Program-made: the position numbers and the translations under genes
NCBI GenBank assembly: GCA_902761345.1
Contig: CACWKD010000004.1
Span: 1-47,164 of the forward strand
Reading direction: 5' to 3'
DNA length: 47,164 nucleotides
Source: an uncultured Ruminococcus sp.
Lineage (GTDB): Bacteria; Bacillota; Clostridia; Oscillospirales; Acutalibacteraceae
In this document: positions 1-47,164 of the stretch, piece by piece
How the letters are laid out: each line of letters starts with the position of its first letter
Position numbering within the stretch: the stretch's first letter is position 1
The notes under the pieces: model-generated
The model's input: only the letters and a program-made list of their open reading frames with translations
Database searches by the model: none
What the model was told of the DNA's origin: nothing

Positions 1-332
1 GGATAGTGAGAGCCATCGAACATGATTGATGTGAAGCCTGCCTCGATACACTTGTAGCAGCCCTCGTATGTACCGTGGTCAAGATGAAGAGCAACAGGAA
101 CAGTAATTCCAAGAGACTCGTCCATAGCTTTAACCATAGCGGCAACTGTCTTAAAGCCTGTCATATATTTACCTGCACCCTCAGACACACCGAGAATAAC
201 AGGAGACTGAAGCTCCTGAGCTGTAAGAAGAATAGCCTTTGTCCACTCCAGATTGTTGATATTGAACTGACCTACTGCATAATGACCCTGCTTAGCCTTT
301 GTAAGCATTTCTTTAGCGTTTACTAAAGCCAT
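1..332 (-). CDS. fba: class II fructose-bisphosphate aldolase, N-terminal part (cut by window edge)
   Basis: Reading the minus strand from the ATG at 332-330 gives about 110 residues beginning [20 protein letters not shown] and continuing through [10 protein letters not shown] and [10 protein letters not shown]. These are typical of class II (zinc-dependent) fructose-1,6-bisphosphate aldolase, which cleaves FBP to DHAP and glyceraldehyde-3-phosphate in cytosolic glycolysis. The HLDHG motif holds the catalytic Asp and a zinc-ligand His. A Shine-Dalgarno TTTAGGAGTG lies just upstream at 341-350 and fixes the start. The remaining two thirds of the gene lie beyond the left edge. The TIM-barrel class assignment is secure; exact substrate preference (FBP or tagatose-bisphosphate) cannot be settled from this fragment, so FBP is the default. 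Confidence 0.93.
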
Positions 333-386
333 TGTATTCACACTCCTAAAATTTTATTATTTGGGGAAGTTATCCCGTTCTTACTA

Positions 387-415
387 ATTATACTATATTT
401 TACAGAAAATATAAA
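387..415 (-). promoter_or_regulatory. putative sigma-A promoter for fba
   Basis: On the minus strand a perfect TATAAT lies at 392-387, with a weak -35 (TTTATA, 415-410) 17 bp upstream. It is about 55 bp before the fba start. The -10 is strong and the -35 is poor. Confidence 0.5.
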
Positions 416-542
416 GTGGTATTGTAAAAAAAATTGAAATTTTTTGAAAAATATTCCCTATGTACTAAAGTGGGGCGGTGTGTTGCCGCTGACAGTTCTG
501 TCGGGCTGTCTTGTTAACGGTAGATTTCGCCGCACAATAAAG

Positions 543-583
543 TTACTTCCCCACGACAAACAAACGGGGTCGGGGGGAAGTAA
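543..583. repeat. long inverted repeat / hairpin in intergenic region
   Basis: TTACTTCCCC (543-552) is the exact inverse of GGGGAAGTAA (574-583). CGAC (554-557) and GTCG (569-572) can pair further inside. On the plus strand it is followed by seven A residues, and on the minus strand it is preceded by the end of the zinc-ribbon operon, so it may end that transcript. The rest of 333-634 shows no gene; the stretch 470-540 is GC-richer than its surroundings and may be part of the same element. Confidence 0.5.
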
Positions 584-634
584 AAAAATTGTTTGAATTG
601 AGTATTGTAATGGAGTTATTGGGCTAAAATAATA

Positions 635-1726
635 CTACTCGGCTTCATACATAACTTCAAGACCGCTATCGGGATGAAATTTCCAGCTTACTTTAACGCC
701 GCTGTATGTTTCGGTTTGACGTCCGTCAAGAGCCGTTGTTTGATTCATTTTTTCGTCAACTGATTCAGGTATTCCGAGTGCACGGTTTGCTTCTACAACC
801 ATTTTATAAGCTGAATAAGACGAGTAATCATCGAGATCAAGGGGGTTTGTGTCGATAGTAATATAACTATTGTCATTAGAAATCTTACAGTAATAACCAT
901 CACCTTTTATTTTTTTGTAAACTGCAGCGAAATCAGGTCCTGTTTTTACTGTAATAGCTATTGTGTCTGATTTATCCTTAGCTGTTAGTGTTATATTTGC
1001 AGTTCCGTCAGATATAGCTGTAACTATACCTTCATTATCTACTTTTGCTACTGCCTCGTTATCGGATTTATATGTAACAAGCGTGTCTTTGGCTTGTTCC
1101 GGTGTTATAGTATAGAATAACTGCACTGTTTCGTTTGCTTTAAGTGTAATAACTTTACGAGTTGCAGTTATATTTTCTATTGGAGGGGATACTGTAACTG
1201 TAATAACAGACATTTTATCTTTTGCAGTTACTGTGATAGTTGCTGTTCCATCTGATACAGCAGTTATCAAACCGGTTTGATCGACTGTTACAATATCTTG
1301 GTTACTTGATGTCCATGTCGTTTTTACCTTTGCTGCTTTTTCGGGTGCTATTGTATATGTCGCCTGAAATGTTTCGTTTGGAGAGAGTTGTACCGCAGTA
1401 TCTGATATAGTAATACTATCTACTTTAGGTTGTGTGAATAACACCGTAAGTACCGCAGCAATAGCAAGAATCACTATACAAATAATAGGAATAATTACTT
1501 TTTTCTTTCCTTTGGGCTTTTCCGTAAAACCCACAGCTTTAGTGCCGCAGTTTGGGCAGAAAGATTGATTTTCCGCAAGCTGAGTTCCGCACTTTGTGCA
1601 GTATTGAACTTTTGGAACTGCCGGGGGAATGGGTACATCAGTATCAAGTGGACTTCCGCATTCCGGGCAAACCGTTGTTCCCTCCGGTAACTCTACACCG
1701 CATTCTTTGCATATTAATTCGTTCAT
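635..1726 (-). CDS. zinc-ribbon membrane protein with two Ig-like (Big_2) domains
   Basis: A 363-residue protein in three parts. Two N-terminal zinc ribbons (Cys6/9/20/23 and Cys43/46/57/60) sit in the cytoplasm, a single membrane helix spans about residues 77-98, and two bacterial Ig-like group 2 domains (about 102-182 and 184-262, each with the G-x-[AT]-x-I-T-[VL]-T-A-K-D-K ending) lie outside, followed by a roughly 100-residue unclassified C-terminal domain. The start has a strong SD (TAAGGAGG) in the 12-bp gap after the upstream gene, so the two are co-transcribed. This architecture is common in gut Clostridia, but no function is established. It may link a cytosolic partner to the cell wall. 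The domain calls are firm; the role is unknown. Confidence 0.85.
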   Translation of the reverse strand: MNELICKECGVELPEGTTVCPECGSPLDTDVPIPPAVPKVQYCTKCGTQLAENQSFCPNCGTKAVGFTEKPKGKKKVIIPIICIVILAIAAVLTVLFTQPKVDSITISDTAVQLSPNETFQATYTIAPEKAAKVKTTWTSSNQDIVTVDQTGLITAVSDGTATITVTAKDKMSVITVTVSPPIENITATRKVITLKANETVQLFYTITPEQAKDTLVTYKSDNEAVAKVDNEGIVTAISDGTANITLTAKDKSDTIAITVKTGPDFAAVYKKIKGDGYYCKISNDNSYITIDTNPLDLDDYSSYSAYKMVVEANRALGIPESVDEKMNQTTALDGRQTETYSGVKVSWKFHPDSGLEVMYEAE

Positions 1727-1738
1727 GTTCAGACCTCC

Positions 1739-2980
1739 TTAGTTATTTCCTGATTTTTTAGCTTCTATATACCCGTAGTATCTGTGTGTATACTGTGGGT
1801 TTTCAAAATTTTCGTCATCATACCAATCGAAAATTATTATGTGAGATTTTCCGTTGCTTATTGGTGTAACTTTGAATTGTTCTTTGTTTATATCTTCTTT
1901 TTTTCCACCCTCGGTAAGGGTTGTCGAATATATTAAAAATCCATTAATGGGTGTGTTTAAAGTCATTTCCCATTCCCAACTGCAAGAGTGTAAACCGTCA
2001 TCGGTTCTTTTAAAGTAATATTTATCGGCTACATAATCGCTTTCTTGTATTGGCGTCAATGGGACAAAGTACATATCTTGTATAACAATCGCTTTCGGAT
2101 CTCTGCTTTTGTATGGCAAAACGCATCTATTAGTACTGACCAAAACTTCTCCGTTCACCACTGCCGCACAGGTCATTTCTAAATTTTCATTGGTGGCATT
2201 ATTATGAAAAGAACAGAAAAGCATACCGTTTTGAGGTTTCTTCATTGATAGTTGTACATCAAAATACGCAATCGTTTGATTGGGATAAAAATCATCATTA
2301 TAATCCGTGTAGTCATATTTTATTGATGTAAAATCTTTTTCGTCAAGAGGTGTTCCAACAAGATACGAGTCTATGGTATAATCATTTGGCTCCTCGTCAC
2401 CGCTCAGTTTAAATGTTCCCTTTCCGCCCTGCATATATGCATAATATTGAGGTAGGTAGGAGATGGTTTCGTATTTCGGACGCTCTTTCGATGAATCTGT
2501 ATCGGTATCTGTATTGGTTTTCGTGTTTGCTTCGGTATCGGTTTTCGTTTCTGCTTCCGATTCCGATTCTGCCTCTGTATCCGTGCTTTTTTTGGTGATC
2601 ACGGCGATAAACGGGTTTTTGTTATCGGAAGTTATTGTACCGATAAAATATCCGTCACCATAGTAGTAATCCTGTTCATCATGAAAATCCCAACTCTCGA
2701 TTTCAAGCTTTTTTACATTTGGATTTTTCCCTATAATAATCATGCCGGCAGTTATCGCACCGGCTAATACCAGAACTACCGAGACGATCGCAATAGCTGT
2801 TTTAAGTATCTTTTTCTTTCTCTCGGGTTCGGCTTTAATAGGGGTGTTCTCCACATTGACAGTAACATTGGTTTGTAAATTTTGTGCGGTATACATCGTG
2901 TTGACTGCACCGCACTTAGGGCAAGCGGGTGCTTTGTCGGAAATCTTATTTCCGCAGTTTGAGCAGAATACAAGCGCCAT
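1739..2980 (-). CDS. zinc-ribbon single-pass membrane protein, unknown function
   Basis: A 413-residue protein with one N-terminal zinc ribbon (Cys6/9/20/23, CSNCG...CPKCG) and a basic stretch followed by a membrane helix at about 60-84, then a large extracytoplasmic part. Residues about 130-166 are a low-complexity Thr/Asp/Glu/Ser linker (TDTEAESESEAE and similar). The remainder is rich in aromatic residues and resembles no family I can name. It is the first gene of a two-gene operon with the Ig-like protein at 635-1726. The SD TAAGGAGG precedes the ATG. Its promoter at 3062-3090 carries the palindrome probably bound by the divergent XRE regulator. The shared zinc-ribbon/TM layout suggests that the two proteins work together, which is inference. 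Confidence 0.8.
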   Translation of the reverse strand: MALVFCSNCGNKISDKAPACPKCGAVNTMYTAQNLQTNVTVNVENTPIKAEPERKKKILKTAIAIVSVVLVLAGAITAGMIIIGKNPNVKKLEIESWDFHDEQDYYYGDGYFIGTITSDNKNPFIAVITKKSTDTEAESESEAETKTDTEANTKTNTDTDTDSSKERPKYETISYLPQYYAYMQGGKGTFKLSGDEEPNDYTIDSYLVGTPLDEKDFTSIKYDYTDYNDDFYPNQTIAYFDVQLSMKKPQNGMLFCSFHNNATNENLEMTCAAVVNGEVLVSTNRCVLPYKSRDPKAIVIQDMYFVPLTPIQESDYVADKYYFKRTDDGLHSCSWEWEMTLNTPINGFLIYSTTLTEGGKKEDINKEQFKVTPISNGKSHIIIFDWYDDENFENPQYTHRYYGYIEAKKSGNN

Positions 2981-3061
2981 ATATTATTCCTCCTTATTTA
3001 GATACATATTTTGTTTTTGACTGCAAATAAAAAAAACCTCAAACCTAAAGATTATAAATAT

Positions 3062-3090
3062 ATTCTAGAGTTTATAACTCTAAAAGTCAA
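3062..3090 (-). promoter_or_regulatory. promoter of the zinc-ribbon operon with an operator palindrome in its spacer
   Basis: On the minus strand TTGACT (3090-3085), a 17-bp spacer and TAGAAT (3067-3062) form a good sigma-A promoter. The spacer is filled by a perfect inverted repeat, TAGAGTT (3066-3072) TAT AACTCTA (3076-3082). A protein bound there would block polymerase. The divergent XRE gene 41 bp away is the obvious candidate repressor and would also be close to its own start. Confidence 0.65.
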
Positions 3091-3123
3091 GTCTTTACAT
3101 ATAATTTTTTTATTGAAAGGTGT

Positions 3124-3354
3124 ATGAAAATGAAATATAATCAGCGAATAAGACACCTCAGAGAAGACCACGATCTAACTCAGCAAAAGGTTGCCGATAT
3201 GCTCCATGTGGGGCAGAGAACTTATGCGGACTACGAGAGCGGCAAAACAAGAATACCGATAGACAGTATTTTGATACTTGCAAAATTTTACGATGTTTCT
3301 GTTGATTACATCACGGGCGCAAGCAATGTCAATAGTCCGTATCCGACTGAGTAA
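3124..3354 (+). CDS. small XRE-family helix-turn-helix regulator
   Basis: A 76-residue protein that is almost entirely a Cro/C1-type HTH domain: five helices including TQQKVADMLHVGQRTYADYE (residues about 19-38) and the SVDYITGAS end typical of short Clostridial XRE repressors. There is no extra sensor domain, so an activating signal is not evident. SD GAAAGG precedes the ATG. It diverges from the zinc-ribbon operon, and a palindrome between them (3066-3082) fits a dimeric HTH operator. Its last 26 bp overlap the end of the convergent gene at 3329-3598. Confidence 0.9.
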   Translation: MKMKYNQRIRHLREDHDLTQQKVADMLHVGQRTYADYESGKTRIPIDSILILAKFYDVSVDYITGASNVNSPYPTE

Positions 3355-3598
3355 TGTTTTTGGTATTTCTGTATTTTGAGCCGTTTTGTGCGATATATCT
3401 GTCAAGTGCAGATATGTTTTCTTTGTATCTCGATACGGAATTTTTTAGTGCCTGTGACGTAACAATGATTACAGACAGTAAATTATCTTTGGAAATATTC
3501 TCCGATTTGTCAAATCTGAGCGACAGAACATTCTCGATACATTCAAGCTTATATTCATCTTCAAGCATTTCTTCCATCAGCGTGTATAGCTCGTCCAA
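3329..3598 (-). CDS. small helical protein, unknown function
   Basis: An 89-residue protein, highly charged and helical (LYTLMEEMLEDEYKLECIEN; SQALKNSVSRYKENISALDR), with no membrane segment. I place the start at the TTG at 3598-3596 because a textbook AAAGGAGGTG lies 5-6 bases before it; an ATG further upstream at 3661 has no SD and lies before the promoter. The gene is convergent with the XRE gene and overlaps its 3' end. It resembles small regulatory or phage-like helper proteins near XRE genes, but I do not recognise a family. The good SD and promoter argue it is real. Confidence 0.7.
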   Translation of the reverse strand: MDELYTLMEEMLEDEYKLECIENVLSLRFDKSENISKDNLLSVIIVTSQALKNSVSRYKENISALDRYIAQNGSKYRNTKNITQSDTDY

Positions 3599-3617
3599 TT
3601 CTTTCACCTCCTTTTTT

Positions 3618-3646
3618 ATTATCGCATATGTGCAGCGTTTTGTAAA
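3618..3646 (-). promoter_or_regulatory. promoter of the small helical protein gene
   Basis: Minus strand TTTACA (3646-3641), 17-bp spacer, GATAAT (3623-3618) with an extended TG motif one base before the -10. The expected start point near 3611 falls at the Shine-Dalgarno itself, giving a very short leader. Confidence 0.6.
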
Positions 3647-3679
3647 AAATTTTGATGTCAAGTTTTTCGTTGTTTTATA

Positions 3680-3720
3680 ATATTCAAAAAATCCGCTTAA
3701 AATCAGGCTTTTTTGAATAT
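3680..3720 (+). terminator. A/T-rich hairpin, probable terminator of the XRE transcript
   Basis: ATATTCAAAAAA (3680-3691) and TTTTTTGAATAT (3709-3720) form a perfect 12-bp stem around a 17-base loop containing AAAATCAGG. The same loop motif recurs in two hairpins at 46957-47097, so this may be a dispersed repeat used as a terminator. Confidence 0.5.
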
Positions 3721-3746
3721 GTGATTTTGTTCATAAAAAATTTACA

Positions 3747-3774
3747 ATAAAAAACCGCCCTCATAAGAGAGCGG
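3747..3774 (-). terminator. intrinsic terminator of the candidate small RNA
   Basis: On the minus strand CCGCUCUC UUAU GAGGGCGG pairs along all 8 bp (one U.G) and is followed by six U. On the plus strand the same arms have a C-A mismatch, so the element is oriented to the minus strand. Confidence 0.75.
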
Positions 3775-4002
3775 AATTTTTTTATATTTGAGCGGAGATG
3801 TTTAATCAAACCATTTCCCCGATAGGATAGCTTGAATTTATATTGTCCTTCGGCTGCGTATCAACCTGCATAATAAAAAATGAAAAAAGCACGTCATAAA
3901 AACGTGCCCTTTCATATAAAGTTTTAAAGAAAAGAAAAGAAATGTGTAAAACTCAAAAATAAAAAGTATATCTTTAATACCTGCCAAACCTTTTTTTATT
4001 AC
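3747..4002 (-). ncRNA. candidate small RNA with its own promoter and terminator
   Basis: A minus-strand transcript of about 250 nt is bounded by a consensus promoter (4037-4009) and a strong intrinsic terminator (3774-3747). Inside are a hairpin GCACGT/ACGTGC followed by six U (about 3907-3883, a possible first terminator), a hairpin GGAAATG.../CATCTCC (3818-3794), and one 21-codon ORF (ATG at 3871, TGA at 3808-3806, peptide MQVDTQPKDNINSSYPIGEM plus V) without a visible SD. There is no longer ORF. I do not recognise it as 6S, tmRNA, SRP or RNase P RNA. The boundaries are inferred from signals only. Confidence 0.55.
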
Positions 4003-4008
4003 ATTAAA

Positions 4009-4037
4009 ATAATATCACATTTTAAGAAAACTGTCAA
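4009..4037 (-). promoter_or_regulatory. sigma-A promoter of the candidate small RNA
   Basis: Minus strand TTGACA (4037-4032), exactly 17 bp, TATTAT (4014-4009). A second, weaker minus-strand start is possible at the extended -10 TGCTATAAT (TATAAT at 4089-4084). Confidence 0.7.
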
Positions 4038-4251
4038 TAACAATTATGAAAAAACAATAAATTTTCGTCTTATAACAATAGTTATTATAGCACGTTGTTG
4101 CAATTACACAAACCGATTGTAACAAAACAACAAAGGAAATCATTATTTTTATATAAATTGACAAAAAACGGGAATACAATAACATCTGCTAATATAAAAT
4201 TACACTGAAAATCAAGTAATGAGTATCTATGACTAAATATAAAAATTATCC

Positions 4252-4280
4252 TTGTAATAAGCGGAATTATGTTGTATAAT
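4252..4280 (+). promoter_or_regulatory. promoter of the zapA operon
   Basis: TTGTAA (4252-4257), 17-bp spacer, TATAAT (4275-4280), about 65 bp before the zapA start. Apart from this and the second minus-strand -10 at 4084-4089, I see nothing definite between 4040 and 4337. Confidence 0.6.
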
Positions 4281-4346
4281 TAGTAAAGATAGCATAATTT
4301 ATACTTTTTTGCAGAATAATCAGATAATATAAAGGATGTGTTGATT

Positions 4347-4973
4347 TTGGCTAAGAATGTTGTCAGAATACTCAATCATACATTTACTATCACCGCTGAG
4401 GACGATAAGGAATACATGGAAAAGGTGGCTTCAAAAATTGAACGCAAAGTAAAGCGTTTGTCAGATGAGCTTCACACACGCAATATGACAGAGGTTGCGC
4501 TTTTTGTCGCTATGGACTACTGTGACCAGTATACAAAAGCTATGGACGATAACGCTAATCTCAGAGGACAGATAAAAGACTATCTGCAAGAGTCGGCTTT
4601 TTCAAGAAAACAGTATGAAGATACAAAGAAAGAAAACGAGCAGCTCAGAGCAGAGATAAACGCGCTTCGCGCAAGATTATCGACAGATAATACAGCTCCC
4701 GCAAGACCTGCGCAAACCGAGAAAATCGAAAATACAGCAGATACCGTTAAAGCAAACGCACCTGTTTCTACATTGAAAAAAGAAAGCGTACCGAAAGTAG
4801 AGATAAAATTTCCCGTTCTCGATAAAAAGGCTGCCGATGTACCCGAAAAGCCGAAAGCTCCTATTCAGGGAACTTTTACAGAGGACGTTTTCGGAGAAAC
4901 TGCAGACGCTACTGCGGAGATCATGAGTTTCTTTGAACAGAAAGCTTTTATGGACGATGACGATGATGAATAA
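4347..4973 (+). CDS. zapA: cell division protein ZapA, with an extended C-terminus
   Basis: Residues 1 to about 95 match the ZapA family: the N-terminal AKNVVRILNHTFTI strand, then a long helix through NMTEVALFVAMDYCDQYTKA ending in a coiled coil rich in Glu/Gln/Arg. ZapA binds FtsZ filaments at the division site and cross-links them. At about 208 residues it is twice the usual length; the extra C-terminal part is Pro/Ala/Lys-rich and ends in an acidic DDDDDE-type tail, probably disordered. SD AAAGGA (4331-4336) best fits the TTG at 4347; a GTG at 4338 or TTG at 4341 in the same frame are alternatives. The U32 peptidase gene overlaps its end. Confidence 0.85.
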   Translation: MAKNVVRILNHTFTITAEDDKEYMEKVASKIERKVKRLSDELHTRNMTEVALFVAMDYCDQYTKAMDDNANLRGQIKDYLQESAFSRKQYEDTKKENEQLRAEINALRARLSTDNTAPARPAQTEKIENTADTVKANAPVSTLKKESVPKVEIKFPVLDKKAADVPEKPKAPIQGTFTEDVFGETADATAEIMSFFEQKAFMDDDDDE

Positions 4974-7026
4974 TCCTATTGAAATTCTTGCCCCCTGCGG
5001 ATCGTTTGATTCGGTGGTGGGCGCTGTCAGACAAGGAGCCGATGCCGTGTACATTGGCTCCTTGCAGTTTAGTGCGAGAGCGTATGCGAAAAATTTTGAC
5101 AGCGGAGAGCTTAAAAAGGCGATAGATTATTGTCATCTTCACGGTGTAAAGGTGCATATTACGCTCAACACTCTTGTAAGCGACGAGGAACTCCCTAAAG
5201 CCATAGAAACTGCCAAAACAGCATATTTTGCAGGTGCGGACGCATTTATCGTACAAGACTGGGGGCTTGCCGATATTATCAAAAAATCATTCCCCGATAT
5301 TGCGCTTCACGCGTCAACACAAATGTCAGTGCATACTCCAAGCGGGGCAAAGATATTATATAAAAATGGATTTGACAGAGTTGTTTTGTCAAGGGAAATG
5401 AGCCGTGATGAAATAACCGAAGTTGTGAACTCCTGCGATATAGAAACGGAGGTGTTTGTACACGGGGCATTATGTATGTGCGTATCGGGGCAGTGCTATC
5501 TGTCTGCTATGATTGGCGGCAGGAGCGGCAACAGGGGACGATGCGCTCAGCCGTGCAGACTGCCGTTTAAGGTAAAAGGCGGTACGGGGTTTGATCTCAG
5601 CTTAAAAGATAACTGTATATTAAACGAGATGTCGGAGCTTGCAAAAATAGGCGTAACCTCTGCAAAGATAGAGGGCAGAATGAAACGTCCCGAGTACACC
5701 GCAATGGCTGTTGCCGCAGCAAAACACTCAGCCGAAAACGGTAAGGCGGATAAAGGGGAGCTTGACAAGCTGAGAGCGGTATTTTCTCGAAGCGGATTTA
5801 CAAACGGATATTATTACGGAAAAACAGGCAGAGAAATGTTCGGAACACGACAGAGGGAAGACGTAGTTTCCGCAACGGAAAGCGTCCTTTCCGAGATACG
5901 AGCGGAGTACAAGGACGAGGTGCAAAACAATCCCGTGTCGTTTACACTAAAAGTACAAAAGGGTGTTCCTGCAAAACTTGTCGCACAGTGCGGAGAGTTT
6001 ACGGTACAGTCGGAAGGGGCTGTTCCCGAAGCTGCAATAAAAGTGCCTTTGAGTACGGAAAAAGCAAAAGCGCAGCTTATGAAAACAGGCGGTACTTCAT
6101 TTTATGCCGAGAGTATTTCGACTGTAATAGACGAGGGGCTTACTATGCCGTTATCGTCGCTTAACAATATGAGAAGAGATACACTTATGCAGCTTGAAAC
6201 CCTGATTACAGCCATACCCGAAAGACGTTATTTTGCTGTGTCATATAAAAACGCCGTACCTAAAAAGAGAGTGGGCGAGATGAGGTACAGAGCGCATTTC
6301 CGCAGCTGTGAAATACCCGAGATATTCAGAAAATGCGAGCTTGTGTATGTGCCTGTTTTTTCAAAAACAGAAGATATTTTAAACCTTATGAACAGTGGTT
6401 TTAGTATTGGCGTGGAAGTGCCGAGGGTAATATTCGGGCAGGAGAAAATCATCAAACAAAAGCTTGAGGAGATCAGAAAAATCGGTGTAACAGATGCGTA
6501 CTGCAATAATATCGGAATTGTCGCCCTTGTCTTGGAGTTGGGAATGACTGTACACGGAGGATTTGGACTTAATATTTTCAACAGCTATTCTCTGGACTTT
6601 GTTGAAAGTATCGGTGTAAAGGATACCGAGCTGTCATTTGAACTTACGGCAGGAATGATAAACCGCATTTCGGGTAATATCAGAACGGGTGCAGTGGGAT
6701 ATGGTTATCTGCCGCTTATGATAACAAGAAACTGCCCCAATAAAAACGGCAGGGGCTGTAAGGAGTGTAAAGGCAAAAGCAAGATGACCGACAGAAAGGG
6801 CAACGAATTTACTTTAATGTGTCGTGCAGGCTGTACGGAGCTGCTGAATTTTACTCCGCTTGTTCTATCGGATAAACAGGATAGTTTTACGGGTGTAGAG
6901 TTTATGTCGCTGCATTTCACATATGAAACACCCGAAGAATGTGCAGATGTTTTTATGAATTATATGAAAAAGAAAAAACCTCTTGGAAACTACACGAGAG
7001 GTTTGTATTTCAGAGGAGTTGAGTAA
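4963..7026 (+). CDS. U32 family peptidase / rRNA-tRNA hydroxylation-type protein
   Basis: About 687 residues. The N-terminal third is the U32 TIM-barrel-like domain (NPIEILAPCGSFDSVVGAVR; DAVYIGSLQFSARAYAKNF) with the family signature GALCMCVSGQCYLS...GNRGRCAQPCR around residues 170-200. A DUF3656-like middle region and a C-terminal Cys cluster (RNCPNKNGRGCKEC...CRAGC) follow. Members annotated as collagenase-like peptidases include RlhA and TrhP, which hydroxylate 23S rRNA or tRNA; the conserved Cys residues fit an iron-sulfur role better than proteolysis. The start is taken at the tandem ATG at 4963/4966, overlapping zapA by about 11 bp, so translation is probably coupled. The family is certain; the substrate is not. 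Confidence 0.9.
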   Translation: MMNNPIEILAPCGSFDSVVGAVRQGADAVYIGSLQFSARAYAKNFDSGELKKAIDYCHLHGVKVHITLNTLVSDEELPKAIETAKTAYFAGADAFIVQDWGLADIIKKSFPDIALHASTQMSVHTPSGAKILYKNGFDRVVLSREMSRDEITEVVNSCDIETEVFVHGALCMCVSGQCYLSAMIGGRSGNRGRCAQPCRLPFKVKGGTGFDLSLKDNCILNEMSELAKIGVTSAKIEGRMKRPEYTAMAVAAAKHSAENGKADKGELDKLRAVFSRSGFTNGYYYGKTGREMFGTRQREDVVSATESVLSEIRAEYKDEVQNNPVSFTLKVQKGVPAKLVAQCGEFTVQSEGAVPEAAIKVPLSTEKAKAQLMKTGGTSFYAESISTVIDEGLTMPLSSLNNMRRDTLMQLETLITAIPERRYFAVSYKNAVPKKRVGEMRYRAHFRSCEIPEIFRKCELVYVPVFSKTEDILNLMNSGFSIGVEVPRVIFGQEKIIKQKLEEIRKIGVTDAYCNNIGIVALVLELGMTVHGGFGLNIFNSYSLDFVESIGVKDTELSFELTAGMINRISGNIRTGAVGYGYLPLMITRNCPNKNGRGCKECKGKSKMTDRKGNEFTLMCRAGCTELLNFTPLVLSDKQDSFTGVEFMSLHFTYETPEECADVFMNYMKKKKPLGNYTRGLYFRGVE

Positions 7027-7033
7027 GGAAATA

Positions 7034-7477
7034 ATGGATATTCTGAAAATAAAAAAAATTAAAGCAAATGCTATTATACCTCAGAGAGCAACGGACGGTT
7101 CGGCAGGACTTGACCTTTATGCGTGCATAGATGAGCCTGTAACGATAGCGAGCGGTGGTTTAAAGCTTATTCCGACAGGTATTGCTATTGAGCTTGCAAA
7201 CAAAAATACAGCCGCATTTATTTTTGCAAGGAGCGGACTTGCCATAAAGCACGGAATATCACCCTCCAATGCAGTTGGTGTAATAGACAGCGATTACAGG
7301 GGAGAAATATGCGTGGGACTTACTAATCACGGTAAAGAAACATTTGTAATCGAGCCGAATATGAGAATAGCGCAGCTTATTCTGATGCCTGTTATCACTC
7401 CCGAAATAGAAGAAACAGAAGAACTTACCGATACCATACGGGGCGAGGGCGGTTTCGGTTCGACAGGGGTAAAGTAA
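7034..7477 (+). CDS. dut: dUTP diphosphatase
   Basis: A 147-residue trimeric-type dUTPase with all five motifs in order: ATDGSAGLDLYA, RSGLAIKHGI, GVIDSDYRGEICVGLTNHG, RIAQLIL, and the C-terminal RGEGGFGSTG that closes over the active site. It hydrolyses dUTP to dUMP and PPi, keeping uracil out of DNA and supplying dUMP to thymidylate synthase. The start is the ATG at 7034, with AAGGA upstream; the open frame extends further upstream into the peptidase gene but without an SD. Only 7 bp separate it from the U32 gene, and its stop overlaps the next start by one base. Confidence 0.97.
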   Translation: MDILKIKKIKANAIIPQRATDGSAGLDLYACIDEPVTIASGGLKLIPTGIAIELANKNTAAFIFARSGLAIKHGISPSNAVGVIDSDYRGEICVGLTNHGKETFVIEPNMRIAQLILMPVITPEIEETEELTDTIRGEGGFGSTGVK

Positions 7478-7770
7478 TGGATAACATTCTTTATGCAGTT
7501 GTTGGGGTCTATTTGCTGATTATTAATATTGCAGCGATAGCTGTGTATGGAATTGATAAGAGAAAAGCCGTACATCAAAAAATGCGTATATCTGAGAAAA
7601 CGCTTATCATACTTGCTCTTGCAGGCGGTTCGATAGGGGCGATTATAGCGATGAATGTTTTTCATCATAAAACAAAAAAGCCAAAATTCTATATAGGAGT
7701 ACCTGCGATACTGATTTTACAGGTGTGTCTGGCAGGGGGATTGTTTTTTTTACCATGGTTCACAAATTAA
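7477..7770 (+). CDS. DUF1294 small membrane protein
   Basis: A 97-residue protein with three or four hydrophobic segments and the DUF1294 hallmark YGIDKRKAVHQKMRISEKTL followed by ALAGGSIGAIIAMNVFHHKT. The function is unknown; the family is widespread in bacteria, often at the end of housekeeping operons. The ATG shares a base with the dut stop (TAATG), so it is the translationally coupled last gene of the zapA-U32-dut operon. Confidence 0.92.
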   Translation: MDNILYAVVGVYLLIINIAAIAVYGIDKRKAVHQKMRISEKTLIILALAGGSIGAIIAMNVFHHKTKKPKFYIGVPAILILQVCLAGGLFFLPWFTN

Positions 7771-8086
7771 AGCAGACGACATACTTATTTGAGCTAATCT
7801 TAATTTTGGAAAGTGGAATTAATGAATAGTGAATAATATCGGAAAGCCTTGCGGCTTTGGATATATAGGTTGTTAGTTATTACCCGTTAAATGTTAGCTG
7901 GCAGTGAGTATTTGTTAGTTTATAGATTGAACTTTGAATTAACAATTCAGACCGTCGATTGATAACAGCAAAACAGAAGTTTTTGTCAATCTGGTTTAAA
8001 AGGCAACGAACGGGAGTTCCTTTAGGTATTTATGAGAAAACCCGATTATGGTTTACTTAGCTGAGATTTTAATAAAAATAAATATA
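7771..8086. other. gene-free stretch with hairpin and repeat-like fragments
   Basis: No credible ORF. It holds a small hairpin AAAGCC TTGC GGCTTT (7843-7858) and wording (GTTAGTTATTA, TTGAACTTTGAATTAACAA) that resembles the dispersed repeat family seen at 16430 and 21560, suggesting a decayed copy. Confidence 0.4.
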
Positions 8087-8126
8087 AATGGGGAGAACAG
8101 GCTTACGGTGGTTCTCCCCATTTTTT
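8087..8126. terminator. bidirectional terminator between DUF1294 gene and serine hydrolase gene
   Basis: A perfect 12-bp inverted repeat, AATGGGGAGAAC (8087-8098) and GTTCTCCCCATT (8111-8122), followed by a T run to 8126. It sits between convergent genes. A near-identical GGGGGAGAACC hairpin occurs at 30643-30674. Confidence 0.85.
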
Positions 8127-8155
8127 AGTTAAAGTAAACGACTATGATTTTATTA

Positions 8156-9538
8156 TTACTCCGAAACAGCACTGTAAATTTGTGACGATATAGCGACTAT
8201 ATTCGATATTCCGCTGCCCTCGTTTACATCTTCGGCGAGAACGCAAAGGATATACGGCGTATCTGCAAATACTATCGCTGCGTCATTTTGCACATCAGCA
8301 AGCTCCCCTGTTTTGTTTGCGGTTTCCACAGGTACTCCTGCGGGAATTTTACTTGTACGTTCCTGCTGTCTGAGTAAAGAGAGCATTTCCGAAGAGTGCG
8401 GCAGTTCACCGTTGTATACGGCAAGCAGGAATTTTGCGCAATCGTATGCAGATGTATAGTTGTCGCCGTTTTCAGAACTTTCAAGCAGAAGTCTGCCCAT
8501 GGAGGTACTGCTGTATCCGTTCGCACGGCAGTAAGCCGTAACAACATTTTGTCCTGCGTCGGTGTTTCCGCTGCCGAGAATACCGACAAGGTGATTTGCG
8601 CTGTCGTTGTCGCTGACGGTTATCATACTGTAAAGATAAGTATCAAGCGACGGTTCGGTCATTATATAAGTATCGTAGTTTTCGTATATTGCCCCCATAA
8701 TAAACAGCTTGATAAGACTTGCCGCTTGTTTTGGGTGATCTGAGGTGTACTCTGTAATATCTTTGGAGGGGATAATCAAAGCCGACTGCCACTGACCGCC
8801 TGCGTTAGCCTGCGCTGTGCTTGTACTGTCCTCAAGTACAGTGCCTATACTGCTTGCTGCCGCTGAATAAGAGGGACTGTCCGGCGGATTATCTGACGGG
8901 TCATCTAAGGGGGTCAGAGATTCGATTTTTCCGAGAGCCTCCGTGTTTAAATATCCCGTTTCGCCGTAAACTGTGCGTATTCGCCAATATCCGCCCGAGG
9001 TCTTTGCAAGAATATTGATTGTTTCCTGTACTTCAAGCGCTCGTATTTCTTTTGTGTGTTCGTGGTCGCTGTATAAAGAATAGCCGCCTGTTTCTATGAC
9101 AGCGTTTTCGCCAACTGTAACAGACGAACTGCTGTCGGTCAGGTAGTCGCTGTACATATACCCCTGAGTGCCGTCGGAAGTTTTTATGTGTACAAGAGCT
9201 TTCGATAAATCTTTATCGAGCAGTTCGACAGTTTTGCCGCTTCTGACTTCTGTTATGGGTGCGGCAGTTTCATTGTTGGAACTGTACACCGCAACAGACG
9301 GCGCGCCTGTAACATAGGCTATATTTACTTGTACGTTACTGCTGACAGCGATTTTCGGTAAATCGGGTAAAGCGGATTGTTCTTTTTCCGGAGTATCAAC
9401 AGTATAAGCATAATCTGTTTTATCATTGTCTGTGTCGGTATTGTTTGGCAGATCATTCTCGCCGCACGATGATAAAAGGGTAACCGATAAAACGGCGATC
9501 AGAGATAGTGCAGTGATTTTTTTGCGTCTGTGTATCAT
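8156..9538 (-). CDS. SH3-domain lipoprotein fused to a class A beta-lactamase-like serine hydrolase
   Basis: A 460-residue secreted lipoprotein: lipobox LSSC with Cys25, an acidic linker, two bacterial SH3-type modules (about 70-135 and 140-205), a Ser/Pro linker, then a serine hydrolase fold (about 245-460). The hydrolase has the full active-site set: SLIK (Ser274-Lys277), SDN (309-311) and KTG (409-411). These are the elements of class A beta-lactamases and related penicillin-binding enzymes. The SH3 modules should bind peptidoglycan, so it may be a wall-anchored beta-lactamase or a D,D-peptidase-like enzyme; an Exxx[E/N]-type omega-loop residue is not obvious to me. SD AAAGGAG precedes the ATG. 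It follows the related SH3 lipoprotein gene by 65 bp, probably in one operon. Confidence 0.88.
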   Translation of the reverse strand: MIHRRKKITALSLIAVLSVTLLSSCGENDLPNNTDTDNDKTDYAYTVDTPEKEQSALPDLPKIAVSSNVQVNIAYVTGAPSVAVYSSNNETAAPITEVRSGKTVELLDKDLSKALVHIKTSDGTQGYMYSDYLTDSSSSVTVGENAVIETGGYSLYSDHEHTKEIRALEVQETINILAKTSGGYWRIRTVYGETGYLNTEALGKIESLTPLDDPSDNPPDSPSYSAAASSIGTVLEDSTSTAQANAGGQWQSALIIPSKDITEYTSDHPKQAASLIKLFIMGAIYENYDTYIMTEPSLDTYLYSMITVSDNDSANHLVGILGSGNTDAGQNVVTAYCRANGYSSTSMGRLLLESSENGDNYTSAYDCAKFLLAVYNGELPHSSEMLSLLRQQERTSKIPAGVPVETANKTGELADVQNDAAIVFADTPYILCVLAEDVNEGSGISNIVAISSQIYSAVSE

Positions 9539-9603
9539 AGAAATCTCCTTTATATGGAACAGCCGCAGGAGAGAATGTCCCCTGCAGCCCGGATTTATTT
9601 TAA

Positions 9604-10806
9604 TTATCTGTAAATAAAGTTGCTGTCAACGTAGCCCCACATACCTGCTTTAGGCGAATATACATACCAGTATTTGTCTGAGAAACTGTAGTATGAATAG
9701 GAATAAACGTAAACAGTATCTCCTGTGTATAGCTTGTAGATCTCGTTTGAGGCGTCATAAGCGGGTTCATATCGCAGCGCGAGATAATTCTTTTCAACTC
9801 TGACTGACCATACTGTATAAGTGTCATTATTCGGAGAGGCTGTACCCGGATATGTGCTTACAAGGTAATCTGAATTAACGTAACCCAATATACCGAGTAT
9901 AGGACTGTAACAGTACCAGTATTTTCCCGTAGAAGTGTCGATAACATAGACTTCATCACCGGTGTACATTCTGCCAAGCTCATTTGATGAATCGAAAGCC
10001 TTTGCTTTTCTGATAGCAAGGTAGCCTGTTTGTACCTTAGCGTAATAGAGAACATAGCTTGACGGCGCTTTGCCTGAACCTGTCGGGTAGCTTGTGTCTT
10101 TCTTTGAAGATGTACTCGAGCTTGATGATTCGGGCTTTGTTGTGGTAAGGTCTGTGCATTTTACAAATCCGAAGTCCTTTGTGTCTTTAATGTTGACATA
10201 CCAGTAATCGCCGGAGTTTTTAGCGCATACATAGACAGCCTGACCCTTTTTGATTTTTCCAAGTTCCTGTTTATCGCTGTCGTTTGTTGAATAAAGCGTA
10301 GTTTCCTTTGAAACATAGTAGTTTTCACGTTTGCAGACAGCGGATTTTTCGTCGGTTACAAAATACTTGTTTATGTATCCTTTCAGATTTTTTTCTTCGT
10401 ATTTCACGAAATAGCAGGTAGCGGAGTCGGCGCTGATAAATTTTACCTCTGTACCGACATCAAGCTGCGCAAGCACCTCGCTGCTGTCATCATCTCTCTG
10501 GCGGAGAGCTATCGGGTCTGTAACTCCTGTTACATAAAATGATTTGCTGTCAATATTGTCATCTCCGTTATTATTAAACGGAAATTCCGATGAGTTTGTA
10601 TGCAGAGTACCGCTATTATCGCTAAAGCTTGGGGAGATGTTAGGGTCGATTGATACATTCTGCTTTTCCGAATGATTGCCTGTTGTTGACGAGTTGCCGT
10701 TAATGTCGATTGTACCGCCGGGTAATTCGATCGTACAGCCCGACGCCGTGATAAGAACGACTGATAACAAAGCTGCTGTAAATGTCTTTAGATTAAATTT
10801 CTTCAT
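9604..10806 (-). CDS. lipoprotein with four SH3-like repeats
   Basis: A 400-residue protein beginning MKKFNLKTFTAALLSVVLIT with lipobox ASGC (Cys24). After a Ser/Asn-rich linker come four SH3-like modules of about 65-80 residues, the last two clearly repeats (YLAIRKAKAFDSSNELGRMY; YLALRYEPAYDASNEIYKLY; both ending GYV(N/D)S(D/N)). No catalytic domain is visible; binding to wall peptides is the likely role. The start is the ATG at 10806 with SD GAGGTG; an upstream in-frame ATG at 10896 lies in the promoter. It is the first gene of a pair with the serine hydrolase at 8156-9538. Confidence 0.88.
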   Translation of the reverse strand: MKKFNLKTFTAALLSVVLITASGCTIELPGGTIDINGNSSTTGNHSEKQNVSIDPNISPSFSDNSGTLHTNSSEFPFNNNGDDNIDSKSFYVTGVTDPIALRQRDDDSSEVLAQLDVGTEVKFISADSATCYFVKYEEKNLKGYINKYFVTDEKSAVCKRENYYVSKETTLYSTNDSDKQELGKIKKGQAVYVCAKNSGDYWYVNIKDTKDFGFVKCTDLTTTKPESSSSSTSSKKDTSYPTGSGKAPSSYVLYYAKVQTGYLAIRKAKAFDSSNELGRMYTGDEVYVIDTSTGKYWYCYSPILGILGYVNSDYLVSTYPGTASPNNDTYTVWSVRVEKNYLALRYEPAYDASNEIYKLYTGDTVYVYSYSYYSFSDKYWYVYSPKAGMWGYVDSNFIYR

Positions 10807-10867
10807 ACCGGTCACCTCAAAACATAAAAGTTGTATTTTCGCGGATGAATCTGTTGTGCTTATTAAT

Positions 10868-10896
10868 AGTATATCATTCCTGCATAAATACGTCAA
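10868..10896 (-). promoter_or_regulatory. promoter of the SH3 lipoprotein operon
   Basis: Minus strand TTGACG (10896-10891), 17-bp spacer, TATACT (10873-10868), about 62 bp before the ATG. Confidence 0.75.
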
Positions 10897-11111
10897 TGAT
10901 AATTACAAGTTTTTAGTCAGTTTTAAGTGGATTTTAACTGTGTAACGCTTTTAAAATTGCTTTTTTTATAATGTCGTTTTTTTGTGTAATCAGCAATGTA
11001 AAAATAAGTTGAAAGATAAGAAAAAATGTTATTCTGTTGCAGAATATAGAAAATATACAAAAATGGATATAAAATTTTTGTCGTAAAAATTCAAAAAATT
11101 TAAAAGACACC

Positions 11112-11140
11112 TTGAATTTGATCTTTGAATAGTGTATAAT
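11112..11140 (+). promoter_or_regulatory. promoter of a small RNA or leader
   Basis: TTGAAT (11112-11117), 17 bp, TATAAT (11135-11140). It precedes a short gene-free transcript that ends at a strong terminator. Confidence 0.6.
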
Positions 11141-11146
11141 ACGAAT

Positions 11147-11248
11147 GTGAGAAAACGGTCAGGAATTTTAACGTTTATGCTCGTGGCGTCACGCCTCGTC
11201 AGAATGTTGATCGAGAACAGCTTTTTCAGGTGTGTTCTCGGTTTTTTT
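11147..11248 (+). ncRNA. candidate small structured RNA ending in an intrinsic terminator
   Basis: About 100 nt between the promoter at 11112-11140 and a terminator CGAGAACA (11212-11219) / TGTTCTCG (11233-11240) plus seven U (11242-11248). The body has a GGCGT/ACGCC inverted repeat near 11185-11195. The terminator loop contains CTTTTTCAG (11221-11229), whose exact complement CTGAAAAAG lies after the U run (11251-11259), an alternative pairing that could oppose termination. It could be a stand-alone sRNA or a leader acting on the gene at 11513. I do not recognise a known riboswitch class. Confidence 0.5.
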
Positions 11249-11413
11249 ATCTGAAAAAGTCGTGATTATTATACAATAATTTGTAACTGTTGTGTAAATG
11301 TCGTCTTTTATGGATAGTTTATAGGGTTATTTATCTGATATGTAATAGACGTTTTTGTGCAGTAATCTTAAAAGAGTGTTTACATTTTTATGTTTTTTCT
11401 GCCAATCTTCGTA

Positions 11414-11442
11414 TTGACCGTTACCACTATATTTTATATAAT
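11414..11442 (+). promoter_or_regulatory. promoter of the 911-residue membrane protein gene
   Basis: TTGACC (11414-11419), 17 bp, TATAAT (11437-11442), about 70 bp before the ATG. The stretch 11260-11413 holds nothing I can name. Confidence 0.7.
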
Positions 11443-11512
11443 TAATATTATACTATACTATTTTGATAAAGAGTTAAAATAGTAAATTTTAAAGAAAAGG
11501 AATGATGAGAGC

Positions 11513-14248
11513 ATGAGCGAGTATATGGATGAGACATCTTTGACTGATGAAGAAATTGCCGAAGCGATAGCCGCCGCAAAAAGAGCCAAGGCCGCAAAAA
11601 GGGCAAAAGCCGCAGAAGAGAAAAAATCGGAAGCAAAACCGCAGCAAAATTCAGGCATGAGTATCCGAAAGACGGAAAGCGGCGATGAAGAATCGTCAAA
11701 GGAGCTTTTCGATGAGATAGACCAGACGGTTGATACAGAAAAAGAAGAAAATCTTTCTCCAAAAATGAAATCGGCAAGATCGTTCTCTAATGCCTTTGCC
11801 GCTGCAAAATCAAAGCGTGACGAGGAGCTGAAAAGAAAGAAAGCCGAAAAAGAAGCCCGTGAGACAGCCGAGGAGGAGGGAGAAGATCCCGATTTCGAGG
11901 AAGAAGAGGAAGTAACAGACGAAGAAATAAAAGAAGCTTTTGAAGAGGACAGCGACGAGGAAATCACCGATGTTCAGGACGCAGACTTCGATATAGACAG
12001 CGAGGAGTATGAGGAGTACGAAGAAAGCGACGAGGACGGCGAGAACTACGACGGTATCTTTGAACCCGACGAAGAGGAAACTACAAGCTATGCAAATGCT
12101 GTAAAAATCGACGACGAGGACGAAGAACTCGAAGATAGTGAAGATGATGACGAAGATGACGATGACGAGGGAGCTTTTTCCACAAAAACAAAAGTCATTA
12201 TCGGTGTCATTATAGTATTGCTTGTTGCGGCTATTGTTGCAGCGGGCGCATACTTCTTCTCACACAGAGATAACGGCAAGAGTGAAGACGTTTCTTCTGT
12301 TGCGGTAGATGATTCCGTAAAGTCTATTAAATTTAAAGAATCATCACTGAGCCTGCGTGTAGGCGAAACTGCTGCTTTGGAGATCATCGTAGAGCCTGAG
12401 GGCGCGGCAGATAAAGTATTTAAGCTAAAATCAAACGATCCTGCTATTGCTAAGGTTGACGAGCAGGGCAAGGTTACGGGAGTTTCCTCGGGAAGCACAA
12501 CGATAACCGCAACCCTCAAGAACAACGAAACAATTACCGCTTCACTTATTGTAAATGTAATTGACGAAAAGCAGAACACTATTAATGTATATAACAAGTT
12601 TATCAATTCTATTTTAGACGGTTCAACCGATATTGACTCAACAGATACTCAGACAGATGAGGATAATGAGGAAGAAGAAACAGATACCGATTCTAACTCC
12701 GATACAGATTCCGAAGCTGCGCAGCCAACTCCTAAGAGTGTGCTTTCAGGCAGTATAATCAGAGATCTCGACAGTGACGGCGAGCTGGAGCTTGCACTTT
12801 ACTATGAGAACAGCGACGAGGACGCTACTAACGTAAGATTGTTCTATCTTGCTGTTGAGGGTGAAGAAGAGGAAGAGCCTGAATACGATGAGTTCGGCAA
12901 CCCGATAGAAACAGAGGAAGAAGAGGATACCGCAAGCGATGAGAATACATCTTCGGATACTGCTCCGAAAGAGAAAGTTCTTACAGAGGCTGACGAGTAT
13001 TCCGAGAAATATACAATTTGCTACGATACACTCCAGAGAGATGCTACGGGCTGGGATACTTGCCTTGTACAGGTTAAGGAGGACGAGGTAGCTCAGGCAA
13101 GAGTAACTATTCTTTCCGAGGACTACACTTCGCCGACTTATGTATATGAATGTGACGATGAAACGATCGCAACAGTAGACAATCAGGGTAATATTAAGGG
13201 CGTTAAGCCGGGTGTTACATTTGTTACTGTAACATCACCGCTCAACTCAGACGCTATTGCAAAGATCAAGGTAAAAGTTAAGGACGATACAGATCTCCTT
13301 GAAGATTATCTTGCTCAGGTACCGAAGGTAAATTCTACAAACGATACTGTTATTCCTACGGAAACTCTCACAGGCAAGGCTATCACAGACCTTGACGGTG
13401 ACGGCGTAAGCGAACTTCTCCTTAGATTCAACTATGGTAATAACGTAGAAACGATCAATATTGTTAAGGTAGAGAATGACCAGTGTGTAGTTTACAAGAC
13501 ATACAACAATATCTCCGATCTGTATGAGTACTATGAGGGCAACGGTTCTTACAAGAACCAGGTTCTTATCCACTATACAACGGGTAAGGTATGCATGCAA
13601 TATAACGCAACAGTAGAGAAAGAGAATTCAAAAACAAAGACAAGCGAGCAGAAGATACTCAGCTTGGAGAATAACGGAAGTCTCAGCGAACTTGTAAACT
13701 TCTCTACAACAACCGATATTTCTACAAAGACAGTTACATCTGAGGTTACAGTAAGCGAGGATAACACAGTTACATCTTCAAGAGTTATTGATGAGAATAG
13801 TGACGAGGATACAGATTCCGAAACATACTACGATCCTTACGATGATTCAACAAGCAGCGAGGACGAGAGTTATAACGATGACGAGAATGACGACGAGTAC
13901 GATTATCAGCTTAGCTATTTGGCAGTTGATATTGACGCACTTGAATCAGGCAGAGGAATAACACTTGCTAACAAAACTGCCGAGAAGAAATTGCCTGCTA
14001 TTGTTGGTGAGCCGTATGACGATGAAGAAGATGACGACTACTACGACAATGACGATGATAACCAAACATACGATAATGACGATGACAACAGTGAAGAACC
14101 TACAACTTCAACAGTAACAACTGAGGTTACAGAGGAAACTACAAAGTACTTTGTAAACGGTACGCCTGTTGAGCAAAGTGTATATGAGGAGTATCTCTCA
14201 ACATATTCGGCTCGTTACAGCGTATGGAGCAGCTGGGAAAGCGTATAA
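11513..14248 (+). CDS. large acidic membrane protein with Ig-like (Big_2) domains
   Basis: A 911-residue protein. Residues 1-225 are cytoplasmic, charged and probably disordered: an Ala/Lys-rich helix (AAAKRAKAAKRAKAAEEKKS) and long Glu/Asp runs. A membrane helix spans about 226-248 (KVIIGVIIVLLVAAIVAAGAYF). Outside are a Big_2 domain (about 265-350), an acidic spacer, two Asp-rich loops that resemble calcium-binding repeats (DLDSDGELEL near 419; DLDGDGVSEL near 626), a second Big_2-like module (about 525-595), and an acidic Ser/Asp/Tyr tail. The SD AAAGGAATGATGAGAGC region precedes the ATG. It is monocistronic, with its own promoter and terminator. The layout matches the smaller zinc-ribbon/Big_2 protein at 635. 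The function is unknown; a wall-associated or calcium-responsive adhesin-like role is inference. Confidence 0.82.
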   Translation: MSEYMDETSLTDEEIAEAIAAAKRAKAAKRAKAAEEKKSEAKPQQNSGMSIRKTESGDEESSKELFDEIDQTVDTEKEENLSPKMKSARSFSNAFAAAKSKRDEELKRKKAEKEARETAEEEGEDPDFEEEEEVTDEEIKEAFEEDSDEEITDVQDADFDIDSEEYEEYEESDEDGENYDGIFEPDEEETTSYANAVKIDDEDEELEDSEDDDEDDDDEGAFSTKTKVIIGVIIVLLVAAIVAAGAYFFSHRDNGKSEDVSSVAVDDSVKSIKFKESSLSLRVGETAALEIIVEPEGAADKVFKLKSNDPAIAKVDEQGKVTGVSSGSTTITATLKNNETITASLIVNVIDEKQNTINVYNKFINSILDGSTDIDSTDTQTDEDNEEEETDTDSNSDTDSEAAQPTPKSVLSGSIIRDLDSDGELELALYYENSDEDATNVRLFYLAVEGEEEEEPEYDEFGNPIETEEEEDTASDENTSSDTAPKEKVLTEADEYSEKYTICYDTLQRDATGWDTCLVQVKEDEVAQARVTILSEDYTSPTYVYECDDETIATVDNQGNIKGVKPGVTFVTVTSPLNSDAIAKIKVKVKDDTDLLEDYLAQVPKVNSTNDTVIPTETLTGKAITDLDGDGVSELLLRFNYGNNVETINIVKVENDQCVVYKTYNNISDLYEYYEGNGSYKNQVLIHYTTGKVCMQYNATVEKENSKTKTSEQKILSLENNGSLSELVNFSTTTDISTKTVTSEVTVSEDNTVTSSRVIDENSDEDTDSETYYDPYDDSTSSEDESYNDDENDDEYDYQLSYLAVDIDALESGRGITLANKTAEKKLPAIVGEPYDDEEDDDYYDNDDDNQTYDNDDDNSEEPTTSTVTTEVTEETTKYFVNGTPVEQSVYEEYLSTYSARYSVWSSWESV

Positions 14249-14268
14249 TATTTCCTGAATAAAGATTA

Positions 14269-14301
14269 GCCCCGACAGGTAAATTCTGTTGGGGCGTTTT
14301 T
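14269..14301 (+). terminator. intrinsic terminator after the 911-residue protein gene
   Basis: GCCCCGACAG (14269-14278) pairs with CTGTTGGGGC (14286-14295) over 10 bp with one G.U, then a T run to 14301. Confidence 0.9.
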
Positions 14302-14374
14302 GTGATTTTAAATGTTTTTTAAATTTTAGGGGTATAATATAGCTGTTGTTATAACTTTGGAAAAGAAGTGATAT

Positions 14375-14434
14375 TTTAAGTAAAGTTTAAGTAAAAATTT
14401 AAGTTGCTTTAAAGCACAACTGATAGAATATAAT
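14375..14434 (+). promoter_or_regulatory. tandem TTTAAG sites upstream of a weak promoter
   Basis: Three TTTAAG copies start at 14375, 14386 and 14398, i.e. one DNA turn apart, upstream of TATAAT (14429-14434) that lacks a good -35 (TTGCTT, 19-bp spacer). Helically phased direct repeats over a poor -35 are the pattern of an OmpR/PhoB-type activator site. The binding protein is not in this window. Confidence 0.45.
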
Positions 14435-14474
14435 TACAGAAACAAAAACATAAGACCCCGAGGAGGTTTTCAGT

Positions 14475-16418
14475 ATGAATAAAAGAAGAATATTATCAAT
14501 AATTGTTGCTGCACTGATAGCAGGTTCAATGCTTACAGCGTGCAGCGGTAAGAATACAGACGACAGCACATCTGTACAGAGCGTTACGATTACCGAAGAC
14601 GGACAGGAGGATAAGGCTACAAACGATACAACATCGGAAAAATCAAACTCAGGCACAACATCTGTTTTAACATCGGAGGAGATAACCGCAAGCGAGCTGT
14701 TTACCGAACGTGACCTTTCGGGTGATTACGAAACAGACGGTGCGGTTACTGTAACGGGTTCGGGGACTTCATTTACAGTAAACGGTGACGGTGCAAAAGC
14801 AGACGGTAATGTGCTTACAATAACCGATGAGGGCGTATATATTCTGAGCGGCAATGTTACCAATGGCAGAATAGTCGTAGAAGCCGATGATACTGCAAAG
14901 GTACAAATAGTCCTGAACGGCTTTACTTTGACAAGCTCGGACTATTCCGCATTATATGTAAAGAGTGCGGATAAGGTGTTTATTACACTTGCAAAAGACA
15001 CAGAAAATACAATTTCGGACGGTTCGGCATATAAGGACGACAGCGAAGAAAGCAACGTGGATTCGGCAATATTCAGTAAATGCGATCTTACGATAAACGG
15101 CACAGGTACGCTTACGGTAGAGGGCAATCTGAGCCATGCGATAGTTTCTAAGGACGATCTGAAGATAGCCTCGGGTACGATAAATGTAACATCTGAGGGA
15201 AGTGCAGTTTGCGGAAAAGACAGCGTAAGAATTGCCGACGGTACTATCAATATTACATCGGGCGGCGACGGTATCAAATCTACAAACGATGAAGATACGG
15301 AAAAAGGTTATATATATATCGGCGGCGGAAAAATTACAATTAATTCCGATACCGACGGTATTCAGGCGGAAACAACATTCCTCTCCGAAAACGCAGATAT
15401 TAATATAGTATCGGGCGGCGGAAGTGAAAATTCATCAAAAACTCATACTGATAATTTCGGCGGCTGGGGCGGCTGGGATAACTCGACAACTGCAAGCTCG
15501 GAGGATTCTACAAGTGCAAAGGGCATTAAGGCAGGCGGAGATATAGATATTAAGAGCGGTACAGTGACGATAAACTCGGCAGATGACTCCGTTCACTCCA
15601 ATAGCAATATTGCGATTACAGACGGTTCATTAAGCGTTACATCGGGTGATGACGGTATTCATGCAGACACTTCTCTTACAATAGACGGCGGTGAAGTTAC
15701 CGTAACAAAGAGCTATGAGGGACTTGAAAGCTCAGCGGTAATCATCAACGGCGGTGAGGTAGATGTTACCGCAAGCGATGACGGCATTAACTGCGGAGGC
15801 GGCAGCGACTCCTCTGCTATGGGCGGCAGAATGGGACAGAACAGCTTTACGGCAGACGGTGACGTATATCTAAACATAACGGGCGGTACTGTAAAAGTAA
15901 ACGCAGGCGGCGACGGTCTTGACTCAAATAACACTATTTCTATTGAGGACGGTACGATCTATGTTGACGGCCCTACCGATAACGGCAACGCAGCGATTGA
16001 TTATGAGGTATCTGCAACTATATCGGGCGGTACTCTTATCGCAGTAGGTACATCGGGTATGGCAGAGGCTTTCTCGGAGGATTCGCAGCAAGCGTCAATT
16101 CTCTATGCGTTTAGTTCAAATCATTCGGCAGGCGAGAAAATAACGCTCACATCAAGTACAGGCGAGGAGATACTCTCTTATACGTCTGCCAAGAGCTTTA
16201 ATGCTGTAAATCTCAGTTCACCTCAGCTTAAATCGGGCGAAACATACACACTCACAGCAGGCAGCGAAACCGTAACTGTGGAGCTTACCTCTAACAGCTA
16301 TTCCAACGTAACAGGCGGAATGGGTGGAATGGGTGGAATGGGCGGAATGGGTGGAATGCCCGGAGGAGAAATGCCCAATGGAATGCCCGGCGGCGGTATG
16401 CACGGAGGAATGAGATAA
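14475..16418 (+). CDS. Cthe_2159-like carbohydrate-binding beta-helix lipoprotein (DUF4353)
   Basis: A 647-residue lipoprotein: lipobox LTAC (Cys23), a Thr/Ser/Asp linker, then about 500 residues of short repeating strands (INVTSEGSAVCGKDS, INITSGGDGIKSTN, VTINSADDSVHSNSN, LSVTSGDDGIHADTS) typical of a right-handed parallel beta-helix. This is the family of Clostridium thermocellum Cthe_2159, which binds acidic and cellulosic polysaccharides and calcium. The tail is a run of GMGG repeats and GGEMPNGMPGG. SD GAGGAGG precedes the ATG. It is monocistronic, with phased activator-like sites upstream and a shared terminator downstream. The family call is good; the ligand is not shown. Confidence 0.85.
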   Translation: MNKRRILSIIVAALIAGSMLTACSGKNTDDSTSVQSVTITEDGQEDKATNDTTSEKSNSGTTSVLTSEEITASELFTERDLSGDYETDGAVTVTGSGTSFTVNGDGAKADGNVLTITDEGVYILSGNVTNGRIVVEADDTAKVQIVLNGFTLTSSDYSALYVKSADKVFITLAKDTENTISDGSAYKDDSEESNVDSAIFSKCDLTINGTGTLTVEGNLSHAIVSKDDLKIASGTINVTSEGSAVCGKDSVRIADGTINITSGGDGIKSTNDEDTEKGYIYIGGGKITINSDTDGIQAETTFLSENADINIVSGGGSENSSKTHTDNFGGWGGWDNSTTASSEDSTSAKGIKAGGDIDIKSGTVTINSADDSVHSNSNIAITDGSLSVTSGDDGIHADTSLTIDGGEVTVTKSYEGLESSAVIINGGEVDVTASDDGINCGGGSDSSAMGGRMGQNSFTADGDVYLNITGGTVKVNAGGDGLDSNNTISIEDGTIYVDGPTDNGNAAIDYEVSATISGGTLIAVGTSGMAEAFSEDSQQASILYAFSSNHSAGEKITLTSSTGEEILSYTSAKSFNAVNLSSPQLKSGETYTLTAGSETVTVELTSNSYSNVTGGMGGMGGMGGMGGMPGGEMPNGMPGGGMHGGMR

Positions 16419-16429
16419 TTAGGAGTCTG

Positions 16430-16536
16430 TTAAAGTGTGGAGTTGTTTAGTTAGGAATGTGGGGAGTTCAAAGTCCAAAGCTGTTGGTTGAATTGCTTCT
16501 TTGGACTTTAAGCTTTGGAATAACAATTAACAACTA
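16430..16536. repeat. dispersed intergenic repeat, copy 1
   Basis: Starts AAAGTGTGGAGTTG...TTAGTTAGGAAT and contains an exact 11-bp inverted repeat AAAGTCCAAAG / CTTTGGACTTT. Related sequence occurs at 21557-21790 (long copy), 38484-38540 (fragment) and probably 7812-7945. It is non-coding and has no transposase, so it resembles a small palindromic or MITE-like element. Confidence 0.6.
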
Positions 16537-16568
16537 AAAAGGGCATGCCGTAAAAAGCACGCCCTTTT
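16537..16568. terminator. bidirectional terminator between convergent genes
   Basis: AAAAGGGCATGC (16537-16548) and GCACGCCCTTTT (16557-16568) form a GC-core stem with one mismatch, with A and T runs on the two sides. It serves the beta-helix lipoprotein (+) and the NCS2 permease (-). Confidence 0.85.
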
Positions 16569-16584
16569 GTTTTGCAAAACGATT

Positions 16585-17982
16585 TTAGTGGGTAAGGAAG
16601 AACATAATAAGGAATAGAAGCGTAATAACGTAAGTTCCTGCGTTTATCTCTTTTACCTTACCGGTAAAGAGTTTGATAAATACATAGGTGATAAGTCCGA
16701 AAGCAATACCGTAACTGATGTTGTATGTAAACGGCATCATAACAATAGTTACAAATGCAGGTGCGGCAACCGAAATGTCGTTCCAGTCTATATCCTTAAC
16801 GCACTTTATCATAAGTATTCCTACATAGATAAGTGCGGCAGCAGTTGCACAGCCCGGGATAAGAGCGGCGATAGGACTTAAGAACATAGCTATAAAGAAC
16901 ATTGCAGCCGATACCATAGCGGCAAGTCCTGTTCTTCCGCCCTCTGCAATACCTGCCGAGGATTCAACAAAGGTTGTTACTGTTGAAGTACCGCACATAG
17001 AACCTACTGTTGTTGCAAGTGCGTCTGCAAGCATAGCCTTGTTCATATTGGGAACTTCTCCGTCCTTTGTGAGGAGATTTCCTTGCGAACAGGCACCGTA
17101 AAGCGTACCCATTGTGTCAAACATATCAACAAGACAGAATGCAAGCGCAGTAGTTGCTATAAGGATAACAAGGCTTGATACAGAGTTGTTTGCAAGGTAA
17201 CCCGAATAGTCAAAACCCTCTGTAAACACCTTAAAGAATGCCTCTCGTCCGAAGTCGCCGAATGCAGAGAAAGGATTTAACGAGAGATTATCTCCAAATC
17301 CGTCATAGAAACCGGGAATTGTAAATCCTAAAATATAGTAAACAACAGAACCGCCTATTATACCCCATAGAACCGAACCTTTTACTTTTCTTATAGTAAG
17401 AACAGAAATAACGATTATTACAAGCAAAGTTACGAACATCGGCATTATTGAAGCCCATGTTGCGTTTCCGCTGAACACGTTAAATGAAGCAAGGTTTACA
17501 AGGGTTGCCTCATCGTTAGTTACGATACCCGAATTCTGAAAACCTAAGAATGCGATAAACAAGCCGATACCTGCGGGAATTGCAGCCTTTACGCTTTTTG
17601 GAATAGCGTCGAATATCTTTTTTCTAAGACCTGTTGCTGTGAGTATGATGAATACTACACCGTCAAGAAGTACAAGCGTGAGTGCGTTTGCATAAGTAAG
17701 ACCAAAGCCAAAACATACGGTATATACAAAGAACGCATTAAGTCCCATACCGGACGCTTGTGCAAGCGGAAGGTTGGCAAGCAGTCCGATAAACAGAGTA
17801 CCGATAACGGCAGAGATAGCGGTTGCAATATAAATAGCGTTGTACGATACCTCGGGCAAGCTTGAAAACATTCCGGCATTTACCATAAGAATATAAGCCA
17901 TTGCCATAAAGGTTGTTATACCTGCAAAGACTTCGGTTTTTACGGTAGTGCCTCTTTCCTTGATTTTGAAAAACTTTTCCAT
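16585..17982 (-). CDS. NCS2 family purine permease (AzgA/PbuG type)
   Basis: A 465-residue integral membrane protein with about 12-14 hydrophobic helices. The N-terminus (TEVFAGITTFMAMAYILMVN), GMGLNAFF and the DMFDTMGTLYGAC plus GTSTVTTFVESSAGIAEGGRTG motifs are those of the AzgA/PbuG/PbuO branch of NCS2, proton-coupled importers of adenine, guanine and hypoxanthine. SD GAGGAGG precedes the ATG. I looked for a purine riboswitch in 17983-18135 and found none. The exact base transported cannot be told from sequence. It lies about 4 kb from the purine biosynthesis cluster, and salvage import and de novo synthesis would complement each other. Confidence 0.92.
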   Translation of the reverse strand: MEKFFKIKERGTTVKTEVFAGITTFMAMAYILMVNAGMFSSLPEVSYNAIYIATAISAVIGTLFIGLLANLPLAQASGMGLNAFFVYTVCFGFGLTYANALTLVLLDGVVFIILTATGLRKKIFDAIPKSVKAAIPAGIGLFIAFLGFQNSGIVTNDEATLVNLASFNVFSGNATWASIMPMFVTLLVIIVISVLTIRKVKGSVLWGIIGGSVVYYILGFTIPGFYDGFGDNLSLNPFSAFGDFGREAFFKVFTEGFDYSGYLANNSVSSLVILIATTALAFCLVDMFDTMGTLYGACSQGNLLTKDGEVPNMNKAMLADALATTVGSMCGTSTVTTFVESSAGIAEGGRTGLAAMVSAAMFFIAMFLSPIAALIPGCATAAALIYVGILMIKCVKDIDWNDISVAAPAFVTIVMMPFTYNISYGIAFGLITYVFIKLFTGKVKEINAGTYVITLLFLIMFFLTH

Positions 17983-18037
17983 TCAAAATCCTCCTCAATA
18001 TTTTTTTATCAATGTAAAACAAAACATCAATAAATAC

Positions 18038-18066
18038 ATTATACTTATATTCACGAAAAATTTACA
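18038..18066 (-). promoter_or_regulatory. putative promoter of the NCS2 permease
   Basis: Minus strand TGTAAA (18066-18061), 17 bp, TATAAT (18043-18038). Good -10, weak -35. Confidence 0.45.
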
Positions 18067-18135
18067 TAGATTTTTTAGAAAAAAGAATATTTCTACATTT
18101 ATCATAAAAATTTGATAAGTTTTTTGTAAGAAAAG

Positions 18136-18174
18136 AAAAACGGGCGGTTTTGTAAGAATAAAACGTCCGTTTTT
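18136..18174. terminator. terminator after the XRE repressor gene
   Basis: AAAAACGGGCG pairs with CGTCCGTTTTT (one G.U), with an additional TTTT/AAAA inner stem. A/T runs flank both sides, so it works on either strand. It separates the XRE gene from the permease. Confidence 0.8.
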
Positions 18175-18183
18175 GTTATATTT

Positions 18184-18194
18184 CACTTTGAGTG
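18184..18194. promoter_or_regulatory. operator-like site CACTTTGAGTG
   Basis: One mismatch from the perfect palindromes at 18667-18699; probably an additional XRE site, here in the 3' flank of the repressor gene. Confidence 0.35.
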
Positions 18195-18230
18195 TATTTG
18201 GTATTTATAATTAATAATACATATAAAATC

Positions 18231-18241
18231 CACTTAAAGTG
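18231..18241. promoter_or_regulatory. operator-like palindrome CACTTAAAGTG
   Basis: A perfect 11-bp palindrome with the same CACTN-x-NAGTG frame as the upstream operators, a few bases past the XRE stop codon. Confidence 0.4.
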
Positions 18242-18244
18242 TTA

Positions 18245-18592
18245 CTATATATCGCTTTTGCGGCTGTTTTTTTCGGCAAGGCGGTTAGCCTTTTTCATAT
18301 CTGTTATTATAAGCTGAACAGCTTTTATCTGTCCCTCGTTCAGACCGTTAATATCAATTAGCGTACTGAAATCTGTTTCTCTGGGATTATCTGTTTTTCC
18401 AAGCAGATAGTCGGTAGAAACGTGGTAAAGGTACGACAATGCTACAAGATTGACAAGACTTGGGTAACGCTCGCCCGTTTCGTAGGAAGAAATAAGAGAT
18501 ACAGAACAATTAATTCTGCTGGCTACGATTTTTTGTGAGAAGTGGTGTTCTTCTCTTAAAGACTGTAATTTGGTATGCAAATCTATTAACAA
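18245..18592 (-). CDS. XRE-family transcriptional repressor
   Basis: A 115-residue protein with an N-terminal Cro/C1 HTH (about 6-62: LREEHHFSQKIVASRINCSVSLISSYETGERYPS) and a helical C-terminus (GQIKAVQLIITDMKKANRLA) likely used for dimerisation. The start is a TTG at 18592 with a strong SD GGAGGG six bases before it; no ATG fits. Divergent from the repeat-rich surface protein at 18832; two palindromes in between (18667-18699), 21 bp apart, fit a pair of dimers that bind on the same face of DNA. The regulated gene is therefore probably the surface protein and itself. The signal is unknown. Confidence 0.88.
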   Translation of the reverse strand: MLIDLHTKLQSLREEHHFSQKIVASRINCSVSLISSYETGERYPSLVNLVALSYLYHVSTDYLLGKTDNPRETDFSTLIDINGLNEGQIKAVQLIITDMKKANRLAEKNSRKSDI

Positions 18593-18666
18593 GGAAAACC
18601 CTCCACTATCAGTGTTTTAATAATAGTCTATATTATGGTATTATACTATAACTTGTTGAAAAAAAT

Positions 18667-18708
18667 ACACTCAGAGTGTTGACAAATCCACTCTGAGTGT
18701 AGTATAAT
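18667..18708 (+). promoter_or_regulatory. promoter with two operator palindromes for the surface protein gene
   Basis: ACACTCAGAGTGT (18667-18679) is a perfect palindrome that abuts and overlaps the first T of the -35 TTGACA (18679-18684). CACTCTGAGTG (18689-18699) is a second one inside the 18-bp spacer, and TATAAT follows at 18703-18708. The centres are 21 bp apart, two helical turns. Occupancy would block the promoter. The divergent XRE repressor is the candidate ligand. Confidence 0.75.
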
Positions 18709-18738
18709 CTAAAATGTAACAAATATGTTGTATATTTT

Positions 18739-18790
18739 AATTCCGACAAACAAAAATATTTGTTTTACCGGTAATTGTTGTGTCGAAATT
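18739..18790 (+). other. structured 5' leader of the surface protein mRNA
   Basis: AATTCCGACA (18739-18748) can pair with TGTCGAAATT (18781-18790) with one mismatch, enclosing AAACAAA (18748-18754) / TTTGTTT (18759-18765). The role is unknown. Confidence 0.35.
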
Positions 18791-18831
18791 AGTATATGAC
18801 GAAAATTATAAAAAAGAGAGAGGGATTTTTT

Positions 18832-20118
18832 ATGAAGAAATTTATTTCGGCTATGCTTTGTGCGGTTTTCTTGCTGCTGCCCTTATCACTTGCAGTGTCG
18901 GCTGAGGAAGAAAAGACAGCGGCGGAAACTGCGGCGGATATTGTACTTGCAAATTCAAGTGAAATTGATAAGATTGTTACAGGTATGTCCCAGACTTATC
19001 AGAGCAGTATTATGTTTCTGGATATTGATGGCGATAACCAACTTGAACTTTTAGTTTATTATGTTGAGGGTACAACTCTTAACGGTGGCTCTACTGCTTA
19101 CGAACTAACTCCGAATGGAGTGGTGAAAATTAATGGAGATAATATGCCTGAATTTCATGTATCAGCAAATGGTGACGAGTGTACGGCTCATTACGAATTA
19201 TATAAAAAGAATAGCGGAGAATTATTCTATATAGTTGATACAGCGGTTTCATCTACATATTCACATCTTTTTGATTCATATCAGAGCTTTTATAAAGTTG
19301 GCGTAGAGGGGAATACTATTAGAACCGAACGGATTTGTTCCAGATATTACGATACTTATACTGACGGATATGATGCTAACGGAAATGTAATTCTTAAATA
19401 TCAAAAGCCTGATTCAGACGGTAACAGTATCGAAATTGACGAGAGTGAGTTCGATAATATTATGGAATCAACTAAATCCGACAGTGAAAATGTCAATGTG
19501 AAAGTATTGGACGCCTTTGAGTATTCAATTATTAATAGGCAATTTGATTACTACAATAGTTATACTATTGCCCAAAAGCGTCAATTCCTCATTGCTTCCT
19601 ACAATGCATTTAGCTATGACGGATTTGTTAGAGATGACAGTAACATTATTCCTCAAAAGCCGTTTGACACAGACCCAATTACAGACACAGACCCAATTAC
19701 AGACACAGACCCAATTACAGACACAGACCCAATTACAGACACAGACCCAATTACAGACACAGATCCAATTATAGACACAGACTCAATTACAGATACGGAT
19801 AAAATTACAGACACAGATCCAATTATAGACACAGACTCAATTACAGATACGGATAAAATTACAGACACAGACACAAATACTGACACCTCAGCAGGTAAAA
19901 CAAATAATAACAACACGAATAACAATAATACGAACACCAATACTAATAAAAACAACACCAACAACACAACCAACACAAATACTGCAAACAATACGTCTGC
20001 TCAAACAGATACCGTATCAACGGGAACACAGACGGGAGTTATTGTGTTTATCACATTAATGGCGGCTTGCATAGCTGTTGTTGCTGTACTTAACAAGAAG
20101 AAAAACGCCGGACAGTAA
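18832..20118 (+). CDS. secreted, membrane-anchored protein with a hexapeptide repeat stalk
   Basis: A 428-residue protein. Signal peptide MKKFISAMLCAVFLLLPLSL... with likely cleavage after VSA; a globular domain of about 250 residues containing an Asp loop (FLDIDGDNQLELLVYY) like the calcium-binding or FG-GAP-like repeats of the 911-residue protein; then about 12 copies of DTDPIT-type hexapeptides; an Asn/Thr-rich stretch; and a C-terminal membrane helix (VIVFITLMAACIAVVAVL) with a KKK stop-transfer. The start at 18832 is favoured by the SD-like GAGAGAGGGA and the signal peptide; an in-frame ATG at 18796 has no SD. It is displayed at the cell surface on a flexible stalk. The family is not recognised. 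Expression is probably under XRE control. Confidence 0.82.
   Translation: MKKFISAMLCAVFLLLPLSLAVSAEEEKTAAETAADIVLANSSEIDKIVTGMSQTYQSSIMFLDIDGDNQLELLVYYVEGTTLNGGSTAYELTPNGVVKINGDNMPEFHVSANGDECTAHYELYKKNSGELFYIVDTAVSSTYSHLFDSYQSFYKVGVEGNTIRTERICSRYYDTYTDGYDANGNVILKYQKPDSDGNSIEIDESEFDNIMESTKSDSENVNVKVLDAFEYSIINRQFDYYNSYTIAQKRQFLIASYNAFSYDGFVRDDSNIIPQKPFDTDPITDTDPITDTDPITDTDPITDTDPITDTDPIIDTDSITDTDKITDTDPIIDTDSITDTDKITDTDTNTDTSAGKTNNNNTNNNNTNTNTNKNNTNNTTNTNTANNTSAQTDTVSTGTQTGVIVFITLMAACIAVVAVLNKKKNAGQ
19665..19886 (+). repeat. 18-bp coding tandem repeat with a 54-bp higher-order duplication
   Basis: About 12 units of the type ACAGACACAGACCCAATT encode DTDPIT. The first five are identical; later units vary (PII, SIT, KIT) and a block of three variant units (54 bp) is itself duplicated. 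Copy number is expected to vary between strains. Confidence 0.95.
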
Positions 20119-20180
20119 CAGTCAATATCCATATTTCTTGGCATATATCAGAGGTTATATGAAATATAGCCGCAGTAATT

Positions 20181-20212
20181 CAGACAGTCAAAAAAGGCTG
20201 TCTGATTATTTT
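20181..20212 (+). terminator. intrinsic terminator after the surface protein gene
   Basis: CAGACAG (20181-20187) and CTGTCTG (20198-20204), followed by ATTATTTTT. Confidence 0.8.
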
Positions 20213-20276
20213 TGTTGATCAAAACAATTCACCACATAAAAGTGGTAAATTAATAAAATTATTTTTTCGTTTTCTA

Positions 20277-20305
20277 TTGACACGATGAAAAAAATTTGTT
20301 ATACT
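20277..20305 (+). promoter_or_regulatory. promoter of the aromatic attenuator / DAHP synthase
   Basis: TTGACA (20277-20282), 17 bp, TATACT (20300-20305). About 33 bp before the leader peptide ATG. Confidence 0.85.
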
Positions 20306-20337
20306 GAGGTAAAGTAATTAAGAAAGGTGTACGCAAC

Positions 20338-20430
20338 ATGAGTAAGTATATGAACGCTTATAACGCATTTACATACTTTTACTTTAGAAGCTGGGGTTAT
20401 TTTTTCTCCGGTCTGTTTGTCGTGCATTAA
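20338..20430 (+). CDS. aromatic-rich leader peptide of the DAHP synthase gene
   Basis: A 30-codon ORF with SD AAGAAAGG upstream of its ATG. The peptide starts MSKYMNAYNAFTYFYF and has five Tyr, six Phe and one Trp among 30 residues, far above chance. It sits directly in front of a terminator that precedes DAHP synthase, the first enzyme of aromatic amino acid synthesis. This is the design of an attenuation leader: ribosomes that stall at Phe/Tyr codons change the folding of the RNA behind them. The peptide has no other expected function. Seen: ORF, SD, codon bias, position. Inferred: regulation by Phe and/or Tyr supply. Confidence 0.85.
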   Translation: MSKYMNAYNAFTYFYFRSWGYFFSGLFVVH

Positions 20431-20503
20431 CATCAGGATTACTTAAATAAAAATTTTTTAAGCTTATTGACCGATGTTTGCATGACGCAGACATCGTTTT
20501 TTT
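20429..20503 (+). promoter_or_regulatory. transcription attenuator: antiterminator arm and terminator
   Basis: Terminator: CGATGTTTGC (20472-20481) pairs with GCAGACATCG (20487-20496) over 10 bp, followed by seven T (20497-20503). Antiterminator: AACATC-A-GG (20429-20437), overlapping the leader stop codon, can pair with CCGATGTT (20471-20478). A ribosome that finishes the leader covers the first arm, so the terminator forms; a ribosome stalled at Phe/Tyr codons leaves it free, so the gene is read. Confidence 0.8.
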
Positions 20504-20531
20504 GATGCGTAAATTTTTGGAGGAGATTGTT

Positions 20532-21560
20532 ATGAATTGTACATTTAAAAGAAAGCTGCCCATTCCGCAGGTGTTAAAGCAGGAATACCCTGTAACGGAA
20601 GAAATGGCTAAAAGAAAGGTTCAGCGTGACGAGGAGATCAAAAAAATATTTACGGGTGAATCCGATAAGTTTTTGCTTATTATAGGACCGTGTTCTGCCG
20701 ATTACGAGGGTTCGGTTATGGACTACGTTACACGTCTTGCAAAGGTTCAGGAAAAAGTAGCGGATAAGCTGCTTATCATTCCTCGAATATACACAAATAA
20801 GCCCAGAACTACGGGTGCAGGATATAAGGGTATGCTTCATCAGCCTGATCCGCTTACGGACTCCGATATGCTGAAAGGCGTTATCAAAATCAGAAAATTA
20901 CATCTTCGTGTGCTTGCTGAAACGGGTCTTACCAGTGCGGACGAAATGCTTTATCCCGATAACCACAGATACCTTTCCGATCTGCTTTCTTATGTTGCGG
21001 TAGGCGCAAGGTCTGTTGAAAACCAACAGCACAGACTTACTGCAAGCGGTATTGAAGTTCCCGTAGGAATGAAAAACCCCACAGGCGGCGATATAGGCGT
21101 AATGCTTAATTCCGTAATGGCTGCGCAGTCAAGCCATACATTTATATACAGAGGTTGGGAAGTTGAGAGTACGGGCAACCCTCTTGCGCACAGCATACTC
21201 AGAGGCTGGACTAATCCGCAGGGACAGAATATCTCAAATTATCATTATGAGGATCTTTTAAATCTTTATGCAGAGTATCAGAAAAAAGGTTTGGCAAACC
21301 CTGCCGTTATAATTGATACAAACCACGCAAACTCCGGCAAGCAGTACCTTGAGCAGATACGCATAAGCAAGGACGTTATTCACAGTATACATTCAAATGA
21401 GAATATCAAAGGACTTGTAAAGGGACTTATGATAGAAAGTTATATTGAGGACGGCAATCAGAAAGTAGAAGATATGATTTACGGAAAATCTATCACAGAC
21501 CCGTGTTTGGGCTGGGAGAAGTCCGAAAGACTAATTTATGATATAGCGGAGATCCTTTAA
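20532..21560 (+). CDS. aroF: 3-deoxy-7-phosphoheptulonate synthase, class I (AroF/G/H type)
   Basis: A 342-residue enzyme joining PEP and erythrose-4-phosphate to DAHP, the entry to the shikimate pathway. Typical class Ialpha motifs: LLIIGPCSADY, PRIYTNKPRTTGAGYKGMLHQPDP, VGARSVENQQHR, GMKNPTGGDIGVMLNS, DTNHANSGKQ and ESYIEDGNQ. The start ATG at 20532 has SD GGAGGAG; an in-frame ATG upstream lies inside the terminator. It appears monocistronic, behind a leader-peptide attenuator rich in Phe and Tyr codons. Which aromatic amino acid inhibits the enzyme cannot be told reliably from the sequence. Confidence 0.96.
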   Translation: MNCTFKRKLPIPQVLKQEYPVTEEMAKRKVQRDEEIKKIFTGESDKFLLIIGPCSADYEGSVMDYVTRLAKVQEKVADKLLIIPRIYTNKPRTTGAGYKGMLHQPDPLTDSDMLKGVIKIRKLHLRVLAETGLTSADEMLYPDNHRYLSDLLSYVAVGARSVENQQHRLTASGIEVPVGMKNPTGGDIGVMLNSVMAAQSSHTFIYRGWEVESTGNPLAHSILRGWTNPQGQNISNYHYEDLLNLYAEYQKKGLANPAVIIDTNHANSGKQYLEQIRISKDVIHSIHSNENIKGLVKGLMIESYIEDGNQKVEDMIYGKSITDPCLGWEKSERLIYDIAEIL

Positions 21561-21790
21561 AGTGTGGAGTGTGGAGTTTTTGTTAGTTAGGAATTAGGAG
21601 TGAGGAGTTTGGAATGGAGCTGTTAGCTCAAAGTTTATAGTTTAAATTTTTTAGTTCAAAGTTCTAAGTTGTTAGTTGGGCGCTCCTTTGAGCTTTGAAC
21701 TTCAAACTTTGGACTAGCGACTTTGAGTTAACAACTCCAAACTCAAAAAAGCTCCGCACTGACAAATAACAACTAATAACTACAAACTAA
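21557..21790. repeat. dispersed intergenic repeat, long imperfect palindrome
   Basis: Begins AAAGTGTGGAGTGTGGAG and later reads back as AAAAAGCTCCGCACT, so the ends are inverse to each other. Inside are many TCAAAGTTT / GAACTTTGAA words that pair in several ways. Related to the repeat at 16430-16536. No ORF. Confidence 0.6.
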
Positions 21791-21840
21791 TAACTACAAA
21801 AAGTTTTTCTCCGCTTTTTGACATTATGGCATGAAAAACA

Positions 21841-21869
21841 TTGACAAATCTACTCTGTAATGATAAAAT
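21841..21869 (+). promoter_or_regulatory. promoter of the purine operon
   Basis: TTGACA (21841-21846), 17 bp, TAAAAT (21864-21869) with an extended TG one base upstream. Transcription should start near 21876, at the first base of the riboswitch. Confidence 0.85.
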
Positions 21870-21874
21870 TATTT

Positions 21875-22010
21875 CGGGTAAGACTTTTTGTAACCGACGG
21901 TAGTGGAGAGTGCTGCGGATTTTTCTGCACGAAAACCACAGGAAGCAAAAAGATAAACATAAGCCGACCGTCTGGGCAGTCCTACTTACAAGGTAGGACT
22001 GTATTTTTTT
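21875..22010 (+). promoter_or_regulatory. ZTP (pfl) riboswitch with terminator
   Basis: The aptamer core runs from 21875 to about 21980: a long P1 formed by ACTTTTTG and CAAAAAG, the internal ACCGACGGTAGTGG and CCACAGGAAGC segments, and the diagnostic CCGTCTGGGCA (21968-21978). The expression platform is a terminator, CAGTCCTAC (21977-21985) / GTAGGACTG (21993-22001) plus seven T (22004-22010), whose 5' arm starts within the conserved GGGCA. ZTP signals shortage of 10-formyl-tetrahydrofolate; binding should prevent the terminator and turn on the purine genes. A second CCGACGGTA copy follows at 22013-22021. Confidence 0.85.
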
Positions 22011-22050
22011 CACCGACGGTAATGCTCTTTTTTAGGAGGTTTGTTTTTTA

Positions 22051-22548
22051 ATGAAGAAAGTCGCTATAATCATGGGCAGTGACAGCGATCTGCCCGTAGT
22101 TGAAAAAGCGTTTGCTGTTCTTGACGAATACGGTGTGCCGTTTGAGGTTCATGTATATTCCGCTCACAGAACACCTGTTGAGGCGAGAGATTTTGCGCTT
22201 AACGCAAGAGAAAACGGTTTTGGCGCAGTGATTGCTGCGGCAGGAAAGGCTGCCCACCTTGCGGGTGCAATAGCTGCAAATACCACTTTGCCTGTAATAG
22301 GTATCCCTGTTAAGTCTTCTACTCTTGACGGCTTGGACGCTCTTTTGTCAACTGTACAAATGCCCTCGGGTATTCCTGTTGCAACAGTTGCCATAGACGG
22401 CGCTGCCAATGCTGCTTTGCTTGCAATTCAGATACTTGCGGTATCAGATGAAGAGCTTGCGGTAAAGCTAAAGAGCGCACGAGCAAAGGCGTCTGCCACT
22501 GTTCTCGAAAAGGATAAGGCAGTAGCTCAAAAGTACAACAAGTTTTAA
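22051..22548 (+). CDS. purE: PurE, N5-carboxyaminoimidazole ribonucleotide mutase
   Basis: A 165-residue PurE: GSDSDLP near the N-terminus, [16 protein letters not shown] and a [14 protein letters not shown] segment. It yields 4-carboxy-AIR in step six of purine synthesis. The QMPSGIPV motif resembles class I enzymes, which take N5-CAIR from PurK. No purK is present in this window, so either purK is elsewhere or the enzyme uses AIR and CO2 directly; GKAAHLAG differs from the usual GGAAHLPG. SD TTAGGAGG precedes the ATG. It is the first gene after the ZTP riboswitch. Confidence 0.95.
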
Positions 22549-22588
22549 TTAACATATATATATAGTTTTATAATTGGAGGAATTAAAA

Positions 22589-23299
22589 ATGGAAAAGACT
22601 GTTCAGATGTACGAGGGCAAGGCTAAAAAGGTTTTTGCCACAGACGATGAGAATTACTGTATCGTATCCTACAAGGACGACGCAACTGCTAATAACGGAC
22701 TTAAAAAGGGTACTATCCTCGGTAAGGGCGTTATCAATAACAGAGTTACAAACCACCTTATGAAGCTCGTAGAGAGCAAGGGTGTTCCTACTCATCTTGT
22801 AGAGGAGATAAACGACAGAGAAACTATCGTTAAGAAGGTTTCTATTGTTCCGCTTGAGGTAATAGTTCGCAATATCGCAGCAGGCTCGCTTGCAAAAAGA
22901 CTCGGACTTGAAGAGGGTACAAAGCTTAACAAAACAGTCTTGGAGTATTGCTACAAAGATGACGCTTTGGGAGACCCTATGGTAAACGAGTATCATATCC
23001 TTGCTATGGATTATGCTACAAAAGAGGAGCTTGATACAATTGCAAAGTATGCTTTTGCTGTAAACGATATTCTTACAGAGTACCTCAAAGAGGTAAATAT
23101 AGAGCTTGTTGACTTTAAGCTTGAGTTTGGCAGACTTCCGGACGGTACTATCGTTCTTGCAGATGAGATCTCACCCGATACCTGCCGTTTCTGGGACAGT
23201 GTTACAAACGAGAAGCTTGACAAGGACCGTTTCAGACGTGATATGGGCGGCGTAGAGGACGCTTATCAGGAGGTTATGAAGCGTCTTTTAGGAGAGTAA
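22589..23299 (+). CDS. purC: SAICAR synthetase PurC
   Basis: A 236-residue ATP-dependent ligase that joins 4-carboxy-AIR and aspartate to SAICAR. Recognised by [51 protein letters not shown] and [10 protein letters not shown] near the end, all standard for bacterial PurC of this length. SD GGAGGA lies eight bases before the ATG at 22589; five extra in-frame codons upstream have no SD. Forty bp downstream of purE, co-transcribed. Confidence 0.97.
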
Positions 23300-23313
23300 A
23301 TAATACATTCAGA

Positions 23314-23347
23314 GAATAACGCTTGACCGTATAGCCGAGCGTTATTC
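23314..23347 (+). other. intercistronic hairpin between purC and purF
   Basis: GAATAACGCT (23314-23323) and AGCGTTATTC (23338-23347) form a perfect 10-bp stem. It lacks a U run, so it is more likely an mRNA-stability or processing hairpin, or a weak attenuator, than a terminator. Confidence 0.6.
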
Positions 23348-23382
23348 GTGTTATAATCAGAAAGTCAGGAGAAAAAAGCAAT

Positions 23383-24867
23383 ATGATTACTGATTCCGAA
23401 AAACTTCACGAAGAATGCGGCGTGTTTGGTGTGTTTGGCAGTGAAACGACCGATGTTTCTTCAACTGTATATTACGGGCTTTTCGCACTTCAGCACCGTG
23501 GTCAAGAGGGCTGCGGTATTGCAATTAATGACGAAGGTGTAATTACCTCATATAAAGACATAGGTCTTGTAAACGATGTGTTTACACATGATGTTCTTAA
23601 AAAGCTTGGCGAGGGCAATATGGCTATCGGTCATGTGCGTTACGGTACGACAGGCTCAAACGACAGAAACAATGTACAGCCTATTGTTGTAAATCATGTT
23701 AAAGGAAGAATGGCGCTTGCTCATAACGGCAATCTCGTAAATTCAGCAGATCTCAGAGAGAAACTGGAGCTTGAAGGTTCTATTTTCCATACGACAAGCG
23801 ATACGGAGGTTATCTCCTATGCGATTACTAAGGAAAGAATAAACTGCGACTCCATAGAAGAGGCAGTAAACCGCGCTATGTATAAGATAGACGGCGCATA
23901 TTCTCTTGTGGTAATGTCACCTGCAAAGCTGATTGCGGCGAGAGATCCGAGAGGTTTCCGCCCGCTGTGCTACGGCAAGACCGAGGACGGAAGATATATT
24001 GTTGCCTCTGAAAGCTGTGCCCTTGACGCAGTAAGCGCGAAATTTATTCGTGATATTGATCCGGGCGAGATAGTTGTTTTTAACGATGAGGGCATAACGT
24101 CTATCAGAGATCACTGCGGTACGGCAGACAGCGCTTTGTGTATATTTGAATATATCTATTTTGCAAGACCCGATTCGAGAGTTGACGGTGTAAACGTACA
24201 TCAGGCGAGAATAAGGGCAGGCGAACTTCTCGCAAAGGCTCACCCTGTTGACGCAGATATAGTAATAGGCGTGCCTGATTCGGGACTTGACGCAGCGGTA
24301 GGATATGCAAGAGCGTCGGGCATTCCGTACGGTATCGGCTTCATTAAGAATAAATATATAGGAAGAACATTTATCTCCCCTGGGCAGGAGTCCAGAGAAG
24401 ATAAGGTAAAAATAAAGCTTAACCCTATATCGGAAGTGGTAAAGGGCAAGAGAATAGTAATGATAGACGATTCTATCGTAAGAGGTACGACAAGCGCAAG
24501 GATAGTTCGTCTTGTGCGTGAGGCAGGAGCAAAAGAGGTTCATGTAAGAATTTCCGCACCGCCGTTTGTAAGTCCATGCTATTACGGAGTTGATATTGAC
24601 TCAAAGGATAAGCTTATTGCCTGTAAGCACACGATCCCCGAGATCGCAGAAATAATCGGAGCGGATTCACTCGGTTATCTTTCCCGTGGGGACGTAACAA
24701 AGCTTGCAGACGGGGGAAGCTGCACGGGATTTTGCTGTGCTTGCTTTGACGGAGAATATCCGACAAGTATTCCCAAGGGCAACGGAAAGAATAAATTTGA
24801 ACAGAAGATAGATAAGACCAAAAAGAAATCTAAAACAAAGGATGATACAAATGAAGAGCAGCAGTGA
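23383..24867 (+). CDS. purF: amidophosphoribosyltransferase PurF
   Basis: A 494-residue enzyme that makes 5-phosphoribosylamine from PRPP and glutamine, the committed step. The N-terminal nucleophile is Cys12 in EECGVFG, after an 11-residue propeptide as in Bacillus, which must be removed. The glutaminase domain is followed by the PRTase domain with the PRPP loop IVMIDDSIVRGTTS. Cysteines in CIFEYIYF, LIACKHT and GSCTGFCCACFD fit the Bacillus-type 4Fe-4S cluster. The tail is a Lys-rich extension (KTKKKSKTKDDTNEEQ) not needed for catalysis. SD CAGGAG precedes the ATG. Its end overlaps purM by 17 bp. Confidence 0.97.
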   Translation: MITDSEKLHEECGVFGVFGSETTDVSSTVYYGLFALQHRGQEGCGIAINDEGVITSYKDIGLVNDVFTHDVLKKLGEGNMAIGHVRYGTTGSNDRNNVQPIVVNHVKGRMALAHNGNLVNSADLREKLELEGSIFHTTSDTEVISYAITKERINCDSIEEAVNRAMYKIDGAYSLVVMSPAKLIAARDPRGFRPLCYGKTEDGRYIVASESCALDAVSAKFIRDIDPGEIVVFNDEGITSIRDHCGTADSALCIFEYIYFARPDSRVDGVNVHQARIRAGELLAKAHPVDADIVIGVPDSGLDAAVGYARASGIPYGIGFIKNKYIGRTFISPGQESREDKVKIKLNPISEVVKGKRIVMIDDSIVRGTTSARIVRLVREAGAKEVHVRISAPPFVSPCYYGVDIDSKDKLIACKHTIPEIAEIIGADSLGYLSRGDVTKLADGGSCTGFCCACFDGEYPTSIPKGNGKNKFEQKIDKTKKKSKTKDDTNEEQQ

Positions 24868-25888
24868 AAGCTATAAGGCAGCAGGCGTTGATATTACGGC
24901 AGGCTACAAAGCGGTTGAACTGATGAAGAGCCACATCGCAAAAACAATGACAAGCGGCGTTGTTTCCGATATAGGCGGCTTTGGCGGATTGTTTGAGCTT
25001 GACGTTACAGGTATGGAAAGACCTGTTTTGGTAAGCGGTACGGACGGCGTAGGCACAAAGCTTAAAATGGCTTTTCTTATGGATAAGCACGACACAGTAG
25101 GTATAGACTGTGTTGCAATGTGCGTAAACGATATAATCTGCTGCGGGGCAAAGCCGCTGTTTTTCCTTGATTATATCGCCTGCGGAAAGAATGTTCCCGA
25201 AAAAATAGAGGCAATAGTTAAGGGTGTTGCAGAGGGCTGCGTACAGTCGGGCTGTGCTTTGATAGGCGGCGAAACTGCCGAAATGCCCGGTTTCTATCCC
25301 GTAGACGAATACGACCTCGCAGGTTATTCGACAGGTGTTGTTGACCGCGGCAAAATCCTTGACAAGACATCTGTTACAGAGGGCGACGTAATAGTTGCGC
25401 TCCCGTCAAGCGGCGTACATTCAAACGGTTTTTCTCTTGTGAGAAAGGTGTTTGATGTTGAAAATTCTGATATAAAATCCCCCGTAGAGGAGTTGGGCGG
25501 CAAGTCGATAGGCGAAACTCTCCTTACTCCTACAAAAATCTATGTTAAGCCTATGCTTGCGCTCTTTGAGCAGGTAAAGGTCAAGGCTGTATCGCATATA
25601 ACGGGCGGCGGTTTCTATGAGAATATCCCGAGAAGTCTGCCGACAGGCTTTAGTGCGAAAATTAAGAAGAGCGATGTGAGAATACTCCCGATATTTAAGC
25701 TTATCCAAAAGACGGGCGATATCCCCGAAAGAGATATGTTCAACACATTTAATATGGGTGTCGGAATGATAGCTGTTGTGGCTAAAGAGAACGCAGAAAA
25801 GGCTTTGGAGGTACTCAAAGCACAGGGCGAGGACGCTTATGTTATAGGCGAGGTTGTAAAGAGTGACGAGGGAGTAATAATAGAATAA
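24851..25888 (+). CDS. purM: AIR synthetase PurM
   Basis: A 345-residue ATP-dependent cyclase that converts FGAM to aminoimidazole ribonucleotide. Recognised by YKAAGVDITAGYKAVELMKS, VSGTDGVGTKLKMAF, DCVAMCVNDI, LIGGETAEMPGFY and HITGGGFYENIPR. It is about the usual length. The start is the ATG at 24851, within the purF coding end, preceded by AAAGGA; an ATG at 24842 is nearly inside that SD. Translation is probably coupled to purF. Confidence 0.96.
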   Translation: MKSSSESYKAAGVDITAGYKAVELMKSHIAKTMTSGVVSDIGGFGGLFELDVTGMERPVLVSGTDGVGTKLKMAFLMDKHDTVGIDCVAMCVNDIICCGAKPLFFLDYIACGKNVPEKIEAIVKGVAEGCVQSGCALIGGETAEMPGFYPVDEYDLAGYSTGVVDRGKILDKTSVTEGDVIVALPSSGVHSNGFSLVRKVFDVENSDIKSPVEELGGKSIGETLLTPTKIYVKPMLALFEQVKVKAVSHITGGGFYENIPRSLPTGFSAKIKKSDVRILPIFKLIQKTGDIPERDMFNTFNMGVGMIAVVAKENAEKALEVLKAQGEDAYVIGEVVKSDEGVIIE

Positions 25889-25907
25889 TTTCCATGAGGT
25901 GTACTCA

Positions 25908-26522
25908 ATGAGTAACGATAAGATCAAGATAGCCGTTTTCGTTTCGGGCGGCGGCACAAACCTGCAGGCTCTTATAGATAAGCAGAAAAGCGGAGTTATA
26001 GGCAGCGGAGAGATATGTCTTGTTGTTTCAAATAACCCGAACGCTTATGCGCTTGAGAGAGCCAAAAAAGCAGGAATAAAGACGGAGATAGTTTCGAGAA
26101 AGGAATGCGCAGACCAGAGAGAGTTTGAGGATAAGCTTATTTCTCTGATAAAGGAGAATAAAATCGAGCTTATAGTTCTTGCGGGGTTTATGTGTATTCT
26201 CAGCGAGAGATTTACGTCTAAATATCCCAAGAGAATAATCAATGTTCACCCCTCGCTTATTCCGTCATTCTGCGGCAAGGGCTTTTACGGACTGAATGTT
26301 CACAAAGCAGCTCTCGATTACGGAGTTAAGGTGACAGGCGCAACCGTACATTTTGTAAACGAGATACCCGACGGCGGCGAGATAATAATGCAGAAGGCGG
26401 TTGAAGTTAAGGACGGCGATACACCCGAGGTTCTCCAAAAAAGAGTAATGGTAAATGCCGAGTGGATAATACTTCCGCAGGCTGTTGAGAAGGTCAGCAG
26501 ACAAATGCTTGACAAGGATTAA
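25908..26522 (+). CDS. purN: GAR transformylase PurN
   Basis: A 204-residue folate-dependent glycinamide ribonucleotide formyltransferase. The fold and catalytic residues are present: AVFVSGGGTNLQALID, LAGFMCILS, NVHPSLIPSFCGKGFYG (catalytic Asn and His), VTGATVHFVNEIPDGG (catalytic Asp). It uses 10-formyl-THF, which Fhs at the end of this cluster can make. SD GAGGTG precedes the ATG at 25908; the in-frame GTG at 25899 is part of that SD. Confidence 0.96.
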   Translation: MSNDKIKIAVFVSGGGTNLQALIDKQKSGVIGSGEICLVVSNNPNAYALERAKKAGIKTEIVSRKECADQREFEDKLISLIKENKIELIVLAGFMCILSERFTSKYPKRIINVHPSLIPSFCGKGFYGLNVHKAALDYGVKVTGATVHFVNEIPDGGEIIMQKAVEVKDGDTPEVLQKRVMVNAEWIILPQAVEKVSRQMLDKD

Positions 26523-26536
26523 AGGAGTATAATGCT

Positions 26537-27253
26537 ATGGACGTATATAAGACATACGATATAGGGGAGCTGATAAACGGCAACCCCTATGTAGGCAGAG
26601 GTATCGTAATGGGAAAATCCGAGGACGGTACAAAGGCAGTTACAGCATATTTTATAATGGGCAGAAGTGAGAACAGCCGCAACCGTGTTTTTGTTGAGAA
26701 CGGCGACGAGGTTATCATACACCCGTTTGACGCAAGCAAGGTTGAAGACCCTTCGCTTATAATATATTCACCTATCAGAAAGATAGACAACAAGCTTATC
26801 GTTACAAACGGCGATCAGACAGACACTATCTATGACTTTATTGCGGGGGGCAAGACTTTTGAAGAGGCTCTCGACACACGCTGCTTTGAACCCGATCCGC
26901 CGAACTGGACTCCGAGAATAAGCGGTATGTTTACATTCGGCGATAAGCTTACATACAAGATGAGTATTTTAAAGAGCGCAGACGCAGAGGGTACGGAGTG
27001 TAACCGTTACACTTACTCTTACAATTCCCTTAACGGTATAGGTCATTTTATCCATACTTATGTAACGGACGGAAACCCGATACCTACATTTATGGGCGAG
27101 CCTGAGAGAGTTGCAATTCCGAACGATATAGACGAGTTTACAAGCAAGATATGGAGTAATCTCAACGAGCAGAATAAAATCTCTATCTATGTTAGGTATA
27201 TCGACCTTGCAACAGGCGAGTGCGATAATAGAATGATAAATAAAAATCAGTGA
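26537..27253 (+). CDS. PurO-type IMP cyclohydrolase
   Basis: A 238-residue protein of the IMP cyclohydrolase-like family first known from archaeal PurO: NPYVGRGIVMGKSEDGTKAV at the start, SENSRNRVF, DPSLIIYSPIRK, and a middle with TPRISGMF. The activity would be closure of FAICAR to IMP, the last step. The gene lies in the purine operon 14 bp after purN, and the partner enzyme at 29258 lacks its own cyclohydrolase domain, so the assignment is well supported by context. I leave the symbol blank since bacterial members are usually unnamed. Confidence 0.85.
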   Translation: MDVYKTYDIGELINGNPYVGRGIVMGKSEDGTKAVTAYFIMGRSENSRNRVFVENGDEVIIHPFDASKVEDPSLIIYSPIRKIDNKLIVTNGDQTDTIYDFIAGGKTFEEALDTRCFEPDPPNWTPRISGMFTFGDKLTYKMSILKSADAEGTECNRYTYSYNSLNGIGHFIHTYVTDGNPIPTFMGEPERVAIPNDIDEFTSKIWSNLNEQNKISIYVRYIDLATGECDNRMINKNQ

Positions 27254-27267
27254 AAGGAAAGCCGATT

Positions 27268-28704
27268 ATGACAGCGAATAAAGAAAGCTATATTTCACCG
27301 TTTTCCACAAGATACGCAAGTGGGGAAATGCAGTATGTATTTTCCGAGAAGTTCAAGTTCACAACTTGGCACAGACTTTGGATCGCACTTGCAAAGGCTG
27401 AGCAGAAAATGGGTCTTGATATCACAGACGAACAGATAGAGGAGCTTGAAAAGTACAGAGATATTGTAGATTTTGAAACGGCAGAGGCAAGAGAAAAGGT
27501 AGTTCGTCACGATGTAATGTCGCACGTTTACGCTTACGGTAAACAATGTCCGAAGGCTATGCCGATAATTCACCTCGGAGCAACATCGTGCTATGTAGGC
27601 GATAACACAGACGTTATCATTTTAAGAGAAGCGTCTAAGATCGTGCTTAAAAAGGCAGCTCAGGTAATAAAGAACTTATCTGTATTTGCAGAACAGTATA
27701 AGTCTTTGCCATGCCTTGCTTACACACATCTCCAGCCTGCGCAGCTTACAACGGTAGGCAAGAGAGCAACACTCTGGATGTATGAGCTTATTCAGGATAT
27801 AGAAAATCTTGAGTTCCAGCTTTCCAACTTAAAGCTTTTAGGCTCAAAGGGTACAACCGGTACACAGGCAAGCTTTATGGAGCTTTTCGAGGGCGATCAG
27901 GAAAAGGTTAAAATGGTTGAAAAGCTCATAGCAGAGGAATTAGGCTTTGAAAAGTGCGTGGCTGTATCGGGTCAGACTTATTCAAGAAAAACAGACGCAT
28001 ACTTCCTTGCGGCTTTGTCGGGATTTGCTCAGAGTGCGTATAAATTCTCAAACGACCTCAGAATACTCCAGTCATTCGAGGAAATGGAAGAGCCTTTCGA
28101 GAAAAATCAGATCGGTTCGTCCGCTATGCCGTATAAGCGTAATCCGATGAGAAGCGAGCGTATATCTTCGCTTGCAAGATACGTTATTGTCGATTATCTC
28201 AACCCTGCGCTCACAGCAGGTACACAGTGGTTTGAGAGAACTCTTGACGACAGCGCAAATAAGAGAATTTCCGTTGCGGAGGCGTTCCTTGCAGTTGATT
28301 CCATTCTTAATATATATATCAATATCACAAGCGGTCTTGTCGTATATGATAAAGTCGTTACAAGACGTGTAATGGAAAAGCTCCCGTTTATGGCTACCGA
28401 AAACATTATGATGAAGAGCGTAAAGAACGGAGGAAACCGTCAGGAGCTGCACGAGCTTTTAAGAGTACATTCTCATGCGGCTGCCGCAAAGGTAAAGCTT
28501 GAGGGCGGAGCAAACGACCTTATCGACAGAATTGCAGCAGACCCTGCATTCCCTGTAACAAAGGAAGAAATAGAGAGCGAGCTTGACCCGATACTCTATG
28601 TAGGCAGAAGTGTTACACAGGTAGAGGAGTTCATCGAAAGTGAAGTAAAGCCCGTACTCGACAGATTGTATACAGATGAGATAAAGTCCGAGCTTAAAGT
28701 ATAA
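27268..28704 (+). CDS. purB: adenylosuccinate lyase PurB
   Basis: A 478-residue member of the fumarase/aspartase superfamily that removes fumarate from SAICAR and from adenylosuccinate. Signature GSSAMPYKRNPMRSERISSL holds the mobile catalytic loop; HDVMSHVYAYG, LGATSCYVGDNTD and THLQPAQ are the other conserved regions. SD GAAAGGAAAG precedes the ATG at 27268; six in-frame upstream codons overlap the previous gene. It is 14 bp after the IMP cyclohydrolase. Confidence 0.97.
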   Translation: MTANKESYISPFSTRYASGEMQYVFSEKFKFTTWHRLWIALAKAEQKMGLDITDEQIEELEKYRDIVDFETAEAREKVVRHDVMSHVYAYGKQCPKAMPIIHLGATSCYVGDNTDVIILREASKIVLKKAAQVIKNLSVFAEQYKSLPCLAYTHLQPAQLTTVGKRATLWMYELIQDIENLEFQLSNLKLLGSKGTTGTQASFMELFEGDQEKVKMVEKLIAEELGFEKCVAVSGQTYSRKTDAYFLAALSGFAQSAYKFSNDLRILQSFEEMEEPFEKNQIGSSAMPYKRNPMRSERISSLARYVIVDYLNPALTAGTQWFERTLDDSANKRISVAEAFLAVDSILNIYINITSGLVVYDKVVTRRVMEKLPFMATENIMMKSVKNGGNRQELHELLRVHSHAAAAKVKLEGGANDLIDRIAADPAFPVTKEEIESELDPILYVGRSVTQVEEFIESEVKPVLDRLYTDEIKSELKV

Positions 28705-28713
28705 GGTGATAAA

Positions 28714-29232
28714 ATGAGAGAGCTTGAAACCGAGAGATTAAGACTTCGCAGACTTTGTAAAGATGATGCACAGGCGATGTTCAACAACTGGGCGAGTAAT
28801 CCGAATGTTACAAAATACTTGGAGTGGCAGCCACACGAAAATATTGACGTAACAAAAGCATATCTTGATTATATTTTACCCGAATATGATAAACCGGACT
28901 GTTACCGCTGGGGAATAGAGAGAAAATCAGACGGCATTCTTATGGGCGCGATAGATGTTGTAAGATTTAAGAAAGGCTGCCCGGTAATCGGTTACTCCTC
29001 GGGCGAAAGCTTTTGGGGCAACGGCTATATGACGGAAGCGTGCAAAGCGGTTATAGAGGAGCTTTTTGCAGACGGATACAAAACTATTTTTATAAGCGCT
29101 ATGAAAGACAATATCGGCAGTAATCGTGTGATTGAGAAGTGCGGTTTTAAGTTTGTAAAGAGTATAGAAGAAAAAATGTCATACTGTAAGCCCGAGATAG
29201 TAACAAAAAACTATTATCGTTTAGACAGATAA
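28714..29232 (+). CDS. GNAT family N-acetyltransferase (RimJ/RimL type)
   Basis: A 172-residue acetyltransferase: ETERLRLRRLCKDDAQAMFN at the start, WGIERKSDGILMGAIDVV in the core, GYMTEACKAVIEELF for the acetyl-CoA loop region and SNRVIEKCGFKFV near the end. The substrate is unknown. SD AAGGTG nine bp after purB and close spacing to the next gene make it part of the purine operon, which is not its usual company. It may modify an amino group of a metabolite or protein; nothing ties it to purines by sequence. Confidence 0.9.
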   Translation: MRELETERLRLRRLCKDDAQAMFNNWASNPNVTKYLEWQPHENIDVTKAYLDYILPEYDKPDCYRWGIERKSDGILMGAIDVVRFKKGCPVIGYSSGESFWGNGYMTEACKAVIEELFADGYKTIFISAMKDNIGSNRVIEKCGFKFVKSIEEKMSYCKPEIVTKNYYRLDR

Positions 29233-29257
29233 TTACGATTTGAAAGGAATGATACCT

Positions 29258-30442
29258 TTGAAAGAATTTGAGTTAAAATACGGCTGTAACCCTAATCAGA
29301 AGCCGTCAAGGATATTTATGTCAAACGGAGAAGATCTCCCGATCGAGATACTTAACGGCAAGCCCGGTTACATCAACTTCCTTGACGCATTCAACAGCTA
29401 TCAGCTTGTTAAAGAGATAAAAGAGGCAACAGGTCTTTGCGCTGCAACGTCCTTTAAGCACGTTAGTCCGACATCGGCAGCAGTCGGAAGAAAACTTAGC
29501 GATAAGCTTAAAAAGGCTTGTTTTGTAGATGATATAGAGGGTCTTGACGATTCTCCGCTTGCTTGCGCTTATGCAAGAGCAAGGGGTACAGACAGAATGT
29601 CGTCCTTCGGTGACTGGATCGCTTTAAGTGATGTGTGCGATGTAACAACAGCAACAATCATCAAGAGAGAAGTGTCCGACGGCATAATCGCGCCGGGGTA
29701 TACGGACGAGGCTTTGGAGATACTTAAATCAAAGAAAAAGGGCAATTACAATATTGTAAAGATAGACGAGAGCTACACTCCCGACCCGGTAGAGCGTAAG
29801 CAGGTATACGGCATTACATTTGAGCAGGGCAGAAACGAGTTCAAGATAAACAATGAACTTTTGGAGAATATTGTGACCGATAACAAGAATATCCCCGATG
29901 ATTCTAAGATAGATTTGATTATCGCGCTTATCACTCTCAAATACACACAGTCAAATTCCGTATGTTTTGCAGTTGACGGACAGGCAATAGGAGTAGGAGC
30001 AGGACAGCAGTCAAGAATACACTGCACACGTCTTGCAGGAAACAAGGCTGATATATGGCATCTTCGCCAGCACGATAAGGTGCTTAACCTGCCTTTCCTT
30101 GATACTTTAGGCAGACCCGACAGAGATAATGTTATAGATGTATATATTTCCGATGACGATGAGGACGTACTGGGCGATGATGTATGGCAGCAGTACTTTA
30201 AGGTAAAGCCCGAGCCGCTTACACGTGAGGAGAAGAAGTCATATCTCTCACAGATAACAGGCGTATCTTTGGGTAGTGACGCATTCTTCCCGTTTGGAGA
30301 TAACATTGAGAGAGCAAGAAGAAGCGGTGTAAGCTATATTGCGCAGCCGGGCGGTTCTATTCGTGACGATAATGTAATAGAGGCCTGCAACAAGTATGAT
30401 TTGGCTATGGTATTCACAAAGATGAGATTGTTCCATCATTAA
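29258..30442 (+). CDS. AICAR transformylase, stand-alone (PurH C-terminal domain type)
   Basis: About 394 residues with homology to the AICAR formyltransferase half of PurH: KYGCNPNQKPSRIF, KHVSPTSAAVG (catalytic Lys-His), AYARARGTDRMSSFGDW, GVGAGQQSRIHCTRLA, FPFGDNIERARRSGVSYIAQPGGS and a C-terminal MVFTKMRLFHH. The IMP cyclohydrolase half of ordinary PurH (about 200 residues) is absent; a PurO-type protein in the operon supplies it. The start is placed at the TTG at 29258, nine bases after AAAGGA; an ATG at 29249 abuts that SD, and a TTG at 29240 precedes it. Confidence 0.92.
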   Translation: MKEFELKYGCNPNQKPSRIFMSNGEDLPIEILNGKPGYINFLDAFNSYQLVKEIKEATGLCAATSFKHVSPTSAAVGRKLSDKLKKACFVDDIEGLDDSPLACAYARARGTDRMSSFGDWIALSDVCDVTTATIIKREVSDGIIAPGYTDEALEILKSKKKGNYNIVKIDESYTPDPVERKQVYGITFEQGRNEFKINNELLENIVTDNKNIPDDSKIDLIIALITLKYTQSNSVCFAVDGQAIGVGAGQQSRIHCTRLAGNKADIWHLRQHDKVLNLPFLDTLGRPDRDNVIDVYISDDDEDVLGDDVWQQYFKVKPEPLTREEKKSYLSQITGVSLGSDAFFPFGDNIERARRSGVSYIAQPGGSIRDDNVIEACNKYDLAMVFTKMRLFHH

Positions 30443-30768
30443 TTTCAGAAATTTCCGTACAGATACGGTTAGGGCAATCGCACGAACAACTAATAAAATT
30501 ATGACAAAGTAAATAAATTTTAAAGTTTTTTGCCAAGCTTTTTTTCAAAAAAGCGGCGAGGGTTTGGGGCGAGCAGCCCCAAATGCTCCACTCAGCGGAG
30601 AGGGGGGCAAACAAAGCTATATTATTACATTGAACTTTGAAGGGGGGAGAACCTGCTGACAGTGGTTCTCCCCCATGCAATAAGTCGGATTACTTATAAA
30701 ATTAGTCTGAATTGTAGATAGTATTTCCGAAACACAACATCTGACATAAAGAAACGGAGGTTATTCCT
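30443..30768. repeat. gene-free stretch with several hairpins
   Basis: Holds TTTGGGGC/GCCCCAAA (30563-30583), an A/T-rich TTTTTTT/AAAAAA hairpin near 30536-30551, and GGGGGAGAACC/GGTTCTCCCCC (30643-30674), the same motif as the terminator at 8087. No ORF. The first hairpins may partly terminate the upstream purine transcript; I see no convincing promoter before purD. Confidence 0.6.
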
Positions 30769-32043
30769 ATGAAAATAATGGTGATAGGCGGCGGCGGACG
30801 TGAGCACGCTATTATCAAGAAGTTGAAAGAAAACAAGCAGGTAAGCCTTATTTACGCGCTCCCCGGAAACGGCGGCATTGCAAAGGACGCAGAGTGCGTT
30901 GATATCGGCGCTAAGGATATCCCGAAAATCGTTGAATTTGCAAAGGATAACAATGTAGAGTTTGCAGTTGTAGCGCCCGATGATCCGCTGGTGCTCGGAG
31001 CTGTTGACGCACTTGAGGACGCAGGTATTCCCTGTTTCGGGCCTAAAGCAAATGCAGCAATAATTGAGGGCAGCAAGGTTTTTTCAAAGAACCTTATGAA
31101 AAACTTTAACATTCCTACAGCAAAATACGAGGTCTTTGACGACATGGAAAAGGCTCTTAACTACATTAAAACTGCTCCCATTCCTACTGTTATCAAAGCA
31201 GACGGTCTTGCGCTCGGTAAGGGCGTTATCATCGCCGAAACAAGAGAGGACGCAGAAAATGCCGTAAAGTCGATGATGCAGGATAAAATTTTCGGAGAGA
31301 GCGGCAGCCGTGTAGTTATAGAGGAGTTCTTAACAGGCCCCGAGGTGTCTGTACTTTCATTTACAGACGGAAAAACTATTATCCCTATGGTTTCAAGTAT
31401 GGATCACAAACGCGCTCTTGACGGCGATAAGGGACTTAATACGGGCGGTATGGGTACTGTTGCGCCAAACCCGTACTATACAAAAGAAGTAGCAGACGAG
31501 TGTATGGAGAAGATATTCCTGCCGACTATCAAGGCTATGTCATCTCTTGACAGACCATTCAAAGGCTGTTTGTACTTTGGTCTTATGATCACAAAGGACG
31601 GCCCGAAAGTAATTGAGTATAACTGCCGCTTCGGTGATCCCGAAACACAGGTAGTATTGCCGCTTTTGGAGAGTGACTTGTTTGAAATTATGCGCGCAAC
31701 TGCAGAGGAAAGACTTGACGAGATCGAAGTTAAATTTGCAGACAAGAGCGCATGCTGTGTAGTTTTGGCGTCAAACGGTTATCCTAAAGCTTATGAAAAG
31801 GGCTTTGAAATAAAGATAGGAGAGCTTGCCGATAACGCTAACTTCTATATCGCAGGCGCAAAGCTTGACGAGAATGGAAAGCTCCTCACAAACGGCGGAC
31901 GTGTTCTCAATGTCGTTGCAACGGCTGATGATCTCGAACAGGCAATAAAGAACGCTTACAAAGCAGCAGAGAATATTACATTTGATAATGCATACTGCCG
32001 CAAGGATATTGGACAGAGGGCGCTTCAGGCACTCAAAAAATAA
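30769..32043 (+). CDS. purD: GAR synthetase PurD
   Basis: A 424-residue ATP-grasp ligase that couples phosphoribosylamine and glycine. Recognised by MVIGGGGREHAI, LPGNGG, APDDPLVLG, the ATP-grasp IKADGLALGKGVIIA, and LNTGGMGTVAPNPYYT. It has standard length. SD ACGGAGG lies nine bases before the ATG. Followed after 34 bp by purL. Confidence 0.97.
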   Translation: MKIMVIGGGGREHAIIKKLKENKQVSLIYALPGNGGIAKDAECVDIGAKDIPKIVEFAKDNNVEFAVVAPDDPLVLGAVDALEDAGIPCFGPKANAAIIEGSKVFSKNLMKNFNIPTAKYEVFDDMEKALNYIKTAPIPTVIKADGLALGKGVIIAETREDAENAVKSMMQDKIFGESGSRVVIEEFLTGPEVSVLSFTDGKTIIPMVSSMDHKRALDGDKGLNTGGMGTVAPNPYYTKEVADECMEKIFLPTIKAMSSLDRPFKGCLYFGLMITKDGPKVIEYNCRFGDPETQVVLPLLESDLFEIMRATAEERLDEIEVKFADKSACCVVLASNGYPKAYEKGFEIKIGELADNANFYIAGAKLDENGKLLTNGGRVLNVVATADDLEQAIKNAYKAAENITFDNAYCRKDIGQRALQALKK

Positions 32044-32077
32044 TTGGATTCACAATTTTACTTAGGAGGAATCCCTA

Positions 32078-35000
32078 ATGGTTTATAGAATTTATGTAGA
32101 AAAAAAAGCAGAGCTTGCCCACGAGGCAAAAGCGCTCTGTAACGATCTGAGAAATCTTCTCGGCATAGAGAATTTGGAAAATATCCGTATTCTCAACAGA
32201 TATGACGCAGACAATATAGATAAGGAGCTTTTTGATTACTGCAAGGGTACGGTTTTCTCCGAGCCGCAGCTTGATATTGTAACAGACGAGATAGAGAAGT
32301 CCGACTCAGATACTGTATTTGCGGTAGAGTATCTGCCCGGACAGTTCGATCAGAGAGCAGATTCCGCAGCGCAGTGTATTCAGATAATCTCGCAAAAGGA
32401 CAGACCGCTTATCCGTACAGCTAAGGTTTATATCCTTACGGGTACGCTTACGCAGGCTGATATAGAACAGATAAAGAAATATGTTATTAACCCTGTTGAA
32501 TCAAGAGAGGCGTCATTAGAGAGATACACAACTCTTGTATCGGAGTACGATATCCCGACAACGGTTGATACTCTCACAGGCTTTAACAGACTTGACGAGG
32601 ACGGCTTAAAGGAGTTTATGACAGAAAAGGGTCTTGCTATGGATCTTGACGATATAAAATTCTGTCAGGCATATTTCAGGAGCGAGCAGAGAGATCCCAC
32701 TATCACCGAGATAAAGATGATAGACACATACTGGTCTGATCACTGCCGTCATACTACATTCCTAACCACTATTGACGAGGCACGTTTTGAAGATCCGCTT
32801 TTGCAGAAAGCGTACGACGAGTATCTCGAAACAAGAAAGGCGATCGGCAGAACTAAACCCATCAACCTTATGGATCTCGGAACGATCGGCGCGAAGTATT
32901 TAAAGCAGCAGGGTAAGCTTGATAAGCTGGACGAATCCGAGGAGATCAATGCCTGCACCGTGAAGATCAAGGTTGACGCAGACGGACAGGAGGAAGATTG
33001 GCTGCTGCTGTTCAAAAACGAAACGCATAACCACCCCACAGAGATAGAGCCGTTCGGCGGCGCTGCAACTTGTATCGGCGGTGCTATAAGAGATCCGCTT
33101 TCCGGACGTTCTTATGTTTACGGCGCTATGCGTGTTACGGGTGCGGCAGATCCGTTAAAGCCCGTAAGCGAAACTATGCAGGGTAAACTTCCTCAGCGTA
33201 AGATCGTAACCACAGCCGCAGCAGGATACAGCTCATACGGTAATCAGATCGGTCTTGCAACAGGACAGGTAGACGAGCTTTATCACGACGGCTATGCTGC
33301 AAAAAGACTTGAAATAGGCGCAGTTGTTGCGGCAGCTCCTGCGGAGAATGTAAGACGTGAACGCCCCGAGGAGGGAGATATTGTTATTCTTTTGGGCGGC
33401 CGTACAGGTCGTGACGGCTGCGGCGGCGCTACCGGTTCTTCCAAGTCGCATACACTTTCTTCACTTGAAAGCTGCGGCGCAGAGGTACAAAAGGGTAATG
33501 CTCCCGAAGAGAGAAAGCTCCAGAGATTATTCAGAAACAAAGAGGCTTCACTGCTTATCAAACGCTGCAACGACTTCGGCGCAGGCGGTGTTTCTGTTGC
33601 GATAGGCGAGCTTGCGGACGGTCTGGAAATCGACCTCAATAAAGTACCAAAGAAGTATGACGGTCTTGACGGTACAGAGCTTGCAATAAGCGAATCTCAG
33701 GAGAGAATGGCTGTTGTTGTAGAGCCTAAGGACGCAGATAGATTTATGGAGCTTGCGGCAAGCGAGAACTTAGAGGCAACGATAGTAGCGGTAGTAAAGG
33801 CAGAACCAAGGCTTGTAATGAAGTGGAACGGCAAGGATATTGTAAATATTTCAAGAGAGTTCCTCAATTCAAACGGCGCAGAAAAGCATATTGTAATTAC
33901 ACCCGACGCTCCGAAGGATTATAACCGTAAGGCCGAAGGAGATTTTGCAAAACAGTATAAGGAGCTTGCAGGCGATTTGAATGTCTGCTCAAAGAGAGGA
34001 CTTTCCGAGAGATTTGACTCGACTATCGGAGCAGGTACGGTTGTAATGCCGTTCGGCGGAAAGAACCAACTTACTCCTAATCAAGCTATGGTTCAGAAGG
34101 TTTCTATGGAGAAGAAACATACAAAATCCTGTTCCGTAATGGCATGGGGCTATAATCCGTTTATTACCGAGAAAAGCCCGTACCACGGTGCATATCTTGC
34201 GGTTGTTGAGTCCGTGTCAAAGCTTATAGCAACGGGTGCGTCATTTGAAGATGTTTACCTCACATTCCAAGAGTATTTTGAAAGACCTAACCGTGACGGC
34301 AAGCGTTGGGGCAAGCCTCTTGCGGCGCTTCTCGGCTCGCTTAAAGCACAGCTTGACCTTGAATGTGCGTCAATAGGCGGTAAGGATTCAATGTCGGGTT
34401 CGTTTGAAGATCTCGATGTTCCGCCGACACTTGTATCATTTGCCGTTACTATGGATAAAACAGATAACATAATCACAAATGATTTTAAAGAGGCAGGACA
34501 CAGTGTTGTGCTTATAAAGCCCGAGTATGACGAAAACAATCTCCCAAGACCAAATTCGCTGAAAGCAGTTTACGCACAGGTGACTAAGCTTATGCGTGAG
34601 GGTAAGGTTGCAGCGGCTTATACGCCTACTTACGGCGGTGTTGCAGAGGCTGTAATGAAGATGTGTTTCGGTAATGATATAGGCTTTAAGTACAGCAGCG
34701 ACGTATCTCTTGACGACGTTTTCGGCTACAACTACGGTGCGTTTATTCTTGAACTTAACGAGAATACAGACGCAGGAATTACACTCGGTTCGACAACTGA
34801 TGAAAAGATAATCAGCTATAAGGATACTATCCTTAAACTGCCTGAACTACTCTCTATTTATGAGAATAAGTTAGAGCCTGTATATTCCTGTAATATTCCT
34901 ATGGAGAAAAAGGATATACCTGCATTCTCCTATACGGCAGAAAAACGAGTTTCTCCTGCAATAAGAACAGCTAAACCAAAGGTTGTTATACCTGTATTCC

Positions 35001-35770
35001 CGGGTACGAATTGTGAGTTTGATACAGCAAAGGTACTTCGTGACGCAGGAGCAGAGCCTGAGATAATCGTTATCAAAAATCTTACCGCTAAAGATATTGC
35101 AGAGTCGGTAGAGTATACTGCAAAGAGAATCAAAGAGGCACAGATAGTGTTTATTCCCGGAGGATTTTCGGGCGGTGACGAGCCGGACGGTTCGGGTAAG
35201 TTTATTACGGCATTCTTCCGTAACGGCGTAATAAAGAATGAAATAACGGAGCTTCTCGAAAACCGTGACGGACTTATGGCAGGTATCTGCAACGGTTTCC
35301 AGGCGCTTATAAAGCTCGGACTTGTGCCGTACGGTAAGATAATTGATACAGATGAAAATTGTCCTACCCTTACATTTAACACTATAAGCCGTCACCAGTC
35401 CAGACTTGTGAGAACGAGAATTGCGTCCAACAAATCTCCGTGGCTTATGGAAACAAAGGTAGGAGATATATATACAGTGCCGATTTCACACGGCGAGGGA
35501 CGTTTCCTTGCAAGCGATGATATAATCGCACAGCTTGCAGAGAACGGACAGATAGCTACACAGTATGTAGATTTAAGCGGTACTCCAACTAACAATGTAC
35601 GTTTCAACCCGAATGATTCTGCATTTGCAATAGAGGGTATAACCTCGCCCGACGGCAGAGTGTTCGGTAAAATGGGACACTCGGAGCGTATAGGCGAGGG
35701 ACTTTACAGAAACGTTGACGGAAGATATGATATGGGAATGTTCCGCTCGGCAGTTAAGTATTTTAAGTAA
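32078..35770 (+). CDS. purL: FGAM synthase PurL, single chain with glutaminase domain (clade II)
   Basis: A 1230-residue enzyme converting FGAR to FGAM. Parts in order: PurS-like N-terminus, linker with the SDHCRHTTF motif, two AIR-synthetase-like ATPase lobes (FKNETHNHPTEIEPFGGAATC; SIGGKDSMSG), and a C-terminal class I glutaminase (from about residue 970) with nucleophile Cys1071 in GICNGFQ and His1138/Glu1140 in SHGEG. Most Firmicutes have separate PurS, PurQ and PurL; this fused form is the clade II type seen in Clostridia. Consistently, no purS or purQ lies in the cluster. SD TAGGAGGAA precedes the ATG. Confidence 0.97.
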   Translation: MVYRIYVEKKAELAHEAKALCNDLRNLLGIENLENIRILNRYDADNIDKELFDYCKGTVFSEPQLDIVTDEIEKSDSDTVFAVEYLPGQFDQRADSAAQCIQIISQKDRPLIRTAKVYILTGTLTQADIEQIKKYVINPVESREASLERYTTLVSEYDIPTTVDTLTGFNRLDEDGLKEFMTEKGLAMDLDDIKFCQAYFRSEQRDPTITEIKMIDTYWSDHCRHTTFLTTIDEARFEDPLLQKAYDEYLETRKAIGRTKPINLMDLGTIGAKYLKQQGKLDKLDESEEINACTVKIKVDADGQEEDWLLLFKNETHNHPTEIEPFGGAATCIGGAIRDPLSGRSYVYGAMRVTGAADPLKPVSETMQGKLPQRKIVTTAAAGYSSYGNQIGLATGQVDELYHDGYAAKRLEIGAVVAAAPAENVRRERPEEGDIVILLGGRTGRDGCGGATGSSKSHTLSSLESCGAEVQKGNAPEERKLQRLFRNKEASLLIKRCNDFGAGGVSVAIGELADGLEIDLNKVPKKYDGLDGTELAISESQERMAVVVEPKDADRFMELAASENLEATIVAVVKAEPRLVMKWNGKDIVNISREFLNSNGAEKHIVITPDAPKDYNRKAEGDFAKQYKELAGDLNVCSKRGLSERFDSTIGAGTVVMPFGGKNQLTPNQAMVQKVSMEKKHTKSCSVMAWGYNPFITEKSPYHGAYLAVVESVSKLIATGASFEDVYLTFQEYFERPNRDGKRWGKPLAALLGSLKAQLDLECASIGGKDSMSGSFEDLDVPPTLVSFAVTMDKTDNIITNDFKEAGHSVVLIKPEYDENNLPRPNSLKAVYAQVTKLMREGKVAAAYTPTYGGVAEAVMKMCFGNDIGFKYSSDVSLDDVFGYNYGAFILELNENTDAGITLGSTTDEKIISYKDTILKLPELLSIYENKLEPVYSCNIPMEKKDIPAFSYTAEKRVSPAIRTAKPKVVIPVFPGTNCEFDTAKVLRDAGAEPEIIVIKNLTAKDIAESVEYTAKRIKEAQIVFIPGGFSGGDEPDGSGKFITAFFRNGVIKNEITELLENRDGLMAGICNGFQALIKLGLVPYGKIIDTDENCPTLTFNTISRHQSRLVRTRIASNKSPWLMETKVGDIYTVPISHGEGRFLASDDIIAQLAENGQIATQYVDLSGTPTNNVRFNPNDSAFAIEGITSPDGRVFGKMGHSERIGEGLYRNVDGRYDMGMFRSAVKYFK

Positions 35771-35776
35771 AAATCA

Positions 35777-35816
35777 TTCTCCGAAAAGCAGGGGTTACTC
35801 TCGGCTTTTCGGAGAA
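35777..35816 (+). other. hairpin after purL
   Basis: TTCTCCGAAAAGC (35777-35789) and GCTTTTCGGAGAA (35804-35816) form a perfect 13-bp stem six bases after the purL stop. No U run follows, so it is probably an mRNA 3'-end or processing structure rather than a full terminator. Confidence 0.6.
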
Positions 35817-35880
35817 GTGAGTAAAGGGAGCTGAAACGATTATAGATAAGCTTAAAAAAGCAAGGGTTTTATCGGGCAGT

Positions 35881-36564
35881 ATGTTAAAGCTTATTGCGCT
35901 TGTAACAATGATAATCGACCATATCGGAGTGGTGATTATAAAAAGTATTCCCTCGGCGCTAAAGCCCATAATGACTTTGGGAACACGGCAGATAAGCTTG
36001 TATGCTTTGTTTAGAATTGTCGGCAGAATAGCGTTTCCATTGTATGTGTTTTTGCTTGTAGAGGGATTTCTTCATACGCACGACAGAAAAAAGTACGGAA
36101 TAAATCTGCTCGCCTTTGCCGTAATATCGGAGATACCGTGGAATTTGGAGCATACGGGAACACTGCTTTACAAGGAGCAGAATGTGTTTTTTACTCTGTT
36201 TTTCGGGTATGTGGGAATATGCTGTTATGAACGGTTTAAGGACGATAATTTAAAAAAGCTTTTATCGCTGTCGGCACTTTTTGCAATAGCGTTTGTATTC
36301 AAAGCGGATTACGGAGCGATAGGGTACAGCTTTATTTTGTTTATGTATATTATGCGTGAGGATAAAATTACAAAATCACTTATAGGCAGCTGTTTTTTCT
36401 CATTACAGCCCGTAATACTGATGTCGTTTCTGCTGATGAGCTTATATAACGGCGAGCGTGGATTTATTAAGGGAAAAGTGCTTAAATATTTATTTTACAT
36501 TGCATACCCTCTTCATGTTTTTGTTTTGTATCTTATAAAGCTTAGATATATAGGATATTCTTGA
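35881..36564 (+). CDS. TraX family membrane protein
   Basis: A 227-residue protein with about seven hydrophobic segments and the TraX signature: [15 protein letters not shown] at the start, [19 protein letters not shown], and [10 protein letters not shown] in the middle. F-plasmid TraX acetylates pilin; chromosomal homologues are probable membrane acyltransferases of unknown substrate. The first ATG (35881) has no well-placed SD. The frame stays open back to 35821, the upstream codons look coding (IIDKLKKARVLSGS), and GGGAG sits eight bases before an in-frame ATT at 35839, so the real start may be that AUU. It lies between purL and fhs and overlaps none of them. Confidence 0.82.
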
Positions 36565-36581
36565 TAAAAGGAGTAAGACTA

Positions 36582-38255
36582 ATGTACAAGAGTGATATAG
36601 AGATTGCACAGTCAGTCAAAATGAAAAATATCTCCGAAATTGCCGATACAGCAGGCATACCGTCTGATTATATCGAGCAGTACGGAAACTATAAGGCAAA
36701 GATAGATTTGTCATACTTAAAGGACAGCAAAAAAGAGAACGGTAAGCTTGTTCTTGTAACAGCCATTACGCCAACCCCTGCAGGCGAGGGCAAAACTACA
36801 ACTACTATCGGGCTTGCAGACGGACTTAGAAAGATAGGGAAAAATTGTGTTGTTGCACTCAGAGAACCGTCATTAGGCCCTGTATTCGGAATAAAAGGCG
36901 GCGCGGCAGGCGGCGGATATGCGCAGGTAGTTCCAATGGAGGATATAAACCTGCACTTCACGGGGGATTTCCACGCAATTGGCGCGGCAAATAATCTTCT
37001 TGCGGCTATGCTTGACAACCATATCTATCAAGGGAATTCCCTGAACATCGACCCACGCAGAATTACATGGAGAAGATGTGTCGATATGAACGACAGACAG
37101 CTCAGATTTGTAACAGACGGTTTGGGCGGCAGAGTAAACGGTGTACCTCGTGAGGACGGTTATGATATAACGGTAGCGTCGGAAATTATGGCTGTGCTTT
37201 GTCTTGCAACGTCGATAACAGACCTTAAAGAGAGGTTGTCACGTCTGATAGTCGGCTATACTTATAACGAGGAGCCTGCTACGGCAGGACAGCTCAAAGC
37301 CGCCGGCGCTATGACAGCTCTCTTAAAGGACGCACTGAAGCCTAACCTTGTACAGACGTTAGAGGGAACTCCGGCACTTGTACACGGAGGTCCCTTTGCA
37401 AATATCGCTCACGGCTGTAACTCTGTAATTGCAACGAAAATGGCATTAAAGCTTTCCGATTATGCTATAACAGAAGCAGGATTTGGTGCTGATTTGGGCG
37501 CTGAAAAATTCCTTGATATAAAGTGCAGATACGCAGGACTTACACCGTCTGCTGTGGTAGTTGTGGCGACTGTAAGAGCGTTAAAAATGCACGGCGGTAT
37601 GCAAAAAACGGAGCTTGCAAACGAGAACCTTGACGCACTCGCAAAAGGCTTGCCGAACCTTTTAAGGCACGTATCAAATATTAAAAATGTGTATAAGCTG
37701 CCCTGCGTAGTAGCGGTGAACCGTTTCCCGACAGATACAGACGCAGAAGTACAGCTTGTGATTGAAAAGTGCAGGGAGCTTGGTGTAAATGTAGCGCTCT
37801 CAACCGTATGGGCAGACGGCGGTAACGGCGGTGTGGAGCTTGCAAAAGAGGTAGTACGTCTTTGCGAGGAAGAAAAGGGCGACTTTACATTCAGCTATGA
37901 GCTTGACGATACTCTCGAAAACAAAATAGAGGCGATAGTTAAGAAAATCTACGGCGGCAAGGGCGTAGTGTTTGAGGCAAACGCTAAGAAACAGCTTGCA
38001 CAGATAAAGTCGTTAGGTTTTGATAAGCTGCCTGTCTGTATGGCAAAAACACAGTACAGCTTTTCCGATGACCCTGCAAAACTCGGCGCTCCCGAAGATT
38101 TTACCGTAACGGTAAGGAATTTAAAGGTATCGGCAGGCGCAGGATTTGTAGTAGCTTTGACAGGTACAATAATGACAATGCCCGGACTGCCTAAGTCACC
38201 TGCGGCAGAGAGGATAGACGTTGACGAAAACGGAGTAATCAGCGGATTGTTCTGA
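36582..38255 (+). CDS. fhs: formate--tetrahydrofolate ligase
   Basis: A 557-residue ATP-dependent enzyme that makes 10-formyl-THF from formate. The P-loop [55 protein letters not shown] and the C-terminal [13 protein letters not shown] are diagnostic. SD AAAGGAG is seven bases before the ATG at 36582. Its product is the one-carbon donor for PurN and the AICAR transformylase, and its shortage is what raises ZTP, the ligand of the riboswitch that starts this cluster. It could form a regulatory loop within one transcription unit. Confidence 0.98.
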
Positions 38256-38271
38256 TAATAAAATAATAAAG

Positions 38272-38312
38272 CCCGAGAGTGAGTTTAAGATACGCTCTCG
38301 GGTTTTGTTTTT
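38272..38312 (+). terminator. terminator after fhs
   Basis: CCCGAGAG (38272-38279) and CTCTCGGG (38295-38302), followed by TTTTGTTTTT. Ends the purine/fhs transcription unit. Confidence 0.9.
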
Positions 38313-38397
38313 AATATTTTTATCTATTAGGAATGCAGACCGTGCAAAAAGGCATTTTTAAAAAAAATAATACTATTTTTATCTGAATTAATAAAAC

Positions 38398-38540
38398 TCC
38401 CTCAGTCAGCGTAGTGAAGTGACGGAGGGAATATTATTAATCTTAGTGTTTCATATGTTTGTTAGTTTTTGCACAATCTGAATGAGGAGTTAGGAGTTAG
38501 GAATGGGGGGAGTTCAAAGTTGTTGGTTGAATTGGTTATA
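38398..38540. repeat. palindrome and repeat fragment between fhs and the toxin gene
   Basis: TCCCTC-A-GTCA (from 38398) is inverse to TGAC-G-GAGGGA (to 38430), a hairpin type common between Firmicute genes. From 38484 comes a short copy of the dispersed repeat (GGAGTTAGGAGTTAGGAATGGGG...TTCAAAGTTGTTGGTTG shared in pieces with 16430). The rest of 38313-38561 shows no gene. Confidence 0.55.
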
Positions 38541-38561
38541 CCCCTTACTCAAACAGTCAGA

Positions 38562-38840
38562 CTATTTGCCAAACAAGTCGGAATGTGAACCGGTTGCGGT
38601 TGCTGTCAGTATTAAGATGTCATCACGTATTTGATATATTAGGAGCCAATCGGGTTCAATATGACATTCACGAAAATCTTTTAAATTACCTGTTAGCTGA
38701 TGGTCATAATTGTATGACGGCAACGCTTGACCACTAACCAATTGACTTAAAATATCAGTTAGTTTTGAAATATCTTTCCCACGTTTACGCATCAGCTTGA
38801 CATTTCGTTTCATTTCATTTGTAAACCCAATTTTGTACAA
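38562..38840 (-). CDS. YafQ-family toxin, type II toxin-antitoxin
   Basis: A 92-residue ribosome-dependent mRNA endonuclease of the RelE/YafQ fold: YKIGFTNEMKRNVKLMRKRG, the linker NLKDFRECHIEPDWLLIYQI and the C-terminal ATATGSHSDLFGK, which contains the catalytic His. It cuts mRNA in the ribosomal A site when freed from its antitoxin. It starts 3 bp after the antitoxin gene, so it is co-translated. Functional residues look intact. Confidence 0.93.
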   Translation of the reverse strand: MYKIGFTNEMKRNVKLMRKRGKDISKLTDILSQLVSGQALPSYNYDHQLTGNLKDFRECHIEPDWLLIYQIRDDILILTATATGSHSDLFGK

Positions 38841-38843
38841 GTT

Positions 38844-39107
38844 TTAGTCCTCCAACATAGCCGCAACTGCTTTTTCGGCAGTGTCGAACGGTCCGTTTAA
38901 ATTTACTCTGTTGCGAGTTTCGTAAACCGCTTTAATTAAATTTTCCGGCATAGCTTGGTGTCGTATTTCAAAAGGTATGCCGTTATTCTCAACTGCTATT
39001 GTAAGGAACATTCTCACAGCAGTTGAAGTATCAAGTCCCAAACTTGCAAAAAGCATATCTGCCTGTGTTTTCAGATCATCGTTTAATCGTATCTGTAAAT
39101 TAGCCAT
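38844..39107 (-). CDS. DinJ/RelB-family antitoxin
   Basis: An 87-residue protein: ribbon-helix-helix DNA-binding N-terminus (LQIRLNDDLKTQADMLFASL, TSTAVRMFLTIAVENNGIPF) and a C-terminal toxin-wrapping tail (FDTAEKAVAAMLED). It neutralises the YafQ toxin downstream and represses the operon. SD GGAGGTG precedes the ATG. Promoter at 39136-39164. Confidence 0.93.
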   Translation of the reverse strand: MANLQIRLNDDLKTQADMLFASLGLDTSTAVRMFLTIAVENNGIPFEIRHQAMPENLIKAVYETRNRVNLNGPFDTAEKAVAAMLED

Positions 39108-39135
39108 AATAACACCTCCGGTACTTTATAATACA

Positions 39136-39164
39136 ATTATATAATCTAATCAACGAAATGTCAA
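39136..39164 (-). promoter_or_regulatory. promoter of the dinJ-yafQ operon
   Basis: Minus strand TTGACA (39164-39159), 17 bp, TATAAT (39141-39136). An imperfect palindrome GTATTATAAAGTAC (about 39134-39121) lies just downstream and could be the antitoxin operator. Confidence 0.8.
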
Positions 39165-39193
39165 TACATATTATTGCTTTATCAGTAAAATAA

Positions 39194-39228
39194 CAACAGC
39201 ACTTCCAAAACTTACGGAAGTGCTGTTG
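39194..39228 (-). terminator. hairpin after the XRE gene
   Basis: CAACAGCACTTCC (39194-39206) and GGAAGTGCTGTTG (39216-39228) form a perfect 13-bp stem; on the minus strand TTATTTTAC follows. Probable terminator of the XRE gene, upstream of the toxin-antitoxin promoter. Confidence 0.65.
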
Positions 39229-39256
39229 TATTGATTATTGTATTGTTTGTAAAATA

Positions 39257-39586
39257 TTACTTGTCATATTCAAGCAGCAGGTCGATAAATTCGAGAATGA
39301 GCTTTTTCTGTTTATCATTACACAGCATTATTTTCTCGGTTATTTCGTTTTTTAAATAGGAATTATTCAAATGAGATGTTCCGTCAATGAGAAAGCTTAC
39401 TTCGCAATTAAGTATATTAGCTATTACTGCAAGCGTATCGAGGTTGACTTTACATACTCCACGTTCTATCTGACTAATGTATCCTACTGTGACATCTGCT
39501 TTTTCGGCAAGCACCTCCTGCGTCATATTGTTATCCTTGCGAACCTTTTTGATCCGCTGTCCAATAATCTTATAATCTATTACCAT
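39257..39586 (-). CDS. XRE-family regulator
   Basis: A 109-residue protein with an N-terminal HTH (residues about 8-65: IKKVRKDNNMTQEVLAEKAD, TVGYISQIERGVCKVNLDTL) typical of SinR/XRE repressors, plus a short helical C-terminus (KQKKLILEFIDLLLEY). SD GGGTGA precedes the ATG. It lies upstream of, but is separated by a hairpin and a promoter from, the DinJ/YafQ genes. A perfect 16-bp palindrome at 39666-39681 upstream may be its own operator. Confidence 0.9.
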   Translation of the reverse strand: MVIDYKIIGQRIKKVRKDNNMTQEVLAEKADVTVGYISQIERGVCKVNLDTLAVIANILNCEVSFLIDGTSHLNNSYLKNEITEKIMLCNDKQKKLILEFIDLLLEYDK

Positions 39587-39665
39587 AAAATCACCCTATT
39601 TTTATTTTCTTTGTTTTTTCAAGAGAATAACAGATAGCAATACTAAAAAAAATAATCAGAGTATC

Positions 39666-39681
39666 TTTTCACTAGTGAAAA
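39666..39681. promoter_or_regulatory. palindrome TTTTCACTAGTGAAAA, possible XRE operator
   Basis: Perfect 16-bp palindrome about 80 bp before the XRE start; a TTGACA (minus strand, 39715-39710) lies upstream of it with only a poor -10. Confidence 0.45.
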
Positions 39682-39744
39682 ATTTTAAAAAATATTAGAT
39701 AAATAAGTGTGTCAAAATTACAAAATAATGAAGATATAAGTATT

Positions 39745-39791
39745 AAAAAAATATACCGCACTCATAGGCAATGTTTCGTTGAGTGCGGTAT
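39745..39791 (-). terminator. terminator of the mazF transcript
   Basis: ATACCGCACTCA (39753-39764) and TGAGTGCGGTAT (39780-39791) form a 12-bp stem followed on the minus strand by a T run. Confidence 0.85.
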
Positions 39792-39799
39792 GTTTTGTA

Positions 39800-40144
39800 T
39801 TATGTTAAGCCAAAGCTGATAGAAATAGCTTCGTTAATTCTGCCCATTGAATTATTATCAAGACAGCCCATTTTTTCTTTTAACCTTTGTTTATCTATGG
39901 TACGTATCTGTTCGAGCAGCACAACGCTGTCCTTTGCAAGACCGCCCGAAACGGCATTTACCCTGATATGTGTAGGCATACTCGCCTTATCCTGCTTGCT
40001 AGTGATAGCAGCGGCTATTACAGTAGGGCTGTAACGGTTACCCACATCATTTTGGACTATCAGCACAGGTCTAACGCCTCCCTGTTCAGACCCTACAACA
40101 GGACTGAGGTCGGCATAGAAAATATCTCCCCGTTTAATATTCAC
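39800..40144 (-). CDS. mazF: MazF/PemK-family mRNA interferase (EndoA type)
   Basis: A 114-residue endoribonuclease toxin: [52 protein letters not shown] and [13 protein letters not shown] are as in Bacillus EndoA/MazF, which cuts mRNA at UACAU. The start is placed at the GTG at 40144 because homologues begin MN[VI]KRGD and CGGAG is ten bases upstream; another GTG at 40153 nearly touches that SD. No MazE-like ORF is beside it. Upstream on the same strand are a lipoprotein and NAD(P)H-hydrate dehydratase, recalling the Bacillus neighbourhood in which alr and the antitoxin gene would normally stand between them. Confidence 0.93.
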
Positions 40145-40155
40145 GTCTTTCACAC

Positions 40156-40254
40156 TCCGATATTTTTATCGGTACTTTTTGTACCTGATATTATTGTAGC
40201 CATATTCAGGAATGTTTATACACTCCTGCTATTATAATATTAAAAAATATCGGA
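40156..40254. promoter_or_regulatory. inverted repeats in the mazF leader region
   Basis: TCCGATATTTTT (40156-40167) and AAAAATATCGGA (40243-40254) are exact inverses 75 bp apart; between them GGTAC TTTTT GTACC (40171-40185) is a small hairpin. The 3' arm on the minus strand contains the mazF Shine-Dalgarno CGGAG, so pairing would hide it. Confidence 0.45.
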
Positions 40255-40261
40255 GGTGTTC

Positions 40262-40771
40262 TTAATTCTCGCTTTTCTCAAACTTTAAAATAATCTCGTC
40301 GTCTGCCGTTTCAATTGTTTTGATAAAGCCTGCGTCGCTGTCGGCGGTTACACGGCAGCTGCCCATAGAGAAAACACTGTTGCCGTCTTGCTCCTCTCCG
40401 ATATACCTGACATCTTCACTGCTTTGTATTTCACGGAAGATATTATATATGCGTTTGGGCAGGGCGTTATCTTTCAAGTATGATCTGTCGGTGTGGACGG
40501 AGAGTGTATCTCTTATGATGTCGCACCCCTCGCCTGTAAACGAATATACTGTGCCTGCTGTGTTTTCGGGTAAAATAAAGCTTTCCGATAAAACACCCTG
40601 TGCAAGGTTAGTTATACAAACAGAGTAGGTTTTATTATTGTAGGTTACAGTGCATATTTCGTTTAGCTTTTCGGTAACAGGCGGTACGGCGGTTTTTTTA
40701 GCAGTGCAGCCTGTTAAAATAAAAGATAATAGAACTGTTATGGTAAATAATGCAGTAAAGTTTTTTCTGAT
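40262..40771 (-). CDS. small lipoprotein with an apparent AUC start codon
   Basis: The frame that ends at 40262 stays open far upstream, and its translation gives a textbook lipoprotein signal: RKNFTALFTITVLLSFILTG then Cys, followed by TAKKTAVPPV. No ATG, GTG or TTG exists in frame before this signal. An ATC at 40771-40769 directly precedes it and sits five bases from AGGTGAT, which matches the anti-SD. The total is 169 residues, with a mixed alpha/beta body (EICTVTYNNKTYSV; AGTVYSFTGEGCD). It lies 15 bp after the NAD(P)H-hydrate dehydratase stop. The position resembles that of the Bacillus YdcC lipoprotein. Either it starts at AUC or the start codon has been mutated; a shorter 71-residue product from a TTG at 40477 would lack the signal peptide. 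Confidence 0.7.
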   Translation of the reverse strand: MRKNFTALFTITVLLSFILTGCTAKKTAVPPVTEKLNEICTVTYNNKTYSVCITNLAQGVLSESFILPENTAGTVYSFTGEGCDIIRDTLSVHTDRSYLKDNALPKRIYNIFREIQSSEDVRYIGEEQDGNSVFSMGSCRVTADSDAGFIKTIETADDEIILKFEKSEN

Positions 40772-40786
40772 ATAGCATCACCTTTG

Positions 40787-41788
40787 TCATAATAGCTTTA
40801 ATACTGAAACGATGTCACGAGCAGTAACCGCAGTAGGGGAAACCTCGTGACTGAGTATATCCGCAGCGTACCCGTGAGAATATACTGCCGCTGCCGCAGC
40901 GTCATAAAGCTCAATGCCTTGACATACAAACGCCCCTATAATACCTGCCAGCACATCTCCCGTACCGCCCTTTGAAAGAGCGCCGTTGCCTGTGGGGTTT
41001 ACAAGAGTTTTTTCGCCGTCCGAGATCACCGTGCCGACACCTTTTAGCACAAGGATACACCCGTATTTTTCTGCAAAACTCTTTGCAGTGTTTTCACGGT
41101 CACTTTGTATTGCAGATACAGCCACACCTCCCATAAGACGTGACATTTCTTTTGGGTGAGGAGTTAGTATGGTGGGATAGGAGCGTTCCTGTAATACATC
41201 TATATGCTTTGAAATGCAGTTTATGCCGTCTGCGTCAAGAATTATCGGCTTTTGGTATCGCTGTAACAGCTCGCATACTATTTTTTCCGTGTCATCTGTA
41301 ACTTTTATTCCACACCCTATAACAAGTGCGGTACAGTTGTTGCAATGACTGATTATATCTTCCATATCCTCGTATCGGAGAGTACCGTTTGACGAGGTTG
41401 GGAACGGTGAAAAAACAGCCTCCCATACCTGCCCTGCCATAATGGGATAAATACTGTCCGGGATTATACATTTAACGATCCCCGCGCCGCTCGTCATAGC
41501 CGCAGACGCACAAAGCATAGCAGCCCCTGCCATACCATAAGAGCCGCAAATAAGTCCGAGAGTACCAAAGGTCGATTTGTTGCAGTCGCCCTTTCTTTTG
41601 TCCTCCAATGTGCTTGTAACGTCCTCATAAATTTTATCTGCAAAAAAAGCATAAAGCTCGTTTGCGGGAACTATTCCTCGAAATTCATTTATTCTTTCTA
41701 TATCGCTCTTTTTAAGTCCTCTTGTGTTTTCGATATTTTGTCTTATCTCTTTTATACGTTCTCTGTCAAAAAGATTGATTATAGGCAT
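40787..41788 (-). CDS. nnrD: ADP/ATP-dependent NAD(P)H-hydrate dehydratase
   Basis: A 333-residue enzyme of the YjeF C-terminal (ribokinase-like) family that repairs hydrated NADH/NADPH. Recognised by LGLICGSYGMAGAAMLCASA, ILDADGINCIS, LTPHPKEMSRL and GALSKGGTGDVLAGIIG, where the Asp is catalytic. The N-terminal 60 residues are a short helical extension, not the epimerase domain found in bifunctional forms. SD AAGGAGG precedes the ATG. The gene heads the lipoprotein-mazF stretch. Confidence 0.93.
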   Translation of the reverse strand: MPIINLFDRERIKEIRQNIENTRGLKKSDIERINEFRGIVPANELYAFFADKIYEDVTSTLEDKRKGDCNKSTFGTLGLICGSYGMAGAAMLCASAAMTSGAGIVKCIIPDSIYPIMAGQVWEAVFSPFPTSSNGTLRYEDMEDIISHCNNCTALVIGCGIKVTDDTEKIVCELLQRYQKPIILDADGINCISKHIDVLQERSYPTILTPHPKEMSRLMGGVAVSAIQSDRENTAKSFAEKYGCILVLKGVGTVISDGEKTLVNPTGNGALSKGGTGDVLAGIIGAFVCQGIELYDAAAAAVYSHGYAADILSHEVSPTAVTARDIVSVLKLL

Positions 41789-41802
41789 AGGTGTCCTCCT
41801 TA

Positions 41803-41828
41803 TAAAAAGAGGGAGAATAAATCTCCCT
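41803..41828 (-). terminator. terminator between the repeat-tail protein and nnrD
   Basis: AGGGAGA (41810-41816) and TCTCCCT (41822-41828) form a stem followed by CTTTTTAT on the minus strand, immediately after the stop of the upstream gene. Confidence 0.75.
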
Positions 41829-41830
41829 TT

Positions 41831-42676
41831 TTACTTCTTCTTATTTGACTTTTTCTTCTTGCTTTTGTTTGTGTTTGTATTTTTTGCAGTATTTGTTTTT
41901 GCGGCATCTGTCTTTGCAGTATCTGCTTTTGCCGTATCAACTTTTGCAGTATCTGCTTTTGCCGTATCAACTTTTGCAGTATCTGTCTTTGCAGTATCTG
42001 CTTTTGCCGTATCAACTTTTGTAGTAACGGCTTTAGCTGTATCGGCTTTTGTTGTGTCTGTTTTTGTAGTAACGGTCTTAGTTGTGTTTGTTTTTACAGT
42101 GTCGGTTTTAACTTGTCTGTTGCTTTTTGATATATCAAATCCTGCTTTTTTCAGTTCAAGTCTGATGTTGTTCCTCAAATGCGGCATCATAGCGTCAAGC
42201 GTTTTCTGATTAGGCGAGAAAAGCAAAAGACAGTCGCCGCCGAATTTGTCAAGGTGCATTTCTGCCGCAAAAACATCGTCGCCGTCGGGGGTTATGCTTG
42301 CTTTGAAAATCTTGCGGTAGCTTTTCTTTGAAACATCGCTGTCCTTTAGCTTAGCAAGGGAGTTAAAACGCTTAATATCAACGCTGATAATACGCTTGCG
42401 TGAACGCTTTCCGCTGATTTTGTCAACAGTGATGTTACTGTTTGTTACAGCGTATTCGTACTCAACGTACAAGCCTGTGACAAGATAGTACGAGGCGTAT
42501 ACCGCAAAGAAAAAAGCGCATACTGCCACAACGATAAAATAAAAATTAACAGTAACTCCAAGCAGAATACAAATACCCGGTACGGCAAAAATCAGCAGAA
42601 GATAGATAATAAGCTTTGTAATATCCTTGCTTGTATTTTGTCTTACTTCAAGCTGTTCTGTAAATGTGTCCATCAT
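41831..42676 (-). CDS. membrane protein with PH-like domain and Thr-Ala-Lys-Asp repeat tail
   Basis: A 281-residue protein: two membrane helices near the N-terminus (LIIYLLLIFAVPGICILLGV and NFYFIVVAVCAFFFAVYASY), then a bacterial PH-like region (EYEYAVTNSNITVDKISGKR...KRIISVDIKRFNSLAKL), then about 80 residues of near-perfect DTAK[A/T/V] pentapeptides and a Lys-rich end KKKKSNKKK. The PH-like part resembles YcxB/bPH domains; the tail is cationic and unstructured and should lie in the cytoplasm, where it could bind nucleic acid or acidic lipid. Start ATG at 42676 follows GGAGAG; an upstream in-frame ATG at 42712 has no SD. Function unknown. Confidence 0.78.
   Translation of the reverse strand: MMDTFTEQLEVRQNTSKDITKLIIYLLLIFAVPGICILLGVTVNFYFIVVAVCAFFFAVYASYYLVTGLYVEYEYAVTNSNITVDKISGKRSRKRIISVDIKRFNSLAKLKDSDVSKKSYRKIFKASITPDGDDVFAAEMHLDKFGGDCLLLFSPNQKTLDAMMPHLRNNIRLELKKAGFDISKSNRQVKTDTVKTNTTKTVTTKTDTTKADTAKAVTTKVDTAKADTAKTDTAKVDTAKADTAKVDTAKADTAKTDAAKTNTAKNTNTNKSKKKKSNKKK
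41881..42110 (-). repeat. 15-bp coding tandem repeat (DTAKx)
   Basis: On the minus strand the unit is of the type GATACTGCAAAAGCA, encoding DTAKA/T/V, about 15 copies with increasing divergence toward the protein's middle. Expected to vary in number between strains. Confidence 0.9.
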
Positions 42677-42822
42677 AATAATATTCTCTCCAATGCTTAA
42701 CAAATAATTCATACAAAAGTATATAATAACAGTGTACCATAAAGGAAGCTTTTTTTCAATAATATTAATAAAAGTTTACAAATGACCGAAAAAACGACAG
42801 GTAAAAAATTTTCCAAATATAC

Positions 42823-42851
42823 TTGAAAAAAGTTCCCGATAATGATATACT
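42823..42851 (+). promoter_or_regulatory. promoter of the pheST T-box operon
   Basis: TTGAAA (42823-42828), 17 bp, TATACT (42846-42851). Confidence 0.8.
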
Positions 42852-42857
42852 GTTATA

Positions 42858-43128
42858 AGTCGGAATAATAACCGTTAAATATCGGAAAACGCAATGACGA
42901 AGAAAAGTAGCATTTGTTTTTGCTATACAGAGAGAGCAGACGAGGGCTGAGATCTGCTTTGTGCAAGCAATTGTGAAGTTCGCTTCCGAGCGGCATAGCT
43001 GAAACAGCAGTAGGCTTTGACGGTACGCACCGTTATATGCGGACAGAGTGTTTGCTTTGTGAACAGAATATGGGTGGTACCACGGCATATAGTCGTCCCT
43101 ATGGAGTAATATCCGTAGGGGCTTTTTT
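42858..43128 (+). promoter_or_regulatory. T-box leader (phenylalanyl-tRNA responsive) with terminator
   Basis: The leader has the usual AATGACGAAGAAAAGTAG near the stem I base, the antiterminator T-box motif GGGTGGTACCACGG (43072-43085), and a terminator CCCTATGGA (43097-43105) / TCCGTAGGG (43112-43120) plus six T (43123-43128). Two UUC triplets (42979-42981 and 42984-42986) in the stem I 3' side are specifier candidates and both read Phe, which agrees with the pheS gene downstream. Uncharged tRNA-Phe stabilises the antiterminator and turns on the operon. Confidence 0.95.
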
Positions 43129-43189
43129 GTGCTTTAGCGGTAAGCATTCACTCTCATAATAATATTAATATAAGAAAGGGTAGAGAATT

Positions 43190-44209
43190 ATGAAAGCCAA
43201 GCTTGAAGAAATTCGTGCAAGAGCAAAAGAAGAACTCTCAAAAGCAGACGCTATGGAAACAATTGAGGAATTGAGAGTAAAGTATGCGGGTAAAAAGGGC
43301 GAGCTTACAGCTATTCTTAAACAAATGGGTAAGCTTTCTCCCGAGGAGCGTCCCGTAATAGGACAGCTTGCAAACGAGGTAAGAAGTTATATCGAAAATG
43401 CAGTCGAAACAAAAAAGGCGGAGCTTGCAGAGGCTAAGCTTAACAGACAGCTTGAAGAGGAGAAGATCGACGTTACTCTCCCGTCCGATATGTCGCCTTT
43501 GGGTCACAAGCACCCGTTGTCGGTAGTTTTGGACGAGATAAAGGAAATATTCGTGGGTATGGGATTTGAGATAGTAGAGGGTCCCGAGGTTGAGTACGAT
43601 TACTATAATTTCGAGGCTTTGAATATCCCCAAAGACCACCCCGCAAGAGATACGCAGGATACATTCTACATTACCGATAATATCGTTCTCCGCACACAGA
43701 CTTCTCCCGTACAGGTTCGTGTAATGGAGAAGAAAAAGCCGCCGATAAGAATTATCTCTCCCGGCAGAGTATTCAGAAGCGACGCAGTTGACGCTACACA
43801 TTCTCCGTTGTTCCACCAGATAGAGGGACTTGTGGTTGATAAGGATATAACATTTGCAGACCTTAAAGGTACTCTTGAAACATTTATCAAGCGTTTGTAC
43901 GGCGAGGACAGCGTTGTCCGTTTCCGTCCGCACCACTTCCCGTTTACAGAGCCGAGTGCAGAGGTCGACGTTCAGTGCTTTAGCTGTAAGGGCAAAGGCT
44001 GCCGTGTGTGCAAGAACGAGGGCTGGATAGAGATTTTAGGCTGCGGAATGGTACACCCGAAAGTACTTGAAAACTGCGGTATCGACCCCGAGGAGTATTC
44101 GGGATTTGCTTTGGGGTTGGGTCTTGAAAGAGTTGCCATGAGAAGATACGGCGTTGATGATATGAGATTGTTCTTTGAGAACGATACAAGATTTTTGTCA
44201 CAGTTTTAA
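43190..44209 (+). CDS. pheS: phenylalanyl-tRNA synthetase alpha subunit
   Basis: A 339-residue class II synthetase alpha chain: coiled-coil N-terminus (about 1-85, binds tRNA), then motif 2 [20 protein letters not shown] and motif 3 [17 protein letters not shown], with [15 protein letters not shown] between. A CxxC-CxxC pattern ([12 protein letters not shown]) seen in many bacterial PheS lies before motif 3. It forms a heterotetramer with PheT and charges tRNA-Phe. SD GAAAGGG precedes the ATG. It is controlled by the T-box upstream. Confidence 0.98.
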
Positions 44210-44230
44210 TTGAGAAGGGAGTTTTCAGCT

Positions 44231-46618
44231 ATGAATTTATCAATGAAATGGTTAAAGGAATTTGTTGATGTAGGAAATATAGCTCCCCGTGATTTCTCGG
44301 AGGCTATGACAATGAGCGGCTCTAAGGTGGAGTTGTTCGAGGCAGAGGGCGGACAGATAGATAACATAGTAGTCGGCAGAGTTCTCGATATACAAAAGCA
44401 CCCCGACGCAGATAAGCTTGTTGTGTGTCAGGTAAATGTAGGGGAGAAGAAAGTACAGATAGTGACAGCCGCAACAAATTTAAAGGTAGGAGACTATGTA
44501 CCTGTTTGTATGGATAAGTCAAAGCTTTTTGACGGTACGCCTATAAAAAAGGGTAAACTCAGAGGAGTAGTAAGCGAGGGTATGTTCTGTTCAGTTGCGG
44601 AATTAGGCCTTACAACACACGACTTCCCTTATGCGATACAGGACGGAATATTTGTTTTGCAGGACGACCCCGACCTTACTCCTGTTTCGGGAATGGAGAT
44701 AAAAGAGGCTGTCGGTCTTACAGACACAAAGGTTGAGTTTGAGATAACGTCAAACCGCCCCGATTGTTTTTCTGTAATCGGACTTGCAAGAGAGGCAGCG
44801 GCAACATTTGACAAGCCGCTCAAACTCCATACTCCCGAGGTAAAGTCAACGGGAAAGTCAAGCGAGGGTATGCTTGAAGTAAAGGTAGCAGAGCCAAAGC
44901 TTTGTCCGCTTTACAGCGCAAGAATTATAGAAAATGTAAGAGTAAAGCCCTCTCCCTTGTGGCTTCGAGAAAGACTTCGCGCTATGGGTGTTCGCCCGAT
45001 AAACAACATAGTTGATATCACAAACTATGTTATGCTTGAATACGGTCAGCCTATGCACGCATTCGACCTGCGTTTTATCAAGGACGGAAAGATTAATGTA
45101 CGTCTTGCAAAGGATGGCGAGGAGATTACAACTCTTGACGGAATAGAGAGAAAATTAAGCTCCAAAAACCTTGTTATAGCAGACGCTGAAAAGCCTGTTG
45201 CTATTGCAGGAGTAATGGGCGGCGAGTACAGCGGTATTATGGACGACACAACGACTATTGTTTTTGAGAGCGCTAACTTTATGGGTTCGTCCGTTCGTCT
45301 TACAGCAAAAGAGCACGGTATGCGTACAGACGCTTCTTCAAGATACGAGAAAGGTCTTGACCCGAATGCCTGCCTGCCGGCGCTTGACAGAGCGTGTGAG
45401 CTTGTAGAGCTTCTTGACGCAGGAGATGTTCTGGACGGAATTATTATGGACGATAACTCCAAGAGCGAGCCTGTAAGAATAAAGTTCAACCCCGACTGGA
45501 TAAACCACTTCCTTAACACAACTCTTACCTCAGACGAGATGAAAGCTATTTTAGAGAAGATTGAGTGTAAGATTGAGGGAGATGAAATTGTAGTACCGAC
45601 ATTCCGTCCCGATCTTCAGCACAAGGCAGATATTGCAGAGGAGATAGCGCGTTTCTACGGATATAATGTTATCCCGTCAACAGCTATAAAGGGCGGCGCT
45701 CAGGGCAAGTACAGCGCAAGACAAAAGTTTGATATGACGATTACAGATACTCTTATCGCTTGCGGAGTAAGTGAGATTATGACGTATTCGTTTATCAGCC
45801 CCAAATATTACAACAAGGTAATGATGCCTGAAAATCATACTCTCAGAAACAGTGTAGTTATTTCAAACCCACTGGGCGAGGATACATCTATAATGAGAAC
45901 AACTGCGCTCCCGTCAATGCTGGAGATACTTGCAAAGAATTACAATAACAGAAACGAGTATGCTTATCTTTTTGAGATCGCAAAGGAATATATACCTACA
46001 ACTCCCGATAAGCTGCCTGTCGAGAAGAACGTGCTTACGGCAGGATTTTACGGCGAGGGTGTAGACTTCTTCAAGGTAAAGGGAATTGCAGAGCAGGTAC
46101 TTTCCCGTGCAGGTGTAAAGAATTACGACATTAAAGCAGACAGCGAGCAGTTCGGTTATCATCCGGGCAGATGTGCTGTTTTGACTGTAAACGGAGAGTT
46201 GTTGGGCGTTATAGGAGAGATACACCCGAAGGTAAGAGAGAATTACGGAATAGGTGCAAGAGTGTATTGTTTCAGCCTGAATGTTGATACAATGTTTGAG
46301 TATGCAGAGCTTGAAAAGCACTATACACCGCTGCCTAAGTACCCTGCCGTTACTCGTGACGTTGCTGTTATCTGTTCGGACGATATACCTGTACTGGAGC
46401 TTGAAAACGCTATCAAAGAGGGTGCAGGAAAGTATCTTGAATCTGTAAAGCTGTTCGACGTATACAAGGGCAAGCCGATACTTCCGGGAATGAAGAGCGT
46501 TGCATTTAGTCTTGTGCTCAGAAGTTCCGAGGGTACTCTTACAGACGAGCAGGCAACCTCTGCTGTAAATAAGGCTCTCAAATCACTCAAAAACCTCGGT
46601 GCAGAGTTGAGAAGCTAA
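44231..46618 (+). CDS. pheT: phenylalanyl-tRNA synthetase beta subunit
   Basis: A 795-residue beta chain with all usual domains: N-terminal NLSMKWLKEFVDVGN, an EMAP-type tRNA-binding domain (about 40-150: VGRVLDIQKHPDADKLVVCQ), B3/B4 editing region (EITSNRPDCFSVIGLAREAA; MRTDASSRYEKGLDP), B5, the catalytic-like core, and the C-terminal ferredoxin-fold anticodon-binding domain (KYPAVTRDVAVICSD). The start ATG at 44231 follows GAAGGGAG. The gene lies 21 bp after pheS and completes the alpha2-beta2 enzyme. Confidence 0.98.
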   Translation: MNLSMKWLKEFVDVGNIAPRDFSEAMTMSGSKVELFEAEGGQIDNIVVGRVLDIQKHPDADKLVVCQVNVGEKKVQIVTAATNLKVGDYVPVCMDKSKLFDGTPIKKGKLRGVVSEGMFCSVAELGLTTHDFPYAIQDGIFVLQDDPDLTPVSGMEIKEAVGLTDTKVEFEITSNRPDCFSVIGLAREAAATFDKPLKLHTPEVKSTGKSSEGMLEVKVAEPKLCPLYSARIIENVRVKPSPLWLRERLRAMGVRPINNIVDITNYVMLEYGQPMHAFDLRFIKDGKINVRLAKDGEEITTLDGIERKLSSKNLVIADAEKPVAIAGVMGGEYSGIMDDTTTIVFESANFMGSSVRLTAKEHGMRTDASSRYEKGLDPNACLPALDRACELVELLDAGDVLDGIIMDDNSKSEPVRIKFNPDWINHFLNTTLTSDEMKAILEKIECKIEGDEIVVPTFRPDLQHKADIAEEIARFYGYNVIPSTAIKGGAQGKYSARQKFDMTITDTLIACGVSEIMTYSFISPKYYNKVMMPENHTLRNSVVISNPLGEDTSIMRTTALPSMLEILAKNYNNRNEYAYLFEIAKEYIPTTPDKLPVEKNVLTAGFYGEGVDFFKVKGIAEQVLSRAGVKNYDIKADSEQFGYHPGRCAVLTVNGELLGVIGEIHPKVRENYGIGARVYCFSLNVDTMFEYAELEKHYTPLPKYPAVTRDVAVICSDDIPVLELENAIKEGAGKYLESVKLFDVYKGKPILPGMKSVAFSLVLRSSEGTLTDEQATSAVNKALKSLKNLGAELRS

Positions 46619-46629
46619 GGGAATTTGAA

Positions 46630-46935
46630 ATGAAAAAGCATGACATTAAGGTTTTGATTTCAATGATTTTGGTACTTACTCTTGTCTGGGGAACTGTAAC
46701 GGTGTTTTTTGTCAGTTCCTCGGATAAGATACAGTACTATCTTGATGAATACGATATAGTTTTATCGAGAACATTGTTGTTTGAACCCGAGATTATGTTT
46801 GGTTATAGATATACCGATAGATTAGGTACTATGAGCGTGTATAAAGACCTGTATGGCAATACTTTTAGTGTTGTTGCAAGTGACGATTGGTGTCCGTATT
46901 TCAGGGTGTACTATGTCAGCAAGGGCGTAATATAA
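46630..46935 (+). CDS. small membrane-anchored protein, unknown function
   Basis: A 101-residue protein: short basic N-terminus, one hydrophobic helix (about 8-29, VLISMILVLTLVWGTVTVFF), then an extracytoplasmic part rich in Tyr and Asp (YYLDEYDIVLSR; MFGYRYTDRLGTMSVYKDLY). No known domain. SD AAGGGAA six bases before ATG and 11 bp after pheT place it in the phenylalanyl-tRNA synthetase operon, though nothing links it functionally. An uncleaved signal anchor is the likeliest topology. Confidence 0.75.
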   Translation: MKKHDIKVLISMILVLTLVWGTVTVFFVSSSDKIQYYLDEYDIVLSRTLLFEPEIMFGYRYTDRLGTMSVYKDLYGNTFSVVASDDWCPYFRVYYVSKGVI

Positions 46936-47164
46936 AAAAGCGACACACCGATAATGTTAAAAAGTGCCGATAAAATCAGGACTTTTTAAGCGTTGATATA
47001 AAAAAGCAACACACCGAAAGATATTCCAACACACTTTTTAACACACTTTTCAACACACCGAAAACCTCAAAAAACACCGATGAAATCAGGCTTTTTTAAG
47101 CATTGAAATAAAAAGCTGACACACAAAACGACACAGAAATCGACATCATAAAATAAATATAAAT
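46931..47164. repeat. non-coding repeat field with two related hairpins
   Basis: TATAAAAAAGCRACACACCGA occurs at 46931 and 46997, with a third degenerate copy near 47107; ACACAC words recur between. Two hairpins share a loop: TTAAAAAGT (46957-46965) / ACTTTTTAA (46981-46989) and AAAAAA (47069-47074) / TTTTTT (47092-47097), each enclosing CCGAT..AAATCAGG. The first may end the pheST transcript. No gene is visible to the window edge. Confidence 0.65.

Follow-up and report, generated by a model that had tools for sequence, protein, structure and literature searches.

In the 47,164-nucleotide stretch of DNA analyzed here (the window), the DAHP synthase gene aroF of an uncultured Ruminococcus sp. 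is preceded by a short open reading frame (ORF) rich in phenylalanine and tyrosine codons, which raises the question of whether translation of this ORF governs transcription of the gene. In the enterobacterial pheA (pheL) and trp attenuators, a leader peptide is coupled to alternative antiterminator and terminator structures. The initial annotation had proposed the same leader-peptide logic for aroF, and the analysis supports it: the ORF and the arms are conserved, and the arms favor their own partners. Judging from sequence comparison and folding models, the element is very probably a classical ribosome-mediated transcription attenuator that would tune aroF to Phe-tRNA and Tyr-tRNA supply.

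The leader locus and its parts

The locus comprises the following features, all on the forward strand.

20277–20305, +, promoter TTGACA-17-TATACT with a TG 5′ of the -10 element (11 of 12 consensus matches)
20323–20329, +, Shine-Dalgarno (SD) site AAAGGTG for the leader ORF
20338–20430, +, leader peptide ORF MSKYMNAYNAFTYFYFRSWGYFFSGLFVVH with its stop codon, 30 codons (six Phe, five Tyr, one Trp)
20374–20385, +, putative regulatory codons Tyr-Phe-Tyr-Phe (TAC TTT TAC TTT), conserved in relatives
20390–20412, +, hairpin P1 (GCUGGGG/CUCCGGU), a candidate protector or pause hairpin
20411–20437, +, antiterminator 5′ strand (region 2), predicted partner 20471–20492, from folding and cognate preference
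20472–20503, +, intrinsic terminator, stem 20472–20481/20487–20496 followed by seven T
20532–21560, +, aroF, DAHP synthase of 342 aa (NCBIfam aroFGH), the regulated gene in the proposed model

When the sequence was re-read, the coordinates, codon counts, and pairing arms of the initial annotation all proved correct. The promoter, the SD site, and the 30-codon ORF with 11 Phe/Tyr codons and one Trp codon lie where it had placed them; the 10-bp terminator with seven U is there as a stem-loop (20472–20496, loop of 5), and AACATC-A-GG (20429–20437) overlaps the stop codon (20428–20430, inside region 2) and pairs with CC-GATGTT (20471–20478). The antiterminator that it described from these 8 bp does exist, but was drawn too short, as the folded form contains 22 pairs: GUCUGU, GUCGUGCA, AACAUC, and GG (20411–20437) on the 5′ strand face CC, GAUGUU, UGCAUGAC, and GCAGAC (20471–20492) on the other. 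These pairs take up the terminator 5′ arm, its loop, and part of its 3′ arm in the window copy, and both folding and cognate-arm preference indicate that antiterminator and terminator are mutually exclusive. Hairpin P1 was absent from the parts listed earlier. The downstream gene had been called a DAHP synthase, and its protein scores 268.6 bits with NCBIfam aroFGH (3-deoxy-7-phosphoheptulonate synthase; cut-off 173.2); searching the window's own assembly, which is 89% complete, with it yielded a single match. As in a classical attenuator, an SD-preceded ORF rich in codons for the end products of the pathway stands before a DAHP synthase gene, and its stop codon is sited so that a finishing ribosome would block the antiterminator.

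The individual parts exceed what chance would provide. With a cut-off of at least 11 Phe plus Tyr, or at least eight making up a third of the peptide, which was chosen after this ORF had been seen, the leader ORF is the sole passer among the 127 SD-preceded ORFs of 12–45 codons that the two strands of the window contain. Dinucleotide-shuffled windows (n = 40) contained a mean of 0.05 such ORFs and a maximum of one, and shuffling of the intergenic stretch gave rise to such an ORF in 6 of 2000 cases. The terminator (-14.4 kcal/mol, z -5.23) was equaled in stability by none of 200 shuffles, and no shuffle of the middle segment (n = 300) gave an antiterminator duplex as strong as that of the window copy.

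Conservation of codons and RNA arms within the genus

Conservation of the ORF and its pairing arms in close relatives had been named as the check on the attenuator reading, and such conservation was found. Our genus sample comprised 22 genomes, 19 of them with an aroF match and together providing 18 aroF loci with upstream sequence; the leader lies directly 5′ of aroF in 15 of the 18 loci, and in 17 of the 19 genomes once two leaders at contig ends are included. In one of these two (G002) the aroF contig ends 115 bases upstream of the gene, and the leader with a terminator is found at the end of another, overlapping contig; in the other (G021) the leader sits on a contig end that is broken inside the terminator, with a partial aroF on a separate contig. 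Upstream sequence of aroF was inspected in G012 (L015) and G015 (L017) and contains no leader, and in the former, where the contig holds 210 bases upstream, promoter-like sequence stands directly 5′ of the aroF ribosome site. The order of promoter-like site, SD, aromatic ORF, P1, antiterminator, terminator, and aroF is conserved across the genus, with promoter-like sequences upstream of the leader and AAGG or GAGG 5′ of its start codon in the relatives, both judged by eye. With an E limit of 1, a model built from these leaders (R1) has matches in 20 of the 22 genomes; of eight stretches retrieved from the weak places, the two that were examined (L112 and L113) are both leaders.

The 15 full leaders encode peptides of 30–37 residues with 7–11 Phe plus Tyr, and all 15 keep the core Y-(F/Y)-Y-F; in the two leaders at contig ends, YFYY and YYYF stand in its place. 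This aromatic core survives TAC/TAT changes and Phe/Tyr swaps while the remaining peptide drifts, as exemplified by MSNHMNFTYSYFYFRNWGYYYSGRFVVHQTSLG and MTQTYKYTFAYFYFDPSFYTGPVCVRRASE, and the C-terminal half varies in both frame and length among relatives. Trp was considered as a further conserved signal and rejected, being present in 8 of the 15 full leaders and 9 of 17 when those at contig ends are included. The Trp codon UGG is part of the P1 5′ arm, and four of the seven leaders without Trp carry CCG there, such that the hairpin is kept without the residue.

P1 lies immediately 3′ of the core codons in all 17 sequences, and is weak in L013. Its arms favor their own partner, a pairing that only 92 of 20000 permutations equaled (339 after dereplication), and in P1 and the terminator together 12 of 22 pairs have changed on both sides in the 17-sequence alignment. 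The arms of the antiterminator behave similarly: cognate arms pair with a mean of -25.06 kcal/mol vs -22.02 kcal/mol for swapped ones (n = 15; 6 of 20000 permutations as good), and nine dereplicated leaders give -24.69 vs -20.56 kcal/mol (15 of 20000). When the antiterminator duplex was compared on its own with shuffles at the 5% level, 10 of the 15 leaders passed and five failed (shuffles as strong, of 300: L003, 23; L007, 18; L009, 64; L011, 56; L013, 130). Covariation in the 17-sequence alignment, which was fitted to model R1, was matched in none of 500 shuffles on four of five measures and in 16 of 500 on the fifth, and the signal was lost when the pairing partners were slid; in a plain MAFFT alignment of 12 leaders, covariation was not clearly above shuffles. 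The check on the arms is thus positive for own-partner preference and for covariation on the R1-fitted alignment, but not clear on the plain one. The terminator stem has 10 pairs in the window and 13 in its nearest relatives (L002–L004), that of L002 (genome G004) being three pairs longer than the window's.

A segment reading GUCGUGC, GUCGCGC, or GUCAUGC is retained among the leaders, and three of them (L012, L013, and L018) use another reading frame over it than the window does; because it is kept despite this difference in frame, we regard it as an RNA element. Such strong conservation at the RNA level is also what a tRNA- or ligand-binding switch, i.e., a T-box or riboswitch over which the ORF is incidental, would predict. 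This explanation is very improbable, as the aromatic core is kept through synonymous changes and Phe/Tyr swaps while other residues drift, and as the leader reached the gathering score of no Rfam family, including the T-box family (RF00230), for which 20250–20560 was also searched. At E up to 5 the leader yielded only a partial rli117 match of 10 bits; the genome contains six T-box matches, none of them at the aroF leader, and an Rfam 15 search over 14 related loci returned six matches, none at the leaders. TRAP-type leaders too can have alternative terminator and antiterminator structures, so that part of the same picture would arise if TRAP or another RNA-binding protein caused the attenuation and the codons played no role. 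We consider this the least probable of the explanations weighed here: GAG/UAG triplets number only four in 20312–20531 and are irregularly spaced, judged by the site rule for TRAP, and the conserved aromatic codons hold a fixed place 5′ of P1.

Ribosome position and the predicted switch

To relate ribosome position to terminator formation, leaders were folded at equilibrium with the RNA hidden up to 13 nt beyond the start of the A-site codon, a treatment in which the order of transcription is not included. While the first core Tyr occupies the A site, the mean terminator probability (n = 15) is 0.80. It falls to 0.50 at the final core position and to 0.40 three codons further, and is back at 0.82 after five, so that a valley of 0.40–0.50 begins at the last Phe of the core and extends over about four more codons. 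With the stop codon in the A site the mean is 0.98 (0.93–1.00 in all 15 leaders). Setting the footprint edge to 10 or 16 nt moves the valley by one codon. The valley depends on the middle segment: its mean is 0.454, vs 0.963 with this segment shuffled, and the lowest shuffled set gave 0.892. Leader by leader, a valley as low occurred in at most 1 of 60 shuffles for 13 of 15, the exceptions being L003 (3 of 60) and L013 (13 of 60). The decrease between the first core Tyr and the valley was equaled in at most 1 of 60 for 12 of 15, being unremarkable in the window copy (28 of 60), L013 (55 of 60), and L014 (51 of 60).

Five leaders deviate from the mean folding pattern, the window's own among them. 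L003, L004, L008, and L013 have a shallow valley or none (shallow in L004 and L008). With no ribosome present, termination is predicted for 13 of the 15 leaders (probability of at least 0.75) and, in part, for L014 (0.63); the window copy has a terminator probability of 0.00. For the window copy, read-through is predicted at every ribosome position up to codon 23, and the effect of P1 that is visible in most relatives does not appear.

The placement of the mean valley, at and just 3′ of the aromatic core, also bears on a rival account, in which the ORF encodes a small protein that has a function and a terminator of its own, and aroF behind it is expressed independently. The conservation of the ORF and its SD site would suit such a protein, and there is precedent for a leader peptide acting in trans in peTrpL (PMC7298713). 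Nevertheless, the C-terminal half of the peptide shifts frame and length among relatives, and the arms that would disrupt the terminator favor their own partners; together with the position of the valley, these observations make an independent small protein a highly unlikely account.

The ribosome-mediated attenuator would operate as follows. When charged Phe-tRNA (and Tyr-tRNA) is scarce, a ribosome would stall at the YFYF codons and cover the P1 5′ arm, leaving region 2 (20411–20437) free to pair with 20471–20492; in the proposed model, no terminator would therefore form and aroF would be transcribed. With a good supply, the ribosome would reach the stop codon within region 2 and block it, allowing the terminator to form. 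In the absence of a ribosome, the folding model suggests that P1 holds part of region 2 in most relatives, leading to termination. The window copy has the shorter terminator, and for it the model gives read-through unless a ribosome passes codon 23.

This is the leader-antiterminator-terminator logic of the enterobacterial pheA and trp attenuators, from which the window leader differs in the genes governed, in having no Rfam match, and in that its antiterminator pairs with the terminator 5′ arm, the loop, and part of the 3′ arm. Those enterobacterial systems are named in PMC11802643, which, together with PMC4046766, reports work by Neshat et al. (2014) on a parallel with the same kind of gene: in C. 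glutamicum the leader aroR precedes the DAHP synthase gene aroF, carries Phe-Tyr-Phe, and raises transcription on stalling. The likeness, drawn from description, lies in a Phe-Tyr-Phe-type leader peptide before a DAHP synthase gene; C. glutamicum belongs to a different phylum, and Tyr supply is reported there to have no effect. The uORFC-13-1 motif from Acholeplasma and environmental sequences (24 examples, attenuation proposed; PMC8632094) likewise combines, by description, a uORF with at least one Phe codon and a terminator, and occurs exclusively before aroF. Leader-peptide attenuators have also been predicted for his genes in the B. cereus group, some Eubacteriales, and Erysipelotrichales (PMC9413887) and described for ilv genes in S. 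aureus and L. monocytogenes (PMC6123439); they share ribosome-mediated attenuation with the proposed mode of action of our element, but use His or branched-chain codons and genes rather than aromatic ones. Given the ilv, his, and Acholeplasma aroF precedents, the initial annotation's view that such control is unusual for a Firmicute is weaker than stated. The mechanism itself is textbook knowledge. The aroF leader, in its conserved genus form, has no Rfam 15 match, and no description of it was found among the papers listed by searches of open-licence PubMed Central.

Aromatic leaders beyond the genus

Aromatic leaders of other types occur outside the genus. The genus leader was rejected as an order-wide family, as R1, run on 300 family genomes with an E limit of 0.05, matches 11, namely four genus members and seven weak matches outside the genus (ORFs were read in one, L104). 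In a same-family sample of 150 genomes, 60 have an aroF match, 58 of them outside the genus; among 28 inspected aroF genomes outside the genus, a Phe/Tyr leader by our own criteria is present in four and absent in 24.

A public-genome scan for aroF, covering the best 80 of 529 confirmed matches, provided 69 loci outside the genus, two of which have fewer than 300 bases upstream. Eight of these 69 carry a different aromatic leader (e.g., MFTSKFFYYFYYFAKGCPSFVKSEV), seven identified by motif and one (L068) by eye, with arms that resemble GGGCUGCCCG and CGGACAGUCC; in L081 two such second-type leaders stand in tandem before one aroF (L081:2109–2457). Among the same best 80 of 529, L070 and L088 have still other Phe-rich leaders, and L036 has a T-box-like motif by regular expression. 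A script also flagged aromatic ORFs at L036 and L058, which we ascribed to chance.

Run on 394 genomes of the order with an E limit of 0.01, model R2, built from nine second-type sequences, matches 21. An aromatic leader ORF is present at all 21 places (19 by script, two by eye), a result that is partly built into the model. The identity of the downstream gene is not built in, and the genes 3′ of these places encode DAHP synthase (6), chorismate mutase-prephenate dehydratase (7), and an aminotransferase (8); for the fifteen non-DAHP genes, ten proteins were checked, and five were assigned from the N terminus. At class level R2 matched 6 of 391 genomes: one was already known, three are new and have leaders, and two (L152 and L153) were set aside for want of a second-type aromatic leader. 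The second-type arms were located in 31 of 33 sequences (20 distinct pairs), and the observed pairing was reached in 1 of 1000 swap shuffles in a test that picked the best-pairing site in each sequence. The presence of these leaders before aroF, chorismate mutase-prephenate dehydratase, and aminotransferase genes suggests a Phe/Tyr attenuator regulon.

A third model, R3, matches 6 of 300 family genomes: four belong to the genus, and the remaining two (L154 and L155), which share a different genus, are apparently real. In these two, MTVSCAKKNYFFYFTLSFFFSWGFFAAKKYAVS is the leader, and the gene after it encodes a DAHP synthase of the other, B. subtilis-like kind, assigned by NF006421 and TIGR01361 for L154 and by its N terminus for L155. 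The modeled terminator probability of L154 is low around the aromatic codons, and this leader has a ten-base antiterminator match (AUGCUGUGAG/CUCAUAGCAU). In the window's own genome, a script search found no leader before pheA, which comes after genes read by eye as aroA and aroC.

The T-box for pheST that the initial annotation had reported in the same segment is present at 42885–43103 (129 bits), separate from the aroF leader and before pheS (43190) and pheT (44210); it belongs to the six T-box matches of the genome, four of which are above cut-off. Taking these observations together, we lean toward a reading in which a minority of genomes of this Clostridia order run the Phe/Tyr pathway as a leader-peptide attenuator regulon, with genus-specific and order-wide cassettes upstream of genes for chorismate mutase-prephenate dehydratase, an aminotransferase, and DAHP synthases of both kinds; in the window genome, a pheST T-box accompanies them. 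Within this reading the window copy would be "on" by default, because its antiterminator includes both terminator arms, and a finishing ribosome would turn it off. Clostridia, usually seen as T-box territory for amino acid genes, gain a well-supported aromatic leader-peptide switch, and sequence models derived from these leaders find further ones before several genes of one pathway. One genome segment also offers a natural comparison of two ways of sensing phenylalanine, ribosome stalling at aroF and a T-box at pheST.

Other elements of the window may be recorded here. A 440-aa ORF at 18796–20118 has C-terminal Thr, Asp, and Asn repeats and a terminal hydrophobic stretch, and gave no Pfam match at E 1e-8. 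Behind aroF, a ZMP/ZTP riboswitch aptamer (21880–21984) precedes genes for AIR carboxylase (22051) and SAICAR synthetase (22574). Between aroF and this aptamer lies an imperfect inverted repeat (21615–21739) with 54-nt arms that are 78% complementary and 17 nt apart, perhaps the remnant of a mobile element.
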